From contig JAAYEJ010000075.1 in NCBI GenBank assembly GCA_012728835.1, forward strand, positions 1 through 51,809: 51,809 nucleotides of DNA, in the 5' to 3' direction. The notes beneath the pieces are model-generated. The model had not been told where the DNA came from, made no database searches, and saw only the letters and a list, made by a program, of their open reading frames with translations. Source of the stretch: Candidatus Brocadiaceae bacterium. Its GTDB lineage: Bacteria > Planctomycetota > Brocadiia > SM23-32. This document shows, piece by piece, positions 1 through 51,809 of the stretch; the stretch's first letter is position 1; each line of letters starts with the position of its first letter. The position numbers and the translations under genes were made by a program.

Positions 1-79
1 CCGGGCAACCGAGCAGAAGGCTTGAAATCCGGGAGGGAAAACGCTCCAATGTCAGTCAACTACCATACATAAACGGGCT

Positions 80-119
80 GGTTTTGAAGTGACCACCCGT
101 GGCCGGTTTTGAAGTGACC
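80..119. repeat. Pair of 15-bp direct repeats, possible IS-end remnant
   Basis: The word GGTTTTGAAGTGACC occurs at 80-94 and again at 105-119, a 25-bp period. Closely spaced TTTTGAAGTGACC-like words resemble the multiple terminal repeats of IS21-type elements, but no transposase is present in the window, so the identity is a guess. The remainder of 1-240 holds no gene that I can support. Confidence 0.35.
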
Positions 120-240
120 GGTGACACCCTGCGGGCGCGCGGCTGCGTTGCATGCGGCCGGTGGCCGTCGGGCGTCGGGCGTGGTACAGTCGGGGGTGTG
201 CTCGATCCCAGGCACTTGCGTGGGTGGTGGGGGGGAGGAG

Positions 241-726
241 ATGGTGGCTTCCGATGGTCAGGGCGCACGGGACCTGCATGAGGCCGGCGGGGTTGCCAGG
301 GACTGGTCCGCATACGTGGAGACGCGCTACGGGGTGCGGGTGTCGTGGCGCCAGTGCCCTGTGCCGTTGGACAGACTGATCGCCACGCAACCCGAGATCG
401 AGCTATTGAAGTACCGGCTCGTCCGCGACGAGGGCTTTCGGATCGAGGAGCCGATCGTGGTGTACAAGGGCCGGGCGGGCCCCTATTACGTGGTCGACGG
501 CCACACGCGGGCCAGGGTGAGGTGGGATGCCGGGTGCACGACCGTCGAGGCCATCCTGCTGGACTGCCCGGAGGAGGCGGTGGAGCTGGATCTGGCGAGC
601 GCGGCGTGTCGGAGCGGTGCCGGCGATTCCCGTCGCATCGGCGACGTGCCGATCATCGACAGGCTGGGCGAGGGCACTGCGGCATGGACGCGGAGGCGGC
701 GCGAGCTGCTGCGGAAGCGCGGCTGA
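241..726 (+). CDS. ParB/sulfiredoxin-fold domain protein
   Basis: Encodes 161 aa. The middle resembles a ParB-like N-terminal fold: a segment with a preferred-partner phrase (IEEPIVVYKG) is followed by the box VVDGHTRARVRWDAG, equivalent to the GHRR/GERR nucleotide-binding motif of ParB-like proteins. No helix-turn-helix or C-terminal dimerisation domain follows, so it is not a chromosome-partition ParB; single-domain members are found in accessory DNA and have varied or unknown roles. The ATG at 241 is chosen because a GGGGAGGAG ribosome-binding sequence directly precedes it; an upstream in-frame ATG at 121 would add low-complexity sequence. It is convergent with the phosphodiesterase gene. 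Function not assigned. Confidence 0.65.
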   Translation: MVASDGQGARDLHEAGGVARDWSAYVETRYGVRVSWRQCPVPLDRLIATQPEIELLKYRLVRDEGFRIEEPIVVYKGRAGPYYVVDGHTRARVRWDAGCTTVEAILLDCPEEAVELDLASAACRSGAGDSRRIGDVPIIDRLGEGTAAWTRRRRELLRKRG

Positions 727-750
727 GGCCGGAGCGCCGGCGGCTCAGAG
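721..750. terminator. Imperfect hairpin between convergent genes
   Basis: CTGAG at 723-727 pairs with CTCAG at 744-748, extended by three G-C pairs after a one-base bulge. It overlaps both convergent stop codons. No T-tract follows on either strand, so intrinsic termination is only a possibility. Confidence 0.25.
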
Positions 751-2043
751 GATGTGTTTGGCGATGCGGCGGCCGACCTCGGTGATGCTGTCGGCCTGGG
801 CGATGGCGGAGAGGCCGCGGCCGGTCAGCAGCATGGCGTCGTCATAGGTGTGCATGCCGCTGCGGGGGCCCTTTTCGAACAGGTGGCCGGTGCCGAGTTT
901 CGCTTTCAGGTCGAAGCCGTTGCAGGGGTCGATGACGATGTCGGGCGCGCGGTCGACGTGGCGGCCCTGGAAGACCTCCTCGCTCTTCATGACCTGCCTG
1001 CAGACCACCTCGCCCGTTTCCGGGTGCTTGATGGCGCGGAGCTTGTCCATGATCTCCGTGCGGAGGGGGCGGTATTCGTTGTCGGTGACGACGCCGATGT
1101 CCCAGCGTCCCTGGCGCAGGATGTGGATGCGGCCGGGCACGAGGGAGAGGGCGCGCGAGCCCGGGCGCACGGCCTGGTAGCCCTTCTCTGGGGCGTTCTC
1201 GTAGTCCAGGTAGCCCTCGCGCTTGAGCCAGCGGTTGATCTGGACTTCCCAGCGCAGGTTGCAGAAGCCGTGGTCGCTGCAGATGAGCAGGTTCTCGTCG
1301 CCGACGAGCTTGACGACCTTGCCGAGGAAGTCGTCGAGCTTCTTGTAGAAGTCGTAGAAGAAGGCGGCGTCCGGCCCGCCGGGTTCGTCCTGGGCATGCC
1401 AGAGGAAGTGGTGGAGGCGGTCGGTGTCCATCACGTGCAGGAAGAACAGGTCCCAGCCTTCGTCCTGCTGCAGGAGGTTCAGGGCGGTGTTCCGGCGCGC
1501 TTCGGCGACCCGCTTGAGGTCTTCCTTGAAGCGTTCGGGCGACTGGGCGGCGACGGTGGGGTCGACGTCGATCTCGTACTTCATTCCCTGCAACTGGCTC
1601 AGGACGCCGGGGTTCGAGCAGGCGCGCTCGTCGAGCGTGGGTGCCAGGAATCCGCTGACCAGGAAGCCCTTGAGCTTTGGGGCGGGGTACGTCTGCGGGA
1701 CGCTCAATGCGGCGAACCGCTTGCCGGCGTCCTCCAGGCGTTGCCAGAGGGTCTTGCACTTCAGGTCGTCGTAGGACGGGATGTACATGTCGAGGTTCGG
1801 CCGCAGCTCGACGAACCCGTAGATGTCGAACGCGCCGGGGTTCTCGCCGGTCTGAAAGGCGGACCATGCCACGTTGCTGACGGTGGGGAAGACGCTCTTG
1901 ATGCGTTTGAGCGTGCCGCGCTCGGCCAGTCTGTGCAGGTTGGGCATGATGCCGTCGTAGGTGAGCTTCTCGGCCAGCGAGTAGGGGAAGCCGTCCAGGC
2001 CGATGCCGACGAGCTTCCGGGTCTTGCCGAAGCCGAAGATCAT
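745..2043 (-). CDS. Alkaline-phosphatase-superfamily phosphodiesterase/nucleotide pyrophosphatase
   Basis: Encodes 432 aa of the type I phosphodiesterase/nucleotide pyrophosphatase branch of the alkaline phosphatase superfamily, metal-dependent phosphate-ester hydrolases. Visible metal and catalytic residues: D17 in GIGLDGFP, the nucleophile region FPTVSNVAWSAF (T54/S56), D206 and H211 in MDTDRLHHFLW, D257-H258 in SDHGF, and a late His in SGMHTYDD. No signal peptide, so probably cytosolic. The ATG at 2043 has AAAGG about 7 nt upstream; an alternative ATG at 2049 would overlap that site. It lies 28 bp after cysN on the same strand and is probably the third gene of the cysDN operon. Substrate unknown. 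Confidence 0.85.
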   Translation of the reverse strand: MIFGFGKTRKLVGIGLDGFPYSLAEKLTYDGIMPNLHRLAERGTLKRIKSVFPTVSNVAWSAFQTGENPGAFDIYGFVELRPNLDMYIPSYDDLKCKTLWQRLEDAGKRFAALSVPQTYPAPKLKGFLVSGFLAPTLDERACSNPGVLSQLQGMKYEIDVDPTVAAQSPERFKEDLKRVAEARRNTALNLLQQDEGWDLFFLHVMDTDRLHHFLWHAQDEPGGPDAAFFYDFYKKLDDFLGKVVKLVGDENLLICSDHGFCNLRWEVQINRWLKREGYLDYENAPEKGYQAVRPGSRALSLVPGRIHILRQGRWDIGVVTDNEYRPLRTEIMDKLRAIKHPETGEVVCRQVMKSEEVFQGRHVDRAPDIVIDPCNGFDLKAKLGTGHLFEKGPRSGMHTYDDAMLLTGRGLSAIAQADSITEVGRRIAKHIL

Positions 2044-2071
2044 GGTCATGCCTTTCGAGAGACGGCGTTCG

Positions 2072-3319
2072 TCAGCCGTCCGTGTGAGTGACGATGCCGC
2101 CGGCGACGACGTTGCGGCCCTTGACGAGGACGAACCGCCCGAGTTCCGGCACGTTGTAGAAGGACTCGACCACGACGGGGGAATCGGTTTCGATGACCAT
2201 CTCGCCCACCTCGGTCTCGCAGAGGCGGCGCTCGTCGGTCGGCAGGTGGGCCAGGTTGCCGCTGTCGACGCGTTCGGCCAGTTCGACCAGGCGGCAGGGC
2301 GTCTCCTGCGTGGCGCACCGGAGGGCGAGGTCCTGCGCGCCGTCGTCCATCTGGAGCGGCTCGGGGGCCAGCCAGAACACGCTGGCGCGCAGCCGTCGCG
2401 TCATCCCGGCCTGGTCGTCTTCCGGACAGCCGACCTGGCCGCGTTCGGGGGCCTTGCCGTCCAGGCGAAGCGCGACGCACTCTCCCGCCACGGCCTCCGC
2501 CATGTCCGGACGCATGAACTGGAGGACCTCCCGGACCGTCCGCACGTCGCCGCCGGGCAGGAACCGGATCTTCCGGTCCTTGTGCAGGCGGCCGCTCTCG
2601 ACGCGGCCGACGGCCACCCGCTCGCCCTCGTGCTCGTAGACGTCCTGGACAGGGAAGCGCAGCGGCTTGCGCGTGGCCGGCGGGATCTTGCGGAACCGGT
2701 CGAGCGCCTCCACCAGCGTGGGGCCTTCGTACCACGGCATGCGCTCGGAGCGCGTGGCAACGTTGTCTCCCACGTGCGCGCTGAGCGGCACCTCCATGGT
2801 GGCCCGGACGCCGAGGCGTTCGAGCCAGTCGTTCATGTCGCGGCGCACGCTCTCGAACCGCTCGCGGTCGTAGTCGACCAGGTCCATCTTGTTGTAGGCG
2901 ACGGTGACCTGTTCGAGGCCGAGCAGGCGGATGACATAGGCATGGCGCTTTGTCTGTTCCTGCACGCCTTCGGCGACGCTGCAGAGGAGCACGGCGGCCT
3001 CGGCCTGCGAGGCGCCCGTGATCATGTTCTTGATGAACTCCTTGTGGCCCGGCGCGTCGATGATGACGTAGTCGCGCGCGGCGGTCGAGAAGAACGTCTG
3101 GGCGGTGTCGATCGTGATGCCGCGCTCGCGCTCCTCGTGCAGGTGGTCCATGATGAAGCCGTACTCGAGCCGCTTGCCCTCGGCGCGTGCGGCGGCCTCG
3201 ATCTCCTGGATCTTGCCCTCGGGGAGCGATCCGGTGTCGTAGAGCAGGCGGCCGATGAGCGTTGACTTCCCGTGGTCAATGTGCCCGACCATCACGAACG
3301 ACAGACTTTCTTCGGCCAT
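2072..3319 (-). CDS. cysN: Sulfate adenylyltransferase subunit 1 (GTPase)
   Basis: Encodes 415 aa, the EF-Tu-like GTPase subunit of ATP sulfurylase, which couples GTP hydrolysis to formation of adenosine 5'-phosphosulfate from sulfate and ATP. G1 is GHIDHGKS (12-19), the switch I region is RGITID (66-71), G3 is DAPGH (88-92) and G4 is NKMD (143-146); two beta-barrel domains follow. There is no C-terminal APS kinase (CysC) domain, unlike the CysNC fusions. The ATG at 3319 is preceded by GAGG that overlaps the cysD stop region; the intergenic gap is 8 bp. Neither APS kinase nor APS reductase lies in this window, so assimilatory versus other use cannot be decided here. Confidence 0.95.
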   Translation of the reverse strand: MAEESLSFVMVGHIDHGKSTLIGRLLYDTGSLPEGKIQEIEAAARAEGKRLEYGFIMDHLHEERERGITIDTAQTFFSTAARDYVIIDAPGHKEFIKNMITGASQAEAAVLLCSVAEGVQEQTKRHAYVIRLLGLEQVTVAYNKMDLVDYDRERFESVRRDMNDWLERLGVRATMEVPLSAHVGDNVATRSERMPWYEGPTLVEALDRFRKIPPATRKPLRFPVQDVYEHEGERVAVGRVESGRLHKDRKIRFLPGGDVRTVREVLQFMRPDMAEAVAGECVALRLDGKAPERGQVGCPEDDQAGMTRRLRASVFWLAPEPLQMDDGAQDLALRCATQETPCRLVELAERVDSGNLAHLPTDERRLCETEVGEMVIETDSPVVVESFYNVPELGRFVLVKGRNVVAGGIVTHTDG

Positions 3320-3327
3320 CGGGGTCC

Positions 3328-4155
3328 TCACATGTAGCCCAGGGAGCGGAGTTTCTGCATCGTATAGGCGTCTTCTTTGTCCTGCGCGCGGCCGGAGCGT
3401 TCGGCGACGGTGGTGGTCTCCAGTTCGTGGATGATCTCGGCCACGCTGGTTGCCTCGGATTCCACGGGGCTGCAGCAGGTCTCGCAGCCCAGGCTGCGGT
3501 AGCGCTTGCCGTCGCGCGCGAAGTAGAGGGGGTTGACCGGCAGCCCCTCGCGCTGGACGTAGCGCCAGATGTCGATCTCGCGCCAGTGCAGGAGGGGGTG
3601 GACGCGGATGTGCGTCTCCTCGTCGGCCTGGCTCGTGTACTGGTCCCAGAGTTCGGGCGGCTGGTTCTCGTAGTCCCACTGGAAGCGCCGGTCGCGCGGG
3701 GAGAAATAGCGCTCCTTGGCGCGGATGCCGTGCTCGTCGCGTCGGATGCCCAGCAGCAGGCCCTCGAAGCCGTGCTCGTGGATGCAGTCCTTCAGGGCCT
3801 GCGTCTTCAGGGCCGTGCAGCAGTAGAGCTTCCGCTCGGCGGCGGGGACGTGGTCGGGTGCGTAGTCGGGCCCGACGCCTTCCGCAATGGCCTTCTCGTT
3901 GCGGGCGACGATCAGCTCCAGTCCCCAGTCCCGGACGCACTGATCGCGGAACGCATACATGAGCTTGAACTTGCGCCCCGTGTCGACGTGGATGACCGGG
4001 AAGGGGATCCTGCCCAGGAAGGCCTTGCGGCAGAGCCACACCAGGGCCGTCGAGTCCTTGCCGACCGACCAGAGCGCGGCCATCCTGCCGAACTGGTGGT
4101 AGGACTCGCGGATGATGTAGACGCTGCGGTTCTCCAGTTCGTCCAGATGATCCAT
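3328..4155 (-). CDS. cysD: Sulfate adenylyltransferase subunit 2
   Basis: Encodes 275 aa, the catalytic adenylyltransferase subunit that works with CysN to make APS. It has the PP-loop motif SVGKDS (30-35) and the VDTGRKF segment (58-63) typical of the PAPS reductase/CysD family, plus the ERKLYCCTALKT and C-terminal LRSLGYM signatures of CysD. It is somewhat shorter than the enterobacterial protein of about 300 aa. The ATG at 4155 aligns with family starts (DHLDELENRSVYIIRE). First gene of the minus-strand operon, with a promoter at 4240-4269 whose -35 lies inside a palindrome array. Confidence 0.95.
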   Translation of the reverse strand: MDHLDELENRSVYIIRESYHQFGRMAALWSVGKDSTALVWLCRKAFLGRIPFPVIHVDTGRKFKLMYAFRDQCVRDWGLELIVARNEKAIAEGVGPDYAPDHVPAAERKLYCCTALKTQALKDCIHEHGFEGLLLGIRRDEHGIRAKERYFSPRDRRFQWDYENQPPELWDQYTSQADEETHIRVHPLLHWREIDIWRYVQREGLPVNPLYFARDGKRYRSLGCETCCSPVESEATSVAEIIHELETTTVAERSGRAQDKEDAYTMQKLRSLGYM

Positions 4156-4239
4156 TGTGCGTGTGTCCTTGTTCGCGGCGGGCGGCGCACGGCCGAACGG
4201 CCGTGCCGACTCGGCGGGCCAGAGCGGAGTGCTGCACTT

Positions 4240-4269
4240 ATGATAATGCGCCGGCACCGGCCGGTGCAA
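4240..4269 (-). promoter_or_regulatory. sigma70-type promoter of cysDN
   Basis: On the minus strand TTGCAC (4269-4264) and TATCAT (4245-4240) are separated by 18 bp. The -35 hexamer is part of the first palindromic repeat unit, so a protein or structure at the repeats could control cysD. Predicted start near 4233. Confidence 0.5.
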
Positions 4270-4333
4270 CTGGCACCGGCGCGTGCAACTGGCACCGGCG
4301 CGTGCAACTGGCACGGGCCCGTGCGGCGCGCAC
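4251..4333. repeat. Array of GCAC-N6-GTGC palindromes with 19-bp period
   Basis: Three direct units of about 19 bp start at 4264, 4283 and 4302, each reading GTGCAACTGGCACcGGcGC with small changes. The array consists of palindromes GCACCGGCCGGTGC and GCACGGGCCCGTGC, with two near-palindromes between them, separated by AACTG. Equally, CCGGTGC-AACTG-GCACCGG forms a perfect 7-bp hairpin. It sits between divergent cysD and the ECF sigma gene. Confidence 0.75.
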
Positions 4334-4393
4334 CGGGCTGTCGCACGGGGGGCGGGGTTGCGATATACTGGCGCGCGACGGGCGGTATCGGCG

Positions 4394-4421
4394 GGAACAA
4401 ATCGGCTTCCCGCAGGTCTAA
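4394..4421 (+). promoter_or_regulatory. Candidate ECF-type promoter of the sigma/anti-sigma pair
   Basis: GGAAC (4394-4398), 18 bp, then TCTAA (4417-4421) matches the architecture of E. coli sigmaE promoters (GGAACTT-N16-TCTRA). It lies just upstream of the ECF sigma start at 4437, as expected for autoregulation. The predicted leader is very short. A possible separate -10 (TATACT, 4364-4369) without a good -35 lies upstream. Confidence 0.45.
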
Positions 4422-4436
4422 CCGAGTGCGGAGACC

Positions 4437-5042
4437 ATGGGCACAGAGGTCCCCTCCAGCGAGGCGCGCCTGATCGGCAGAGCGCGCCGTGGAGACGTTC
4501 AGGCGTTCGGCCGACTGGTCGAGCTGAACAAGGACTACATCTTCAATGCCGTGTTTCATTTGCTTGGGAATGCCGTCGACGCCGAGGACATCTCCCAGGA
4601 GGTGTTTCTGAGGGCCTTTCGGCATCTGAACGACTTCGAGGGCCGCGCCCGGTTCCGCACCTGGCTCTACGGCATCATGCTCAACGCCGTCCGCAGCTTC
4701 TGGCGGCGCCGGACGCTCAGAGGTACGGTGAGCCTGGACGGCGGAGGCGAAGGCGCGCCGCTCCCGGACCCGCCGGGGCCGACGGACGGGCCGGACGCGG
4801 CGGCCGATCGGCGCGAGCGTGTGGAGGCCGTGCGGGCGGCCATCGGGGCGCTCGACGAGGAGTCGCGCGAGATCGTGGTGCTGCGCGATATCAAAGGGCT
4901 GGCGTACGAGGAACTGGCGGAGGTGCTGCGGATCCCCGTCGGGACGGTCAAGAGCCGCCTGCATCGGGCGCGGACGGCGCTCCGAAAGGCGCTCGAGCCC
5001 CTGTATGGCGCCGAACAGAAGGACGGGCCGGACGATGGCTGA
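4437..5042 (+). CDS. ECF-family RNA polymerase sigma factor
   Basis: Encodes 201 aa with the two-domain layout of ECF sigma factors: region 2 (about residues 25-90, with DAEDISQEVFLRAF and the RFRTWLYGI segment for -10 recognition) and region 4 (about 135-185, with the HTH EELAEVLRIPVGTVKSRLHR for -35 recognition), joined by a Gly/Pro-rich linker. The ATG at 4437 follows GGAGACC. The downstream zinc-finger anti-sigma gene overlaps by 8 bp, a usual arrangement for co-translated sigma/anti-sigma pairs. The candidate GGAAC...TCTAA promoter suggests it transcribes itself. The inducing signal is unknown. Confidence 0.93.
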   Translation: MGTEVPSSEARLIGRARRGDVQAFGRLVELNKDYIFNAVFHLLGNAVDAEDISQEVFLRAFRHLNDFEGRARFRTWLYGIMLNAVRSFWRRRTLRGTVSLDGGGEGAPLPDPPGPTDGPDAAADRRERVEAVRAAIGALDEESREIVVLRDIKGLAYEELAEVLRIPVGTVKSRLHRARTALRKALEPLYGAEQKDGPDDG

Positions 5043-6234
5043 TTGCCGAGTACACCGGGAGAGGTTCTCCGAGTACATCGACGACGTGCTGGACGTGCAG
5101 GGGCGCCGTGCGCTGGAAGAGCACCTGGCCGGCTGCGCGGCCTGTCGCCGGGAGCTGGACGTGTGGCGGCGGTTGCTGTCGGATGTGGCGGATCTGCCGG
5201 TGCCGCCGACCCCCGCCGGTCTCACGCGGCGCGTGCTGGATCGGGTCGAGGACGCGGCGGGCGACCCCCGCCGGCGGCTCGTACGCGTGTTCCGGCAGCG
5301 CGTCGGGCCGGTCGCGGCGATGATCGCGGCGGTGGTCGGGCTGACGTTCGCCGTCAACCGCGCCGGAGAGGTCGAGGTGCCCGTGGCGCCGCACCTGGCG
5401 CTGATGCGACCGTACGAGGCCAAGAGCGAGTTGACGGACCTGCTGGCGGCGGAAGCCCTGCAGATGGATGATGCTGTGGCCGGAGGCACGCTGCGCCGTG
5501 CCGTGCCCAGCGCGACGAGCGCGGTCCGGGTGGCGGACCATGCGGGAGCGGTGACGATGGCGGCGCAGGAGCACGCCGACGGCGTTGGGCCGGAGCGCGA
5601 CGGCGTCGGGGGGAGGCCGTCGCTGGGCGGAGACGTCGCCGACACGGACGTTCGCGTCAGACCCCGGGCCGCGAGTGCCCCGACGGCGCCGCCGGCCATG
5701 CGCCAGTTCTTCAACCAGTTGCCGGGGCCGGAGGCGGTCCCCGCCGGCGCGCCCGTGCAGCAGGTTCTGACCCTGATGGCGGAGGACCAGGCGGTGCTGG
5801 CCAGCCGGGTGGTCGCGGTGGCCAACGACAACGGACTGCAGGCCTGGCTGGCCCTGGAGGAGGACGAAGGGGGGGGGGCCATGGATCTCTACATGAGTGT
5901 GCCGCCCGAGCGCTACCGGGCGCTCCTGCGACAGCTCCAGAGGCTGGCGCTCCCACAGCATCAGACGCTGATGACCGGCGAGGAGCACGGGTCGTCCTTC
6001 TTCGGCGACGAGGGCCGCCGGCCCGAGCCCGTTGCGCGGGGCCGGGCGCCAGGCGGGCGCGGCGGCGGTCTTGACGCGGACGCCCGGGCCGCCGGCCGCG
6101 GGGTGCTGGACGCGGTGAAGGAGGAGGAGCAGATGACCGTGGCCGCCGAGGCGGTCAAAGAGGCACGTGCCCGGGCCGAACCTGCAGGCGCACTGAACCT
6201 GATGGTGCGCGTGGTGCGGCCGGCAGAGGAGTAG
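5035..6234 (+). CDS. Membrane anti-sigma factor with N-terminal zinc-finger domain
   Basis: Encodes 399 aa. Residues 4-37 carry the zinc-binding anti-sigma pattern (C4/H7 region, then H30-LAG-C34-AA-C37), followed by a single membrane segment near 90-107 (GPVAAMIAAVVGLTFAV). The rest, about 290 aa, would be periplasmic and contains a region with DUF4349-like feel (repeated charged helix, VVAVANDNGL, final LNLMVRVVRP), but I cannot name a domain. The cytosolic part should bind and hold the ECF sigma factor encoded immediately upstream. The start ATG lies within the sigma stop region (ATGGCTGA), giving an 8-bp overlap and likely translational coupling. Confidence 0.85.
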   Translation: MADCRVHRERFSEYIDDVLDVQGRRALEEHLAGCAACRRELDVWRRLLSDVADLPVPPTPAGLTRRVLDRVEDAAGDPRRRLVRVFRQRVGPVAAMIAAVVGLTFAVNRAGEVEVPVAPHLALMRPYEAKSELTDLLAAEALQMDDAVAGGTLRRAVPSATSAVRVADHAGAVTMAAQEHADGVGPERDGVGGRPSLGGDVADTDVRVRPRAASAPTAPPAMRQFFNQLPGPEAVPAGAPVQQVLTLMAEDQAVLASRVVAVANDNGLQAWLALEEDEGGGAMDLYMSVPPERYRALLRQLQRLALPQHQTLMTGEEHGSSFFGDEGRRPEPVARGRAPGGRGGGLDADARAAGRGVLDAVKEEEQMTVAAEAVKEARARAEPAGALNLMVRVVRPAEE

Positions 6235-6238
6235 GCGG

Positions 6239-6538
6239 CTACGGCTCCCGGCGCCGCACGAGCCAGCCCAGCAGGCAGCCGGGCGCCTCATGCGGCTCGG
6301 GGCTGCCGATCACCTGCTGTTGGCGCCGGCGCGCCAGCATGTCGGCCACCAGGCCTTCCACGTCTGCGTTGCGTTCCCACGCCTCGGGGTAGTCTTCGCG
6401 CAGGGCGAGGACCTCCTCCGCCTCGGCCAGGAGCCGGCCGGCCTTGCCCTCGCCGCGTTCCAGGTGCGCGGCCAGGCGGGTGCGGAGGTCGGCCAGGTGG
6501 AGTTCGAACTCGTCGGGAGTGAGCGGTGCGGGGGCCAC
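6239..6538 (-). CDS. Hypothetical 99-aa protein
   Basis: Not recognised. A small, mostly helical, charged protein with a segment rich in Glu/Ala/Leu (about 20-55) that could form a short TPR-like or coiled-coil hairpin. It uses a GTG start only 2 bp after the metallophosphoesterase stop codon, which argues for translation in the same operon. It is convergent with the anti-sigma gene, separated by 4 bp. Confidence 0.5.
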   Translation of the reverse strand: MAPAPLTPDEFELHLADLRTRLAAHLERGEGKAGRLLAEAEEVLALREDYPEAWERNADVEGLVADMLARRRQQQVIGSPEPHEAPGCLLGWLVRRREP

Positions 6539-6540
6539 GT

Positions 6541-7434
6541 TCAGTCGTCCTCGCCGGGCAGGAAGTCCGTCTTCCTGCGGGCCGGCGTGAGAGGTTCGAA
6601 GAGTTCCGTCGAGTGGATGCCCGTGGTCAGGTCGATGCTGAGCAGTCGTTTGCGGAGGTACTCGCTTCCGACGACGAGCGCGCGGACGCCGTTGACGCGG
6701 ACCTGCTCGGGCGCGTGCCGGTGGCCACAGAAGACGTAGCGGAGCTTGGGGAAGCCCTTGAGGAGTTCGCCGAGGCGTTCGGAGCCGAGGAAGGCGCGGC
6801 AGAACTCATAGGCGGTGCTGGACGGGCCGTGCATGAGGCTGCGGAAGGGCAGGGCGTGCAGCACGGCGAGGACGGTGTCCACCTCCGGCTCGACGGAGCG
6901 GTAGGCGGCGTCCATCGAGCGGACGCACTGGTCTGTGAACTCCTCGTCGGTCAGCTTCCAGGTGATGAAGCGGCCGTCGTTCCAGGTGCAGACGCCGGGG
7001 AGGCGTTTGCGTCGGTACTGCTCGAGCGGGATGCTCAGGTCGGGGCTGCGGAACGTGTAGTCGTACCATCCGATGCTTCCGATGATGCCCACGCCTCCCA
7101 TGCGGACGGGGCCCGTGTCGAGCATGTGGAAGCCGCGCTCGGCGGCAAGGGCGGGGAGCACCTCGCGGTACTTCGTCTCGCTGTTCGCGCCCGTCACCCA
7201 CAGGTCGTGGTTTCCGGGCACCAGGAGCTTTGTGCCGGGGAAATCGGCGAACAGCTCAAGACATGCGGCGAAGTTGTCACGGCCGACATCGGCCACGTCG
7301 CCGGCGATGGCGAAGGCGTCGGCGTCCGAGGTGCAGACGTACTCGGCGAGCTGGTGCGTGCAGTTGTCGCCGGCCGGGTAGAGGCCGAAGTGGAGGTCCG
7401 AGGTGACCAGCAGCCGTTGGGGGTCGCGGTCCAT
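6541..7434 (-). CDS. Calcineurin-like metallophosphoesterase
   Basis: Encodes 297 aa of the calcineurin-like phosphoesterase family, which uses a dinuclear metal centre to hydrolyse phosphomono- or diesters. All canonical blocks are visible: SDLHFG (12-17, D-x-H), GDVAD (45-49), GNHD (74-77), an internal His in VLHALPF, and GHRHAP near 230 (GHxH). No signal peptide or membrane segment, so cytosolic. Start ATG at 7434, 41 bp after the ROK-kinase gene in the same direction. Substrate cannot be deduced. Confidence 0.88.
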   Translation of the reverse strand: MDRDPQRLLVTSDLHFGLYPAGDNCTHQLAEYVCTSDADAFAIAGDVADVGRDNFAACLELFADFPGTKLLVPGNHDLWVTGANSETKYREVLPALAAERGFHMLDTGPVRMGGVGIIGSIGWYDYTFRSPDLSIPLEQYRRKRLPGVCTWNDGRFITWKLTDEEFTDQCVRSMDAAYRSVEPEVDTVLAVLHALPFRSLMHGPSSTAYEFCRAFLGSERLGELLKGFPKLRYVFCGHRHAPEQVRVNGVRALVVGSEYLRKRLLSIDLTTGIHSTELFEPLTPARRKTDFLPGEDD

Positions 7435-7475
7435 GTGCCCGTCCCGTGATCTGGAAGTCCGTTGAAGGAGCTTTC

Positions 7476-8429
7476 TTATACTTCCACAACGGGCGGCTGA
7501 GGTCCGCGGGGCCCGTGCGTGCCGGGGGGCCGGCCCGCGTCGGCCTTGCCGAAGACAAGGGCCGCCGCACCGATGACACCGGCCTGATCGCCCAGCGTGC
7601 CGGGCACGATGCGGACGGCCCGGCGGTTGACGGCGTTCGTGTACTTGGCGGCCTGATGGAGCATGGTCTCGCAGAACAGGTCCCAGGCTGCGGCCATTGA
7701 GCCGCCCAGCACGACCAGGTCGGGATCCAGGGCGTTGCACATCCACGCGATGGGCACGGCGAGGTCGGCGCCGAACTCTCGCCATGCCTCACGTGCGTCC
7801 GGGTCGCCTTCGCGGGCCAGCGCGGCCACCTGCTGCGCCGTGGCGACGCGCTCGGTCAGCTTCCTGTAGTTGCGGGCCAGTCCACGGCCCGACACCTTCT
7901 CCTCGATCTGGTCGCCCTGGTAGGGGGAGGCCCAGACCTCGGCGGCGGCGCCGCGGGGGCCATCGAAGAGCCGGCCGTCGAGCACGAGGAACCCGCCCAG
8001 CCCGGTGCCCAGCGTAAAGCCGCAGCAGACGCGCGCCCCGGCGCCCGCGCCGTAGAGCGCCTCGGCCAGGCCGAAGCAGTTCGCGTCGTTGTTGAGCACC
8101 ACGGGCCGGCCGATCGCCTCGCTGAGCCGGGCGACGATGGGGAACCCGTGGAGAGTCAGGAGGTTGTTGGTCTCCAGGATGACCCCCGCATCCATGTCGA
8201 GCGGGGCGGGCGAGCCCAGGCCGACGCCCTCCAGATCGTCGGGCCGGAGGCCGGCCAGGGCGAGGGCCTGCCGGACGGCGTCGGCCATGTCCGCCAGGAT
8301 GGCCTCCGCCTCGCGCTCGGGCCCGGTGGGCACGCGCAGGTGGGCCAGCAAGCGGCCGCCGGCGGTGACGATTCCGACGCCGATCTTGGTGCCGCCCAGG
8401 TCGACGCCGGCGGCGAGGGGCTCACTCAC
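7476..8429 (-). CDS. ROK-family sugar kinase lacking the zinc motif
   Basis: Encodes 317 aa of the ROK family (glucokinase/N-acetylhexosamine kinase and related repressors). ATP-phosphate loop DLGGTK is at 10-15, the catalytic base is D115 in LNNDANCFGLAEA, and GTGLGGF (141-147) and VLGGS are present. There is no N-terminal HTH, so an enzyme rather than a regulator. The usual CxCGxxGCxE zinc site and the preceding GEIGH histidine are missing: GPRGAAAEVWASPYQ leads straight into EEKVSGRGL (157-184). The GTG start overlaps the HPRT stop by 8 bp. The sugar is unknown; the missing motif makes a specific glucokinase call unsafe. Confidence 0.85.
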   Translation of the reverse strand: MSEPLAAGVDLGGTKIGVGIVTAGGRLLAHLRVPTGPEREAEAILADMADAVRQALALAGLRPDDLEGVGLGSPAPLDMDAGVILETNNLLTLHGFPIVARLSEAIGRPVVLNNDANCFGLAEALYGAGAGARVCCGFTLGTGLGGFLVLDGRLFDGPRGAAAEVWASPYQGDQIEEKVSGRGLARNYRKLTERVATAQQVAALAREGDPDAREAWREFGADLAVPIAWMCNALDPDLVVLGGSMAAAWDLFCETMLHQAAKYTNAVNRRAVRIVPGTLGDQAGVIGAAALVFGKADAGRPPGTHGPRGPQPPVVEV

Positions 8430-8985
8430 GGACGGGGTCCTCCAGGAGTTCGGCGACGTAGGGCAGGTGCCGCCATCGGTTGGCGTGGTCCAGGCCGTAG
8501 CCGACGACGAAGGTGTCGGGGATCTCCTGCCCCACGTAGTCGGGCGGCGGCCCCACGGCGTCGCGGCGGGCCTTGCGCAGGAGCACGCAGGTCCTCAGGG
8601 AGGCCGGGCCGAGGGCCCAGAGGCCGCTGCGCAGCACCTCCAGCGTCCGGCCGCTGTTGAGCACGCAGTCGAGCAGGAGCACGTTGCGACCGGCGACCGG
8701 CAGGGCCTCCAGGTCGTCGAGCACGCGCACCGGTTCGTGGCGGTCGGCGCCCGCGGCCCTCTTGGTCTCGACCAGTTCCACCTCAATGGGCATCGGCAGG
8801 CGGCGGATCACGTCGGCGAGGAAGACGAGCGAGCCCTTCAGGACCCCGACCACGACGAGGGTCTCGGTGGCGGGCACGTCCCTGGTGATGGCCGACGCCA
8901 GCACGTCGACGTGCCGGGCGAGAGCGGCCTCGCTGACCAGGACGCGCAGCCTCTCCTGCCTTGCCGGGCGGCCGTCCTCGGCCAT
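8422..8985 (-). CDS. hpt: Hypoxanthine phosphoribosyltransferase-like protein, degenerate PRPP loop
   Basis: Encodes 187 aa. The overall match to HPRT is clear: GVLKGSLVFLADVIRR (47-62) and the C-terminal PDYVGQEIPDTFVVGYGLDH block (148-167) typify purine salvage enzymes that make IMP or GMP from base and PRPP. The PRPP-binding loop is altered: LLLDCVLNSGRT (103-114) against a family norm near LIVEDIIDTGxT, so the second acidic residue is Cys107 and the catalytic-loop Asp is Asn110. Activity may be weakened, lost or specialised. GAGGGAG precedes the ATG. It overlaps the ROK gene and follows a 145-aa gene in the same operon. Confidence 0.82.
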   Translation of the reverse strand: MAEDGRPARQERLRVLVSEAALARHVDVLASAITRDVPATETLVVVGVLKGSLVFLADVIRRLPMPIEVELVETKRAAGADRHEPVRVLDDLEALPVAGRNVLLLDCVLNSGRTLEVLRSGLWALGPASLRTCVLLRKARRDAVGPPPDYVGQEIPDTFVVGYGLDHANRWRHLPYVAELLEDPVRE

Positions 8986-9092
8986 GGCGTCTCCCTCTGA
9001 CACGGAGGTCTCCAACGTGTCCTCCGAGGGTTCCACAGGGGCTCGTGAGGACGCAAGCACACGGGCATCGGCCGGAGAGGGGCGGGCGGGCG

Positions 9093-9530
9093 TCACATCC
9101 AGGCGGCCGTCTCGTCCGGCTCCTCGACGAAGGGATTCGCCTCGTACGTGATCAGGGCCGACCATTCCTCTGTGGGGCTGCCGGGGATGAACTTGATGTC
9201 GAGTATCTTGGACCCGTTCAGGCTGGCCAGCTTGCGGTTGACCGACGAGACGAGGCTCTCCTGGTCGCCGGCGCCGACGCTCAGCACGCGGGTCTTGTGC
9301 CGGTGACGGCCCTGACTGAGCTGGGCGAGCTGTTGAATAAGCCCCTGTATGAGGTACAAGCGAGTCAGATACTTGTCGCGCAACTCGTGGACGAGCGGGG
9401 AGTACGAATAGGGATCGAACGCGGACTCCAGCTCCTGGCCGTGGTTCTGGAGTTCTTCGGCCAACTCCTGGCGCAGACGGGCCTGGATCCTGGCCAACGA
9501 CCGGGCGAGCTCTCCTGCCTCCTGGTTCAT
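9093..9530 (-). CDS. Conserved hypothetical 145-aa protein
   Basis: Not recognised. The first half (1-40) is a long charged helix, likely coiled coil (ELARSLARIQARLRQELAEE), and the middle holds a Gln-rich helix (YLIQGLIQQLAQL). The C-terminal half (about 85-140) looks like an alpha/beta domain ending in acidic residues. Soluble, no signal peptide. It is the first gene behind a perfect consensus promoter (9578-9606) and leads the HPRT/ROK/phosphoesterase operon; the 107-bp gap to the next gene contains nothing I can name. Confidence 0.65.
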   Translation of the reverse strand: MNQEAGELARSLARIQARLRQELAEELQNHGQELESAFDPYSYSPLVHELRDKYLTRLYLIQGLIQQLAQLSQGRHRHKTRVLSVGAGDQESLVSSVNRKLASLNGSKILDIKFIPGSPTEEWSALITYEANPFVEEPDETAAWM

Positions 9531-9577
9531 CGCACACCTGTAGAGCTCTGAAGGGGGCTGGGAATCGACTGACCTTC

Positions 9578-9606
9578 ATTATAGACCGCGGGCCGGAGCC
9601 TGTCAA
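9578..9606 (-). promoter_or_regulatory. Perfect consensus sigma70 promoter
   Basis: On the minus strand TTGACA (9606-9601), exactly 17 bp, then TATAAT (9583-9578). Predicted start near 9571, giving a leader of about 40 nt to the ATG at 9530. Drives the operon ending near 6239. Confidence 0.85.
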
Positions 9607-9657
9607 CGAATCGACCCCACCCGGCGGTCCCGGCCACCTCCTGCGGCGGTCGACCGC

Positions 9658-11631
9658 TCAGTCGGCGATATCGTAGAACCTGCGCAGCCGGGCGTCGATC
9701 TCCGGCGTGAGCGCGTCGCCGTAGGCGGCCACCACCGCATTGTAGCTCTCGTGCAGGGACCAGCGGCTCTCACCCGGCCTGTGGAGCTGCCATTCCGCCG
9801 CCCAGAGGACGGCGCCGTCGACACTGAGGACGTTCCTCCCGTCCTCCAGCACGCCCGCGCGGGTGTAGGCCAGGATCACGTCGAACGGCACGTTGGGCGG
9901 CAGCGCGCCGACGAACTCGTAGCTCGTCCTGTAGCGCCCGTCGCCGATCGGCCGGGGGGCGGCGTCCTCCGGACTGACGAGCGCGGGCTCGTTGAGGTAG
10001 CCGCCGTCCACGAGCGCCGCCAGCGAGTCGGGATACCGGTCGTCGTGGTCCTGCCGGTGCACCGCCAGGGCCACGGCGATCTGGCGCAGGTTGTTTCTGT
10101 CTACGGTCTTCCGGGCCTGCGCGCGGCTGCTACTTACCGCCGAACCGAGCCTCCCGAGAAGCACGCCGGAGTACAGGCGCGGCATCTCCCGGTAGAGCTG
10201 CCGTGCATCGACGTCGGCCTGCACGCTCAGGTGGAGGTCCGCACCGTCGCGGGCGAGAATCACGCCGATCCTCGTGCCCGAGACGGCCTCGGGGTAGCTC
10301 AACATCAGGCGGCCCAGGTCCGCCCGCAGCAGCAGGGCCAGCGGGCGGCCGGCAACCTCCCCGGCCAGCGAGTTGCGCGTTTCCGAACCGCGCCAGGTCA
10401 GGTGGCGGACGACGTTCTCCTCGCTGCCGGACACCACCAGCACGCCGTCCTCGATGCAGAGGGAGGCGGGCAGTCCCGGCAGGCTCATCAGCGTGTACCC
10501 GTCGCGCAGGACGGTGGAGAGCGCGGTGCCCGTGGCGTTCAGGGCGAACTGATCGAGCGCCGCCCGGAAGCCGGCGGCGTCGCGGAGCGGCAGGACGGCG
10601 GTCCAGTCCGCGCGCCCGATCATGGGGTGGTCGGCACCGGCGCCCAGCGACACGACCAAGCCGGACCCCAGCGTGGCCGCGAAGTCGTTCAGCGACCGTC
10701 CGAGGTTTTCCTCGACCTCTGCGAACGGGTCCTGCCCCGTGCCATGCCCCGCCAGGGCGTCGACCTGGGTGACCAGATTGCGGAGGATTGTTGCGAACGC
10801 CTCCGCGTCTCCCCAGTGGAGGGCCAGGCTCAGCGCGGCGTCCGCAGGCGCCTCGGCCGCCGCCTGCATGGGCGAGGTCGGGAGAAGCTGCAGCAGCGTC
10901 GCGCCTTCGTCCGAGAAGCTCAGCGTCAGCCGCAGGGCCTCCGTCGCGGACGGCCGGGCCAGCAGGTAGCGCGCCCTGTCCAGACCCGAGAGCCACGTGA
11001 AGGCGTCGAAGCCGTCCCGAGCCCGGTCCGGCATGTCTTCGCGCAGGGCGTCGAGCAGCGCCGGGACGGCGGCGTAGGCCAGCAGCGAGGCGTCCGGGGC
11101 CTTCCGGCGGGCGTCCATGTACGAGGCGTCGCGGGCCAGCGAGTCCTCCGGGTAGTGCGGGACGTGCCTCAGGGCCTCCTGCGAGCCGAACAGAAGGAGA
11201 TCCGCACGGGCTCTGCACGGGATCTCCAGGTCGGGCAGATGGGCCAAGCCGTTCGCGTCTCGGGTCAGCCCCCCGAGGAGGCGGTCGGGCCAGGCGGCGT
11301 CCGCGAAGCCCACCAAGACCAGCACGCCGCCCTTGGTGACGGCCAGCCCCAGCCCCGTCACGTGCGGCGCCGCCCGGGAGACCGTTCCCGGCGGCAGGGA
11401 CAGCACGTGATCCATGTGGCCGAAGGGATCGGTCAGTTGCGGCTGCACGAGGGCGGCCACCGGCGGGAGCGAGGCCATGGACAGCAGGGCCTGCGCGGGC
11501 TCCTCTCCCATCTCCGCGTAGACCATCACGTCGGCCGGCACCGCTTCGGCAATCTCCGCTGAGCGGGCATCGCGAACCGCCGCTACGGACAGCAACGCCA
11601 TCGCCATCATCACGTGCACGAAACGGTTCAT
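9658..11631 (-). CDS. Secreted DUF3352-like protein with pilin-like C-terminal segment
   Basis: Encodes 657 aa. Residues 1-25 form a signal peptide (hydrophobic VMMAMALLSVAAV, cleavage likely after ARSA). The body begins EAVPADVMVYAEMGE, a start typical of DUF3352-type planctomycete exported proteins, which have no established function. Near residue 515 a segment RNNLRQIAVALAVHRQDHDD followed by YPDSLAALVDGGYL resembles the post-methylation region of type II secretion pseudopilins often found at the end of planctomycete surface proteins. Start ATG has GGAGG 5 bp upstream and a dedicated promoter. Probably periplasmic or surface-located; function unknown. Confidence 0.75.
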   Translation of the reverse strand: MNRFVHVMMAMALLSVAAVRDARSAEIAEAVPADVMVYAEMGEEPAQALLSMASLPPVAALVQPQLTDPFGHMDHVLSLPPGTVSRAAPHVTGLGLAVTKGGVLVLVGFADAAWPDRLLGGLTRDANGLAHLPDLEIPCRARADLLLFGSQEALRHVPHYPEDSLARDASYMDARRKAPDASLLAYAAVPALLDALREDMPDRARDGFDAFTWLSGLDRARYLLARPSATEALRLTLSFSDEGATLLQLLPTSPMQAAAEAPADAALSLALHWGDAEAFATILRNLVTQVDALAGHGTGQDPFAEVEENLGRSLNDFAATLGSGLVVSLGAGADHPMIGRADWTAVLPLRDAAGFRAALDQFALNATGTALSTVLRDGYTLMSLPGLPASLCIEDGVLVVSGSEENVVRHLTWRGSETRNSLAGEVAGRPLALLLRADLGRLMLSYPEAVSGTRIGVILARDGADLHLSVQADVDARQLYREMPRLYSGVLLGRLGSAVSSSRAQARKTVDRNNLRQIAVALAVHRQDHDDRYPDSLAALVDGGYLNEPALVSPEDAAPRPIGDGRYRTSYEFVGALPPNVPFDVILAYTRAGVLEDGRNVLSVDGAVLWAAEWQLHRPGESRWSLHESYNAVVAAYGDALTPEIDARLRRFYDIAD

Positions 11632-11693
11632 CGCACCCTCCGGGGTCTACAGGCTGCCGCACACCCTCTCTGGCCTTCGTCGGGCCACAATCG

Positions 11694-11722
11694 AGATTAC
11701 CGGCGGCGGCGACTCGTGTCAA
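11694..11722 (-). promoter_or_regulatory. sigma70 promoter overlapping the upstream stop codon
   Basis: Minus-strand TTGACA (11722-11717), 17 bp, TAATCT (11699-11694). The -35 contains the stop codon of the WaaP-like gene, so the secreted protein at 9658-11631 can be transcribed separately from the six-gene operon before it. Leader about 55 nt. Confidence 0.7.
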
Positions 11723-13146
11723 GCCGGTTCCTGCGCGGACGCACGGCCCGCGCGGGCCGCGAACCGTCGGGCGCGGAGGGCAAACGCGTCGGCCACCGTC
11801 TGCCCGCATTGGGAGGCGACGTAGGCGGCGATCTGCGCCCAGGATTCGCCCGGCGGCAGGCCGGGCCGGGCCTGCAGGGCCGTCGGGTCCTGAACGGCCA
11901 GCCCGCAGGAGCGCAGGGCGGCGACGGGGTCCTGCGTGCGGGCGATGGTGCCGGGCGTGCAGCGCCGGAACCGCAGCCCGAACGAGTGCAGCAGCACGAC
12001 GAGCGCGCGCAGGTCGTCCAGGCGCCGGGCGACGGTGAGGGTGTCCTGCAGTTCGGCCTCCAGGGGGGTGCCCGCCGCAGGCTCCAGGGCCATTGCGCCG
12101 GGCCGGCGGCGCGTCTCCGGGACGATGCCCAGGACGCGGCGGCAGGGCAGCCGGAACCGCTCGGCGATGCAGGCGGCCGCCCACGCGGTGACGGCGTGAG
12201 GGGTGTCTACGGCGGGTGCGTCCGGTGGGGCGGCGGCCAGGATCCGGGCCGCCGTCTCCGCGTCGGACCGCAGCACATACGCCGTGCGGCCGTCGGGCAG
12301 TCTCCGGCGCACGAGCAGCCGCCCGGCCGTCAGTGCGTGCCGCACCGTGCGCCGGGCGAAGCGGGCTCTGTCGGCGCGCACCTGCTGCAGCAGCCACCGT
12401 GCGACCGCGCGGCGGCGCTCCGCCGGCCAGCCGATCGCGTCTGCGTAGGCGTCGTAGAACCGACGGACTTCGCGAAGCGGCAGGCCCGACCGGACCAGGT
12501 CGCTGGTCGCGTGCCGGAGGTCCGTGCAGTCGACGTCGCGATCGGGCGGCAGGTCGAATTCGGCCGTCAGCCAGTCCAGCACGCACAGTCGCCGCGTCCC
12601 CCCCGATCCCGCGAGCATGAGGTTGCGCGCGCCCAGGTCGCCGTGCCGCACGCCGGCGGGCCCGAGCCGGGCGATCAGCGCGGCGTATTCCTGCAGTATC
12701 TGCTCCCGCTCCTCTGCGGTCGGCGCCCGGGCGTCGTCCCGGTTCCTCAGGTCGAGCACTTCGCCGAGGGCGCGGGCGTCTTTCAGGCAGACGAAGGCGA
12801 TCACCTGGCCCCTGAGGATGCCGAGGCGGCGCCGTTCGACGGCGAACAGGGGGCGGGGCGCGGGCAGGCCGGCGTCCAGGGCCCGCACGGTGTTGTCGAA
12901 CTCGCGCCGCACGCACGTGTCGCCGCGCAGCGCCCGGCACGCTTCGCGCGTGCCGATGCGGAGATACTGCTTCCAGACCTGCCCCAGCAGGTCCAGGAGG
13001 ATGGTCCGGCGGGTGTTGCCCCGGGCTAGGCGGACGGCGCCCGGCACCCGGCCCGTCGCGTGCAGTTCGGCCAGCGCGGCGGCCTGCTCCGGGCCGATGG
13101 TGCCGCGCACGAGGCGGTATCCTCGGGGCAGCCCGGGGTCTTCCAT
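11719..13146 (-). CDS. Lipopolysaccharide-kinase (WaaP/Kdo kinase)-like protein with second degenerate kinase half
   Basis: Encodes 475 aa. The N-terminal half is a small eukaryotic-like kinase of the WaaP/InaA type: VWKQYLRI (57-64, ATP-binding Lys59), catalytic loop HGDLGARNLML (168-178) and metal-binding D191 in VLDWL. These enzymes phosphorylate LPS core heptose or related glycans at the inner membrane. The C-terminal half (about 290-475) resembles a second kinase fold (helical core with LLHSFGLRFRRCTPGTI where a catalytic loop would sit) but lacks the Asp residues, so it looks like a pseudokinase. GGGAGG lies 9 bp before the ATG. Last gene of the ABC/Gld-like operon. Confidence 0.72.
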   Translation of the reverse strand: MEDPGLPRGYRLVRGTIGPEQAAALAELHATGRVPGAVRLARGNTRRTILLDLLGQVWKQYLRIGTREACRALRGDTCVRREFDNTVRALDAGLPAPRPLFAVERRRLGILRGQVIAFVCLKDARALGEVLDLRNRDDARAPTAEEREQILQEYAALIARLGPAGVRHGDLGARNLMLAGSGGTRRLCVLDWLTAEFDLPPDRDVDCTDLRHATSDLVRSGLPLREVRRFYDAYADAIGWPAERRRAVARWLLQQVRADRARFARRTVRHALTAGRLLVRRRLPDGRTAYVLRSDAETAARILAAAPPDAPAVDTPHAVTAWAAACIAERFRLPCRRVLGIVPETRRRPGAMALEPAAGTPLEAELQDTLTVARRLDDLRALVVLLHSFGLRFRRCTPGTIARTQDPVAALRSCGLAVQDPTALQARPGLPPGESWAQIAAYVASQCGQTVADAFALRARRFAARAGRASAQEPA

Positions 13147-13164
13147 CGCCGTGTGCCTCCCGTT

Positions 13165-15423
13165 TCAGCGGTCGCCGGGGTCCGTTCCGTCCGGGACGGC
13201 GGCCAGAGCGGCCGCCGCCGCCAGGGCGGCCGCGTCGTCGCCGGAGAGCACGTGGACGTAGCGTGTCGCGGGCCCCTTGACGTAGCGCCCTCCGCCGGGC
13301 GTCTCGCGGCCGATCAGGATCCGCTTGCCTTCCGTTCTGGATTCCCGCAGGGTGATGGTCAGGAACGGGGCGTCGAATCCGTACAGGTCCGGCGCCCGGT
13401 CGGCGTAATCCGCCAGGCTCGCGGCCCGCAGGTCGCGGAGCCGCGCGGCGGCCTGCCGGACGGCGTCGGCGAGCGCCGCATCCAGCGCGGCGCCCTCGGC
13501 GTCGGTCCAGGACTCCGTCGCCTCGTCGTAGGCGAACGACTGCGCGCGGCCGCCGCGTTCGAAGGTCAGCCCGGTCAGGTCCGGCGCGCGGCAGACGTCC
13601 AGCGAGGCCAGGTCGGCGCCCAGATGGTCCACGACGGCCGGGGGCAGCACGACGAGCCGTTCGTCGCCGTCCAGTCGGGCGAAGCGCCCGACGGCCGGTT
13701 CGCCGGTCTCCGCACCGACGCGCAGGGTGTGCACGCGCAGGGCGGGCGACGCCTCGGATGCCGGAGGAGCGTCTTCGTAGCTGACCTCCAGGACGATGTC
13801 CGGCGTGTCCAGGCCGCAGGCGGCCGGGTCGTCGATCTCTTCGGCGGCGACAGCGGCGGCCTTCAGCGGCGCCAGGTCGCCCAGGATGGCCTGCACGGCA
13901 TAGCGGTCGGCCGGGCCCTGGACCGGGCGGACGAGCGACCACGCCGCCTCGTCCGGCCGCCAGACGGCCTCGAGCCGCCCGGTGCCCCGCTGCAGGACGA
14001 TGCGGCGGGCGGCCGAGCGGGGTTCGTTCAGGAGCAGACGGTCCAGGAAGGCGGGCCGGCCGCGGGTCAGCGCGGCGTAGTAGTCGCCGCCGGGCACGGC
14101 CAGCACCGCCGGGTAGCCGTGCCGGCGGACATAGGCCCGTCCGTCCTCGGCGGCGCCGAACGAGAGCGCCGCCAGGTCCGCCCCGCCGGCGTCTTGAAGC
14201 GTCACGGTCACGGCGTCCGCCTCGGCCAGGCCGTAGGGCGACACGTCGGCCGGGTCGTCGGCCGCGAACTCGTCCACCTCCAGCGTCTTGAGCTCGTCCA
14301 GCAGGGCGTCCACCGCCTCATCGTCGGCATCGGCGGGGCGCTCGCCGGCGATCCGCCATGCGTCCGCGTCCTTCGCCAGCCGCAGGTCGCCGGCCGGGCC
14401 GGAGACGACGATCTGCCGGACGCGGTCCGACGGGAACTCGGCCAGGGAGCGTTCCCGCAGGCCGGCGGGGTCCTTGTCCAGGGCGTCCAGAAGCGAGGCC
14501 GGCACGCGCACGACGGACGGCTCGCCCTGCGCCAGTGCGTAGCATTCGTCTGCGTCGCCCCCGGAGGGGCGGGCGAAAAGCACGGTGTACGAGGCGTCCC
14601 GGCCGGTCAGGGTCACGGTCAGCGCGGGCTCATCCAGGCCGTAGTCGGTGGCCCGGGTGGGGTCGTCGCTGAGGAAGTCGTCGTCGGCCAGCCGGTGGTC
14701 GCAGATCCGGTCGGCCAGGGCCTCGACGGCCGCGCGGTCGGCCAGGTCGCGCACGGGCGCCACCAGTTCCCATCGGTCCTCGACCTTCCGGCACTCGATC
14801 CGCACCGGCGGCCCATCGCCGCGCGGCGCCGCCGAGATCGAGACGCTGCGCAGGTCGAACGCGCTGAGGCGCGGGGCCAGCACCTTGCTGCGCAGGCCCG
14901 GGACGGTCACGTCCGTTGCGTCGGCGACCTCCTTCGCCACGGCGAAGACGGCGTCCTCGCCGGCGACGGCCACGAAGGTCGTCTCGCCCACGCCCGCGGG
15001 TTTGCCGACGTGCAGGGTCCAGGCCGGGGGACCGTTCTCGGCGATCCTGACCGCGACGGTCCGCGCGGGCGTGTCCAGTCCGTAGCCGGTCCGGTCGAGC
15101 GGCCGGCCGGGCTCAGGATAGGCGGCGGAGGCCTTCTCGGCGGCCCCCAGTTTGTCGAGAAGGGCCTCGACCTGGCGGCCGTCGGCGCGCACGTCCAGCG
15201 GCTCGACGATGCGCCACTCGCGGGACGATCGGCGGCGGCAGACGATGCGCCCGCCCGGGCTCTCGATCACGAGTTCACGCACGGCCGAGGTCTGGAAGCC
15301 GGGCAGCAGCTTCCGGCGCTCGCGCAGGGCCTCGACCGACGTCGGCCTCTTCGACAGCGAGTGGGCGACGAGCCCGGCCACGACGACGGCGATGAGCAGA
15401 AGGAGTGTGGACTTGTGCTTCAT
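13165..15423 (-). CDS. DUF4340 domain protein, membrane anchored
   Basis: Encodes 752 aa. A single N-terminal membrane segment (about 5-22, LLLLIAVVVAGLVAHSL) anchors a large extracytoplasmic part made of repeated DUF4340 modules: units built around REWRIVEPLDVRADGRQVEAL and phrases such as YGLDTPARTVAV and YGLDEPALTVTL recur at least four times. DUF4340 proteins nearly always accompany GldG-like proteins and an ABC-2 exporter, as here, but their molecular job is not established. The start has GGAG close to the ATG. It lies 21 bp after the GldG-like gene. Confidence 0.85.
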   Translation of the reverse strand: MKHKSTLLLLIAVVVAGLVAHSLSKRPTSVEALRERRKLLPGFQTSAVRELVIESPGGRIVCRRRSSREWRIVEPLDVRADGRQVEALLDKLGAAEKASAAYPEPGRPLDRTGYGLDTPARTVAVRIAENGPPAWTLHVGKPAGVGETTFVAVAGEDAVFAVAKEVADATDVTVPGLRSKVLAPRLSAFDLRSVSISAAPRGDGPPVRIECRKVEDRWELVAPVRDLADRAAVEALADRICDHRLADDDFLSDDPTRATDYGLDEPALTVTLTGRDASYTVLFARPSGGDADECYALAQGEPSVVRVPASLLDALDKDPAGLRERSLAEFPSDRVRQIVVSGPAGDLRLAKDADAWRIAGERPADADDEAVDALLDELKTLEVDEFAADDPADVSPYGLAEADAVTVTLQDAGGADLAALSFGAAEDGRAYVRRHGYPAVLAVPGGDYYAALTRGRPAFLDRLLLNEPRSAARRIVLQRGTGRLEAVWRPDEAAWSLVRPVQGPADRYAVQAILGDLAPLKAAAVAAEEIDDPAACGLDTPDIVLEVSYEDAPPASEASPALRVHTLRVGAETGEPAVGRFARLDGDERLVVLPPAVVDHLGADLASLDVCRAPDLTGLTFERGGRAQSFAYDEATESWTDAEGAALDAALADAVRQAAARLRDLRAASLADYADRAPDLYGFDAPFLTITLRESRTEGKRILIGRETPGGGRYVKGPATRYVHVLSGDDAAALAAAAALAAVPDGTDPGDR

Positions 15424-15444
15424 GGCTCCGTCCGGTCCGAAGGG

Positions 15445-17178
15445 TCAACGTCGCTTCCGGCGCACGATCCAGACGCTGATTCCCACCGCGATGATGGCCG
15501 CCGGCAGGATCGCGATGAAGAAGTAGCGTCCCGCCCTCATCTGGGCGGCCGTCAGGGTGGCCTGCGACATGTCGAACGTCTTGGGCGGGATGCCCAGCAT
15601 GTGCAGCTTGCCGCCCATCCAGTTGAGGGCGTTCATCAGGAAGTAGCGGTGCGCGGGGTTCTGCTCGAGGGCGGCGTCGGTGAACGAGAGCGAACTGCCG
15701 ATCACCAGAAGCCGGGGGCCGGGTGCGGGCTCCAGTTGCGGCATCATCGGATGCGACGGGGGTTCCCGGGGCGCCACCAGGGCGGCGACCGTCAGGGGGG
15801 GCGGGACGTCGCGCGCGGCATCGTATTCGGCCGGCTCGCGCGAGTCCGGTCGGTAGTCCGTCTCGCCCCAGCTCCCGGCGCCCGTCAGCAGCCGGATCGG
15901 CGTGCCCGAACCCGGCCGGTCGGGCTCGCCCACCTCGATGGGGCAGGCGTAGACCGGCGAGAAGTTGTACTGCTCCAGTCCGGCGGTGATCGGGTGCTTG
16001 CCCAGGCCCTGTGCGGTCACCAGCACCTCCCTCTGCTGGAAGGTGCCCAGCGGGGTGTCATACTTCGTGATGCCCACGGCGTCCGTGCGGGCGTGCAGGC
16101 CGTAGGGGCCGATCAGCTCGTTGATGTTGCTCTCTCCGATGCTGACGGCCACGGGGTCGACCAGCACGACGGCGCGGCCGTGGCGTTCGTCGAGATAGGC
16201 GCGGATGGCCTGCATCTCGGCCTCGGGGATCGGCGCGGCCGGGCCGGCGATGACCAGGACGGCGCAGTCGTCCGGCACGGCGCCCTCGGCGGCCAGGTTC
16301 AGCGCGGAGACCTCGTAGTTGTCCCCGCGCAGGGCCCTGGCGAGGCGCGACAGGGACCGATCCGTCCGGGCAGCCGGCAGGGGCGACATCGGGTCGGGAT
16401 TCTCGACTTCGAAGGGCCGCTCGCCGTGGCCGGTCAGGAAGCAGACGGCCGGTCGTTCGTCCTCGACCAGTCTGGCGATGGCCGCCGCGAACGCGTCCTC
16501 GCCCGTGAACTCGGTGCCGGTGTGCGTGAATATCTCGTAGAAGGGCACGACCTCGCGGGAGTCCTCGGTCAGGAAGACGGCGCAGAAGCGCGGCGGCTCC
16601 TCTCCGTCCATCCGCTGGACCAGGTCGTGCAACTGCACCTGGCCCTCGGGGCTGGTCCAGTCCAGCCGTCGCACCTGGACGTGCTTCGAGGCCGACCGGA
16701 ACTCGTCCAGGAGGTCCAGCACCATGTCCACGGCGCCCTGGGTGCGCGCGTCGGGCGTCGGTTCGATCACGACGACGGCCTCGATCGGTCGGTCGAGTCC
16801 GCTCAGTATGTTGCGCGTCTTCGAATGCAGGCTGTAGGTGCGCGTGCCCGTCCAGTCCATGCGCGCGAACCAGCGGGTGGAGATGTAGCAGAGCAGCCCG
16901 GCCAGCGTCAGGAACAGCGCGACGACGACCGCGAAGTGCACGCCTTCCAGCGCCCGCCGGCCGCGCACCAGGTTCAGGAGGGTGCGGACGTTGACGAGGG
17001 CGCCGGCGGCCGCCAGCGTCAGCCCGCCGATCATCAGGCCGAACGCGATGCGGTCCACATCCGGCAGGGCGCCCGCCCGCACGTCGCCCACGATGAACCC
17101 GGCCACCACCAGCATCAGGCCGGCCGGCACGGCCCAGCCGCCCCAGACCTGCAGGGAGGACCTCGGTTCGCGTCTCAT
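15445..17178 (-). CDS. GldG-like ABC-associated membrane protein
   Basis: Encodes 577 aa. Three N-terminal membrane segments (about 13-30, 44-62, 80-102), a large outside domain, and a final membrane segment (about 550-571) before RRKRR. The outside domain starts with WTGTRTYSLHSKTRNILSGLDRPIEAVVVIEP, the hallmark opening of GldG/ABC-transporter auxiliary domains, and later has CFLTGHGERPF. In Bacteroidetes GldG pairs with GldF and GldA for gliding; in other phyla the same set is an exporter of unknown cargo. Ends 5 bp from the permease gene start; GAGG precedes the ATG. Confidence 0.85.
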   Translation of the reverse strand: MRREPRSSLQVWGGWAVPAGLMLVVAGFIVGDVRAGALPDVDRIAFGLMIGGLTLAAAGALVNVRTLLNLVRGRRALEGVHFAVVVALFLTLAGLLCYISTRWFARMDWTGTRTYSLHSKTRNILSGLDRPIEAVVVIEPTPDARTQGAVDMVLDLLDEFRSASKHVQVRRLDWTSPEGQVQLHDLVQRMDGEEPPRFCAVFLTEDSREVVPFYEIFTHTGTEFTGEDAFAAAIARLVEDERPAVCFLTGHGERPFEVENPDPMSPLPAARTDRSLSRLARALRGDNYEVSALNLAAEGAVPDDCAVLVIAGPAAPIPEAEMQAIRAYLDERHGRAVVLVDPVAVSIGESNINELIGPYGLHARTDAVGITKYDTPLGTFQQREVLVTAQGLGKHPITAGLEQYNFSPVYACPIEVGEPDRPGSGTPIRLLTGAGSWGETDYRPDSREPAEYDAARDVPPPLTVAALVAPREPPSHPMMPQLEPAPGPRLLVIGSSLSFTDAALEQNPAHRYFLMNALNWMGGKLHMLGIPPKTFDMSQATLTAAQMRAGRYFFIAILPAAIIAVGISVWIVRRKRR

Positions 17179-17182
17179 GTCC

Positions 17183-17899
17183 TCACCTCCACTTCCGCAG
17201 TTCGAGCGCCTTGACGGTGAGGAACAGGAACGTCACGGTCGTGATGACGAAGTAGGCCAGGCTGCGGGTGTCCACGATGCCCTTGAGGAAGCCGGAGTAG
17301 TGGGAGGGCGGGGCGATGTACCGCAACACCTGCACGACGGTGGACGAGGAGTCGCCTCCGAGCAGGCCCAGGAAGTAGAGGCCCAGGAGAAGGACGAAGC
17401 TCACGATGGCCGAGGCGATCTGAACCCGGGTCAGGGCCGAACAGAGCAGGCCGATGGCGATGAACTGCGAAGTCATCAGAAACGCGCCCAGGAAGCCCGA
17501 GAGCAGGGGCCCCGCATCCATGGGGCCCAGGAGCCGCAGGTAGGCCACCTCAAGCGCCATCGGCACCATCATGATCGTGGCGAACAGCACCGCGCCGACG
17601 AACTTGCCCAGCACGACCTCCAGCTCCGTCACGGGCGCCGTCATCAGCGTTTCGACCGTGCCGCTGTGCGTCTCTTCGGCCAGCAGCCGCATGGTCAGAA
17701 GCGGGATGCCGACGATCATCAGGACCACGGGCATCGAGAGGGCCCACTGGGCCGCGCTGGCCAGGTGGACCGCCGGCGTCAGCACGGGCGCGAACAGAAG
17801 CCCCTGCCCGAGCGCGAAGGCCGTCAGCACGACGTAGGCGATGGGGGAGAGGAAGTAGGCGCCCAGCTCGCGCCTGGTGATCACGGAGACGTTCACCAT
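17183..17899 (-). CDS. ABC-2 type transporter permease (GldF-like)
   Basis: Encodes 238 aa with six predicted membrane helices. It starts TRRELGAYFLSPIAYVVL, the characteristic opening of GldF-type ABC-2 permeases, and contains the LLAEETHSGTVETLMTAP segment (cytosolic loop contacting the ATPase). It should pair with the ATPase encoded two genes upstream and the GldG-like protein downstream to form an inner-membrane exporter. The start is 3 bp from the preceding stop, in one operon. Confidence 0.9.
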   Translation of the reverse strand: MVNVSVITRRELGAYFLSPIAYVVLTAFALGQGLLFAPVLTPAVHLASAAQWALSMPVVLMIVGIPLLTMRLLAEETHSGTVETLMTAPVTELEVVLGKFVGAVLFATIMMVPMALEVAYLRLLGPMDAGPLLSGFLGAFLMTSQFIAIGLLCSALTRVQIASAIVSFVLLLGLYFLGLLGGDSSSTVVQVLRYIAPPSHYSGFLKGIVDTRSLAYFVITTVTFLFLTVKALELRKWR

Positions 17900-17902
17900 G
17901 GG

Positions 17903-18766
17903 TCAGTCGTCCTCCTCGGCGCGGTCTCCGGCGTGGGCGGCCGGCACGGCCACGGCGGTCGTGGCGCAGAGCACGAGGGCGCCGACGCCCGCGCCGACAG
18001 CCGCCCCGACGCCGGCGAACGCCCAGACCGTGACGCCCAGCGTCAGGGCGACCGTCACCAGGCCGGCGACGGCCGCAGCGGCCCCCGTGACCGGCTCCGC
18101 GCGCAAGGCGCGCATGCAGCCCACCACGGCGTCCATGGCCAGCAGCAGCACGCCGGCCACCAGCCCGGCGGTCAGCAGCACGCGGGCCGTCCAGGCGGCG
18201 ACGCGGTGTGCGGCCGGCTGCGCCTCCGGCCAGGCCAGGCCCAGCAGGCAGCCGGTCAGGGACACGGCAAACAGGACGGCCAGCCCGGCCGTCAGGGGCG
18301 CCAGGGCGGCCCCGCCCGCGTAGAGCCACACGCTGACCGAGCCCTCCCAACGGGGCGCGGCGAACAGGCGCGCCCCGACGTGGAACAGGGTGCCCGTCAG
18401 CACCATCGCGACGCAGGCGGCCGCCAGCGCCAGCGGCAGCAGCACGAGCAGCAGGCCGCCGGCCCGTGCCGGCAGCAGGGCGGCGGAGTAGGCGGCGGCC
18501 CCGACCCGTTCCGGATCGGGCGCGGCCAGGCGGACGTACGCGAGCGCGGCGGGGAAGGCCAGAAGGATGGCGGCGCCCAGCACCACGGCGAAGAACGCCA
18601 GCGGCTCGAACAGGCCGCCGCTGATGGCCATCTTCCCGAAGAAGCGGCCCGGGCGCACGAGCAGCTCCGCCAGGCTGCGGCGCAGTGCCCGGCCGGCGGG
18701 GACCTCGCTCAGGTTCTCCCAGTCCAGGAGGTCGTTTCTTGCCTGGGTCATCGGTGTGTGCGTCAC
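17903..18766 (-). CDS. Polytopic membrane protein, possibly Yip1-like
   Basis: Encodes 287 aa. A short cytosolic start ends in the phrase LVRPGRFFGKMAISGGLFEPLAFF (about 36-59, P-x-x-FF-x-x-M then GG-x-x-x-PL), which resembles the first conserved block of Yip1-family bacterial membrane proteins. Five to six hydrophobic segments rich in Ala, Leu and Gly follow, and the tail is acidic. No transporter motif is visible. GTG start with AGGAG 7 bp upstream, 12 bp after the ATPase gene; its place between ATPase and permease suggests a part in the same export system, but that is inference. Confidence 0.65.
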   Translation of the reverse strand: MTHTPMTQARNDLLDWENLSEVPAGRALRRSLAELLVRPGRFFGKMAISGGLFEPLAFFAVVLGAAILLAFPAALAYVRLAAPDPERVGAAAYSAALLPARAGGLLLVLLPLALAAACVAMVLTGTLFHVGARLFAAPRWEGSVSVWLYAGGAALAPLTAGLAVLFAVSLTGCLLGLAWPEAQPAAHRVAAWTARVLLTAGLVAGVLLLAMDAVVGCMRALRAEPVTGAAAAVAGLVTVALTLGVTVWAFAGVGAAVGAGVGALVLCATTAVAVPAAHAGDRAEEDD

Positions 18767-18778
18767 CCGGCGGCTCCT

Positions 18779-19741
18779 CTACTCACCAGCGGGACGATCC
18801 GGGCCCCCGTCCACCGGGGCGAGTGTGACCCGGTGGAACACGTCCTCGAGCGTTGCGCGGCTGCGCGTCAGTTCGCGCAGCGGCCAGCCGCGCGCGACGG
18901 CCAACCGGAAGACGTCCTCCCGCACGTCCGTCTCGGGTGCGGCGGCGATTGTGAACCGCTGCCAGCCGTCGGCCTCGGCCGTCTCCACGGACTCGACACC
19001 GGGCAGGTCCCGGAGCGCGGAGGCGGCCTCTGCGGCGTCGGCGCCGATCTCGGCCACGACGGCCGTGCGCATGACGCGCTCCGAGAGCGTCCGGGGGGTG
19101 TCGTCGGCCACGATGCGGCCGCGGTCCACGATCAGCACGCGGCGGCAGATGGCCTCGGCCTCGGCCAGGATGTGCGTGGAGATCAGGACGGTGTGCTCTT
19201 CGCCCAGGCTGCGGATCAGGCGGCGGGTCTCGCGCACCTGGTTGGGGTCGAGCCCGATCGTCGGTTCGTCGAGCACCAGCACGTCCGGGTCGGCCAGCAG
19301 GGCGTCGGCGAGGCCTACGCGTTGGCGGTATCCCTTGCTGAGGGTGCCGATGACCTGGCCGGCGACGTCGCGCACGCCACACAGCTCCATGCAGCGGGCC
19401 AGGCGGCGCCTGCGTCGTGCGCGCGGCACGCCCTTGAGCGCCGCCCGGTAAGAGAGGTATTCGCCGACCCGCATCTCGACGTAGAGCGGGTTGCTCTCGG
19501 GCATGTAGCCGATGTGGCGGCGGACGGCGCGGGAGTCCGCCCGCACGTCGAGCCCCGCCACGCGGGCGGTGCCTGCGCTGGGCGGCAGGAAGCCGGTGAT
19601 CATGCGGATCGTGGTCGACTTGCCCGCCCCGTTGGGCCCCAGCAGGCCGACGATCTCGCCGCGGTCGATCCGGAAGCTCACGCCGTCGACCGCCAGGAAG
19701 TCGCCGTAGTAGCGGGTCAGGTCCCGGGCTTCCACCAGCAC
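18779..19741 (-). CDS. ABC transporter ATP-binding protein (GldA-like)
   Basis: Encodes 320 aa from the GTG at 19741, chosen because GGAGG lies 8 bp upstream and the product then begins at the domain (LVEARDLTRYYGDFLAVDGVS); a GTG at 19789 would add 16 residues. Walker A GPNGAGKST, Q-loop region MPESNPLY, signature LSKGYRQRVGLADAL, Walker B VLVLDEP and H-loop STHIL are all intact. A C-terminal domain of about 100 aa, typical of drug/NatA-type ATPases, follows. It energises the ABC-2 permease of this operon. Confidence 0.92.
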   Translation of the reverse strand: MLVEARDLTRYYGDFLAVDGVSFRIDRGEIVGLLGPNGAGKSTTIRMITGFLPPSAGTARVAGLDVRADSRAVRRHIGYMPESNPLYVEMRVGEYLSYRAALKGVPRARRRRRLARCMELCGVRDVAGQVIGTLSKGYRQRVGLADALLADPDVLVLDEPTIGLDPNQVRETRRLIRSLGEEHTVLISTHILAEAEAICRRVLIVDRGRIVADDTPRTLSERVMRTAVVAEIGADAAEAASALRDLPGVESVETAEADGWQRFTIAAAPETDVREDVFRLAVARGWPLRELTRSRATLEDVFHRVTLAPVDGGPDRPAGE

Positions 19742-19801
19742 TGTGCCGCCCTCCGGTCTCCGGTCGGTTCCCCTGTGACGAACGGTCACGCGCCTCGTCC
19801 G

Positions 19802-19818
19802 CCTTTGTGTCGCAAAGG
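19802..19818. promoter_or_regulatory. CCTTTG-N5-CAAAGG dyad upstream of the ABC operon
   Basis: A perfect 6-bp inverted repeat with a 5-bp centre (TGTCG on the plus strand) lies 13-29 bp before the longer possible start of the ATPase gene. It could be an operator or a leader hairpin. I found no convincing promoter around it. Confidence 0.3.
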
Positions 19819-19865
19819 TGTTCGGAGGTTCAAACGGGGCATCGGCGCCGGGCCGGCGGCCGCAT

Positions 19866-20303
19866 CTACCGGGCGGCCCGGTCCCCGGCGAACGGCGTCT
19901 TCCCGCCTACCGGCTCCTCCTCGGGGCCGGACATCAGCCGGCGCAGCCGGTCGGCCTCGTCCTCGTGTCCGGCCTTGCAGTGGGCGACGCAGGCCATGGA
20001 GAACGCGCCCGCCTCCTCGGCCCGCCGGGCGATCTGCGTCCACTCGTTCTCGGTGATCGCCTCGCGCAGAATCCGCCGGGCCCGCATGAACAGGGGCACG
20101 TTGCCGGCCTTCATAGCCGTCTCGGCGATGGCGCGAACGGCATCCTGCGCCTCGCAGCGGCTGAAGAACTCCAGGGCGTCGTCATACCGCTCGGCGGCAT
20201 GGAACATCTCGCCCGTCTCGCGCAGCCTCTGCGGGGTCGCCCTGGGGTCGAACAGGGCCTTGCGCTTGGTATGGAAATCGGGCAGTTCGCCTCTCTTTGC
20301 CAT
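19866..20303 (-). CDS. Hypothetical helical (TPR-like) protein
   Basis: Encodes 145 aa from the ATG at 20303. It is wholly helical, with alternating helix pairs (LRETGEMFHAAERYDDALEFF, AIAETAMKAGNVPLFMRARR, ARRAEEAGAFSMACVAHCKA) that look like divergent tetratricopeptide hairpins. No enzyme motif. An in-frame TTG at 20333 is less likely because the promoter at 20344-20373 would then leave almost no leader. It appears to be a single-gene unit between wrbA and the ABC operon. Confidence 0.65.
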   Translation of the reverse strand: MAKRGELPDFHTKRKALFDPRATPQRLRETGEMFHAAERYDDALEFFSRCEAQDAVRAIAETAMKAGNVPLFMRARRILREAITENEWTQIARRAEEAGAFSMACVAHCKAGHEDEADRLRRLMSGPEEEPVGGKTPFAGDRAAR

Positions 20304-20343
20304 GGCCGCCGCTGCCTGAGGAGTCTGGTCCAATGAAGCTACA

Positions 20344-20373
20344 ATTATGCCGGATGCGTCCGATGGCTGTCAA
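20344..20373 (-). promoter_or_regulatory. sigma70 promoter of the TPR-like gene
   Basis: Minus-strand TTGACA (20373-20368), 18 bp, CATAAT (20349-20344). Predicted start near 20337, which supports the ATG at 20303 as translation start. Confidence 0.6.
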
Positions 20374-20397
20374 GCGGATGCGGCGGGAAGCGGCCGC

Positions 20398-21012
20398 TCA
20401 GCCGCTCAGCCTGGCCGCGATCTGCGCGACCCGGCGTCCCAGGGCTTCGGCCTGCTCCAGTTCCTCCCGGGTCGGTTCGCGTTCGTTCCGGGAGCCGGCG
20501 ACGGTTGTGGGACCGTACGGCGTGCCGCCGCGCCCCTCGGTGTGCAGCATGCCAGGCGTGGAGTAGGGCAGGCCCACCCAGACCATGCCCAGGTGGAGCA
20601 GCGGCACGGCCATGGTCAGCAGGGTGGTCTCCTGGCCGCCGTGGCTCGTGGCGGTGGAGACGAACACGCCGGTCGGCTTGCCCTCCATCACACCGTCGAC
20701 CCAGAGCTTCGCCATGCCGTCGATGAGCCGTTTCATCTGGGCCGCCATGTTGCCGAAGCGCGTCGGCGAGCCCCAGATCACGGCATCGGCCCGCGCCAGG
20801 TCGTCCATCGTGCATTCGGGCACGTCTTTGTGCTGCTCCCAGACGGCCCGGGCATACTGATCGGCCTGGATGGCCGGGAGTTCATCCGCGAACTCGGCCG
20901 CACGCCGCATGACGACCTCGGCGCCGTCGACCGACGACGCACCCGCCGCCACCGCGCGCGCCAGCGTCAGCACGTGTCCGTACCGCGAGTAGTAGACGAT
21001 CAGGATCTTCAT
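20398..21012 (-). CDS. wrbA: NAD(P)H:quinone oxidoreductase, WrbA family flavoprotein
   Basis: Encodes 204 aa, matching the usual WrbA length of about 200. This FMN-binding flavodoxin-like protein reduces quinones with two electrons from NAD(P)H, protecting against oxidative cycling. FMN-phosphate loop is YYSRYGHV (7-14), followed by the WrbA-specific SPTRFGNMAAQMKRLID, the FVSTATSHGGQETT isoalloxazine region and the GGTPYGPTTVAG block near the C-terminus. Soluble. Strong GAGGAGG site before the ATG. Monocistronic, with a moderate promoter at 21059-21087. Confidence 0.93.
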   Translation of the reverse strand: MKILIVYYSRYGHVLTLARAVAAGASSVDGAEVVMRRAAEFADELPAIQADQYARAVWEQHKDVPECTMDDLARADAVIWGSPTRFGNMAAQMKRLIDGMAKLWVDGVMEGKPTGVFVSTATSHGGQETTLLTMAVPLLHLGMVWVGLPYSTPGMLHTEGRGGTPYGPTTVAGSRNEREPTREELEQAEALGRRVAQIAARLSG

Positions 21013-21058
21013 CGTCGCGCCTCCTCATACCTTGGTCTGGCAACGTCCGTCTCCTTCC

Positions 21059-21087
21059 ACGCTATCCGGTCTGCCCGCCCCCTGCAA
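21059..21087 (-). promoter_or_regulatory. Candidate promoter of wrbA
   Basis: Minus-strand TTGCAG (21087-21082), 17 bp, TAGCGT (21064-21059). The -10 is a weak match (TA...T only), so moderate at best. Confidence 0.35.
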
Positions 21088-21146
21088 GCACCGGCGTCTG
21101 CGCCTGGGAATGGCCCGACGCGGCTGCTACACTGACATCGTTCGCC

Positions 21147-22205
21147 ATGGAACCAGAAACGATGACCGGTCGGGAGCGCTGGGAGGCCGTTCTCCGGCAC
21201 GAGCTGCCGGACCGCGTGCCGATGGACTACTGGGCGACGCCGGAGGCTTCCGCCAGACTGGTGGGGTATCTGGGCTGCCGCGACCTGGGCGAGGCCCTGC
21301 GGCGGCTGCACGTCGATCGGCCGGCCCTGGTCGGCCCGCGCTACGTCGGGGCGCCCCTTGCGGCCGGCACCGACATCCACGGCTGCCGGTATCGCCGGGT
21401 GGAGTACGACGGCGGCGCCTACAGCGAGTGCGTCGAGCATCCCCTGGCGCAATACGAGACCGTCGACGAGATCGAGGCCGGCTACACGTGGCCGTCGGTG
21501 GACTGCTATGACTACTCGCGCATCCCCGCCGAGGCGGCGGCCAACGCGGACCGCCCGATCCGCGGGGGCGGGTCGGAGCCCTTCATGGACTACAAGAGCC
21601 TGCGGGGGCAGGAGCAGGCCTTCATGGACCTGGTGCTCCACCCGGAGATCGTCGACTACTGCCTGGACCGGCTGTTCGGATTCTGTTACGAGAACACCCG
21701 CCGCATCCTGGAGCAGGCCGGCGGCCGGGTCCTGATCAGTTACGTGGCCGAGGATCTGGGGGGCCAGACGGCCCTGATGATGTCGCTCGACCACATCCGC
21801 CGGTTCCTGGCCCCCCGCATGAAGAGGATGATCGACCTGGTGCACGAGGCCGGCGCCTATGCGTTCTTCCACAGCGACGGGGCGGTCGTGGACGCCATCC
21901 CGGACATGATCGAGATCGGCATCGACGTGCTCAACCCCATCCAGTGGCGATGCCGCGGGATGGACAGGGCGGTCCTCAAGAGCCGTTTCGGCCGGCGCCT
22001 GCTCCTGCACGGCGGGGTCGACAATCAGCAGACGCTCGCCTTCGGGAGCGTGCAGGACGTGGAGGCCGAGGTCCGGCACAACATCCGCGTGCTGGGGGCC
22101 GGAGGCGGCTACGTCCTGGCGCCGTGCCACAACATCCAGAGCGTCAGCCCGCCGGAGAACGTCGTGGCCATGTATGAGACAGGCTACGCGGACGGGAGGT
22201 ACTGA
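21147..22205 (+). CDS. Uroporphyrinogen-decarboxylase-like (COG0407) protein
   Basis: Encodes 352 aa of the URO-D superfamily, in the branch common in PVC bacteria that is not haem-pathway HemE. It opens MTGRERWEAVLRHELPDRVPMDYWAT, and shows the barrel phrases FHSDGAVVDAIPDMIEIGIDVLNPIQ and GGYVLAPCHNIQSVSPPENVVAMYE; the His and Cys in FFHSDG and APCHN could be zinc ligands as in corrinoid methyltransferases such as MtaA. The arginine-rich substrate pocket start of true HemE (RPVWxMRQAGR) is absent. A methyltransferase or sugar-methyl catabolic role is possible but unproven. Divergent from wrbA, convergent with argJ by 11 bp. Confidence 0.85.
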   Translation: MEPETMTGRERWEAVLRHELPDRVPMDYWATPEASARLVGYLGCRDLGEALRRLHVDRPALVGPRYVGAPLAAGTDIHGCRYRRVEYDGGAYSECVEHPLAQYETVDEIEAGYTWPSVDCYDYSRIPAEAAANADRPIRGGGSEPFMDYKSLRGQEQAFMDLVLHPEIVDYCLDRLFGFCYENTRRILEQAGGRVLISYVAEDLGGQTALMMSLDHIRRFLAPRMKRMIDLVHEAGAYAFFHSDGAVVDAIPDMIEIGIDVLNPIQWRCRGMDRAVLKSRFGRRLLLHGGVDNQQTLAFGSVQDVEAEVRHNIRVLGAGGGYVLAPCHNIQSVSPPENVVAMYETGYADGRY

Positions 22206-22216
22206 CGCCCCGGCGG

Positions 22217-23419
22217 CTACGTCGGATACTCCGCGTTGATCCGCACGTATTCCCTGGTCAGGTCGCACGAGCGCACGCGGCCCCGGCCGAACCCTATGCC
22301 GAGGTTGATCCGCACCGCGACGGTGTCGGCGTGCATCGGGGCGCGGGCGTCGGCGCCGGTCGGCATGCCGTTGTGGAACACACAGACCGGCCCGATGTGC
22401 ACGGTGGTCGTGTGCGGCTGCACGGCCGCGCCCGAGTAGCCGATGGCGCAGACGATGCGGCCCCAGTTGGGGTCGCATCCGTAGACGGCGCACTTGACCA
22501 GTTGGGACTCGGCGACGGCGCGCGCCACGCGGTGGGCCGAGTCGGCGTCGGCGGCGCCCTCCACGATGACCTCGATGACCTTCGTGGCGCCCTCGCCGTC
22601 GCGCACGATCTGGAGCGCCAGGGAGTCCATGACGGCCAGCAGGGCCTGGCGGAACTCCGCCGCCCCGGGTCCGTCGGGCGTCACGTTGACGCCGGAGCGG
22701 CCACCGGCCAGCGCGATGACGGAGTCGTTTGTGCTCGAGTCGCCGTCCACCGTGATCCGGTTGAACGTCTGCCCGGCGGCCTCCCTCAGGAACTCGCGCA
22801 GGTCGCCGGGGGCCACCAGTGCGTCGGTGGTGACGAACGCCAGCATGGTGGCCATGTTCGGGGCGATCATGCCCGAGCCCTTGGCCATGCCGCCGACGTG
22901 GAAGGTGCGGCCGTCGACGGCGGAACGGACGGCGGCCGCCTTCGGGCGCGTGTCGGTGGTCATGATGGCGCGTTCGGCCGCCCGGGCGTGGGCCTCGCCC
23001 GTGCCGATGCGCAGGTGCGACTCGCGGAGGCCGGCCTCGATCTTGTCCATGGGCAGGGGATGGCCGATGATGCCGGTGGAGGCCACGCAGACGTCCTCGG
23101 GCGCGCAGCCGACGAGGTCGGCGATCAGTTCGGCGGTGCGCTGCACGTCGCGGTCGCCCTGCTCTCCGGTGCAGGCGTTGGCGTTGCCGCTGTTGACGGC
23201 GACGGCCCGCACGCGGGGCGAGGGCAGGTGCCGCCGGCACCACTGGACGGGGGCGGCGGCGAAGCGGTTGACGGTGAACAGGCCCGCCCCGGAGGTCGGC
23301 GCGTCGCAGACGACCAGGGCGACGTCGGGCTCTCCGGCGGCCTTCTTGAGGCCGCCGCGCGCGGCACCGACGGCGAAGCCGGCGGCGCTCAGGATGCTGC
23401 CATCGGGGATGATGTCCAC
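22217..23419 (-). CDS. argJ: Bifunctional glutamate N-acetyltransferase/amino-acid acetyltransferase
   Basis: Encodes 400 aa, the usual ArgJ length. It transfers the acetyl group from N2-acetylornithine to glutamate (and can use acetyl-CoA), closing the cyclic arginine pathway. The self-cleavage and nucleophile motif KGSGMIAPNMATMLAF contains the catalytic Thr that becomes the N-terminus of the beta chain; the oxyanion TGIIG and NSGNANACTG motifs and C-terminal DLTREYVRINAEYPT are conserved. The GTG start at 23419 is preceded by GGGAG 9 bp upstream. No other arginine genes lie in the window. Confidence 0.95.
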   Translation of the reverse strand: MDIIPDGSILSAAGFAVGAARGGLKKAAGEPDVALVVCDAPTSGAGLFTVNRFAAAPVQWCRRHLPSPRVRAVAVNSGNANACTGEQGDRDVQRTAELIADLVGCAPEDVCVASTGIIGHPLPMDKIEAGLRESHLRIGTGEAHARAAERAIMTTDTRPKAAAVRSAVDGRTFHVGGMAKGSGMIAPNMATMLAFVTTDALVAPGDLREFLREAAGQTFNRITVDGDSSTNDSVIALAGGRSGVNVTPDGPGAAEFRQALLAVMDSLALQIVRDGEGATKVIEVIVEGAADADSAHRVARAVAESQLVKCAVYGCDPNWGRIVCAIGYSGAAVQPHTTTVHIGPVCVFHNGMPTGADARAPMHADTVAVRINLGIGFGRGRVRSCDLTREYVRINAEYPT

Positions 23420-23477
23420 TGCTTCGGTCTCCCGGTCCGGAAGGACCTGAAAAGGACGATGGGGTCGTGCGCGGTCG

Positions 23478-25667
23478 TTATGACTCCTGGGCGTGCTGCT
23501 GGCCCAGTTCGGCGTAGCGCACCAGATGATCCCGCGCGGCCTCCCAGCGGTCGAGGCGGCGGCCGAGCACCAGGCCGAGTTGCAGGTGCAGTTCGGCGTT
23601 CCAGGGATTGAGTTCCAGCGCCTTCTGCCAGAACTCGACGCATCGTTCGGCGTCGTCCCCGTCCAGGGCGAGGCGGCCGGCGGTCTCCAGCGCCTCCACG
23701 GAGTAGGGGTTTGCCGCCAGGGCGCGTTCGGCCTCCCGGACCGCCTCCTCGCGGTGGTTCCGGGTGTCCAGCGCGGAGGCCAGGGCCAGGAGGGCCGCGT
23801 CGCTGCGCGCGTCGTGCTCAAGGCCCGTGCGAGCGGCGGTCTCCGCCCGCGCGGGCTCGCCGGCGGCCAGGAACGCGCGGCTGAGGGTGGCGAACGACCG
23901 GGCGTCCGGACGGGACGATGCGGCGATCTGCGCGCTGGCCACCGCGTCCGACGCCCTGCCGGCGGCCATGTGGACCTCCGCCAGGGCCAGCCGGGCATCG
24001 GCCTCGTGGTCCGGCTGGACGGTGGACGCCTCCAGGACCCGGACGGCCTCCTCGAACCTGTCCATCCGCCCCAGGAGCCGGCCCAGCGCGATCCGTGCGG
24101 GCGCGTACTCGGGCTGTTCGGCCAGCAGGGCCTCCAGGATCGTGCGGGCCTGCGCATGCTCCCGCCGGGCGGCCAGCGTGTTGGCCAGTTGCACCGATGC
24201 GTAGGGGAAGCGGCTGTTGAGGGCTGCGGCGTCCTCGAAGGCCCGGCGCGCATCCTCGGTGCGCCACATCTGGAGCGCCGCATCGCCGTAGGCGGCCAGC
24301 ACGCCGGGGTCGTGCGGGTGTGTCTGGGCGGCCCTGCGCAGGACGTCCAGGGCGTCCTCGTGCCGTCCCTGCAGGCGCAGGATGGCGGCCAGTTGGCGGT
24401 TGATCGCGATGCTGCCGCTGGTGATTGCGAATGCCTCCCTCAGGGCTCTGAGGGCCTCCTCGTCGCGCCCCAGGGCGCGCAGAGCCATGGCCAGTTCCGC
24501 CCAGGTTTCGGGCCGGCCGTCGCCGGCGCCCAGGGCAAGGCGGTAGCAGGCCACGGCCTCGGCCAGTCGGCCGCGGTTGCGATGAAAGCGCGCCAGATGG
24601 ACGTGCACGAAGGGGCAGGCCGGCAGCAGGGCGGCCGCGCGCGTCAGGCGGGACTGGGCGGCCTCTTCGTTGCCCGATTCGAGTGCCATCAGGGCTTCGG
24701 CGTAGTGGTAGAGGCCCTCGCGGGTCATGTCGCTGAGCCGTGCCTGCTCCAGCAGGAGCACCGCGTTGTCCTGACGGCCCCTGCGCAGGTTCAGCCAGGC
24801 CAGCAGGGCGCACACGGGGCCGCTCTCCGGGTGGTCCCTGCGGGCGGCCTCGGCGCGGGCGATGGCGTCGTCCGGCCGGCCGGCCATGTGCAGGGCGAAG
24901 ACCCCGCGCATGAAGCAGGCGTTCGGCCCGGCCGGCGCCAGGTCAAGGAACCGGTCGGCGGCCACGTCCCACAGGCCGGCCTCGAGGAAGAACAGGGCTT
25001 CGGCGATCGCCACGGGATCGCGCGGCGGTTCGGGTGCGGGGGCGCCGGGGCCGAAGGCGGCCTCCAGCAGCCTCAGCCAGTCCGCGTCGGCGGCGTCCAG
25101 TTCCTGCCGCCGTCGGCTGGAGAGGTCCGCCTGCTCCTCGGAGAGCTGCACTGCCACGCGCAGGCTGTGCGCGACACGGCCCGTCGCCGCGTCATAGACG
25201 TCCACGCCCACCTGGCGTGCGGCCGCCGCTCCGGCGACGGCCACCCGGATCAGGACCGTGGCCGACCGGTTGTGAAGGGCGCGGACGATGGGGGCCGGCA
25301 GCGGGCCGGGCCGGGACCCCGCAGTCCGCACGTGGGCGGCGAACAGGGCCGTCTCCACGCCGTGCGCGGTCAGGCAGCCGGCCAGCACGCGCGTCGCATA
25401 GGCGTCCAGGAGCGGGGCGTCCGGCGCATCCAGCAGCATCACCGCCTCCGGGCGCCGGGGAAATGCCTCCATGGCGGCGGCGGCCGCCCCGTGCAGGGCC
25501 TCGATCAGGGACGCGACCGTCGGTGCGGTCTCGGGCGCCTCGGCGGGTCCGTCCCCGGCGGCGCTCACGGCGCTCGCCGCCAGCAGGGCGGCCATGCACA
25601 CGCTCAGCCACGCCGCGTGCAGCGGCCGGCGCGGCCGTTCCGATCTGCGATGTCCCTCTCCGTCCAC
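23478..25667 (-). CDS. Exported tetratricopeptide-repeat protein
   Basis: Encodes 729 aa. An N-terminal segment (about 18-37, AAWLSVCMAALLAASAVSAA) is a signal peptide or anchor. Residues about 50-200 form an alpha/beta region with similarity to periplasmic lipoprotein-associated domains (MLLDAPDAPLLDAYATRVLAG, VLIRVAVAGAAA). From about 225 to the end come many TPR hairpins, for example ARFHRNRGRLAEAVACYRLA and ALRALGRDEEALRALREAF. TPR arrays mediate protein-protein contact; a partner is not evident. GTG start with GAGGAG 6 bp upstream. The 58-bp gap suggests argJ could be co-transcribed. Confidence 0.8.
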   Translation of the reverse strand: MDGEGHRRSERPRRPLHAAWLSVCMAALLAASAVSAAGDGPAEAPETAPTVASLIEALHGAAAAAMEAFPRRPEAVMLLDAPDAPLLDAYATRVLAGCLTAHGVETALFAAHVRTAGSRPGPLPAPIVRALHNRSATVLIRVAVAGAAAARQVGVDVYDAATGRVAHSLRVAVQLSEEQADLSSRRRQELDAADADWLRLLEAAFGPGAPAPEPPRDPVAIAEALFFLEAGLWDVAADRFLDLAPAGPNACFMRGVFALHMAGRPDDAIARAEAARRDHPESGPVCALLAWLNLRRGRQDNAVLLLEQARLSDMTREGLYHYAEALMALESGNEEAAQSRLTRAAALLPACPFVHVHLARFHRNRGRLAEAVACYRLALGAGDGRPETWAELAMALRALGRDEEALRALREAFAITSGSIAINRQLAAILRLQGRHEDALDVLRRAAQTHPHDPGVLAAYGDAALQMWRTEDARRAFEDAAALNSRFPYASVQLANTLAARREHAQARTILEALLAEQPEYAPARIALGRLLGRMDRFEEAVRVLEASTVQPDHEADARLALAEVHMAAGRASDAVASAQIAASSRPDARSFATLSRAFLAAGEPARAETAARTGLEHDARSDAALLALASALDTRNHREEAVREAERALAANPYSVEALETAGRLALDGDDAERCVEFWQKALELNPWNAELHLQLGLVLGRRLDRWEAARDHLVRYAELGQQHAQES

Positions 25668-25718
25668 TCACGACTCCTCGGGAAGAGGCAGGGGGCTTCC
25701 ATTCGGCACCGCGTTGTT

Positions 25719-25748
25719 TTGACGGCTCCGGCGGCCGCCAACTATAAT
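25719..25748 (+). promoter_or_regulatory. sigma70 promoter of the ispH-ubiA fusion gene
   Basis: TTGACG (25719-25724), 18 bp, TATAAT (25743-25748). Start predicted near 25755, leader about 38 nt to the ATG at 25793. Confidence 0.7.
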
Positions 25749-25792
25749 CGCCATCATAGCCGGAGTCCCCCTGAAAAGAAAAACGCCCGTCC

Positions 25793-27550
25793 ATGTCCAC
25801 CCGGTCGTTTCGCATCATCACCGCCCGCACGGCGGGGTTCTGTATGGGCGTGCGCCGCGCCGTCGGCATGGCGCTGGGAGCGGCCGACGAGCCGGGACAC
25901 CCGCGGCCCATCCGCACGCACGGCCCCCTGATCCACAACCGCCAGGTTCTGCAGGTGCTGGAGCGGCGCGACGTACGGACGCTGGCGGACGGCGAGCGTC
26001 CGGAGGGCGGCACGGTCCTGGTCCGGGCGCACGGGCTGGCGCGCGAGGAGCGCGAGGCGCTGGACGCCGGCCCGTGCGCGGTGCTGGACGCCACCTGTCC
26101 GCACGTGCACCGTCTGCAGCGGATCGTTCAGGAGCAGGCCGCGCGCGGGTACGCCTGCATCGTCGTCGGCGACGCCGGCCACGCCGAGGTCACCGGCGTG
26201 CTCAGCTACGCCGGCCCGGCCGGCTACATCGTCTCCGGCCCGGACGACGTCGACGCGCTGCCGCCGCTGGACAAGGTCATCGTGGTGGCGCAGACGACGC
26301 AGGACGAGGACCTCTTCCGCCGCACCGCCGCGCGCGCGCAGGAGCGCTTTGCCGAGTGCGTCACCTTCGACACGGTCTGCCGTTCCACCGAACGGCGCCA
26401 GACCGAGGCGCGCGAACTGGCCGGCCGCGTGGACGCCATGGTCGTGGTCGGCGGCTACCACAGCGCGAACACCCGGCGGCTCGCCGACATCAGCCGGGCC
26501 ACCGGCACGCCGACCTTCCACGTGGAGACCGAACGCGAACTGGACCTGGAGGCGGTGCTGCAGTACGGCACCGTGGGGCTGACGGCCGGCGCCTCGACCC
26601 CCAACTGGATGCTGCGCCGCGTCGTGCGGCGGCTGGAGGACGAGCACCTGCGGCGCACGGCCCTGCTGCGCTGCCTGATGCGCACGTTTGCCCGGGGGCT
26701 CGTGAACTCCAACCTGTTCGCCGCCGGCGGCACCGCCGCGCTCACGTACGCCTGCGCCCTGCTGCTGCCGGTGCGGCCTGTGCAACTGGGGGTCTGCATG
26801 GCGGTCTCGTTCTTCTTCGTGCTGAGCCAGCACCTTCTGAACCAGCACGGCCGGCGCGAATCGCTGTACCTGAGCGAGCCGGACCGCGCGGACTTCTTCA
26901 TGGCCAACGAGGGGCCCCTGTTCGCGCTGGCCGTGGCGTCGTCGCTGCTGGCCATCTTCCTGGCATCGTTCCTGGGGTGGTGGCCGTTCGGGCTGGTGGC
27001 GGCGGGCACGGCGGGCGGGCTGGCCTACCGATGGCCGCTCCCCAGGGTGCTCGGGGAGCGCCTGCGGCTGCGCAGCCTGGAGCACGTGCCGGGGTCCAAG
27101 GAGCTGTTCGTGGGGCTGGCCTGGGGCACGCTGGCGGGGCTGGTGCCCGCCCTGGCCGCAGGCGGCGGGCCCGGGCAGTGGGCGGCCGCCGCCGTGGCCT
27201 TCGCCATCGCGTTTCTGCTGGCCTATCAGCGCAGCCTGGCGCTGGACCTGCGCGACGTCGAGGGCGATCAGCTCGTGGGCCGGGAGACGCTGGCCGGCAT
27301 CCTGGGCGGACGGGCCGCCCGGCGGGTCCTCTGGGCGCTGGCCGTGCTCCTGGGGGTGGTGCTGGCGCTGGCATGCCTGGCCGGATGGACCACCGGGTTC
27401 TGCCTGCCCCTGCTGTTCTGCGTGCCGTATGTGCCGGCCACCTACGTGATGCTGCGTCGCTGGCACAGGCGGGAGGCGGAGCCGGCCGAGATCCTCGTGG
27501 ACGCCGGATTCTACCTGCTCGGGGCCGTCGGACTGGTCTTCGGCGCGTGA
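25793..27550 (+). CDS. ispH: Fusion: HMBPP reductase (IspH/LytB) + UbiA-type prenyltransferase
   Basis: Encodes 585 aa. Residues 1-285 are a complete IspH, the [4Fe-4S] enzyme that makes IPP and DMAPP in the last MEP-pathway step: cluster ligands C17 (GFCMGV), C102 (DATCP) and C196 (DTVC), substrate residues H48 (PLIHN), H130/E132 (GHAEVTG), and VGLTAGASTPNW. Residues 295-585 are a polytopic UbiA-like domain; the second Asp motif is good (LALDLRDVEGDQLVGRETL, 482-500) but the first, normally NDxxDxxxD, reads LNQHGRRES (349-357). The fusion joins production of prenyl units to a membrane prenyl-transfer-like domain. It may serve quinone, lipid or haem modification; the weak first motif leaves catalysis uncertain. 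Confidence 0.88.
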   Translation: MSTRSFRIITARTAGFCMGVRRAVGMALGAADEPGHPRPIRTHGPLIHNRQVLQVLERRDVRTLADGERPEGGTVLVRAHGLAREEREALDAGPCAVLDATCPHVHRLQRIVQEQAARGYACIVVGDAGHAEVTGVLSYAGPAGYIVSGPDDVDALPPLDKVIVVAQTTQDEDLFRRTAARAQERFAECVTFDTVCRSTERRQTEARELAGRVDAMVVVGGYHSANTRRLADISRATGTPTFHVETERELDLEAVLQYGTVGLTAGASTPNWMLRRVVRRLEDEHLRRTALLRCLMRTFARGLVNSNLFAAGGTAALTYACALLLPVRPVQLGVCMAVSFFFVLSQHLLNQHGRRESLYLSEPDRADFFMANEGPLFALAVASSLLAIFLASFLGWWPFGLVAAGTAGGLAYRWPLPRVLGERLRLRSLEHVPGSKELFVGLAWGTLAGLVPALAAGGGPGQWAAAAVAFAIAFLLAYQRSLALDLRDVEGDQLVGRETLAGILGGRAARRVLWALAVLLGVVLALACLAGWTTGFCLPLLFCVPYVPATYVMLRRWHRREAEPAEILVDAGFYLLGAVGLVFGA

Positions 27551-27621
27551 GGTCCCCCGCGCGTTCGAGCCCCCGCCGCCCGGGCGACGGAGATATCGGA
27601 CATGGGAATGGCTCTCAACGG

Positions 27622-27649
27622 TTGACTTGCCGCTTAAAAACGCTAACAT
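27622..27649 (+). promoter_or_regulatory. Promoter of the kinase/FHA cassette
   Basis: TTGACT (27622-27627), 16 bp, TAACAT (27644-27649). Start near 27656, leader about 50 nt. The downstream four genes have gaps of 113, 35 and 28 bp with no other strong promoter, so they are probably one operon. Confidence 0.55.
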
Positions 27650-27704
27650 GTAGCCGCGTGGCGAGACCCGCTTCTGCGATACGTAGCCAAGGGGAGAGGG
27701 GACC

Positions 27705-28979
27705 ATGGAGCACATCGGCCGGTTCGAACTGGGTGCGGAGATCGACAGAGGCCCTCTGAGCGTGACGTACGAGGCGGAGGACAGCGGGACGCCATGCGTC
27801 CTCCAGGTGATCGCCGAGGACGCCGTGCCGGTCGAGCCGGGGCTGCGGGCAGGGCTGGTCAAGGCGCTTGAGGGCCTCAAGGCGATCGAGCATCCCTCCA
27901 TTGTGCGCGTGCTGGATGCCGGCGAGGCCGACGGCCGGGTGTTCATCGCCTCGGAACGGATGCGGTGTGCAACCCTTCAGGAGACCATCGCCGAGGCCGA
28001 GCGCCTGGAGGAGCAGCAGGTTGTCCTGTTCGTCCGCCAGATGGCGCAGGCCCTCGACAAGGCCCATGGCGCCGGCTACTGCCACGGCGACCTGAACGCC
28101 CGCAACGTCTTCGTCGTCTCGCCCGAGAAGGTAAAGCTGTCCGCATTCGCCGTCAAGGCCCTGCTGGAGGAGCCCCCGGACGCGTCGGCACTGGACGCGG
28201 AGGCGGGAGAGGGAGAGGGGGGCGAGGACTGGCTGACGGCCGAGGACCTGCTGCGCAGCAAGAGCAGACGGCTGCTGGTCGACAGGGTCCAGCAGGACCT
28301 CGTCGGCCTGGCCGTGCTGATGCTGAACATGCTGGGCTACGAGGTGCCCGAGCGGGATGAGGACGAGGCCCTGGTGGCCTACCGGGAGTACATCCTGGAC
28401 CAGTATTCCAGCGTGCTGACCGATCCGGCGACCGGCGTCGGCGCGCGGGCGGGCGAGGTGGCCCGGCGCCTGCTGACGACCGGCGGCTTCGAGAGTCCGG
28501 GCGAGGTCGTCGTGGAGCTGGCCAGCGCGATGCTGGTGGGGCGGGGCGTCGGGCGCAGCCGGCCGGTGGAGGACGAGGCGTCGCCGGAGCCGGAGGAGCC
28601 GGCGGCCGCCGAGGCCCCCGCAGCGGAGGGGGGGCTGGCCCCCCTGGAGTTCAAGGGCGATTCGCGCACGGCGGACTTCACTCCGTTTTTCGTCTGGACC
28701 GACCGCCGCGGCGGCCGGTTCCTGATCATCCACGACGGCGAACGGCTGGCCATCGGGCGGGATCCGGACGTCAGTGACTGGACCCTGATGGACCCGGCGA
28801 TCTCGCGGCGTCACTGCTACCTGAGCAAGGAGAACGGCGTTCTGCGGGTCCAGGATCTGGGCAGCAGCAACGGCACGTTCGTGAACGGCGAGCGCGTGGA
28901 AGAGGCCGAGGTGGGCCCGAGCGACGAACTGCGTGTGGGGACGACGCGGTTCCTCATGGGGTTGGCTGACAGGGAGTAG
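27705..28979 (+). CDS. Pseudokinase with C-terminal FHA domain
   Basis: Encodes 424 aa. Residues 6-290 have a Ser/Thr-kinase fold, but key residues are lost: the ATP-anchoring Lys is Gln34 (CVLQVI), the catalytic-loop reads HGDLNARN (127-134, Asp kept, Lys lost) and the DFG metal site is AFA (147-149). A Glu/Ala/Pro linker (about 290-325) leads to a canonical FHA domain (335-424) with IGRDPDV, SRRHCYL and SSNGTFVNG, which binds phosphothreonine. Probably a scaffold or regulator that brings partners to a phosphorylated target. GGGGA precedes the ATG. First gene of the cassette. Confidence 0.85.
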   Translation: MEHIGRFELGAEIDRGPLSVTYEAEDSGTPCVLQVIAEDAVPVEPGLRAGLVKALEGLKAIEHPSIVRVLDAGEADGRVFIASERMRCATLQETIAEAERLEEQQVVLFVRQMAQALDKAHGAGYCHGDLNARNVFVVSPEKVKLSAFAVKALLEEPPDASALDAEAGEGEGGEDWLTAEDLLRSKSRRLLVDRVQQDLVGLAVLMLNMLGYEVPERDEDEALVAYREYILDQYSSVLTDPATGVGARAGEVARRLLTTGGFESPGEVVVELASAMLVGRGVGRSRPVEDEASPEPEEPAAAEAPAAEGGLAPLEFKGDSRTADFTPFFVWTDRRGGRFLIIHDGERLAIGRDPDVSDWTLMDPAISRRHCYLSKENGVLRVQDLGSSNGTFVNGERVEEAEVGPSDELRVGTTRFLMGLADRE

Positions 28980-29092
28980 CGCGGGCCTGCGTCCGGCGAC
29001 TCGGGGTGCGCCTCGAGCCGCCACGGTGGCGACCGCCTCCGCGCACCGGGTGCGGAAGGCGGCTGATTGCACTGGTCCGGCGCAGAGAGACA

Positions 29093-29965
29093 ATGGCAAA
29101 GCTCCTGAAGCGGCTTTTTGCCTTCCGCAAGGCCCCGTACGGCGGCTTCGTGCCGGAAGAGAAGATCGCCCACGGGGGGATGAGCACGATCTGGCGGGCA
29201 CGGCATCCGCAGACGGGGACCGCCTTCGCCCTGAAGATCCTCACTCCCGAGTCCGCCGAGCTGCAGGACTCCTTCGGCAAGGTCTTCGCCGCCGAAGAGG
29301 GCAAGACGGCCCTGGGCCTGAACCACCCGAACGTCATCAAGACCTACGAGTACGGTCGACAGGGGCGCAACGAGTACTACATCGTGATGGAGTACGTCGA
29401 TGGGCCGAACCTGGAGACGCTGATCCTCCTGCACTCGCCCCGCGTCCGCGAGAACCGCTTCGACCTGCTGCTGCAGGTCGGCTCCGGGCTGGCCTACATC
29501 CACGAACAGGGCCTGATCCACCGGGACTTCTGCCCCAAGAACGTGCTGTACGGCAGCGACGGCGTCGCCAAGATCGTGGACTTCGGCCTGAGCATCCCGG
29601 CGGGGGTCAGGAGCCCGTTGGCGGAGGCGCGGGCCGGGACGGCCAGCTACATGGCGCCGGAGCAGATCCGCAGCCAGCCGCTGGACGAGCGTGCCGACGT
29701 CTACGCGTTCGGCCTCTCCGCGTTCGAGATCCTGACGTGCCGGCGTCCCTTCCCGGTCAGTTCGGATCGCAGCCGGCGCATGCAGAACCGGCTCAACACC
29801 GAGCCGCTCAAGCTCCGGCAGGTCGACCCCGGGCTGTCCGAACGGCTCGAGGCCATCATCGGGAAATGCATTGAAAAGGACCGGGAGATGCGCTATAAGT
29901 CCATGCTGGAGGTCATGAGACATCTGCGGGCCGCGGTGGAAGCCGCGTCATCCGGCAGCGGCTGA
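29093..29965 (+). CDS. Serine/threonine protein kinase, apparently active
   Basis: Encodes 290 aa, a kinase domain almost alone. All catalytic features are intact: glycine loop AHGGMSTIW, ATP Lys48 (ALKIL), catalytic loop HRDFCPKN (143-150), DFG (163-165) and APE (188-190). The N-terminus is basic (AKLLKRLFAFRK) and there is no membrane helix, so cytosolic. The start at ATG 29093 leaves a 113-bp gap to the pseudokinase gene. It is the only cassette member with a full active site, so it is the likely enzyme for phosphorylating the neighbouring FHA proteins or their partners. Confidence 0.9.
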   Translation: MAKLLKRLFAFRKAPYGGFVPEEKIAHGGMSTIWRARHPQTGTAFALKILTPESAELQDSFGKVFAAEEGKTALGLNHPNVIKTYEYGRQGRNEYYIVMEYVDGPNLETLILLHSPRVRENRFDLLLQVGSGLAYIHEQGLIHRDFCPKNVLYGSDGVAKIVDFGLSIPAGVRSPLAEARAGTASYMAPEQIRSQPLDERADVYAFGLSAFEILTCRRPFPVSSDRSRRMQNRLNTEPLKLRQVDPGLSERLEAIIGKCIEKDREMRYKSMLEVMRHLRAAVEAASSGSG

Positions 29966-30000
29966 TCACTTACACGCGCGTTGCAGGAAGGGAAGGCCCT

Positions 30001-31227
30001 ATGAACCCGCGCCTCCGTGTTGACGTTGGCCGACAGGTGGGCTTCGAGTACGAGATCCCGCCCAAGGAGGAGACCGAGGCCGTCTGGCTGGGCCGGGGGG
30101 GGTTCTGCCAGATCCGTCTGGCGGACAACCAGCTCTCCCGCCGCCACTCCCAGTTCTCCTTCTGCGACGGCGTGCTCTATGTCGAGGACCTGGGGAGCAA
30201 GAACGGGACGCTCGTCAACGGCGAGCCCGTGCGCGACCGCCTCGCCATCAAGGACGGCGACCGCATCACCGTCGGCAGCCATGAACTGGTCGTCATCCAC
30301 CCCACCCCGACCAGCGACCGCGCCGGCGTTCTGGCGCCCCTCGGCCAGCGCGAGGAGGAGGAGAACGCCTTCCAGGAGCTTGCGCATCAGGTCGGGTCGG
30401 ACTTCGGCGGCTACGTCGTGGAGAAGGTCATCTTCAACGGCACCGCCTCGGTCGTCTTCCGCGCCCGCCAGGTCCAGACGGGCACGCCGGCCGCCGTCAA
30501 GGTGCTCAAGCGCCTGAAGCGGGTCACCGTGGAGGACCAGAACCGGTTCCTGCGAGGGGCCAGGCACAGCGCCGCGCTGAGGCACGAGAACTTCGTGCGC
30601 GTCTACAAGGGCGGGCGCGTGCACGAGTGGTTCTACATCGCCATGGAATACGCGCCGGGCCGCAACCTGGTGGAGATCGTCGAACACAAGGGCGGGCCGC
30701 TCGAGGTGAAGACGGCCCTGCGGATCGCCGACCAGGTCCTGGATGCCCTCCAGTACGCCTACGAGCAGGACATCGTGTTCCGGGCCGTCCGCCCCGACAA
30801 CATCATCATCACCGAGGGCATGACGGTGAAGCTGACGGACTTCGACCTGGTCAAGCCGCTGGCCGGCCGCCAGGACGCCCAGGTCACCCGCGTCATGGAC
30901 GGCAGCCTCAAGGTCGATCCGGCGTTCGCGGCCCCGGAACTGATCGCCTACCCCGTCGTGGCCGACCAGAAGGCCGACGTCTTCGGCGCCGGCGCCGTGC
31001 TCTACTACATGCTCTGCGCACGGCCGCCGTTCGGCGGCGCGCTGCCTGCCGACAAGCTGACGAGCGCCTTCGACCGCGTCGCCGTGCCGCCCCGCGAGAT
31101 CAACCCCGAGGTGCCCGAGGCCGTCTGCGAGGTGCTCAAGCAGGCCATGTCGGACTACGATCGCTACGCCACGCCCGGTGCCATGCGCGAGGCCCTGGCG
31201 CAGGCCGCCGCCGAGGTCCGGCACTGA
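30001..31227 (+). CDS. FHA domain-pseudokinase protein
   Basis: Encodes 408 aa. The FHA domain comes first (about 25-100: LGRGG, LSRRHSQF, GSKNGTLVNG), the reverse of the gene at 27705. Residues 135-405 are a kinase fold that keeps the ATP-binding Lys167 (AAVKVLK) and APE (311-313) but has FRAVRPDN (260-267) where HRDLKPxN should be, replacing the catalytic Asp with Ala, and DFD (280-282) for DFG. It probably binds ATP without phosphotransfer and acts as a regulator or platform. 35 bp downstream of the active kinase. Confidence 0.87.
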   Translation: MNPRLRVDVGRQVGFEYEIPPKEETEAVWLGRGGFCQIRLADNQLSRRHSQFSFCDGVLYVEDLGSKNGTLVNGEPVRDRLAIKDGDRITVGSHELVVIHPTPTSDRAGVLAPLGQREEEENAFQELAHQVGSDFGGYVVEKVIFNGTASVVFRARQVQTGTPAAVKVLKRLKRVTVEDQNRFLRGARHSAALRHENFVRVYKGGRVHEWFYIAMEYAPGRNLVEIVEHKGGPLEVKTALRIADQVLDALQYAYEQDIVFRAVRPDNIIITEGMTVKLTDFDLVKPLAGRQDAQVTRVMDGSLKVDPAFAAPELIAYPVVADQKADVFGAGAVLYYMLCARPPFGGALPADKLTSAFDRVAVPPREINPEVPEAVCEVLKQAMSDYDRYATPGAMREALAQAAAEVRH

Positions 31228-31255
31228 GGCGGCGGGACGATCGGAGGCCCCTCGC

Positions 31256-31573
31256 ATGAGCGCATACGTGCAGATCACCGAGGGGGAACGTGCCGGCTGG
31301 AGCCTTGCGCTGGACCGCATCGGGTCCTACACCATCGGGCGCCGCTCCGCCAGCGACCTCTCGATCGTCGAGAAGGCCGTCTCCCGCACGCACTGCCGGG
31401 TCGAGTTCGACGGCAGCTTCTACTGGCTCGTCGACTGCGACAGCCACAACGGCACGTTCGTCAACGAGCGCCGCGTCACCCGCAGCATGCTCTACGACGG
31501 CGACATGATCCGCGTCGGCCACGTCAGTCTCCGCTTCGTCATGCCCGGGCAGACCGCCGGTTCCCACGGCTGA
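31256..31573 (+). CDS. Single-domain FHA protein
   Basis: Encodes 105 aa, essentially one FHA domain: IGRRSASDLSI (27-37), SRTHCRV and HNGTFVNERRV are the phosphopeptide-contact loops. A phosphothreonine reader with no effector domain of its own, likely an adaptor or competitor for the two FHA-pseudokinases. Strong GGAGG 8 bp before the ATG. Last gene of the cassette, 28 bp after the FHA-pseudokinase stop. Confidence 0.88.
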   Translation: MSAYVQITEGERAGWSLALDRIGSYTIGRRSASDLSIVEKAVSRTHCRVEFDGSFYWLVDCDSHNGTFVNERRVTRSMLYDGDMIRVGHVSLRFVMPGQTAGSHG

Positions 31574-31611
31574 TCCCCGCGCCGAAGCTGGCCGTTCGCG
31601 CGTCGGACCGG

Positions 31612-31617
31612 TATAAT
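31612..31617 (+). promoter_or_regulatory. -10 element upstream of the dehydrogenase-mnmE operon
   Basis: A perfect TATAAT lies 48 bp before the ATG at 31665; the -35 position (TGGCCG at 31589-31594, 17 bp away) matches poorly, so an activator may be needed. Confidence 0.4.
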
Positions 31618-31664
31618 CGTCTCCGTCGCCTGTCCTTCGGCACCGTCCAGTCCGGGAGTGCTCC

Positions 31665-32975
31665 ATGTTGCTCAGAACGCGCGGCGTCCGCCTGTACGGC
31701 AAGCGGGACCTTCGCCTCGAGGCCTTCGACCTGCCCGAGCCGACCGACGACGAGATACTCGCCCAGGTCGTGACGAACAGCATCTGCATGTCGTCCCACA
31801 AGGCCGCCGAGCAGGGCGCCGATCACAAGCGCGTGCCCGCCGACGTGGCGCAGAACCCGGTCCTGATCGGGCACGAATTCGCCGGGCGGCTGATCAGAGT
31901 CGGCCGGCGATGGGCCGATCGCTTCGAGCCCGGGCAGTTGTTCGCCATCCAGCCGGCCATCAACTACAAGGGCGCGCTCACCGCCCCCGGCTACTCCTAC
32001 CCTCACATCGGCGGAAACGCCACGTTCATCATCATCCCGTCCGAAGTGATGGAGATGGGCTGCCTGCTGCCTTACACCGGTGACGCGTTCTTCAAGGCCT
32101 CCCTGGCCGAGCCGATGTCGTGCATCGTCGGCGCCTTCCGCGCGCAATACCACTGGGAGCCCGGCAGCGCCGAGCGGCACGAGATGGGCATCCGCGAGGG
32201 CGGAGACTGCGCGCTGCTGGCCTCCGCCGGCCCGATGGGCCTCGGCGCCATCGACTTCGCGCTCCACGGTCCGCGCCGGCCCGGGCGCCTGCTGGTTACC
32301 GACATGGATCCCGAACGCCTGGAGCACGCGCGGCGGCTCTTCCCGCCGGATGAGGGCACGCGGCAGGGCGTTGAGCTTGTGTTCCTGAACCCGGCCGACC
32401 TGCCGGGCGGGCCTGGTGAGCTCGCACAGTTCGTGCGCGAGTGGACGGGCGGTGCAATGATGGACGACGTGTTCGTGCTCTTCCCGTCCGAGCGGCTGAT
32501 CGAGCAGGCCGACGCCCTCCTGGGCCGCAACGGCTGCCTGAACTTCTTCGCCGGCCCGCCGCGCACCGACTTCCGGGCCGCGCTGAACTTCTACGACGTG
32601 CATTACGAGGGCCATCACATCGTCGGCACCAGCGGCGGGAATACCGAGGACATGCTGATCTCGCTGGACCTGATGAGTGCCGGCCGCCTGCAGCCCGGCG
32701 GCATGATCACGCACGTCGGCGGCCTCGATGCGGCGGCTCAGACGATCCTGAACCTGCCGCAGATCCACGGCGGCAAGAAGCTCATCTACACGCAGCTCTC
32801 CATGCCGCTGGTCGGGCTCGACGAACTCGGCGCCCGGGCCGAGCAGGCCGCGCCGCCCCTGCGCGACGTGCTGCAGGAACTGGATCGAGTCGTGGCCGAC
32901 GCCGGCGGCGTCTGGTCCGCAGAGGCCGAGCGCGTCCTTCTCGGACGCGAGGAGTTGAGATTCCCCGAGGAATGA
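31665..32975 (+). CDS. Zinc-type medium-chain dehydrogenase, L-sorbose-1-phosphate-reductase-like
   Basis: Encodes 436 aa of the zinc-dependent medium-chain dehydrogenase superfamily. The pattern fits the SorE-type subgroup better than ordinary alcohol dehydrogenases: NSICMSSHKAA (zinc Cys region), GHEFAGRL (catalytic zinc His-Glu), FAIQPAINYKG, PGYSYPHIGGNAT, SLAEPMSC and the nucleotide-binding ASAGPMGLGAIDFA. These enzymes interconvert ketose and alditol phosphates with NAD(P)H. GGGAG lies 6 bp before the ATG. Its stop overlaps the mnmE start (ATGA), so the two are translationally coupled, although no functional link is obvious. Confidence 0.82.
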   Translation: MLLRTRGVRLYGKRDLRLEAFDLPEPTDDEILAQVVTNSICMSSHKAAEQGADHKRVPADVAQNPVLIGHEFAGRLIRVGRRWADRFEPGQLFAIQPAINYKGALTAPGYSYPHIGGNATFIIIPSEVMEMGCLLPYTGDAFFKASLAEPMSCIVGAFRAQYHWEPGSAERHEMGIREGGDCALLASAGPMGLGAIDFALHGPRRPGRLLVTDMDPERLEHARRLFPPDEGTRQGVELVFLNPADLPGGPGELAQFVREWTGGAMMDDVFVLFPSERLIEQADALLGRNGCLNFFAGPPRTDFRAALNFYDVHYEGHHIVGTSGGNTEDMLISLDLMSAGRLQPGGMITHVGGLDAAAQTILNLPQIHGGKKLIYTQLSMPLVGLDELGARAEQAAPPLRDVLQELDRVVADAGGVWSAEAERVLLGREELRFPEE

Positions 32976-34363
32976 GCGCGTCGTCCGACACGATCGTCGC
33001 CGTTTCCACGCCCGCAGGGCACTCCGAGCGCGCCGTCGTCCGCCTGAGCGGGCCGGGGGCGCTGGACTGCGTCGCCGTGCGGTTCTCGGCCGACCGCCCC
33101 GACGCGCAGCCGCTGCGCACCTTCCGCGCCACCGCCGGGCGGCTGCTGCTGACGGGCCACGGCGTGCACTGCCCCGCGCGGCTCTACGTCATGCGCGCGC
33201 CCCACTCCTACACGTGCGAGGACGTGGCCGAACTGCACCTGCCGGGCTCGCCGGCGCTCCTGGACGTCGTGCTGGAGGATCTGCTGGTCCACGGCCCGGG
33301 GGGGCTCCGTCTGGCCGAGCCGGGCGAGTTCACCCGCCGCGCGTTCCTGAACGGCCGCATCGACCTGACGCGCGCCGAGGCGGTGCTGGCCGTCATCCGC
33401 GCCCAGTCGGAGTCCGAACTCCGGGCCGCCGCCGAACGCCTGGCCGGCGGCGTCGCCCGGCAGTGCGCCGCGCTGCAGGAGGCCGTGACGGCCCTGCGCG
33501 TGCAGGCGGAGGCGGATCTGGACTTCGCGCAGCACGGTATCGAAGTGCTTTCCACAGAAGGCTTTGCGGCACGCTGTGCCCGGCTGCGGACCCGGATGGC
33601 CGACGAGGCCGGCAGGGGGCGGGCCGAGGTCGCCAGCGACGGCCGCATCCACGTCGTCGTCTGCGGGGCGCCGAACGTGGGGAAGTCCAGCCTGGTGAAC
33701 CGGCTTGCCGGGTCTGAACATGCACTCGTGCATCCGCGGCCCGGCACCACGCGTGACGCCATCGACGCCGAGATTCGGATCGGCGCCGCCGACTTTCGCT
33801 TGACGGACACCGCCGGCCTGATGGCCGAAGCCCGTGGTCCGGACGCCGTCGCCGTGCGGCGCGCGAGGGAGACCGCGGCGCGCGCCCAGCTGCTGATGCT
33901 CGTGTTCGACGGCACACAGCCTGCGCCGCCGGAGGCGACAGCGCCGGCCCGCCTGCTGCCGCGGGAGCGCGTGCTCTGCGTTGTGAACAAGTGCGACCTG
34001 CCGCTCGTGCTGGATGAGGCCGCGCTCGGCGCAGGGGATTTTGCCTGGCGGACCCTGCACACGTCGGCCCTGACGGGGGAGGGGCTGGCTGCGTTGCGTG
34101 ACGCCCTCTGGCATGCCGTCTCGGAAGGCCGGCTCGACGCGTCCCCGGCCGACTGCCTCTACAACGCGCGGCAACGCGATGCCCTTCGGCGTGCCGAATC
34201 GGAACTGGCACAAGCCCAGGCGGCCGTTGAGGAAGGCCTCGGCTATGAATTCGCCGCCGTGAACCTGCGCGAGGCCGCTGACGCCCTGGGCCGCATCACC
34301 GGCCAGGTGACATCGCAGGACGTCCTGGACGCCATCTTCGGCCAGTTCTGCATCGGCAAGTGA
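32972..34363 (+). CDS. mnmE: tRNA modification GTPase MnmE (TrmE)
   Basis: Encodes 463 aa. MnmE, with MnmG, installs the 5-carboxymethylaminomethyl group at wobble U34 of tRNA. The N-terminal formyl-folate domain starts DTIVAVSTPAGHSERAVVRLSG; the GTPase domain has GAPNVGKSS (232-240), DTAGL and NKCD; the protein ends with the invariant FCIGK (459-463). The start overlaps the upstream stop by 4 bp. The last 86 bp are a 94% copy of sequence 1.65 kb downstream, so the present C-terminus (ALGRITGQV...DVLDAIF) may have been supplied by an inserted element; it remains functional-looking. Confidence 0.93.
   Translation: MSASSDTIVAVSTPAGHSERAVVRLSGPGALDCVAVRFSADRPDAQPLRTFRATAGRLLLTGHGVHCPARLYVMRAPHSYTCEDVAELHLPGSPALLDVVLEDLLVHGPGGLRLAEPGEFTRRAFLNGRIDLTRAEAVLAVIRAQSESELRAAAERLAGGVARQCAALQEAVTALRVQAEADLDFAQHGIEVLSTEGFAARCARLRTRMADEAGRGRAEVASDGRIHVVVCGAPNVGKSSLVNRLAGSEHALVHPRPGTTRDAIDAEIRIGAADFRLTDTAGLMAEARGPDAVAVRRARETAARAQLLMLVFDGTQPAPPEATAPARLLPRERVLCVVNKCDLPLVLDEAALGAGDFAWRTLHTSALTGEGLAALRDALWHAVSEGRLDASPADCLYNARQRDALRRAESELAQAQAAVEEGLGYEFAAVNLREAADALGRITGQVTSQDVLDAIFGQFCIGK
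34278..34363 (+). repeat. mnmE 3'-end direct repeat, copy 1 (att-like)
   Basis: 86-bp sequence from CTGACGCC to the TGA stop, including TTCTGCATCGGCAAGTGA, which corresponds to the 3' end of trmE used as attachment site by SGI1-type islands. It matches 35925-36010 at 81 of 86 positions and abuts the hairpin-repeat array. Confidence 0.75.
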
Positions 34364-35924
34364 GGGGGGGCGGCCGCGCTGCCGGTGATTCTCACCGGGT
34401 AGCGCCGGCGTCTCGCCGGCAGTGGCGCGGGCATCCTGCCTGCGCGACGGCATGGTCTGCGCTCGCCAAGAGGTGGTCCGCCGCTGAGGTCCCGGAGGCA
34501 GGATGCCTCCGGCACAGCCGGCCAGAGGCCGGCGCTACATCCTGGACGGTCCGACTGCGCTTGAGCTGGGGCCGGCGCTACATCTTGCGGGGGGCACGGC
34601 TGCCGGTGATTCCCACCGGGTAGCGCCGGCGTCTCGCCGGCAGTGGCGCGGGCATCCTGCCCGCGCGACGGCATGGTCTGCGCTCGCCAAGAGGTGGCCC
34701 GCCGTTGAGGTCCCGGAGGCAAGATGCCTCCGGCATAGCCGGCCAGAGGCCGGCGCTACATCTTGGACGGTCCGACTGCCCTTGAACTGAGGCCGGCGCT
34801 ACATCTTGCGGGCGGCCGCGCTGCCGGTGGTTCCCACCGGGTAGCGCCGGCGTCTCGCCGGCAGTGGCGCGGGCATCCTGCCCGCGCGAGGGCATGGTCT
34901 GCGCTCGCCAGGAGGTGGTCCGCCGCTGACGTCCCGGAGGCAGGATGCCTCCGGCATAGCCGGCCAGAGGCCGGCGCTACATCTTGCGGCGGCACGGCTG
35001 GCAGTGATTCTCACCGGGTAGCGCCGGCGTCTCGCCGGCAGTGGCGCGGGCATCCTGCCCGCGCGACGGTATGGTCTGCGCTCGCCAAGAGGTGGCCCGC
35101 TGCTGACGTCCCGGAGGCAAGATGCCTCCGGCACAGCCGGCCAGAGGCCGGCGCTACATCTTGGACGGTCCGACTGCGCTTGAACTGAGGCCGGCGCTAC
35201 ATCTTGGACGGTCCGACTGCCCTTGAGCTGGGGCCGGCGCTACATCCTGCGGGCGGCACGGCTGCCGGTGATTCTCACCGGGTAGCGCCGGCGTCTCGCC
35301 GGCAGTGGCGCGGGCATCCTGCCCGCGCGAGGGCATGGTCTGCGCTCGCCAAGAGGTGGCCCGCCGCTGAGGTCCCGGAGGCAAGATGCCTCCGGCATAG
35401 CCGGCCAGAGGCCGGCGCTACATCCTGCGGGCGGCACGGCTGCGCTTGAACTGAGGCCGGCGCTACATCTTGCGGGCGGCCCCGCTGCCGGTGATTCTCA
35501 CCGGGTAGCGCCGGCGTCTCGCCGGCAGTGGCGCGGGCATCCTGCCCGCTCGACGGCATGGTCTGCGCTCGCCAGAGGTGGTCCGCCGCTGAGGTCCCGG
35601 AGGCAAGATGCCTCCGGCATAGCCGGCCAGAGGCCGGCGCTACATCCTGGACGGTCCGACTGCGCTTGAACTGGGGCCGGCGCTACATCTTGCGGCGGCA
35701 CGGCTGCCGGTGATTGTCACCGGGTAGCGCCGGCGTCTCGCCGGCAGTGGCGCGGGCATCCTGCCCGCGCGACGGCATGATCTGCGCTCGCCAAGAGGTG
35801 GCCCCCGCTGACGTCCCGGAGGCAAGATGCCTCCGGCACAGCCGGCCAGAGGCCGGCGCTACATCCTGGACGGTCCGACTGCGCTTGAACTGGGGCCGGC
35901 GCTACATCTTGCGGGCGGCACGGC
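34364..35924. repeat. Seven-unit tandem array of hairpin-rich repeats
   Basis: Units starting TAGCGCCGGCGTCTCGCCGG occur at 34400, 34621, 34842, 35019, 35283, 35506 and 35725 (spacing 221, 221, 177, 264, 223, 219). Each has a core of about 145 bp bounded by TAGCGCCGGC and its complement GCCGGCGCTA, and a 43-44-bp block (GGACGGTCCGACTGC...) present 0, 1 or 2 times, which explains the spacing. Each unit holds five hairpins with 3-nt loops: CCGGTGA-TTC-TCACCGG, GCCGGCG-TCT-CGCCGGC, CGCGGGCA-TCC-TGCCCGCG, CCGGAGGCA-RGA-TGCCTCCGG and GCCGGCC-AGA-GGCCGGC. No credible gene lies within; open frames are repeat translations. Confidence 0.92.
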
Positions 35925-36010
35925 CTGACGCCTTGGGCGAGATCACCGGCCAGGTGACATCGCAGGACATCCTGGACGCCATCTTCGGCCAGTTCTGCAT
36001 CGGCAAGTGA
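35925..36010 (+). repeat. mnmE 3'-end direct repeat, copy 2 (displaced gene end)
   Basis: In-frame copy of the MnmE C-terminus (DALGEITGQV...DILDAIFGQFCIGK and stop) without a gene body. Five base differences from copy 1 change Arg to Glu and Val to Ile; the E and I version looks closer to typical MnmE ends, so this may be the original chromosomal end. Confidence 0.8.
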
Positions 36011-36029
36011 GCCACACTCGCCGGCCACC

Positions 36030-37064
36030 TCAGAGCGTCTTTCGGTCTGCCGGCCCGTCGGCGGGCGGATCGGCGAGTCCTCCGATGGCGTCGGCCATGC
36101 GGGCGATGAGGGGCTCCAGGCCGACGGCCGCGAGGGCGGAGATGGGCAGAACGTCCACCGACAGGGCGTCCTCGAGACGGCGCACGTTCTCGTCAGCGCC
36201 CGGCCGGTCGGTCTTGTTGGCGGCGACGACCTCCGGTTTCGCGGCGAGTCCGGCGCCGTGGCTGACCAGCTCCTGGCGGATCGCGCGGTAGTTTTCCAGC
36301 GGGTCGGTGCCGTCCGCGGGGGCGGCATCGACGACGTGGACGAGCACGCGCGTGCGCTCGACGTGGCGAAGGAACTCGTCGCCGAGCCCCTTGCCTTCGT
36401 GGGCGCCCCGGATGAGCCCCGGGAGGTCGGCGACGACGAAGCGGCGGTAGGCGCCGGCCTCGACAATGCCGACGACCGGTTCCAGAGTCGTGAACGGATA
36501 GGCGGCGATCTTCGGGTGCGCGGCGCTGATGCGGGTCAGCAGCGTGGATTTGCCGGCGTTCGGCAGCCCGACCAGGCCGACGTCGGCCATGAGCTTCAGT
36601 TCCAGGCGCAGGCGGCGTTCGCGGCCCGGGCGTCCCGGCTCGAACTTGCGCGGGGCCTGGTTGACGGACGACTTGAAGCGCGCGTTGCCGCGGCCGCCGC
36701 GGCCGCCGCGCGCGACCGCGACGGTGCGCCCGGGCTCGGTCAGGTCGGCCAGCATGATGCCGGTGCCCTCGTCGAAGACCTGTGTCCCGACGGGCACGCG
36801 GATGAGCAGGTCCTCGCCGTTGGCCCCGTGGCGGTTGCGTCCGGCGCCGGCGCCGCCATCGGCGGCGCGGAACTCGGCCCGCGAGACCAGGTCCATGAGG
36901 GTGGTGAGCTGGGGTTCGGTCCGGAAGATGACGCTGCCGCCGCGGCCGCCGTCTCCGCCGTCGGGGCCGCCGCGCGGCACGTACTTCTCGCGGCGGAAGC
37001 TGACGGCGCCGTCGCCGCCGTCGCCGCCCTTCACGTAGATGGTCGTCTGATCGACGAAGCGCAT
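36030..37064 (-). CDS. obg: Obg-family GTPase (ObgE/CgtA)
   Basis: Encodes 344 aa. Obg GTPases bind the 50S subunit and link ribosome assembly to stress and growth state. The glycine-rich Obg fold ([32 protein letters not shown], read here as adjoining blocks at 13-45) precedes the GTPase domain with [14 protein letters not shown] and NKTD. The usual C-terminal extension is nearly absent; the protein ends soon after the G5 region. Downstream of rplU and rpmA on the same strand, in the conserved order, and convergent with the mnmE repeat region. Confidence 0.95.
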
Positions 37065-37080
37065 GGCGCTCCCCGGGGCC

Positions 37081-37130
37081 CCAAAGCAAAGCCAGCGCCC
37101 GCCGCGGCACGAGGCCGGTCAGGCGCTGGC
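37081..37130 (-). terminator. Hairpin with T-rich tail between rpmA and obg
   Basis: In the minus direction GCCAGCGCC (37130-37122) pairs with GGCGCTGGC (37099-37091), a 9-bp stem, and is followed by TTTGCTTTGG. This could be a partial terminator or attenuator lowering obg transcription relative to the ribosomal proteins. Confidence 0.45.
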
Positions 37131-37155
37131 GTCATGGTCGTCCGCACGCGCAGTG

Positions 37156-37398
37156 TCAGTCGGGCAGGATGCTCACGGTGCGATTGGACGCGAACTCCAC
37201 CACGCCGTCCGCCTTGGCGAACAGCGTGTAGTCCCGCCCGACGCCGACGTTGCGTCCGGGGTGGAACTTCGTGCCCCGCTGCCGCACCAGGATGGTGCCG
37301 GCGCGGACGCGCTGGCCGCCGTACCGCTTCACGCCGAGGGAGCTGGCGTTGCTCTCGCGCCCATTGCGTGAGGAGCCCTGTCCCTTCTTATGTGCCAT
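37156..37398 (-). CDS. rpmA: 50S ribosomal protein L27
   Basis: Encodes 80 aa. L27 sits near the peptidyl-transferase centre, its N-terminus reaching the P-site. The start [22 protein letters not shown] and [20 protein letters not shown] block are diagnostic. It lacks the cleavable N-terminal extension known from Firmicutes. 41 bp after rplU. Confidence 0.97.
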
Positions 37399-37439
37399 GA
37401 TGTTACCTCATCTGTGCGACCCGATCGGCCCGCCGAGGG

Positions 37440-37754
37440 TTATTCGGGATGTATCTCGCGGATCAGCACGCGCGTGTACTGCTGCCGGTGCCCCATCTTC
37501 GCCTGCCGGTTCTTGGTGGCCTGGTGGCGCATCATGGTGAGCTTGGGGCCCTTTTCGTGGCGGACGACCTCCGCCAGGACCCGCGCGCCGGGCACCTGCG
37601 GGGTGCCGATGCACGGCTCGCCGTCGCCGCCGACGGCCAGAACGCGGTCGAACTGCACCAGCTCGCCTTCCTCGGCGCGCATCAGGTCGACCAGGACCTC
37701 GTCACCGGTCTGCACCTTGAACTGCTTGCCCTTGTGGTCTATGACTGCGTACAT
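37440..37754 (-). CDS. rplU: 50S ribosomal protein L21
   Basis: Encodes 104 aa, binding 23S rRNA in the large subunit. Begins [20 protein letters not shown] and ends with the RRNQxKxGHRQxYT-type block ([17 protein letters not shown]). The ATG at 37754 matches the universal L21 start. First gene of the rplU-rpmA-obg unit, behind a near-consensus promoter at 37798-37826. Confidence 0.97.
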
Positions 37755-37797
37755 GCGTATGGTCTCGGACGGAGGATGCTTGAAACGCCAGCCACGT

Positions 37798-37826
37798 ATT
37801 CTACCGCGCGACGGCCGGCCTTTCAA
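37798..37826 (-). promoter_or_regulatory. sigma70 promoter of rplU-rpmA-obg
   Basis: Minus-strand TTGAAA (37826-37821), 17 bp, TAGAAT (37803-37798). Start near 37791, leader about 37 nt. Confidence 0.75.
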
Positions 37827-37867
37827 CTGCAGCGGGGCGTTGCGCACGGACGTTCATCCGGCCGGGG

Positions 37868-39361
37868 TCAGTTCTTCGCGGGCCTGACTTCGCGCCCGTT
37901 GGCCGCAACCAGGCGCAGCGAGTGGGTTCCGGGGGGCAGGGCGGAGTCGACCAGGACCTGAATCGGCCTCCCGTAGTGCTCTTCCAGCTCGCTCAGGCGG
38001 GTGCGCATCTCGTTGCTCAGGTAGTTGGCCACCTGGGGGCCGACGCGCACCTCGACCCGCTCCAGGCCGTTCGCTTCGGCGCCGGCCTTGATCTCGCGGA
38101 GTATCTGGAGGGCGAGGGTTTCGTTGCTCTTGACCTGGCCGCTGCCGCGGCAGCTCGGGCATTCGACGTAGGTGGACTGGCGCAGGCTCTGGCGCTGGCG
38201 CTGCCGGGTCATCTCCACGATGCAGAACGGGGACATCTTGAGCATGCGCAGGCGGGAGCGGTCGGGCTTGAGGGCCTCCCAGAGGGCCTTCTCGACGTCG
38301 CGTCGATGCTCGGGCTCCTCCATGTCGATGAAGTCGATGATGACGACGCCGCCGAGGTCGCGCAGGCGGATCTGCCGGGCGATCTCCGGGGCGGCCTGCA
38401 GGTTGATGCGGTGGGCCGTCTGCTCGGCGTCGCCGCGGCCGCGGTAGGTGCCGCTGTTGACGTCGATGGCGACGAGCGCCTCGGTCTGCTCCAGGATGAT
38501 GCTGCCGCCGCTGGGCAGTTTCACGGTGCGGCCGTGCATCTTCTCGATCTCCTGCTCCACGCCGTAGTGGTGGAACAGGGGGTCGGAGTGCTCGTGGAGC
38601 TTGACCTTGCGGATGTGGTGCGGCATGACGGAGCGGAGGAACTCCCGGACCTTCTCGTAGACCTCCGGGCTGTCCACGACGACCTTGCGGATGTCCTCGG
38701 TGAAGTAGTCGCGGATGACGCGGGTGACCGGGTCGCTCTCCTGGTAGACCATGGCGGGGGCGCTGGCGCGTTCGGCCCGTTCGCTGATGGTCTGCCAGAG
38801 CCTCTGGAGGTACTCGACGTCGCGTCGGATGTCCGCGTCGCTGCGGCCGGCGCCGGCGGTGCGGGCGATGATGCCCATGTTCTTGGGGATGTCGAGCGTC
38901 TTGAGGACGGCGCGCAGGCGGTCGCGTTCGGCGTCTTCGGTGATGCGGCGCGAGACGCCCCGGCGGGAGAGGCCGGGCATGAGCACCAGGTAGCGGCCCG
39001 GCAGGCTCAGGTAGGTGGTGAGGCTGGGGCCCTTGTCTCCGATGCCTTCCTTGGTGACCTGGACGAGGATCTCCTTGCCCTCGCGCACGAGCTTGCGGAT
39101 GTCGCCGTTGCGGTCGCCCTGGCCCACGGCCGAGGGGAGGATGTCCGAGACGTGCAGGAAGCCGTGCTTCTTGTAGCCGAACTCGACGAACGCGGCTTCT
39201 ATGTTCGGCACGATGTGGACGACGACGCCCTTGTGGATGTTGCCGACGATGTGCTCGCGCCCGGTGCGTTCCAGGTAGAGTTCCTGGAGCTTGCCGTCCA
39301 TGAGGACGGCGATGCGCACCTCTTCCTCCTCCACGACGTTGACCAGCATGACATTTTCCAT
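37868..39361 (-). CDS. rng: Ribonuclease E/G family endoribonuclease
   Basis: Encodes 497 aa, the size of RNase G rather than full RNase E. It cuts single-stranded A/U-rich RNA in rRNA maturation and mRNA decay. An S1 domain occupies about 38-120 (GNIHKGVVVHIVPNIEAAFVEFG); the DNase I-like catalytic domain has magnesium ligands D300 (VAIDVNSG) and D343 (IIDFIDM), equal to D303 and D346 of E. coli RNase E; CPSC (401-404) is the zinc-link for dimers. No long disordered scaffold tail. 22 bp after the DUF2344 gene, in the common order DUF2344-rng-rplU-rpmA-obg. Confidence 0.95.
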   Translation of the reverse strand: MENVMLVNVVEEEEVRIAVLMDGKLQELYLERTGREHIVGNIHKGVVVHIVPNIEAAFVEFGYKKHGFLHVSDILPSAVGQGDRNGDIRKLVREGKEILVQVTKEGIGDKGPSLTTYLSLPGRYLVLMPGLSRRGVSRRITEDAERDRLRAVLKTLDIPKNMGIIARTAGAGRSDADIRRDVEYLQRLWQTISERAERASAPAMVYQESDPVTRVIRDYFTEDIRKVVVDSPEVYEKVREFLRSVMPHHIRKVKLHEHSDPLFHHYGVEQEIEKMHGRTVKLPSGGSIILEQTEALVAIDVNSGTYRGRGDAEQTAHRINLQAAPEIARQIRLRDLGGVVIIDFIDMEEPEHRRDVEKALWEALKPDRSRLRMLKMSPFCIVEMTRQRQRQSLRQSTYVECPSCRGSGQVKSNETLALQILREIKAGAEANGLERVEVRVGPQVANYLSNEMRTRLSELEEHYGRPIQVLVDSALPPGTHSLRLVAANGREVRPAKN

Positions 39362-39383
39362 CGGTGCGGTCTCCGCAGTTCGT

Positions 39384-40028
39384 TCAGCGCAGGGGAGGCA
39401 GGCTCACGTTCGTGCGTTCGATGGCGCTCTTCCTGTAGTCGACGTCGGGCCGGCATCCGAGCAGCTCGAGGACTTCCTCCGGCCTGGCGGTGCCTTCCGG
39501 CGTGTAGCGGATGAGCATCTCCAGCGAGTCGCCGCCGAGCCGGAGGGCCTTGATGAACTGCCGGACTTCCACCTCGCGCACGCTCCGCTCGCGCACCCGG
39601 CGGACCACCGCCCGGTCGCTGTCCAGAAGGGCCTGCACCCCCGCCTCGGTCACGGTGTGCGTGGGAAGGAGCGGCACGCGATAGGCCAGCTCCCTCGGTT
39701 CGCGGTTCGCATTGACCGGCGCGGCCTGGGCCGAGAGGATCCCGATCCCCTCCGGCAGCTCCGCCTGGAGCCGTTCCTTCACCTCGTCCGGCCGCGTCCA
39801 TTCCCGCAGGCCGACGTCGAGCACCTCGTTGCGGCCCGTGTGGCCCACGCTCAGAGCCATGGGGAAGCTGAGGCGGGGGCGAGGGTTGTGCCCCTCGCTG
39901 GTCGCAAAGGGAAGCCGGGTGCGTCTGAGCGCCCGTTCGAACACCCGCATCAGGTCATGATGCGAGATGAACCTGACCTCGCCCTGCTTGCAGAACCTGA
40001 TCCTGACATTCTGCCTGACCTGTGACAA
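39384..40028 (-). CDS. DUF2344 (TIGR03936) protein, usual partner of a radical SAM protein
   Basis: Encodes 214 aa from the TTG at 40028, chosen because GGAG lies 7 bp upstream and the product then begins QVRQNVRIRFCKQGEVRFISHHDLMR, matching family starts. SEGHNPRPRLSFPMALSVG is the family hallmark. Members are commonly encoded beside or fused to a radical SAM protein (TIGR03960) just before rng; that partner is absent here, the upstream gene being a kinase. Function unknown, likely RNA or translation related from its constant neighbours. The 214-bp gap upstream shows no clear promoter. Confidence 0.85.
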   Translation of the reverse strand: MSQVRQNVRIRFCKQGEVRFISHHDLMRVFERALRRTRLPFATSEGHNPRPRLSFPMALSVGHTGRNEVLDVGLREWTRPDEVKERLQAELPEGIGILSAQAAPVNANREPRELAYRVPLLPTHTVTEAGVQALLDSDRAVVRRVRERSVREVEVRQFIKALRLGGDSLEMLIRYTPEGTARPEEVLELLGCRPDVDYRKSAIERTNVSLPPLR

Positions 40029-40242
40029 CCATCGACTCCGTTGTGCCCACTGCAAGGCGTTGCGCGGGGCCGCGCGGTCAGGCTCGGGTCCGTCGCACGC
40101 TCGGCCTGCAGGGCAGCAGCCAATATCTATACGGATCAACACGGGGGCCCGGAGAGCGGCGGCGGGAACGGACCATCGGGAGCGGGTCGACACCGGGCGC
40201 TCGGTTCAGTCCCCCGAGGATATCTTGCACTCCTCGTATATT

Positions 40243-43200
40243 TTATCGCGTCTCCAGCGCCGAATCAAGCGATTCGCCGTCCGGCGGGAGCGTGCCCACG
40301 CCCCAGAACCGCAGGCGGCCGTCGTTCGCGCCGGAGACCAGCGCCCGGCTGTCGGGGCTGAAGGCCATGCAGGTGATCGCCTGCCCGTGCGCGGTGAATG
40401 CCTTTCGCAGGGAGCCGTCGTCCACGTCCCATATCCGGATCGTTCCCCCGGCGTCGCCGGTGGCCAGCAGCCGGCCGTCGGGCGAGAAGGCCAGCCCCCA
40501 GGCCAGCCGCGTCAGGCGCGGCCCGGGCTCCGCGCTGACCATCAGGTCCAGCACCGGCTCGCCCCACGTCATGTCCCAGAGGCGCACGCGCCGCTGCGTC
40601 CGCCCCGTGTGCGCAGTGGCCAGGCGGCGACCGTCCGGCGAGAAGCAGAGCGCCGCCGGCGCCGTCCCCGTCAGGCCGATCGTGAACAGGGGGTAGGTCT
40701 CGGTCAGGAGCCAGACGCCGACGGCCGACTCCGGCAGGGCGGCCGCCAGGTGCTCGGCGTCGGGCGCCAGGGCGGCCGGGCGGATCGCCGATGCCACCGG
40801 GGACTCCAGACGCCGGCCGGAGGCGACGTCCCAGAACGCGATGCCCGACTTCGTGGCCGTCAGAAGCTGCGTGCCGTCGGCCGAGAACTGGAGCGATGCG
40901 ACCCAGTCGGCCGACCCGACGTTCACCTGCTGCCGGCGCGTGCCGTCCCGGTCCCAGACCCGGACCGTGCCGTCCCGGTCTCCGGTGGCCAGCCGGCGGC
41001 CGTCGGGCGCGATGGCCAGCGAGCTGATCTCGCCGGGGGTCTCCCACGCGTGCAGGGGGGAACGCCCGGGCCAGCTCCAGAGGCGGACCCGGTTGGGGTA
41101 GGCCACCGTGACGAACCAGGCCGCGTCCGGGGCGAACTGAATGGCCTTCAGGAGCCCGCCGGGCTCCAGGGGCGGGGCGATCGTGGCCAGGGAGGCCGCG
41201 TTGTCCGTGCGGACGGCCGTCTCGATCCGTTCGTGCAGGGGGGCGAAGGTCTCGTCCCAGGCGGCCGCTCCGTCCGGGGCGGCGGCCAGGAGCCCCCGCG
41301 CCGATTCCAGGGCCGCCGCCGCCTCGTCCCAGCGGCCGTCCCGGAGCGCCCGGGCGATGGCGCGTTCGTGCTGCCTGCGGAAGTGGTCGGTTCCCAGGTC
41401 GGCCTGGCGGGCGAGCAGGGCGCGGGCGTCCTCGGCGTGCCGGCCGTCCGGCCACTCGGCCAGGAAGCGTCGGATGCGTTCGGCCGCCTCTCCGGGCACG
41501 AGGGCGTCGGCCGCTGCGGCCTGCAGGTCGGCCCAGCAGGCGGCTTCGAGGTCGTCGAAGGGCGCCTTGAGCCGGGCGGCCACGTCCTCGTACGGCATCA
41601 TGAGCGCCTGCGTCCGCAGCGCGTCGGCCTGGAGGCGGGCGGCCGCGTAGTCCTGCGTGCGCACGAGTGCGGCGAACGCCTCCAGCGCCTCCTCGGCCTG
41701 CCGCCGGGCGTGGCGCCGCACGAAATGCGGAAGGGAGCGCAGCAGCTCGGCGTGCGGTTCGGCCCGGGCCAGGGTCACGGCGGCGGCCTCTGCCTCCCGC
41801 CACTCGCCGCGCTCCACGTGGTTCTTGACCTGTTCGCGCTGGAGGTGGTGGGCGTCCCTCTGGGCCCGGAGTTCCTGCGCCGCCTCCGCAAGGACCCGGT
41901 CGGTCTCCTGCTTCTCTCTGTGGAGGGCGGCGGCGCGCTGCCCGTAGGCGAACCAGATCAGGGCCACGACGGCTGCGGCCGCCGCCATGGGGCCGATGAC
42001 GCGACGGTGTCGCCAGGTCCACTTGCGGACGCGGTACCAGATGGTGGCCCGGCGGGCGGCGACGGGGCGGTCTTCCAGGAAGTTCCCCAGGTCCCGGGCG
42101 AGGGCCTCGGCCGTCTGGTAGCGCTCGTTCTTGTCCTTCTGGACGGCTTTGAGGAGGATCAGCTCCAGGTCCACGGGAAGGTTCGGCTGGAGCACGCTGG
42201 GGCGGAGGGGTTCGTGGTCCTGGAGCATCTCCAGCGCCTTGAGGCCCCTGATGTGCTCAACCGGGTAGGGAAGCACGCCGACGATCAGTTCGTAGAGGAT
42301 GACGCCGAGGGCGTAGACGTCCGTGCGTTCGTCGACGGCGCGGGGGTTGCCCATGGCCTGTTCCAGGCTCATGTAGCGCGGTGTGCCCATGTAGTCGCCG
42401 GGCATGGTGAGTGCGTCGTACCTGGTCTGGCCTTCGACGGTGGCGCGCGAGAGCCCGAAGTCCAGGATCCGCGGCCGGCCGAGGTCATCGACCATGATGT
42501 TGCCCGGCTTCAGGTCACGGTGGATCACGCCGTGCCGGTGTGCGCAATGGACGGCCTCGCAGATGGGGATCATGAGGCGGCAGATCTGCGCGTGCGAGAG
42601 TTCGTTTCGGATCGTGTAGGCGCGCAGGTCGACGCCGTCCACGAACTCCATGGTGAAGTAGGGCTGCCCGCCGACCTCGCCGAACTCGTAGACCGAGACG
42701 ATGGCCGGGTGGTTGATCTGTGCGACGGCGTGGGCCTCGCGCTCGAACCGCCTGCGGTTCGTCTCGGTCGCCAGGGGGCCGGCGAGCATCACCTTCAGGG
42801 CCACCTGGCGCGACGGCTGCTTCTGGCGCACCCGGAAGACGGCGCCCATGCCGCCCCGGCTGACGAAGTCGAGCACCTCGTAGCGGTCTCCGAGGTGCTC
42901 CTGGAGCCATCGGAGGCTCGTCTCCACGGAGGCATCGGCCTGCGCGGAGGGGGCGGCGACCGACGCGTGCGCCGTGGCGAGCGTGCGGGCGGTCGGGTCG
43001 GCCCCCGCTGCTGCGGCGCCGGCCGGCGCCCGGATGCTGAAGGGGGCTCCGCAGCGCGGGCACGGGGCGCCCGTCTCGCCCAGCGGCACGGCAAACTCGC
43101 CCGAACACCGGGAGCAGTGGACGTGGATGCGCGGTACGGTCGCGGCGCCGGGGGCCGCCTCCGGCGTCGGTTTCGGCCCGTCGTCGGCCTCGGCCTCGGC

Positions 43201-43353
43201 CACAGCCTCGGCCTCGGCAACAGCCTCGGGCTCGGCCAGGGTCGGCGCTTCGTGCACCACGTCGATGCTGCGGTGACAGAACGGGCACTCGATGCGGTCC
43301 CCCTCCGCATCGAGATTCAGTTCGGAGCCGCAGCCGGGGCATCGCACCTGCAA
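40243..43353 (-). CDS. Zinc-ribbon / Ser-Thr kinase / transmembrane / WD40 protein
   Basis: Encodes 1036 aa. Order: two zinc ribbons (C5-C8/C23-C26 and C80-C83/C98-C101) separated by an acidic EA-repeat (about 39-59); an intact Hanks-type kinase (157-430) with Lys187 (ALKVM), HRD (278-280), DFG (298-300) and YMSLEQ in place of the usual APE; a membrane helix (452-470); a long alpha-helical region (475-690); and a WD40-like propeller (about 695-1025, repeated blades such as FSPDGRLLATGDAGGTIRIWD). This is the classic planctomycete layout with a cytosolic kinase and an outer sensor or binding propeller. Targets unknown. The two N-terminal ribbons are uncommon. Confidence 0.92.
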   Translation of the reverse strand: MQVRCPGCGSELNLDAEGDRIECPFCHRSIDVVHEAPTLAEPEAVAEAEAVAEAEADDGPKPTPEAAPGAATVPRIHVHCSRCSGEFAVPLGETGAPCPRCGAPFSIRAPAGAAAAGADPTARTLATAHASVAAPSAQADASVETSLRWLQEHLGDRYEVLDFVSRGGMGAVFRVRQKQPSRQVALKVMLAGPLATETNRRRFEREAHAVAQINHPAIVSVYEFGEVGGQPYFTMEFVDGVDLRAYTIRNELSHAQICRLMIPICEAVHCAHRHGVIHRDLKPGNIMVDDLGRPRILDFGLSRATVEGQTRYDALTMPGDYMGTPRYMSLEQAMGNPRAVDERTDVYALGVILYELIVGVLPYPVEHIRGLKALEMLQDHEPLRPSVLQPNLPVDLELILLKAVQKDKNERYQTAEALARDLGNFLEDRPVAARRATIWYRVRKWTWRHRRVIGPMAAAAAVVALIWFAYGQRAAALHREKQETDRVLAEAAQELRAQRDAHHLQREQVKNHVERGEWREAEAAAVTLARAEPHAELLRSLPHFVRRHARRQAEEALEAFAALVRTQDYAAARLQADALRTQALMMPYEDVAARLKAPFDDLEAACWADLQAAAADALVPGEAAERIRRFLAEWPDGRHAEDARALLARQADLGTDHFRRQHERAIARALRDGRWDEAAAALESARGLLAAAPDGAAAWDETFAPLHERIETAVRTDNAASLATIAPPLEPGGLLKAIQFAPDAAWFVTVAYPNRVRLWSWPGRSPLHAWETPGEISSLAIAPDGRRLATGDRDGTVRVWDRDGTRRQQVNVGSADWVASLQFSADGTQLLTATKSGIAFWDVASGRRLESPVASAIRPAALAPDAEHLAAALPESAVGVWLLTETYPLFTIGLTGTAPAALCFSPDGRRLATAHTGRTQRRVRLWDMTWGEPVLDLMVSAEPGPRLTRLAWGLAFSPDGRLLATGDAGGTIRIWDVDDGSLRKAFTAHGQAITCMAFSPDSRALVSGANDGRLRFWGVGTLPPDGESLDSALETR

Positions 43354-43365
43354 GGGAGTCTCCCG

Positions 43366-43415
43366 CGCCCTCAGTCTGAGGGCGATTATAGCAGCAGGCG
43401 TCCGCCCGGCGCCAA
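43366..43415 (-). promoter_or_regulatory. Promoter with start-site dyad upstream of the large kinase gene
   Basis: Minus-strand TATAAT (43390-43385) with a distant TTGGCG (43415-43410, 19 bp). A perfect 8-bp inverted repeat, CGCCCTCA-N3-TGAGGGCG (43366-43384), directly follows the -10 and would cover the transcription start, as an operator would. It could instead help end trpA transcripts, but has no T-tract. Confidence 0.45.
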
Positions 43416-43422
43416 TGGGCGG

Positions 43423-44229
<807 letters not shown>

Positions 44230-44249
44230 GACCTTCTCACGTGGCAGGT

Positions 44250-45446
44250 CTATAGGTCCAGAGCCAGCAGGCGGCTGACTTCCCACAGGTCCTTGTCGCC
44301 GCGGCCGGACAGGCAGACGATCGCCGTGCGGTCGGCGGGGAGGCGGCATTCGGGCCGCATGAGGTAGGCGACGGCGTGGGCGCTCTCCAGCGCCGGGATG
44401 ATGCCCTCAGTGTGCGTGAGGAACTGGAATGCGTCGAGCACCTCGGCGTCGGAGGCGGCGACGTATTCGGCGCGGCCGCTCTCCTTCAGGAAGCTGTGCT
44501 GCGGCCCCACGCCGGGGTAGTCCAGGCCGGCCGAGACGGAGTGCACGGGGCTGGTCTGACCGTCGGCGTCCTGCAGGACGTAGCTCTTGGTGCCGTGCAG
44601 CACGCCCGGCCGGCCCTGCACGAGCGTGGCGGCGTGGTCGCCCGCGGCCATGCTGCGCCCGCCGGCCTCGACACCGACGATCCGCACCGATCCGTCGTCC
44701 AGGAAGGCGTCGAACAGCCCCATCGCGTTGCTGCCGCCGCCCACGCAGGCGACCAGCAGATCGGGCAGCCGGCCTTCTCTCTCCAGTATCTGCGCTCGCG
44801 CCTCCCGGCCGATGACGGACTGGAGATCGCGCACGATCATCGGGAACGGATGCGGGCCGGCCACCGAGCCCAGCACGTAGTGGGTCTGTTCGTAGCTGCC
44901 GATCCAGTCGCGCAGGGCCTCGTTGAGCGCGTCCTTGAGCGTGCGTGCGCCGGCGCCGACGGGGACGACGCGCGCCCCGAGAAGCCGCATCTTCAGCACG
45001 TTCGGCTTCTGGCGGCGGATGTCCTCCTCGCCCATGTAGACGTCGCACTCCAGGCCGAACATCGCCGCCGCCGTGGCCGTGGCCACGCCGTGCTGGCCCG
45101 CGCCGGTCTCGGCGATCACGCGCGTCTTGCCCATCCGCGCGGCGAGCAGCACCTGGCCGATGGTGTTGTTGATCTTGTGGGCGCCGGTGTGGTTCAGGTC
45201 CTCGCGTTTCAGGTAGACCTTCCCGCAGCCGAGCTTCCGGGCGAAACGCTCGGCAAGGTACAGCGGGCTGGGCCGGCCGACGTAGTCGCGCAGGTAGGCG
45301 TCCAGCTCCCGGCCGAACGCCGGGTCGGCCATGGCGTCCCGATAGGCGGCCTCGAGCTGCTCGAGGGCCGGCATCAGGGTCTCCGGCACGAACCGGCCGC
45401 CGAACTCGCCGAAGTAGCCGCGGGCATCCGGCATGGGGGTGGTCAT
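44250..45446 (-). CDS. trpB: Tryptophan synthase beta subunit
   Basis: Encodes 398 aa, the TrpB1 type that forms a complex with TrpA. PLP enzyme condensing indole with serine to tryptophan. PLP Lys91 lies in [15 protein letters not shown](V), GGGSNA (PLP phosphate) and the opening [22 protein letters not shown] are canonical. The ATG at 45446 has no evident Shine-Dalgarno; the ATG at 45434 is an alternative. Other trp genes are not in the window. Promoter at 45522-45550, next to a minisatellite. Confidence 0.96.
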
Positions 45447-45521
45447 GGAGCGTGTGTATCCGGTACGGAGGGTCGAGACGCGATGTCCGCCGGTGTGCGT
45501 CGGGACGACCCGACGCCCGCT

Positions 45522-45550
45522 ATCGTAGTCGGCGGCCCGGCGGCTGTCAA
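45522..45550 (-). promoter_or_regulatory. sigma70 promoter of trpBA
   Basis: Minus-strand TTGACA (45550-45545), 17 bp, TACGAT (45527-45522). Start near 45515, leader about 70 nt; I see no obvious leader peptide rich in Trp. The minisatellite begins at the very next base upstream of the -35. Confidence 0.7.
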
Positions 45551-45740
45551 ACGGACGGACACGGACGGACACGGACGGACACGGACGGACACGGACGCAC
45601 ACGGACGGGCACGGACACATGCACGGACGCACACGGGCGGGCACGGACGCATGCACGGACGCACACGGGCGGGCACGGACACATGCACGGACGCACACGG
45701 GCGGGCACGGACGCACACGGACGCACACGGGCGGGCACGC
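45551..45740. repeat. Minisatellite of ACGGACGGAC / CACGGACGCA words
   Basis: Four exact 10-bp units ACGGACGGAC (45551-45590) run into variant units, then a 32-bp higher-order repeat starting GCACGGACGCACACGGGCGG at 45621, 45653 and 45685. Purine/pyrimidine bias is low, G+C high. Open frames across it (Arg/Pro/Cys or Thr/Gly/His-rich) are artefacts of the period. Confidence 0.9.
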
Positions 45741-45870
45741 ATCCTCCTGCGCCCTTCGGGCTACGGAGGGCCTGCGGCACACGGACCCGCCCGTGCGGCA
45801 CACGGTACGCCCCAGGGTGTCGTCCTGAGCGCCGCTCAGGCGGCGCGAAGGACCTCGGCGTTGCCGGTGT
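45741..45870. repeat. Dispersed-repeat-like segments in the trpB-transporter gap
   Basis: Contains the word CTTCGGGCTACGGAGGGCC and, near 45818-45860, GTCGTCCTGAGCGCCGCTCAGG followed by GGCGCGAAGGACCTCGG, which resembles a widely scattered intergenic repeat (TCATCCTGAGCGxxGCGAAGGAT type) of many bacterial genomes. CACACGG-type words also recur. The remaining bases to 46040 hold only the promoter of the transporter gene. Confidence 0.4.
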
Positions 45871-45924
45871 GGCACAGCCGCCCGCTGCGGTACACGTGCC
45901 CGTTGGCTGTGACCGTCCGTGCCC

Positions 45925-45953
45925 TTGACGCGGCGCATGCGGCGCCGTATCGT
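45925..45953 (+). promoter_or_regulatory. Promoter of the nucleoside transporter gene
   Basis: TTGACG (45925-45930), 17 bp, TATCGT (45948-45953). Leader about 80 nt to the ATG at 46041. Confidence 0.5.
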
Positions 45954-46040
45954 CTCGGTGGTCGAGTCTCCGCGCAACCGGCGGCCGGTCGGGCGGCGTG
46001 GACACCGCGGCGGGAGGGGTCTCCGGGGAGGGAGAGCACG

Positions 46041-47243
46041 ATGGGATTGGACGTTGGCTACAGGTTCGTCAGCTTCGGCGGGTTGATAGCCATGCTGGCT
46101 CTGGCGTGGGCGCTGAGCGAGAACCGTCGCGCGCTGCGTGCCCGTACGATCCTGTGGGGACTGGGCCTGCAACTGGCCCTGGCGTTGTTCGTGCTGAAGA
46201 CGCGGCCCGGCGCGTGGCTGTTCGGAGGCGTGGACAGGGTCTTCGCCCATGTGCTCGGGTTCAGCGACCAGGGGGCTGCGTTCGTTTTCGGCAAGCTGAG
46301 CATGGAACCGAGCTACGGCGCGCTCGTGGCGTTCCGCGTGCTGCCCGTGATCGTGTTCGTCGCCTCGCTCGCGTCCATCCTCTACCACCTGCGCGTGATC
46401 CAGTGGGCCGTGCGGCAGATGGCGCGGCTGATGCAGGTGACCATGCGCACGTCCGGGGCCGAGTCGCTCTCGTCCGCGCTGTTCGTCTTCATGGGCATCG
46501 AGAGCGTCACGGCGGTGGGCAAGTACGTGGCGCCGATGACGCGCAGCGAGCTGTTCGTGGTCATGACCGGCTTTATGGCGACGATCGCCAGCTCGGTGAT
46601 GGCGACCTACGTGATGTTCGGCGCCTCGGCGGGCCATCTGCTGGCCGCCTCGCTGATGAGCGCGCCGGCCGCCATCGTGATCGCCAAGATCATGGTGCCC
46701 GAGACCGGGGTGCCGGCGACCGCCGGCCGGGTCGAGTTCGAGCCCGAAGTCGGCACGGCGAACATCATGGACGCGGCGGCCACCGGCGCGACCGACGGTG
46801 TGAAGCTGGGCATCAACATCGCCGCCATGCTGATCGCGTTCGTGGCGCTGATCGCGATGGTGAACTTCGCGCTGGAGGCGGTGACGGGTCTGACGCTCCA
46901 GAAGGCGTTCGGGTTCATGTTCGCGGGGTTTGCCGCCGCCATGGGCGTCCCGCGCGGCGAGTGGCTGGCGGTCGGCGAGCTGCTGGGCATCAAGACCGTG
47001 CTGAACGAGTTCCTGGCCTACGAGGCGATGGGCGGCGTGGAGCTGAGCGTCCGCGCGCGGCTCATCAGCACGTACGCCCTGTGCGGGTTCGCGAACCTCG
47101 GCAGCATCGCCATCCTGATCGGCGGCCTGAGCGGCGTGGCGCCCGAGCGGCGCGCGGAGGTCGCTGCCCTGGGCCTAAAGGCGCTGGTCGCCGGCACGCT
47201 GGCCACCTTCATGACCGCCTGCTACGCCGGCATGTTCGCCTGA
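46041..47243 (+). CDS. NupC-family concentrative nucleoside transporter
   Basis: Encodes 400 aa with about eight membrane helices plus re-entrant hairpins. CNT proteins take up nucleosides with Na+ or H+. Substrate and ion signatures are clear: [17 protein letters not shown] (first hairpin, G-x-ES), [17 protein letters not shown], and [16 protein letters not shown] (second hairpin, T-x-NEF-x-AY). The ATG at 46041 follows GGGGAGGGAGAGC. Monocistronic and convergent with nadE (19-bp gap). The ion cannot be decided from the sequence by eye. Confidence 0.93.
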
Positions 47244-47262
47244 GGCGGTCCGCCGTGCGCCC

Positions 47263-48897
47263 TCATCGACGCCAACGCTGTGCAATGGGGAGCTGGCGGC
47301 CGGGGCCGAACGCGCGGCCGGTCACCCGCAGCGCCATCGGCGCCTGGCGGCGCTTGAACTCCGCCCGGTCCACCATGCGCAGCACGCGGTCGACGGTCTG
47401 CGGGTCGTGGCCGGCGGCCACGATCTGGTCGCGCTCCTGCGCCTCCTCGACGTACAGGTTCAGGATGGCGTCCAGCGTCTCGTAGGGCGGCAGCACGTCC
47501 TGGTCGGTCTGGTCGGGCTTCAACTCGGCCGTGGGGGCGCGGTCCAGGGTGGACTGCGGGATGACGGGCCGGCGCCGGTTCAGATGGCGCGAGAGCCGGT
47601 AGACGGTCGTCTTGGGCAGGTCGCCGATAACGGCCAGCCCGCCGACCATGTCGCCGTAAAGCGTGCAGTAGCCGGCGGCCAGTTCGCTCTTGTTCCCGGT
47701 GGCCAGCGGCAGGTGGCCGAACTTGTTGGCGTAGGCCATCACGAGCAGCCCGCGGATGCGCGCCTGCACGTTCTCCTCGGCGATGCCCGGCTCGGTGCCC
47801 CGGAAGATCGGCTCCAGCACGCCCAGCACGGCCCGGCGCAGCGGATCGATGTCGATGCGGTGGTGCGTGACGCCCAGGTTGGCGGCCGTCTGTGCGGCGT
47901 CGCGTTCGCTCAGCGCGCTGCTGAACTCCGTGGGCAGAAAGAGCGTCGTCACGTTCTCCGGTCCCAGGGCCTCGGCCGCGATGGCGGCCGTCAGGGCCGA
48001 ATCCAGGCCGCCGCTGAGCGCGACGACGGCCCTGCGGAAGCCGCATTTGCGCGCGTAGTCTGCCACGCCGAGCGTGAGCGCCCGGAAGACGTCGGCCATC
48101 TCGTCCGCTTCGGGCGTCGCCGCCGCGCCCTCGGCCTGTGTGTCGACGATCAGCATGTCCTCGGCGAACGCCGCCGCCTCGGCGATCAGACGGCCCCGCG
48201 CGTCCACGGCCAGGCTGCGGCCGTCGAAGATGAGCTGGTCGTTGCCGCCGACCAGGTTCACGCAGGCGAACGGCACGCCGTGCCGGCGCGCCATGGCCGC
48301 GAGCATCTTGCGGCGCACGTCGGCCTTGCCGATCGAGAAGGGCGAGGCGGACAGGTTCAGCATCAGGTCCACGCCGGCGGCCGCGAGGCCCTCGACGGGG
48401 TCGACGCCGTAGCGGCGGCGGGGCCAGAAGAAGCGGTCGTTCCACATGTCCTCGCAGATGGTCACGCCGAGCGCATGGGAGTCCAGCCGCACCGGCGTGT
48501 TGCCCGCCGCGGGCTCGAACAGGCGCGCCTCGTCGAAGACGTCGTAGGTGGGCAGCAGCACCTTGTCGCGCCGGTCCAGCACCCGGCCGTCGCCGACGAG
48601 CGAGGCCGAATTGGCCCCCGGGCGCCCGGCTTGCGGGGCCACGCGGCCGACGTGTCCGACGACGGCCCGGATGCCCCGGGCGGCGTCGGCCACCTGCTGC
48701 AGCGCGCGCTCGTTGGCCTCGATGAACGCCCGGCGTTCCACCAGGTCCATGGGCGGGTAACCGCTGAGCGTCAGCTCGGGCAGCACCACCAGCTCCGCAC
48801 GGAGTTCGGCGGCCCGCCGGATCGCTTCGATCGCCTTGCGCGCGTTGCCTTCGACGTCGCCGACCGTCGTGTTGATCTGTGCCAGTGCGACCTTCAT
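47263..48897 (-). CDS. nadE: Glutamine-dependent NAD+ synthetase
   Basis: Encodes 544 aa. Makes NAD+ from nicotinate adenine dinucleotide, ATP and glutamine-derived ammonia. Residues 1-250 form the nitrilase-type glutaminase with triad E41 (LPELTLSG), K112 (DKVLLP) and C148 (TICEDMW); the C-terminal synthetase has the PP-loop ALSGGLDSAL near 290 and GNKSELAAGY. The Lys-Tyr-rich shorter, ammonia-only form is excluded by the intact glutaminase. ATG at 48897 with GGGAG upstream; own promoter at 48932-48960. Confidence 0.96.
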   Translation of the reverse strand: MKVALAQINTTVGDVEGNARKAIEAIRRAAELRAELVVLPELTLSGYPPMDLVERRAFIEANERALQQVADAARGIRAVVGHVGRVAPQAGRPGANSASLVGDGRVLDRRDKVLLPTYDVFDEARLFEPAAGNTPVRLDSHALGVTICEDMWNDRFFWPRRRYGVDPVEGLAAAGVDLMLNLSASPFSIGKADVRRKMLAAMARRHGVPFACVNLVGGNDQLIFDGRSLAVDARGRLIAEAAAFAEDMLIVDTQAEGAAATPEADEMADVFRALTLGVADYARKCGFRRAVVALSGGLDSALTAAIAAEALGPENVTTLFLPTEFSSALSERDAAQTAANLGVTHHRIDIDPLRRAVLGVLEPIFRGTEPGIAEENVQARIRGLLVMAYANKFGHLPLATGNKSELAAGYCTLYGDMVGGLAVIGDLPKTTVYRLSRHLNRRRPVIPQSTLDRAPTAELKPDQTDQDVLPPYETLDAILNLYVEEAQERDQIVAAGHDPQTVDRVLRMVDRAEFKRRQAPMALRVTGRAFGPGRQLPIAQRWRR

Positions 48898-48931
48898 GGG
48901 TGCTCCCGGGGAATCGGGCGGCCGGCGCGCC

Positions 48932-48960
48932 ATTGTAGAACGCGCCCCGCACCCATGCAA
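48932..48960 (-). promoter_or_regulatory. sigma70 promoter of nadE
   Basis: Minus-strand TTGCAT (48960-48955), 17 bp, TACAAT (48937-48932). Start near 48925, leader about 28 nt. Confidence 0.65.
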
Positions 48961-49020
48961 CCGGCGCCGTCATGTGGCACAATGCCCGCATGGCCGGCCC
49001 GCCCGGCCGCGCGTGCGTCC

Positions 49021-50562
49021 TCATCCGTCGTCCCGCCCGCGCCAGCCGTCGATCAGGGCCTTCAGGCGGCCGTAGCTCTCCTTCGGCTGCAGGTCCTCGG
49101 TCAGCATGCCGCCGTGGGGCAGGAAGCAGGGGTCGGCGAAGTCCCACCACGTGACCGCGTCGACCTCCGGCTTGGAGTAGCAGAGGGTGTAGAACGCCTC
49201 GATCCAGTCGGCCTGTTCGGCCTCCGACCAGGGGCGGCCGTGCCACAGCATCTCGTTGGGCACGTAGACCTGCTTCCTGCGCACGATGGGCTCGGGCGAG
49301 GAACTGATGCCGAGTTCGGTGATGTGCACGCGCTTGCCCAGCCGGCAGAACATGTCGATGTGCCGGTTGATCTCGAACATGTCCCGGGGCGGCTCGTACA
49401 TCTGCAGGCCGATGGCCTCGAACGGCACCCCGGCGTCCAGCACGTCGCGGCAGTATTGCATCGTGCTCCGCATCGGCTCGTCGAACTTGTAGTCCGAGCC
49501 CCAGCCCGTCGCCACGTACTCGCTCCAGGTGAAGCAGCAGTTCACGACGCGCAGGGCGTCGGGGTTCACCTCGGCGACGGTCTCCGCCGCGCGGCGGGTG
49601 ATGTCCACCAGTTGCTCGTAGGGCCAGCAGTGGATGTTGTTCCAGCTATGGGCCTCGTTGATGATGTCCCAGTAGTCGATGCGGCCCCGGAAGCGTGCGA
49701 CGGCGTCGCGCACGTAGTCCAGGTGCGTGGCCAGCACCTCGTCGTGCGAGCGGCCCATCAGCCAGTCGGGCGTGCCGGCATGGTGCAGCCAGAGCAGCGG
49801 GTGGCCCTTGACGCGCAGTCCTTCGCGCGCCCCCCAGGCGGCTATGGCCTCCGCGTTGGAGAAGTCGCGCAGGCCCTCCGTTGGTTCTGTGCCGCGCCGG
49901 TAGAAGGGCGCCGTGACGTAGTTGAACAGCGCCGCGAACCGCTGCGCGTACTGCGCCTCGCCCCGGGGGTAGCGGAAGCCGTTGCAGCCGAACAGGAAGT
50001 CGCTGCGTGCGGGGCGCGCGGCGATGCGCGCGCGGGCATGCTCCAGCACGAGCATCTCCCCGGCGTGCATCGACTCGGCCAGGGACGCCATCGCGAGACG
50101 CGCCTCGGCGACCGGGTCGTCCTCCTCGTTGCGCATGCGGTCGAGCAGGACGGCGGCGCGGTGGACGCGGTCGCGGTAGTCGGCGGACGGCACGGTGCCT
50201 TCCTTCCGGTACTCGGTCTCGGCGCGGCGCACCGCGGCCAGCCGGCTCGTGGCGAACTCCACGCTCAGGTTCAGCCTCCGGCCGGCCACCTCGTCGGCGG
50301 CATAGCCCCGGCCCTCGTTGTCGGCATAGAGATACACGTGGCCGAAGCCGTCCACCGCAAGCGGCATGCAGACGGCGAACGGCCCGTCCGGGGCGGGCAG
50401 CCGGACCAGTCCGTAGCCGCTGACGATGATCATCGGGCGGTGCTCGAACGCGGGCATGAAGTCCATGTCCAGCACCATGATCAGGTTCTGCGGCGTGTAG
50501 GGCGCCGGCTTGCCGTCGCTTGCGAACACCACCACCTCGAAGTACCGTCCGGACGGCTTCAT
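49021..50562 (-). CDS. Glycoside hydrolase family 10 protein (xylanase-like), cytosolic
   Basis: Encodes 513 aa. The C-terminal barrel (about 185-505) is GH10: acid/base E303 in WDIINEAHSW and nucleophile E416 in VHITELGIS, with KGHPLLW and WWDFADP subsite blocks. Family members cleave beta-1,4-xylan or related chains by retention. Residues 1-180 are an extra domain (beta-rich start, then helices) without a carbohydrate-binding module that I recognise. No signal peptide, so it may process imported oligosaccharides. AAGGAGG sits 5 bp before the ATG. 57 bp downstream of the IMPase gene, likely one operon. Confidence 0.9.
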   Translation of the reverse strand: MKPSGRYFEVVVFASDGKPAPYTPQNLIMVLDMDFMPAFEHRPMIIVSGYGLVRLPAPDGPFAVCMPLAVDGFGHVYLYADNEGRGYAADEVAGRRLNLSVEFATSRLAAVRRAETEYRKEGTVPSADYRDRVHRAAVLLDRMRNEEDDPVAEARLAMASLAESMHAGEMLVLEHARARIAARPARSDFLFGCNGFRYPRGEAQYAQRFAALFNYVTAPFYRRGTEPTEGLRDFSNAEAIAAWGAREGLRVKGHPLLWLHHAGTPDWLMGRSHDEVLATHLDYVRDAVARFRGRIDYWDIINEAHSWNNIHCWPYEQLVDITRRAAETVAEVNPDALRVVNCCFTWSEYVATGWGSDYKFDEPMRSTMQYCRDVLDAGVPFEAIGLQMYEPPRDMFEINRHIDMFCRLGKRVHITELGISSSPEPIVRRKQVYVPNEMLWHGRPWSEAEQADWIEAFYTLCYSKPEVDAVTWWDFADPCFLPHGGMLTEDLQPKESYGRLKALIDGWRGRDDG

Positions 50563-50619
50563 CTCGGCCTCCTTGAACTCCTCTGTCGATGGCGGACCCC
50601 GCCGGGCCGGGCCGTGCGT

Positions 50620-51462
50620 TCAGGGCCGGACGATCGCCCCGGCCAGGGTGTCGCAGGCCGCTTCCGTGGCCGCGAAGACGGCCGGTTCGGCCATGGCCCA
50701 GCGCCGCGGATGGCCCGCCTCCAGTTCCACCAGCCCGGCGGCGATGTCCGGGCCGATCCTGCGTCCGTCGGCGAGCTTGCCGACGAACCCGCACTTGAGC
50801 AGCAGGGGCAGCGCCCCGGCGAAGTCCCACAGCTTCAGCGCGCCCACGTAGGCGGCGTAGCGCCCCAGCAGCAGGTACGGGAGGGGCATCACGGCGCAGG
50901 CCAGCGCGTGCACGGGGTTCGGCAGGCGCAGCAGGCGGCGCTTGGCCACCGTCTGCGCCAGGGCGATCAGGGCGCCGTCGTCCCAGGCGCGGGGCCTCGG
51001 CTTCAGGGGGCGCAGGTCGACCGCGCCGCCTTCCGGGCAGCGCTCCGCGAAGAACACCGCGTCGCCGTCCGAGATGAACAGCTCGCCGGTCGGCGGCAGC
51101 AGGACGGCTCCCTCCCGGAGCACCCCGCCCTCCATCAGCCCGACGGAGATGCCCCAGGCCGGCACGTGGTGGGCGTACGATGCCGTGCCGTCGATGGGGT
51201 CCACCACCCAGGTGCGGCCGGCCAGGGCGCCGGCGACGTAGTCCTCGCCGTGCCGGCCGACCGTCTCCTCGCCGATCATGTAGACGCCGGCCGGCGGATC
51301 GTCCAGCGCCTCGGCCATGCGGTCCTCGATGGCACGGTCGGCCGCCGTGACCAGGGACCGGTCGGCCTTCAGTTCGCGCTGCGGATCGTCGTAGAAGCGC
51401 AGGGCGATCCGCGCGCAGTCCCGCAGCAGATCGACGACGGCGTCCCTGTCCCAGTTCGCCAT
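50620..51462 (-). CDS. Inositol-monophosphatase-family phosphatase
   Basis: Encodes 280 aa of the Mg2+-dependent, lithium-sensitive phosphatase superfamily (inositol monophosphatase, fructose-bisphosphatase, CysQ, HisN). Metal-site motifs: GEET (64-67), VVDPIDGTASY (86-96) and LWDFAGALPLL near 215. The loops do not tell which substrate is used; histidinol phosphate, inositol phosphate or PAP are all possible, and PAP would fit with cysDN elsewhere in the window, but that is speculation. ATG at 51462 with GGAGG 11 bp upstream. Confidence 0.9.
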   Translation of the reverse strand: MANWDRDAVVDLLRDCARIALRFYDDPQRELKADRSLVTAADRAIEDRMAEALDDPPAGVYMIGEETVGRHGEDYVAGALAGRTWVVDPIDGTASYAHHVPAWGISVGLMEGGVLREGAVLLPPTGELFISDGDAVFFAERCPEGGAVDLRPLKPRPRAWDDGALIALAQTVAKRRLLRLPNPVHALACAVMPLPYLLLGRYAAYVGALKLWDFAGALPLLLKCGFVGKLADGRRIGPDIAAGLVELEAGHPRRWAMAEPAVFAATEAACDTLAGAIVRP

Positions 51463-51588
51463 GGCGTGGGCAGCCTCCGGGGGGCGTTCGACAGTGCACT
51501 GTGTTTCGTTGCGTGTCCGCGCGGCGCGGGAGCCGTGGCACCGGGCGGACATGTCATTCCGGAGCCGTCGCGCAGTTCCGATGGCCGG

Positions 51589-51594
51589 ATTATA
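51589..51594 (-). promoter_or_regulatory. -10 element of the IMPase-GH10 operon
   Basis: Perfect minus-strand TATAAT (51594-51589); the -35 position is GC-rich and poor. Leader about 120 nt. Confidence 0.4.
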
Positions 51595-51619
51595 CACCAT
51601 GTTGGGGCGTCGCCGGCGG

Positions 51620-51680
51620 GCATGGACATACGCGGGCGCATACAGACGCACACGGACGCACACCGGCGGGCACCGACGGA
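51620..51680. repeat. Short ACGCACACGGACGCAC-type tract
   Basis: Degenerate 6-10-bp units (CAGACGCACACGGACGCACA) related to the minisatellite at 45551-45740. As at trpBA, it begins directly upstream of a minus-strand promoter region. Confidence 0.6.
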
Positions 51681-51688
51681 GCGTGCCG

Positions 51689-51809
51689 GTGGAGGGCCGC
51701 GCTCGGTCGCGGCCGGGGATGGCAGGCAGCCGGTGATTGCAGGAGCGGGCACGACGGAGCGTGCCCCTCCAGCGGCGTGAACCGTCCGTGCAAGTGGAGG
51801 GCCGCGCTC
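51689..51809. repeat. Direct repeats at the window end
   Basis: GTGGAGGGCCGCGCTC occurs at 51689-51704 and 51794-51809, the second cut by the window edge, and GACGGAGCGTGCC occurs near 51675 and 51755. This looks like the start of a further interspersed or tandem repeat block; no gene seen. Confidence 0.6.

Follow-up and report, generated by a model that had tools for sequence, protein, structure and literature searches.

Why should the terminal enzyme of the MEP pathway be joined, in a single chain, to a membrane-embedded domain with a prenyltransferase fold? The question is raised by a gene in the window, a 51,809-nucleotide stretch of DNA from a Candidatus Brocadiaceae bacterium. The open reading frame at 25793-27550 (forward strand, as are all features below unless stated) begins with ATG and comprises 585 codons plus a stop, with no internal stops; it encodes an IspH-UbiA fusion whose layout is matched in relatives of the same class and in the loci named below. 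The preliminary description of this DNA had placed an in-frame fusion at these coordinates; they are exact, and both Pfam domains lie in the one stop-free frame. The IspH (LYTB, HMBPP reductase) domain, identified by Pfam and Foldseek, occupies residues 8-282 (25814-26638), and the UbiA-fold domain, with nine membrane-length helices, occupies residues 290-585 (26660-27547) as defined by Pfam, the secondary structure of the model and Foldseek. The UbiA domain abuts IspH without a gap. At the junction (residues 285-291, 26645-26665), the AlphaFold2 model shows a single residue between the last IspH helix (271-289) and the helix that opens the UbiA part (291-305). The Pfam UbiA match itself covers residues 377-561 (E 2.4e-13; 50.4 bits, the cut-off being 34.2), so that the N-terminal stretch of the domain falls outside it.

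The IspH half is a complete IspH domain. Pfam LYTB aligns over profile positions 1-267 of 267 (E 1.7e-81, 273.9 bits against a cut-off of 24.5), TIGR00216 scores 249 against a cut-off of 187.85, and Foldseek pairs the half with E. coli IspH at TMt 0.84 and 32% identity. Its top-scoring model is NCBIfam NF000907 (280.7 bits, far under the family cut-off of 624), which represents the IspH-ribosomal protein S1 fusions; there the partner consists of S1 repeats, whereas here it is a UbiA fold. A full HMBPP reductase with three cluster cysteines had been proposed from the first reading, and Cys17 (25841-25843), Cys102 (26096-26098) and Cys196 (26378-26380), the first, second and third cluster ligands, are indeed invariant in 65 aligned fusions, as are H48, H80, H130, E132, T169, S224, N226 and S268. 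The cluster-ligand and active-site roles of these residues are presumed from E. coli IspH. We found no second IspH in the window's own genome (3.07 Mb in 82 contigs, 96.9% complete), in which IspG and three polyprenyl synthase matches are present.

The fusion type is not new, since Rao et al. (2015) described 47 IspH-UbiA fusions and assigned their UbiA part to PT_UbiA_5 (PMC4746011); the novelty implied by the preliminary description therefore falls away. All of those fusions were ascribed to sulfate-reducing anaerobes; the authors noted that the DXXXD repeat occurs twice and that UbiA/MenA is also encoded separately (PMC4746011). The window protein is a member of this published family, sharing its domain order (IspH N-terminal, UbiA fold C-terminal), its length and the presence of separate UbiA/MenA in the genome. 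What is new is a wider host range and the degeneracy of the first motif as a family trait.

Unlike the sulfate reducers of the earlier survey, the hosts recorded here are mainly Planctomycetota of the anammox class, together with other phyla. IspH was found in 65 of 75 genomes of this class, and in those 65 we found no complete stand-alone copy; the short IspH frames (G002, G047, G054 and a second match in G058) represent fragments, and several visibly sit at the end of a contig. The UbiA part was present in 69 of the 98 genomes searched (the window's own counted), nearly always in open frames of 570-760 aa, and closed genomes such as that of Candidatus Brocadia pituitae (AP021856.1, L075) share the layout. 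The fusion is the standard form of IspH in the anammox class; a search of the accessible literature for a link between the fusion and anammox found none. In Planctomycetota outside the class IspH is mostly stand-alone, with fusions in G082, G084, G085 and G097. Two genomes of family f3 within the class (G010 and G012) are 92-94% complete yet contain neither IspG nor IspH, and this family may for that reason use another isoprenoid route.

When 84,980 species genomes were scanned more widely with one peptide pattern, taking just the UbiA part as query, 292 relatives emerged, of which the best 80 were taken. Every one of the 78 that could be evaluated was fused to IspH (L109 and L127, near contig or locus ends, were left unjudged), and among these hits the UbiA subfamily is not met apart from IspH. 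By record title, the best 80 of 292 include 35 Planctomycetota (among them the anammox genera Brocadia, Kuenenia, Jettenia, Scalindua, Loosdrechtia and Anammoxibacter, and others), about 25 'Deltaproteobacteria' and Desulfobacterales, 6 Fibrobacterota, 3 Zixibacteria, 3 Nitrospirota and singletons, and the host range given by Rao et al. is now too narrow. In a tree of IspH halves comprising the fused sequences and 14 stand-alone sequences from Planctomycetota only, forcing the fused set together scored better than the free search (AU p 0.74), a result compatible with a single origin of the IspH halves of the fusions.

The function of the UbiA half can be approached through its motifs. Foldseek matches it to ApUbiA and AfUbiA at TMt 0.58-0.73 (0.73 for ApUbiA, 4od4), and it shares with these proteins and with chlorophyll synthase the nine-helix fold and homologous positions for motifs 1 and 2; unlike them, it has lost the motif 1 acids and carries an Arg480 specific to the fused family, at a site where ChlG has Gly. 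Alignment to the PDB chlorophyll synthase, in which QTLNDFYDRDIDAINEPYR stands opposite the family's hvlnqlanreaaalnepsr, shows both motifs to be homologous. The first motif (residues 350-365, NQHGRRESLYLSEPDR, 26840-26887) reads N350-Q-H-G-R354-R-E-S-L358 in the window protein, against the canonical N-D-x-x-D-x-x-x-D: the Asn is kept and three Asp are gone, with R354 and L358 in place of Asp. The second motif region, R480...D485..D488...D492 (27230-27268), contains an intact D485-L-R-D488-V-E-G-D492, the DxxxD running from D488 to D492. A degenerate first and an intact second motif are what the preliminary description had read from this one protein, and inspection of the fused homologues shows the degeneracy to be a property of the family.

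Across 93 aligned fusions, N350 is retained in 82, Asp is found at position 351 in none, at position 354 (AfUbiA D72) in 17 and at position 358 (AfUbiA D76) in 22, and the state of position 354 switches at least seven times on the tree. The absence of Asp at 351 is not diagnostic by itself, because MqnP-like proteins of the class have N-R-x-x-D-x-x-x-D, a form missed by the canonical-motif pattern; our judgement of motif 1 therefore rests on the D72 and D76 equivalents. N350, D354 and D358 occur together in just two rows (L037 and L110) and N350 with D354 in 12, and ordinary prenyltransferases may therefore exist among the members. Most aligned members, Desulfobacterales included, have a degenerate first motif, and since it is complete in so few the 'two DXXXD repeats' of Rao et al. 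are best taken as a loose description that is no bar to membership; as a defining feature of the family they are doubtful. R480 and D492 (AfUbiA D202) are invariant (93/93), W444 is present in 92 and D488 in 80, and E498, T499 and G505 are nearly invariant. In the PGSK motif (residues 433-436, 27089-27100) S435 is kept in 89 fusions and residue 436 is Lys or Arg in all 93; Tyr412 (27026-27028), the probable counterpart of AfUbiA Y139, whose role we take from PMC4106721, is Tyr in 89.

Mutagenesis of AfUbiA bears on this pattern. There the Mg that clasps the diphosphate is held by N68 and D72; GPP no longer binds to the N68A or D72A protein, MenA is inactive when it carries the equivalent changes, and binding suffers less from D198A and D202A (PMC4106721). 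Because the D202 equivalent and a new Arg are kept and the D72 equivalent is repeatedly dropped, ordinary prenyl transfer is unlikely to be the need that the family shares. Both the conservation in the 93 fusions and the AfUbiA and MenA mutants agree with the suggestion in the preliminary description that the UbiA half may bind (di)phosphate but not carry out normal transfer.

Both halves are maintained. In 16 close pairs from other genomes dN/dS (NG86) is 0.04-0.16 for the UbiA part and similar, 0.02-0.14, for the IspH part, and purifying selection acts on both in these relatives; the value of 0.29 for the UbiA part of the window protein and L052 comes from a pair too diverged to inform. AlphaFold2 modelling of the window protein with 65 fusions gave pLDDT 91.7 and pTM 0.87; when a Desulfobacterales member was placed first the values were 89.1 and 0.83. 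Judged from pTM alone, this suggests that the two halves are held in a fixed arrangement. Both Asp motifs of AfUbiA, like its N terminus, face the cytoplasm, so IspH would be expected to share the membrane side with the mouth of the pocket.

We propose, with moderate confidence, that IspH is active and docked at the membrane in this protein, and that the UbiA half has retained a phosphate/prenyl pocket for positioning or control and not for standard transfer. We favor this reading because the IspH active site is complete and is the sole copy, because the fusion is conserved with both halves under selection in relatives, and because the acids of Mg site 1 are lost while D492 and the family-specific R480 are strictly kept; it is weakened because Rao et al. 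could not obtain an intact IspH-UbiA protein (PMC4746011). In this proposal the IspH half would be an active and essential HMBPP reductase. The C-terminal domain would fix IspH rigidly at the cytoplasmic face of the membrane, and the old UbiA pocket may still bind a phosphate- or prenyl-bearing ligand, either the IspH product or a downstream prenyl diphosphate. R480, whose place in the pocket is a guess, and K436 could stand in, with the second motif, for the lost first Mg site. Ligand binding might then serve to bring IspH close to the prenyl chemistry of the membrane or to modulate IspH output, and ordinary aromatic prenyl transfer would be left to separate UbiA-family genes. Through the fusion, IspH would be integral to the membrane across anammox bacteria and several anaerobic phyla. 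Should the pocket serve to regulate or channel the pathway, bacterial isoprenoid synthesis would have a hard-wired control point here. The invariant R480 and D492, together with the lost motif 1, offer a direct mutational handle on the role of the UbiA domain.

This reading and its rivals overlap, and the likelihoods we attach to them are not meant to total one. The best placed of the alternatives, which Rao et al. (2015) put forward as a 'Rosetta stone', treats the UbiA half as a genuine, if atypical, membrane prenyltransferase fed by the IspH half; it would move a prenyl group of C5 or longer by means of motif 2, N350, Y412, K436 and R480. We regard it as possible, though rather unlikely. 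The fold is that of AfUbiA, a DMAPP binder, D492, Y412 and a basic residue at 436 are kept almost universally, and 7 of 52 loci (in Planctomycetota, Desulfobacterales and Nitrospirota) have a gene for a polyprenyl synthase no more than about 6 kb away. These points have to be weighed against the D72 equivalent, missing in 76 of 93 fusions including the window's, whose mutation destroys GPP binding in AfUbiA and function in MenA (PMC4106721), and against the lack of acceptor-pathway genes that consistently adjoin the fusion. Canonical UbiA-family genes are, moreover, present separately in most members of the anammox class, and their first motifs retain the acids (NRLVDTSYD in MqnP-like, NDYFDYLSGVD in MenA-like and NQIYDLEID in ChlG-like proteins, labels that are a reading of the motifs). 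When the window's genome was checked for stand-alone ispH and ubiA, as the first description had advised, the one further UbiA-family protein found was divergent, with an intact first motif, NDLTDSAED (G000:C34, about 2226-3233). This C34 gene (L035) directly follows a radical-SAM-like protein and just precedes a uroporphyrinogen-decarboxylase-like protein, neighbours that were judged by eye.

It is also conceivable, as a special case of the preferred reading, that the UbiA half works as a product sensor within the chain, where a bound prenyl diphosphate alters IspH activity or stability, a covalent bacterial counterpart of UBIAD1; we consider this unlikely. UBIAD1 senses GGPP and binds HMG-CoA reductase (PMC4374513, PMC9314443), a precedent in which a protein of the UbiA fold pairs with an enzyme from the early part of isoprenoid synthesis, and the HMGCR-UBIAD1 complex is among the weaker Foldseek matches (E 5e-3). 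The conserved pocket residues, the loss of metal site 1 and a partner that is always the terminal MEP enzyme fit a sensor as well. UBIAD1, however, is a working enzyme, not a fused pseudoenzyme, that associates non-covalently and acts through ER-associated degradation, whereas the bacterial protein is a covalent fusion. The full form of the idea, a pseudo-prenyltransferase that would sense a prenyl diphosphate made further down the pathway and control the last MEP enzyme in one chain, fixed across the anammox class, would be a little less probable again.

A plain membrane anchor we consider improbable. Loss of the motif 1 acids would be expected of one, and the UbiA part has diverged further than the IspH part (59% against 67.7% for the window and L052); an anchor has no need, however, of an R480 and D492 invariant over many phyla, of a W444, E498, T499 and G505 nearly so, or of the low dN/dS seen in relatives. 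That the gene arose through misassembly or a spurious frameshift, or has decayed alongside a true ispH, can be dismissed, for although the genome is a draft and relative G072 carries the gene split across two frames inside the UbiA part, this is the genome's only IspH, its frame is open, the layout is identical in independent assemblies and closed genomes, relatives show purifying selection, and the junction, examined at residues 285-295 for a frame break, has none and is in frame in more than 60 other genomes. The split in G072 (L162, G072:C7:12000-14500), into two overlapping frames of 435 and 192 aa, is a sequencing error or a recent frameshift. Delivery of electrons to IspH from a quinol through the UbiA pocket was also considered and set aside, menaquinol being too weak a reductant for IspH.

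The genes around the fusion complete the description of the locus. Upstream, on the opposite strand, lie a TPR protein gene (23478-25667) and ArgJ (22217-23410). Downstream, the strand that carries the fusion continues with a run of four Ser/Thr kinase and FHA genes (27705-31573), made up of kinase+FHA (27705-28979), kinase (29006-29965), FHA+kinase (30001-31227) and FHA (31178-31573). These neighbours say little about the fusion, because they are not common to the wider family, and comparison of the fusion loci found no conserved neighbour common across phyla that could serve as a functional clue. In 14 Brocadia-like loci of the anammox class, a gene for a DUF502 membrane protein follows the fusion, as at 6960-7580 (+) in L056.
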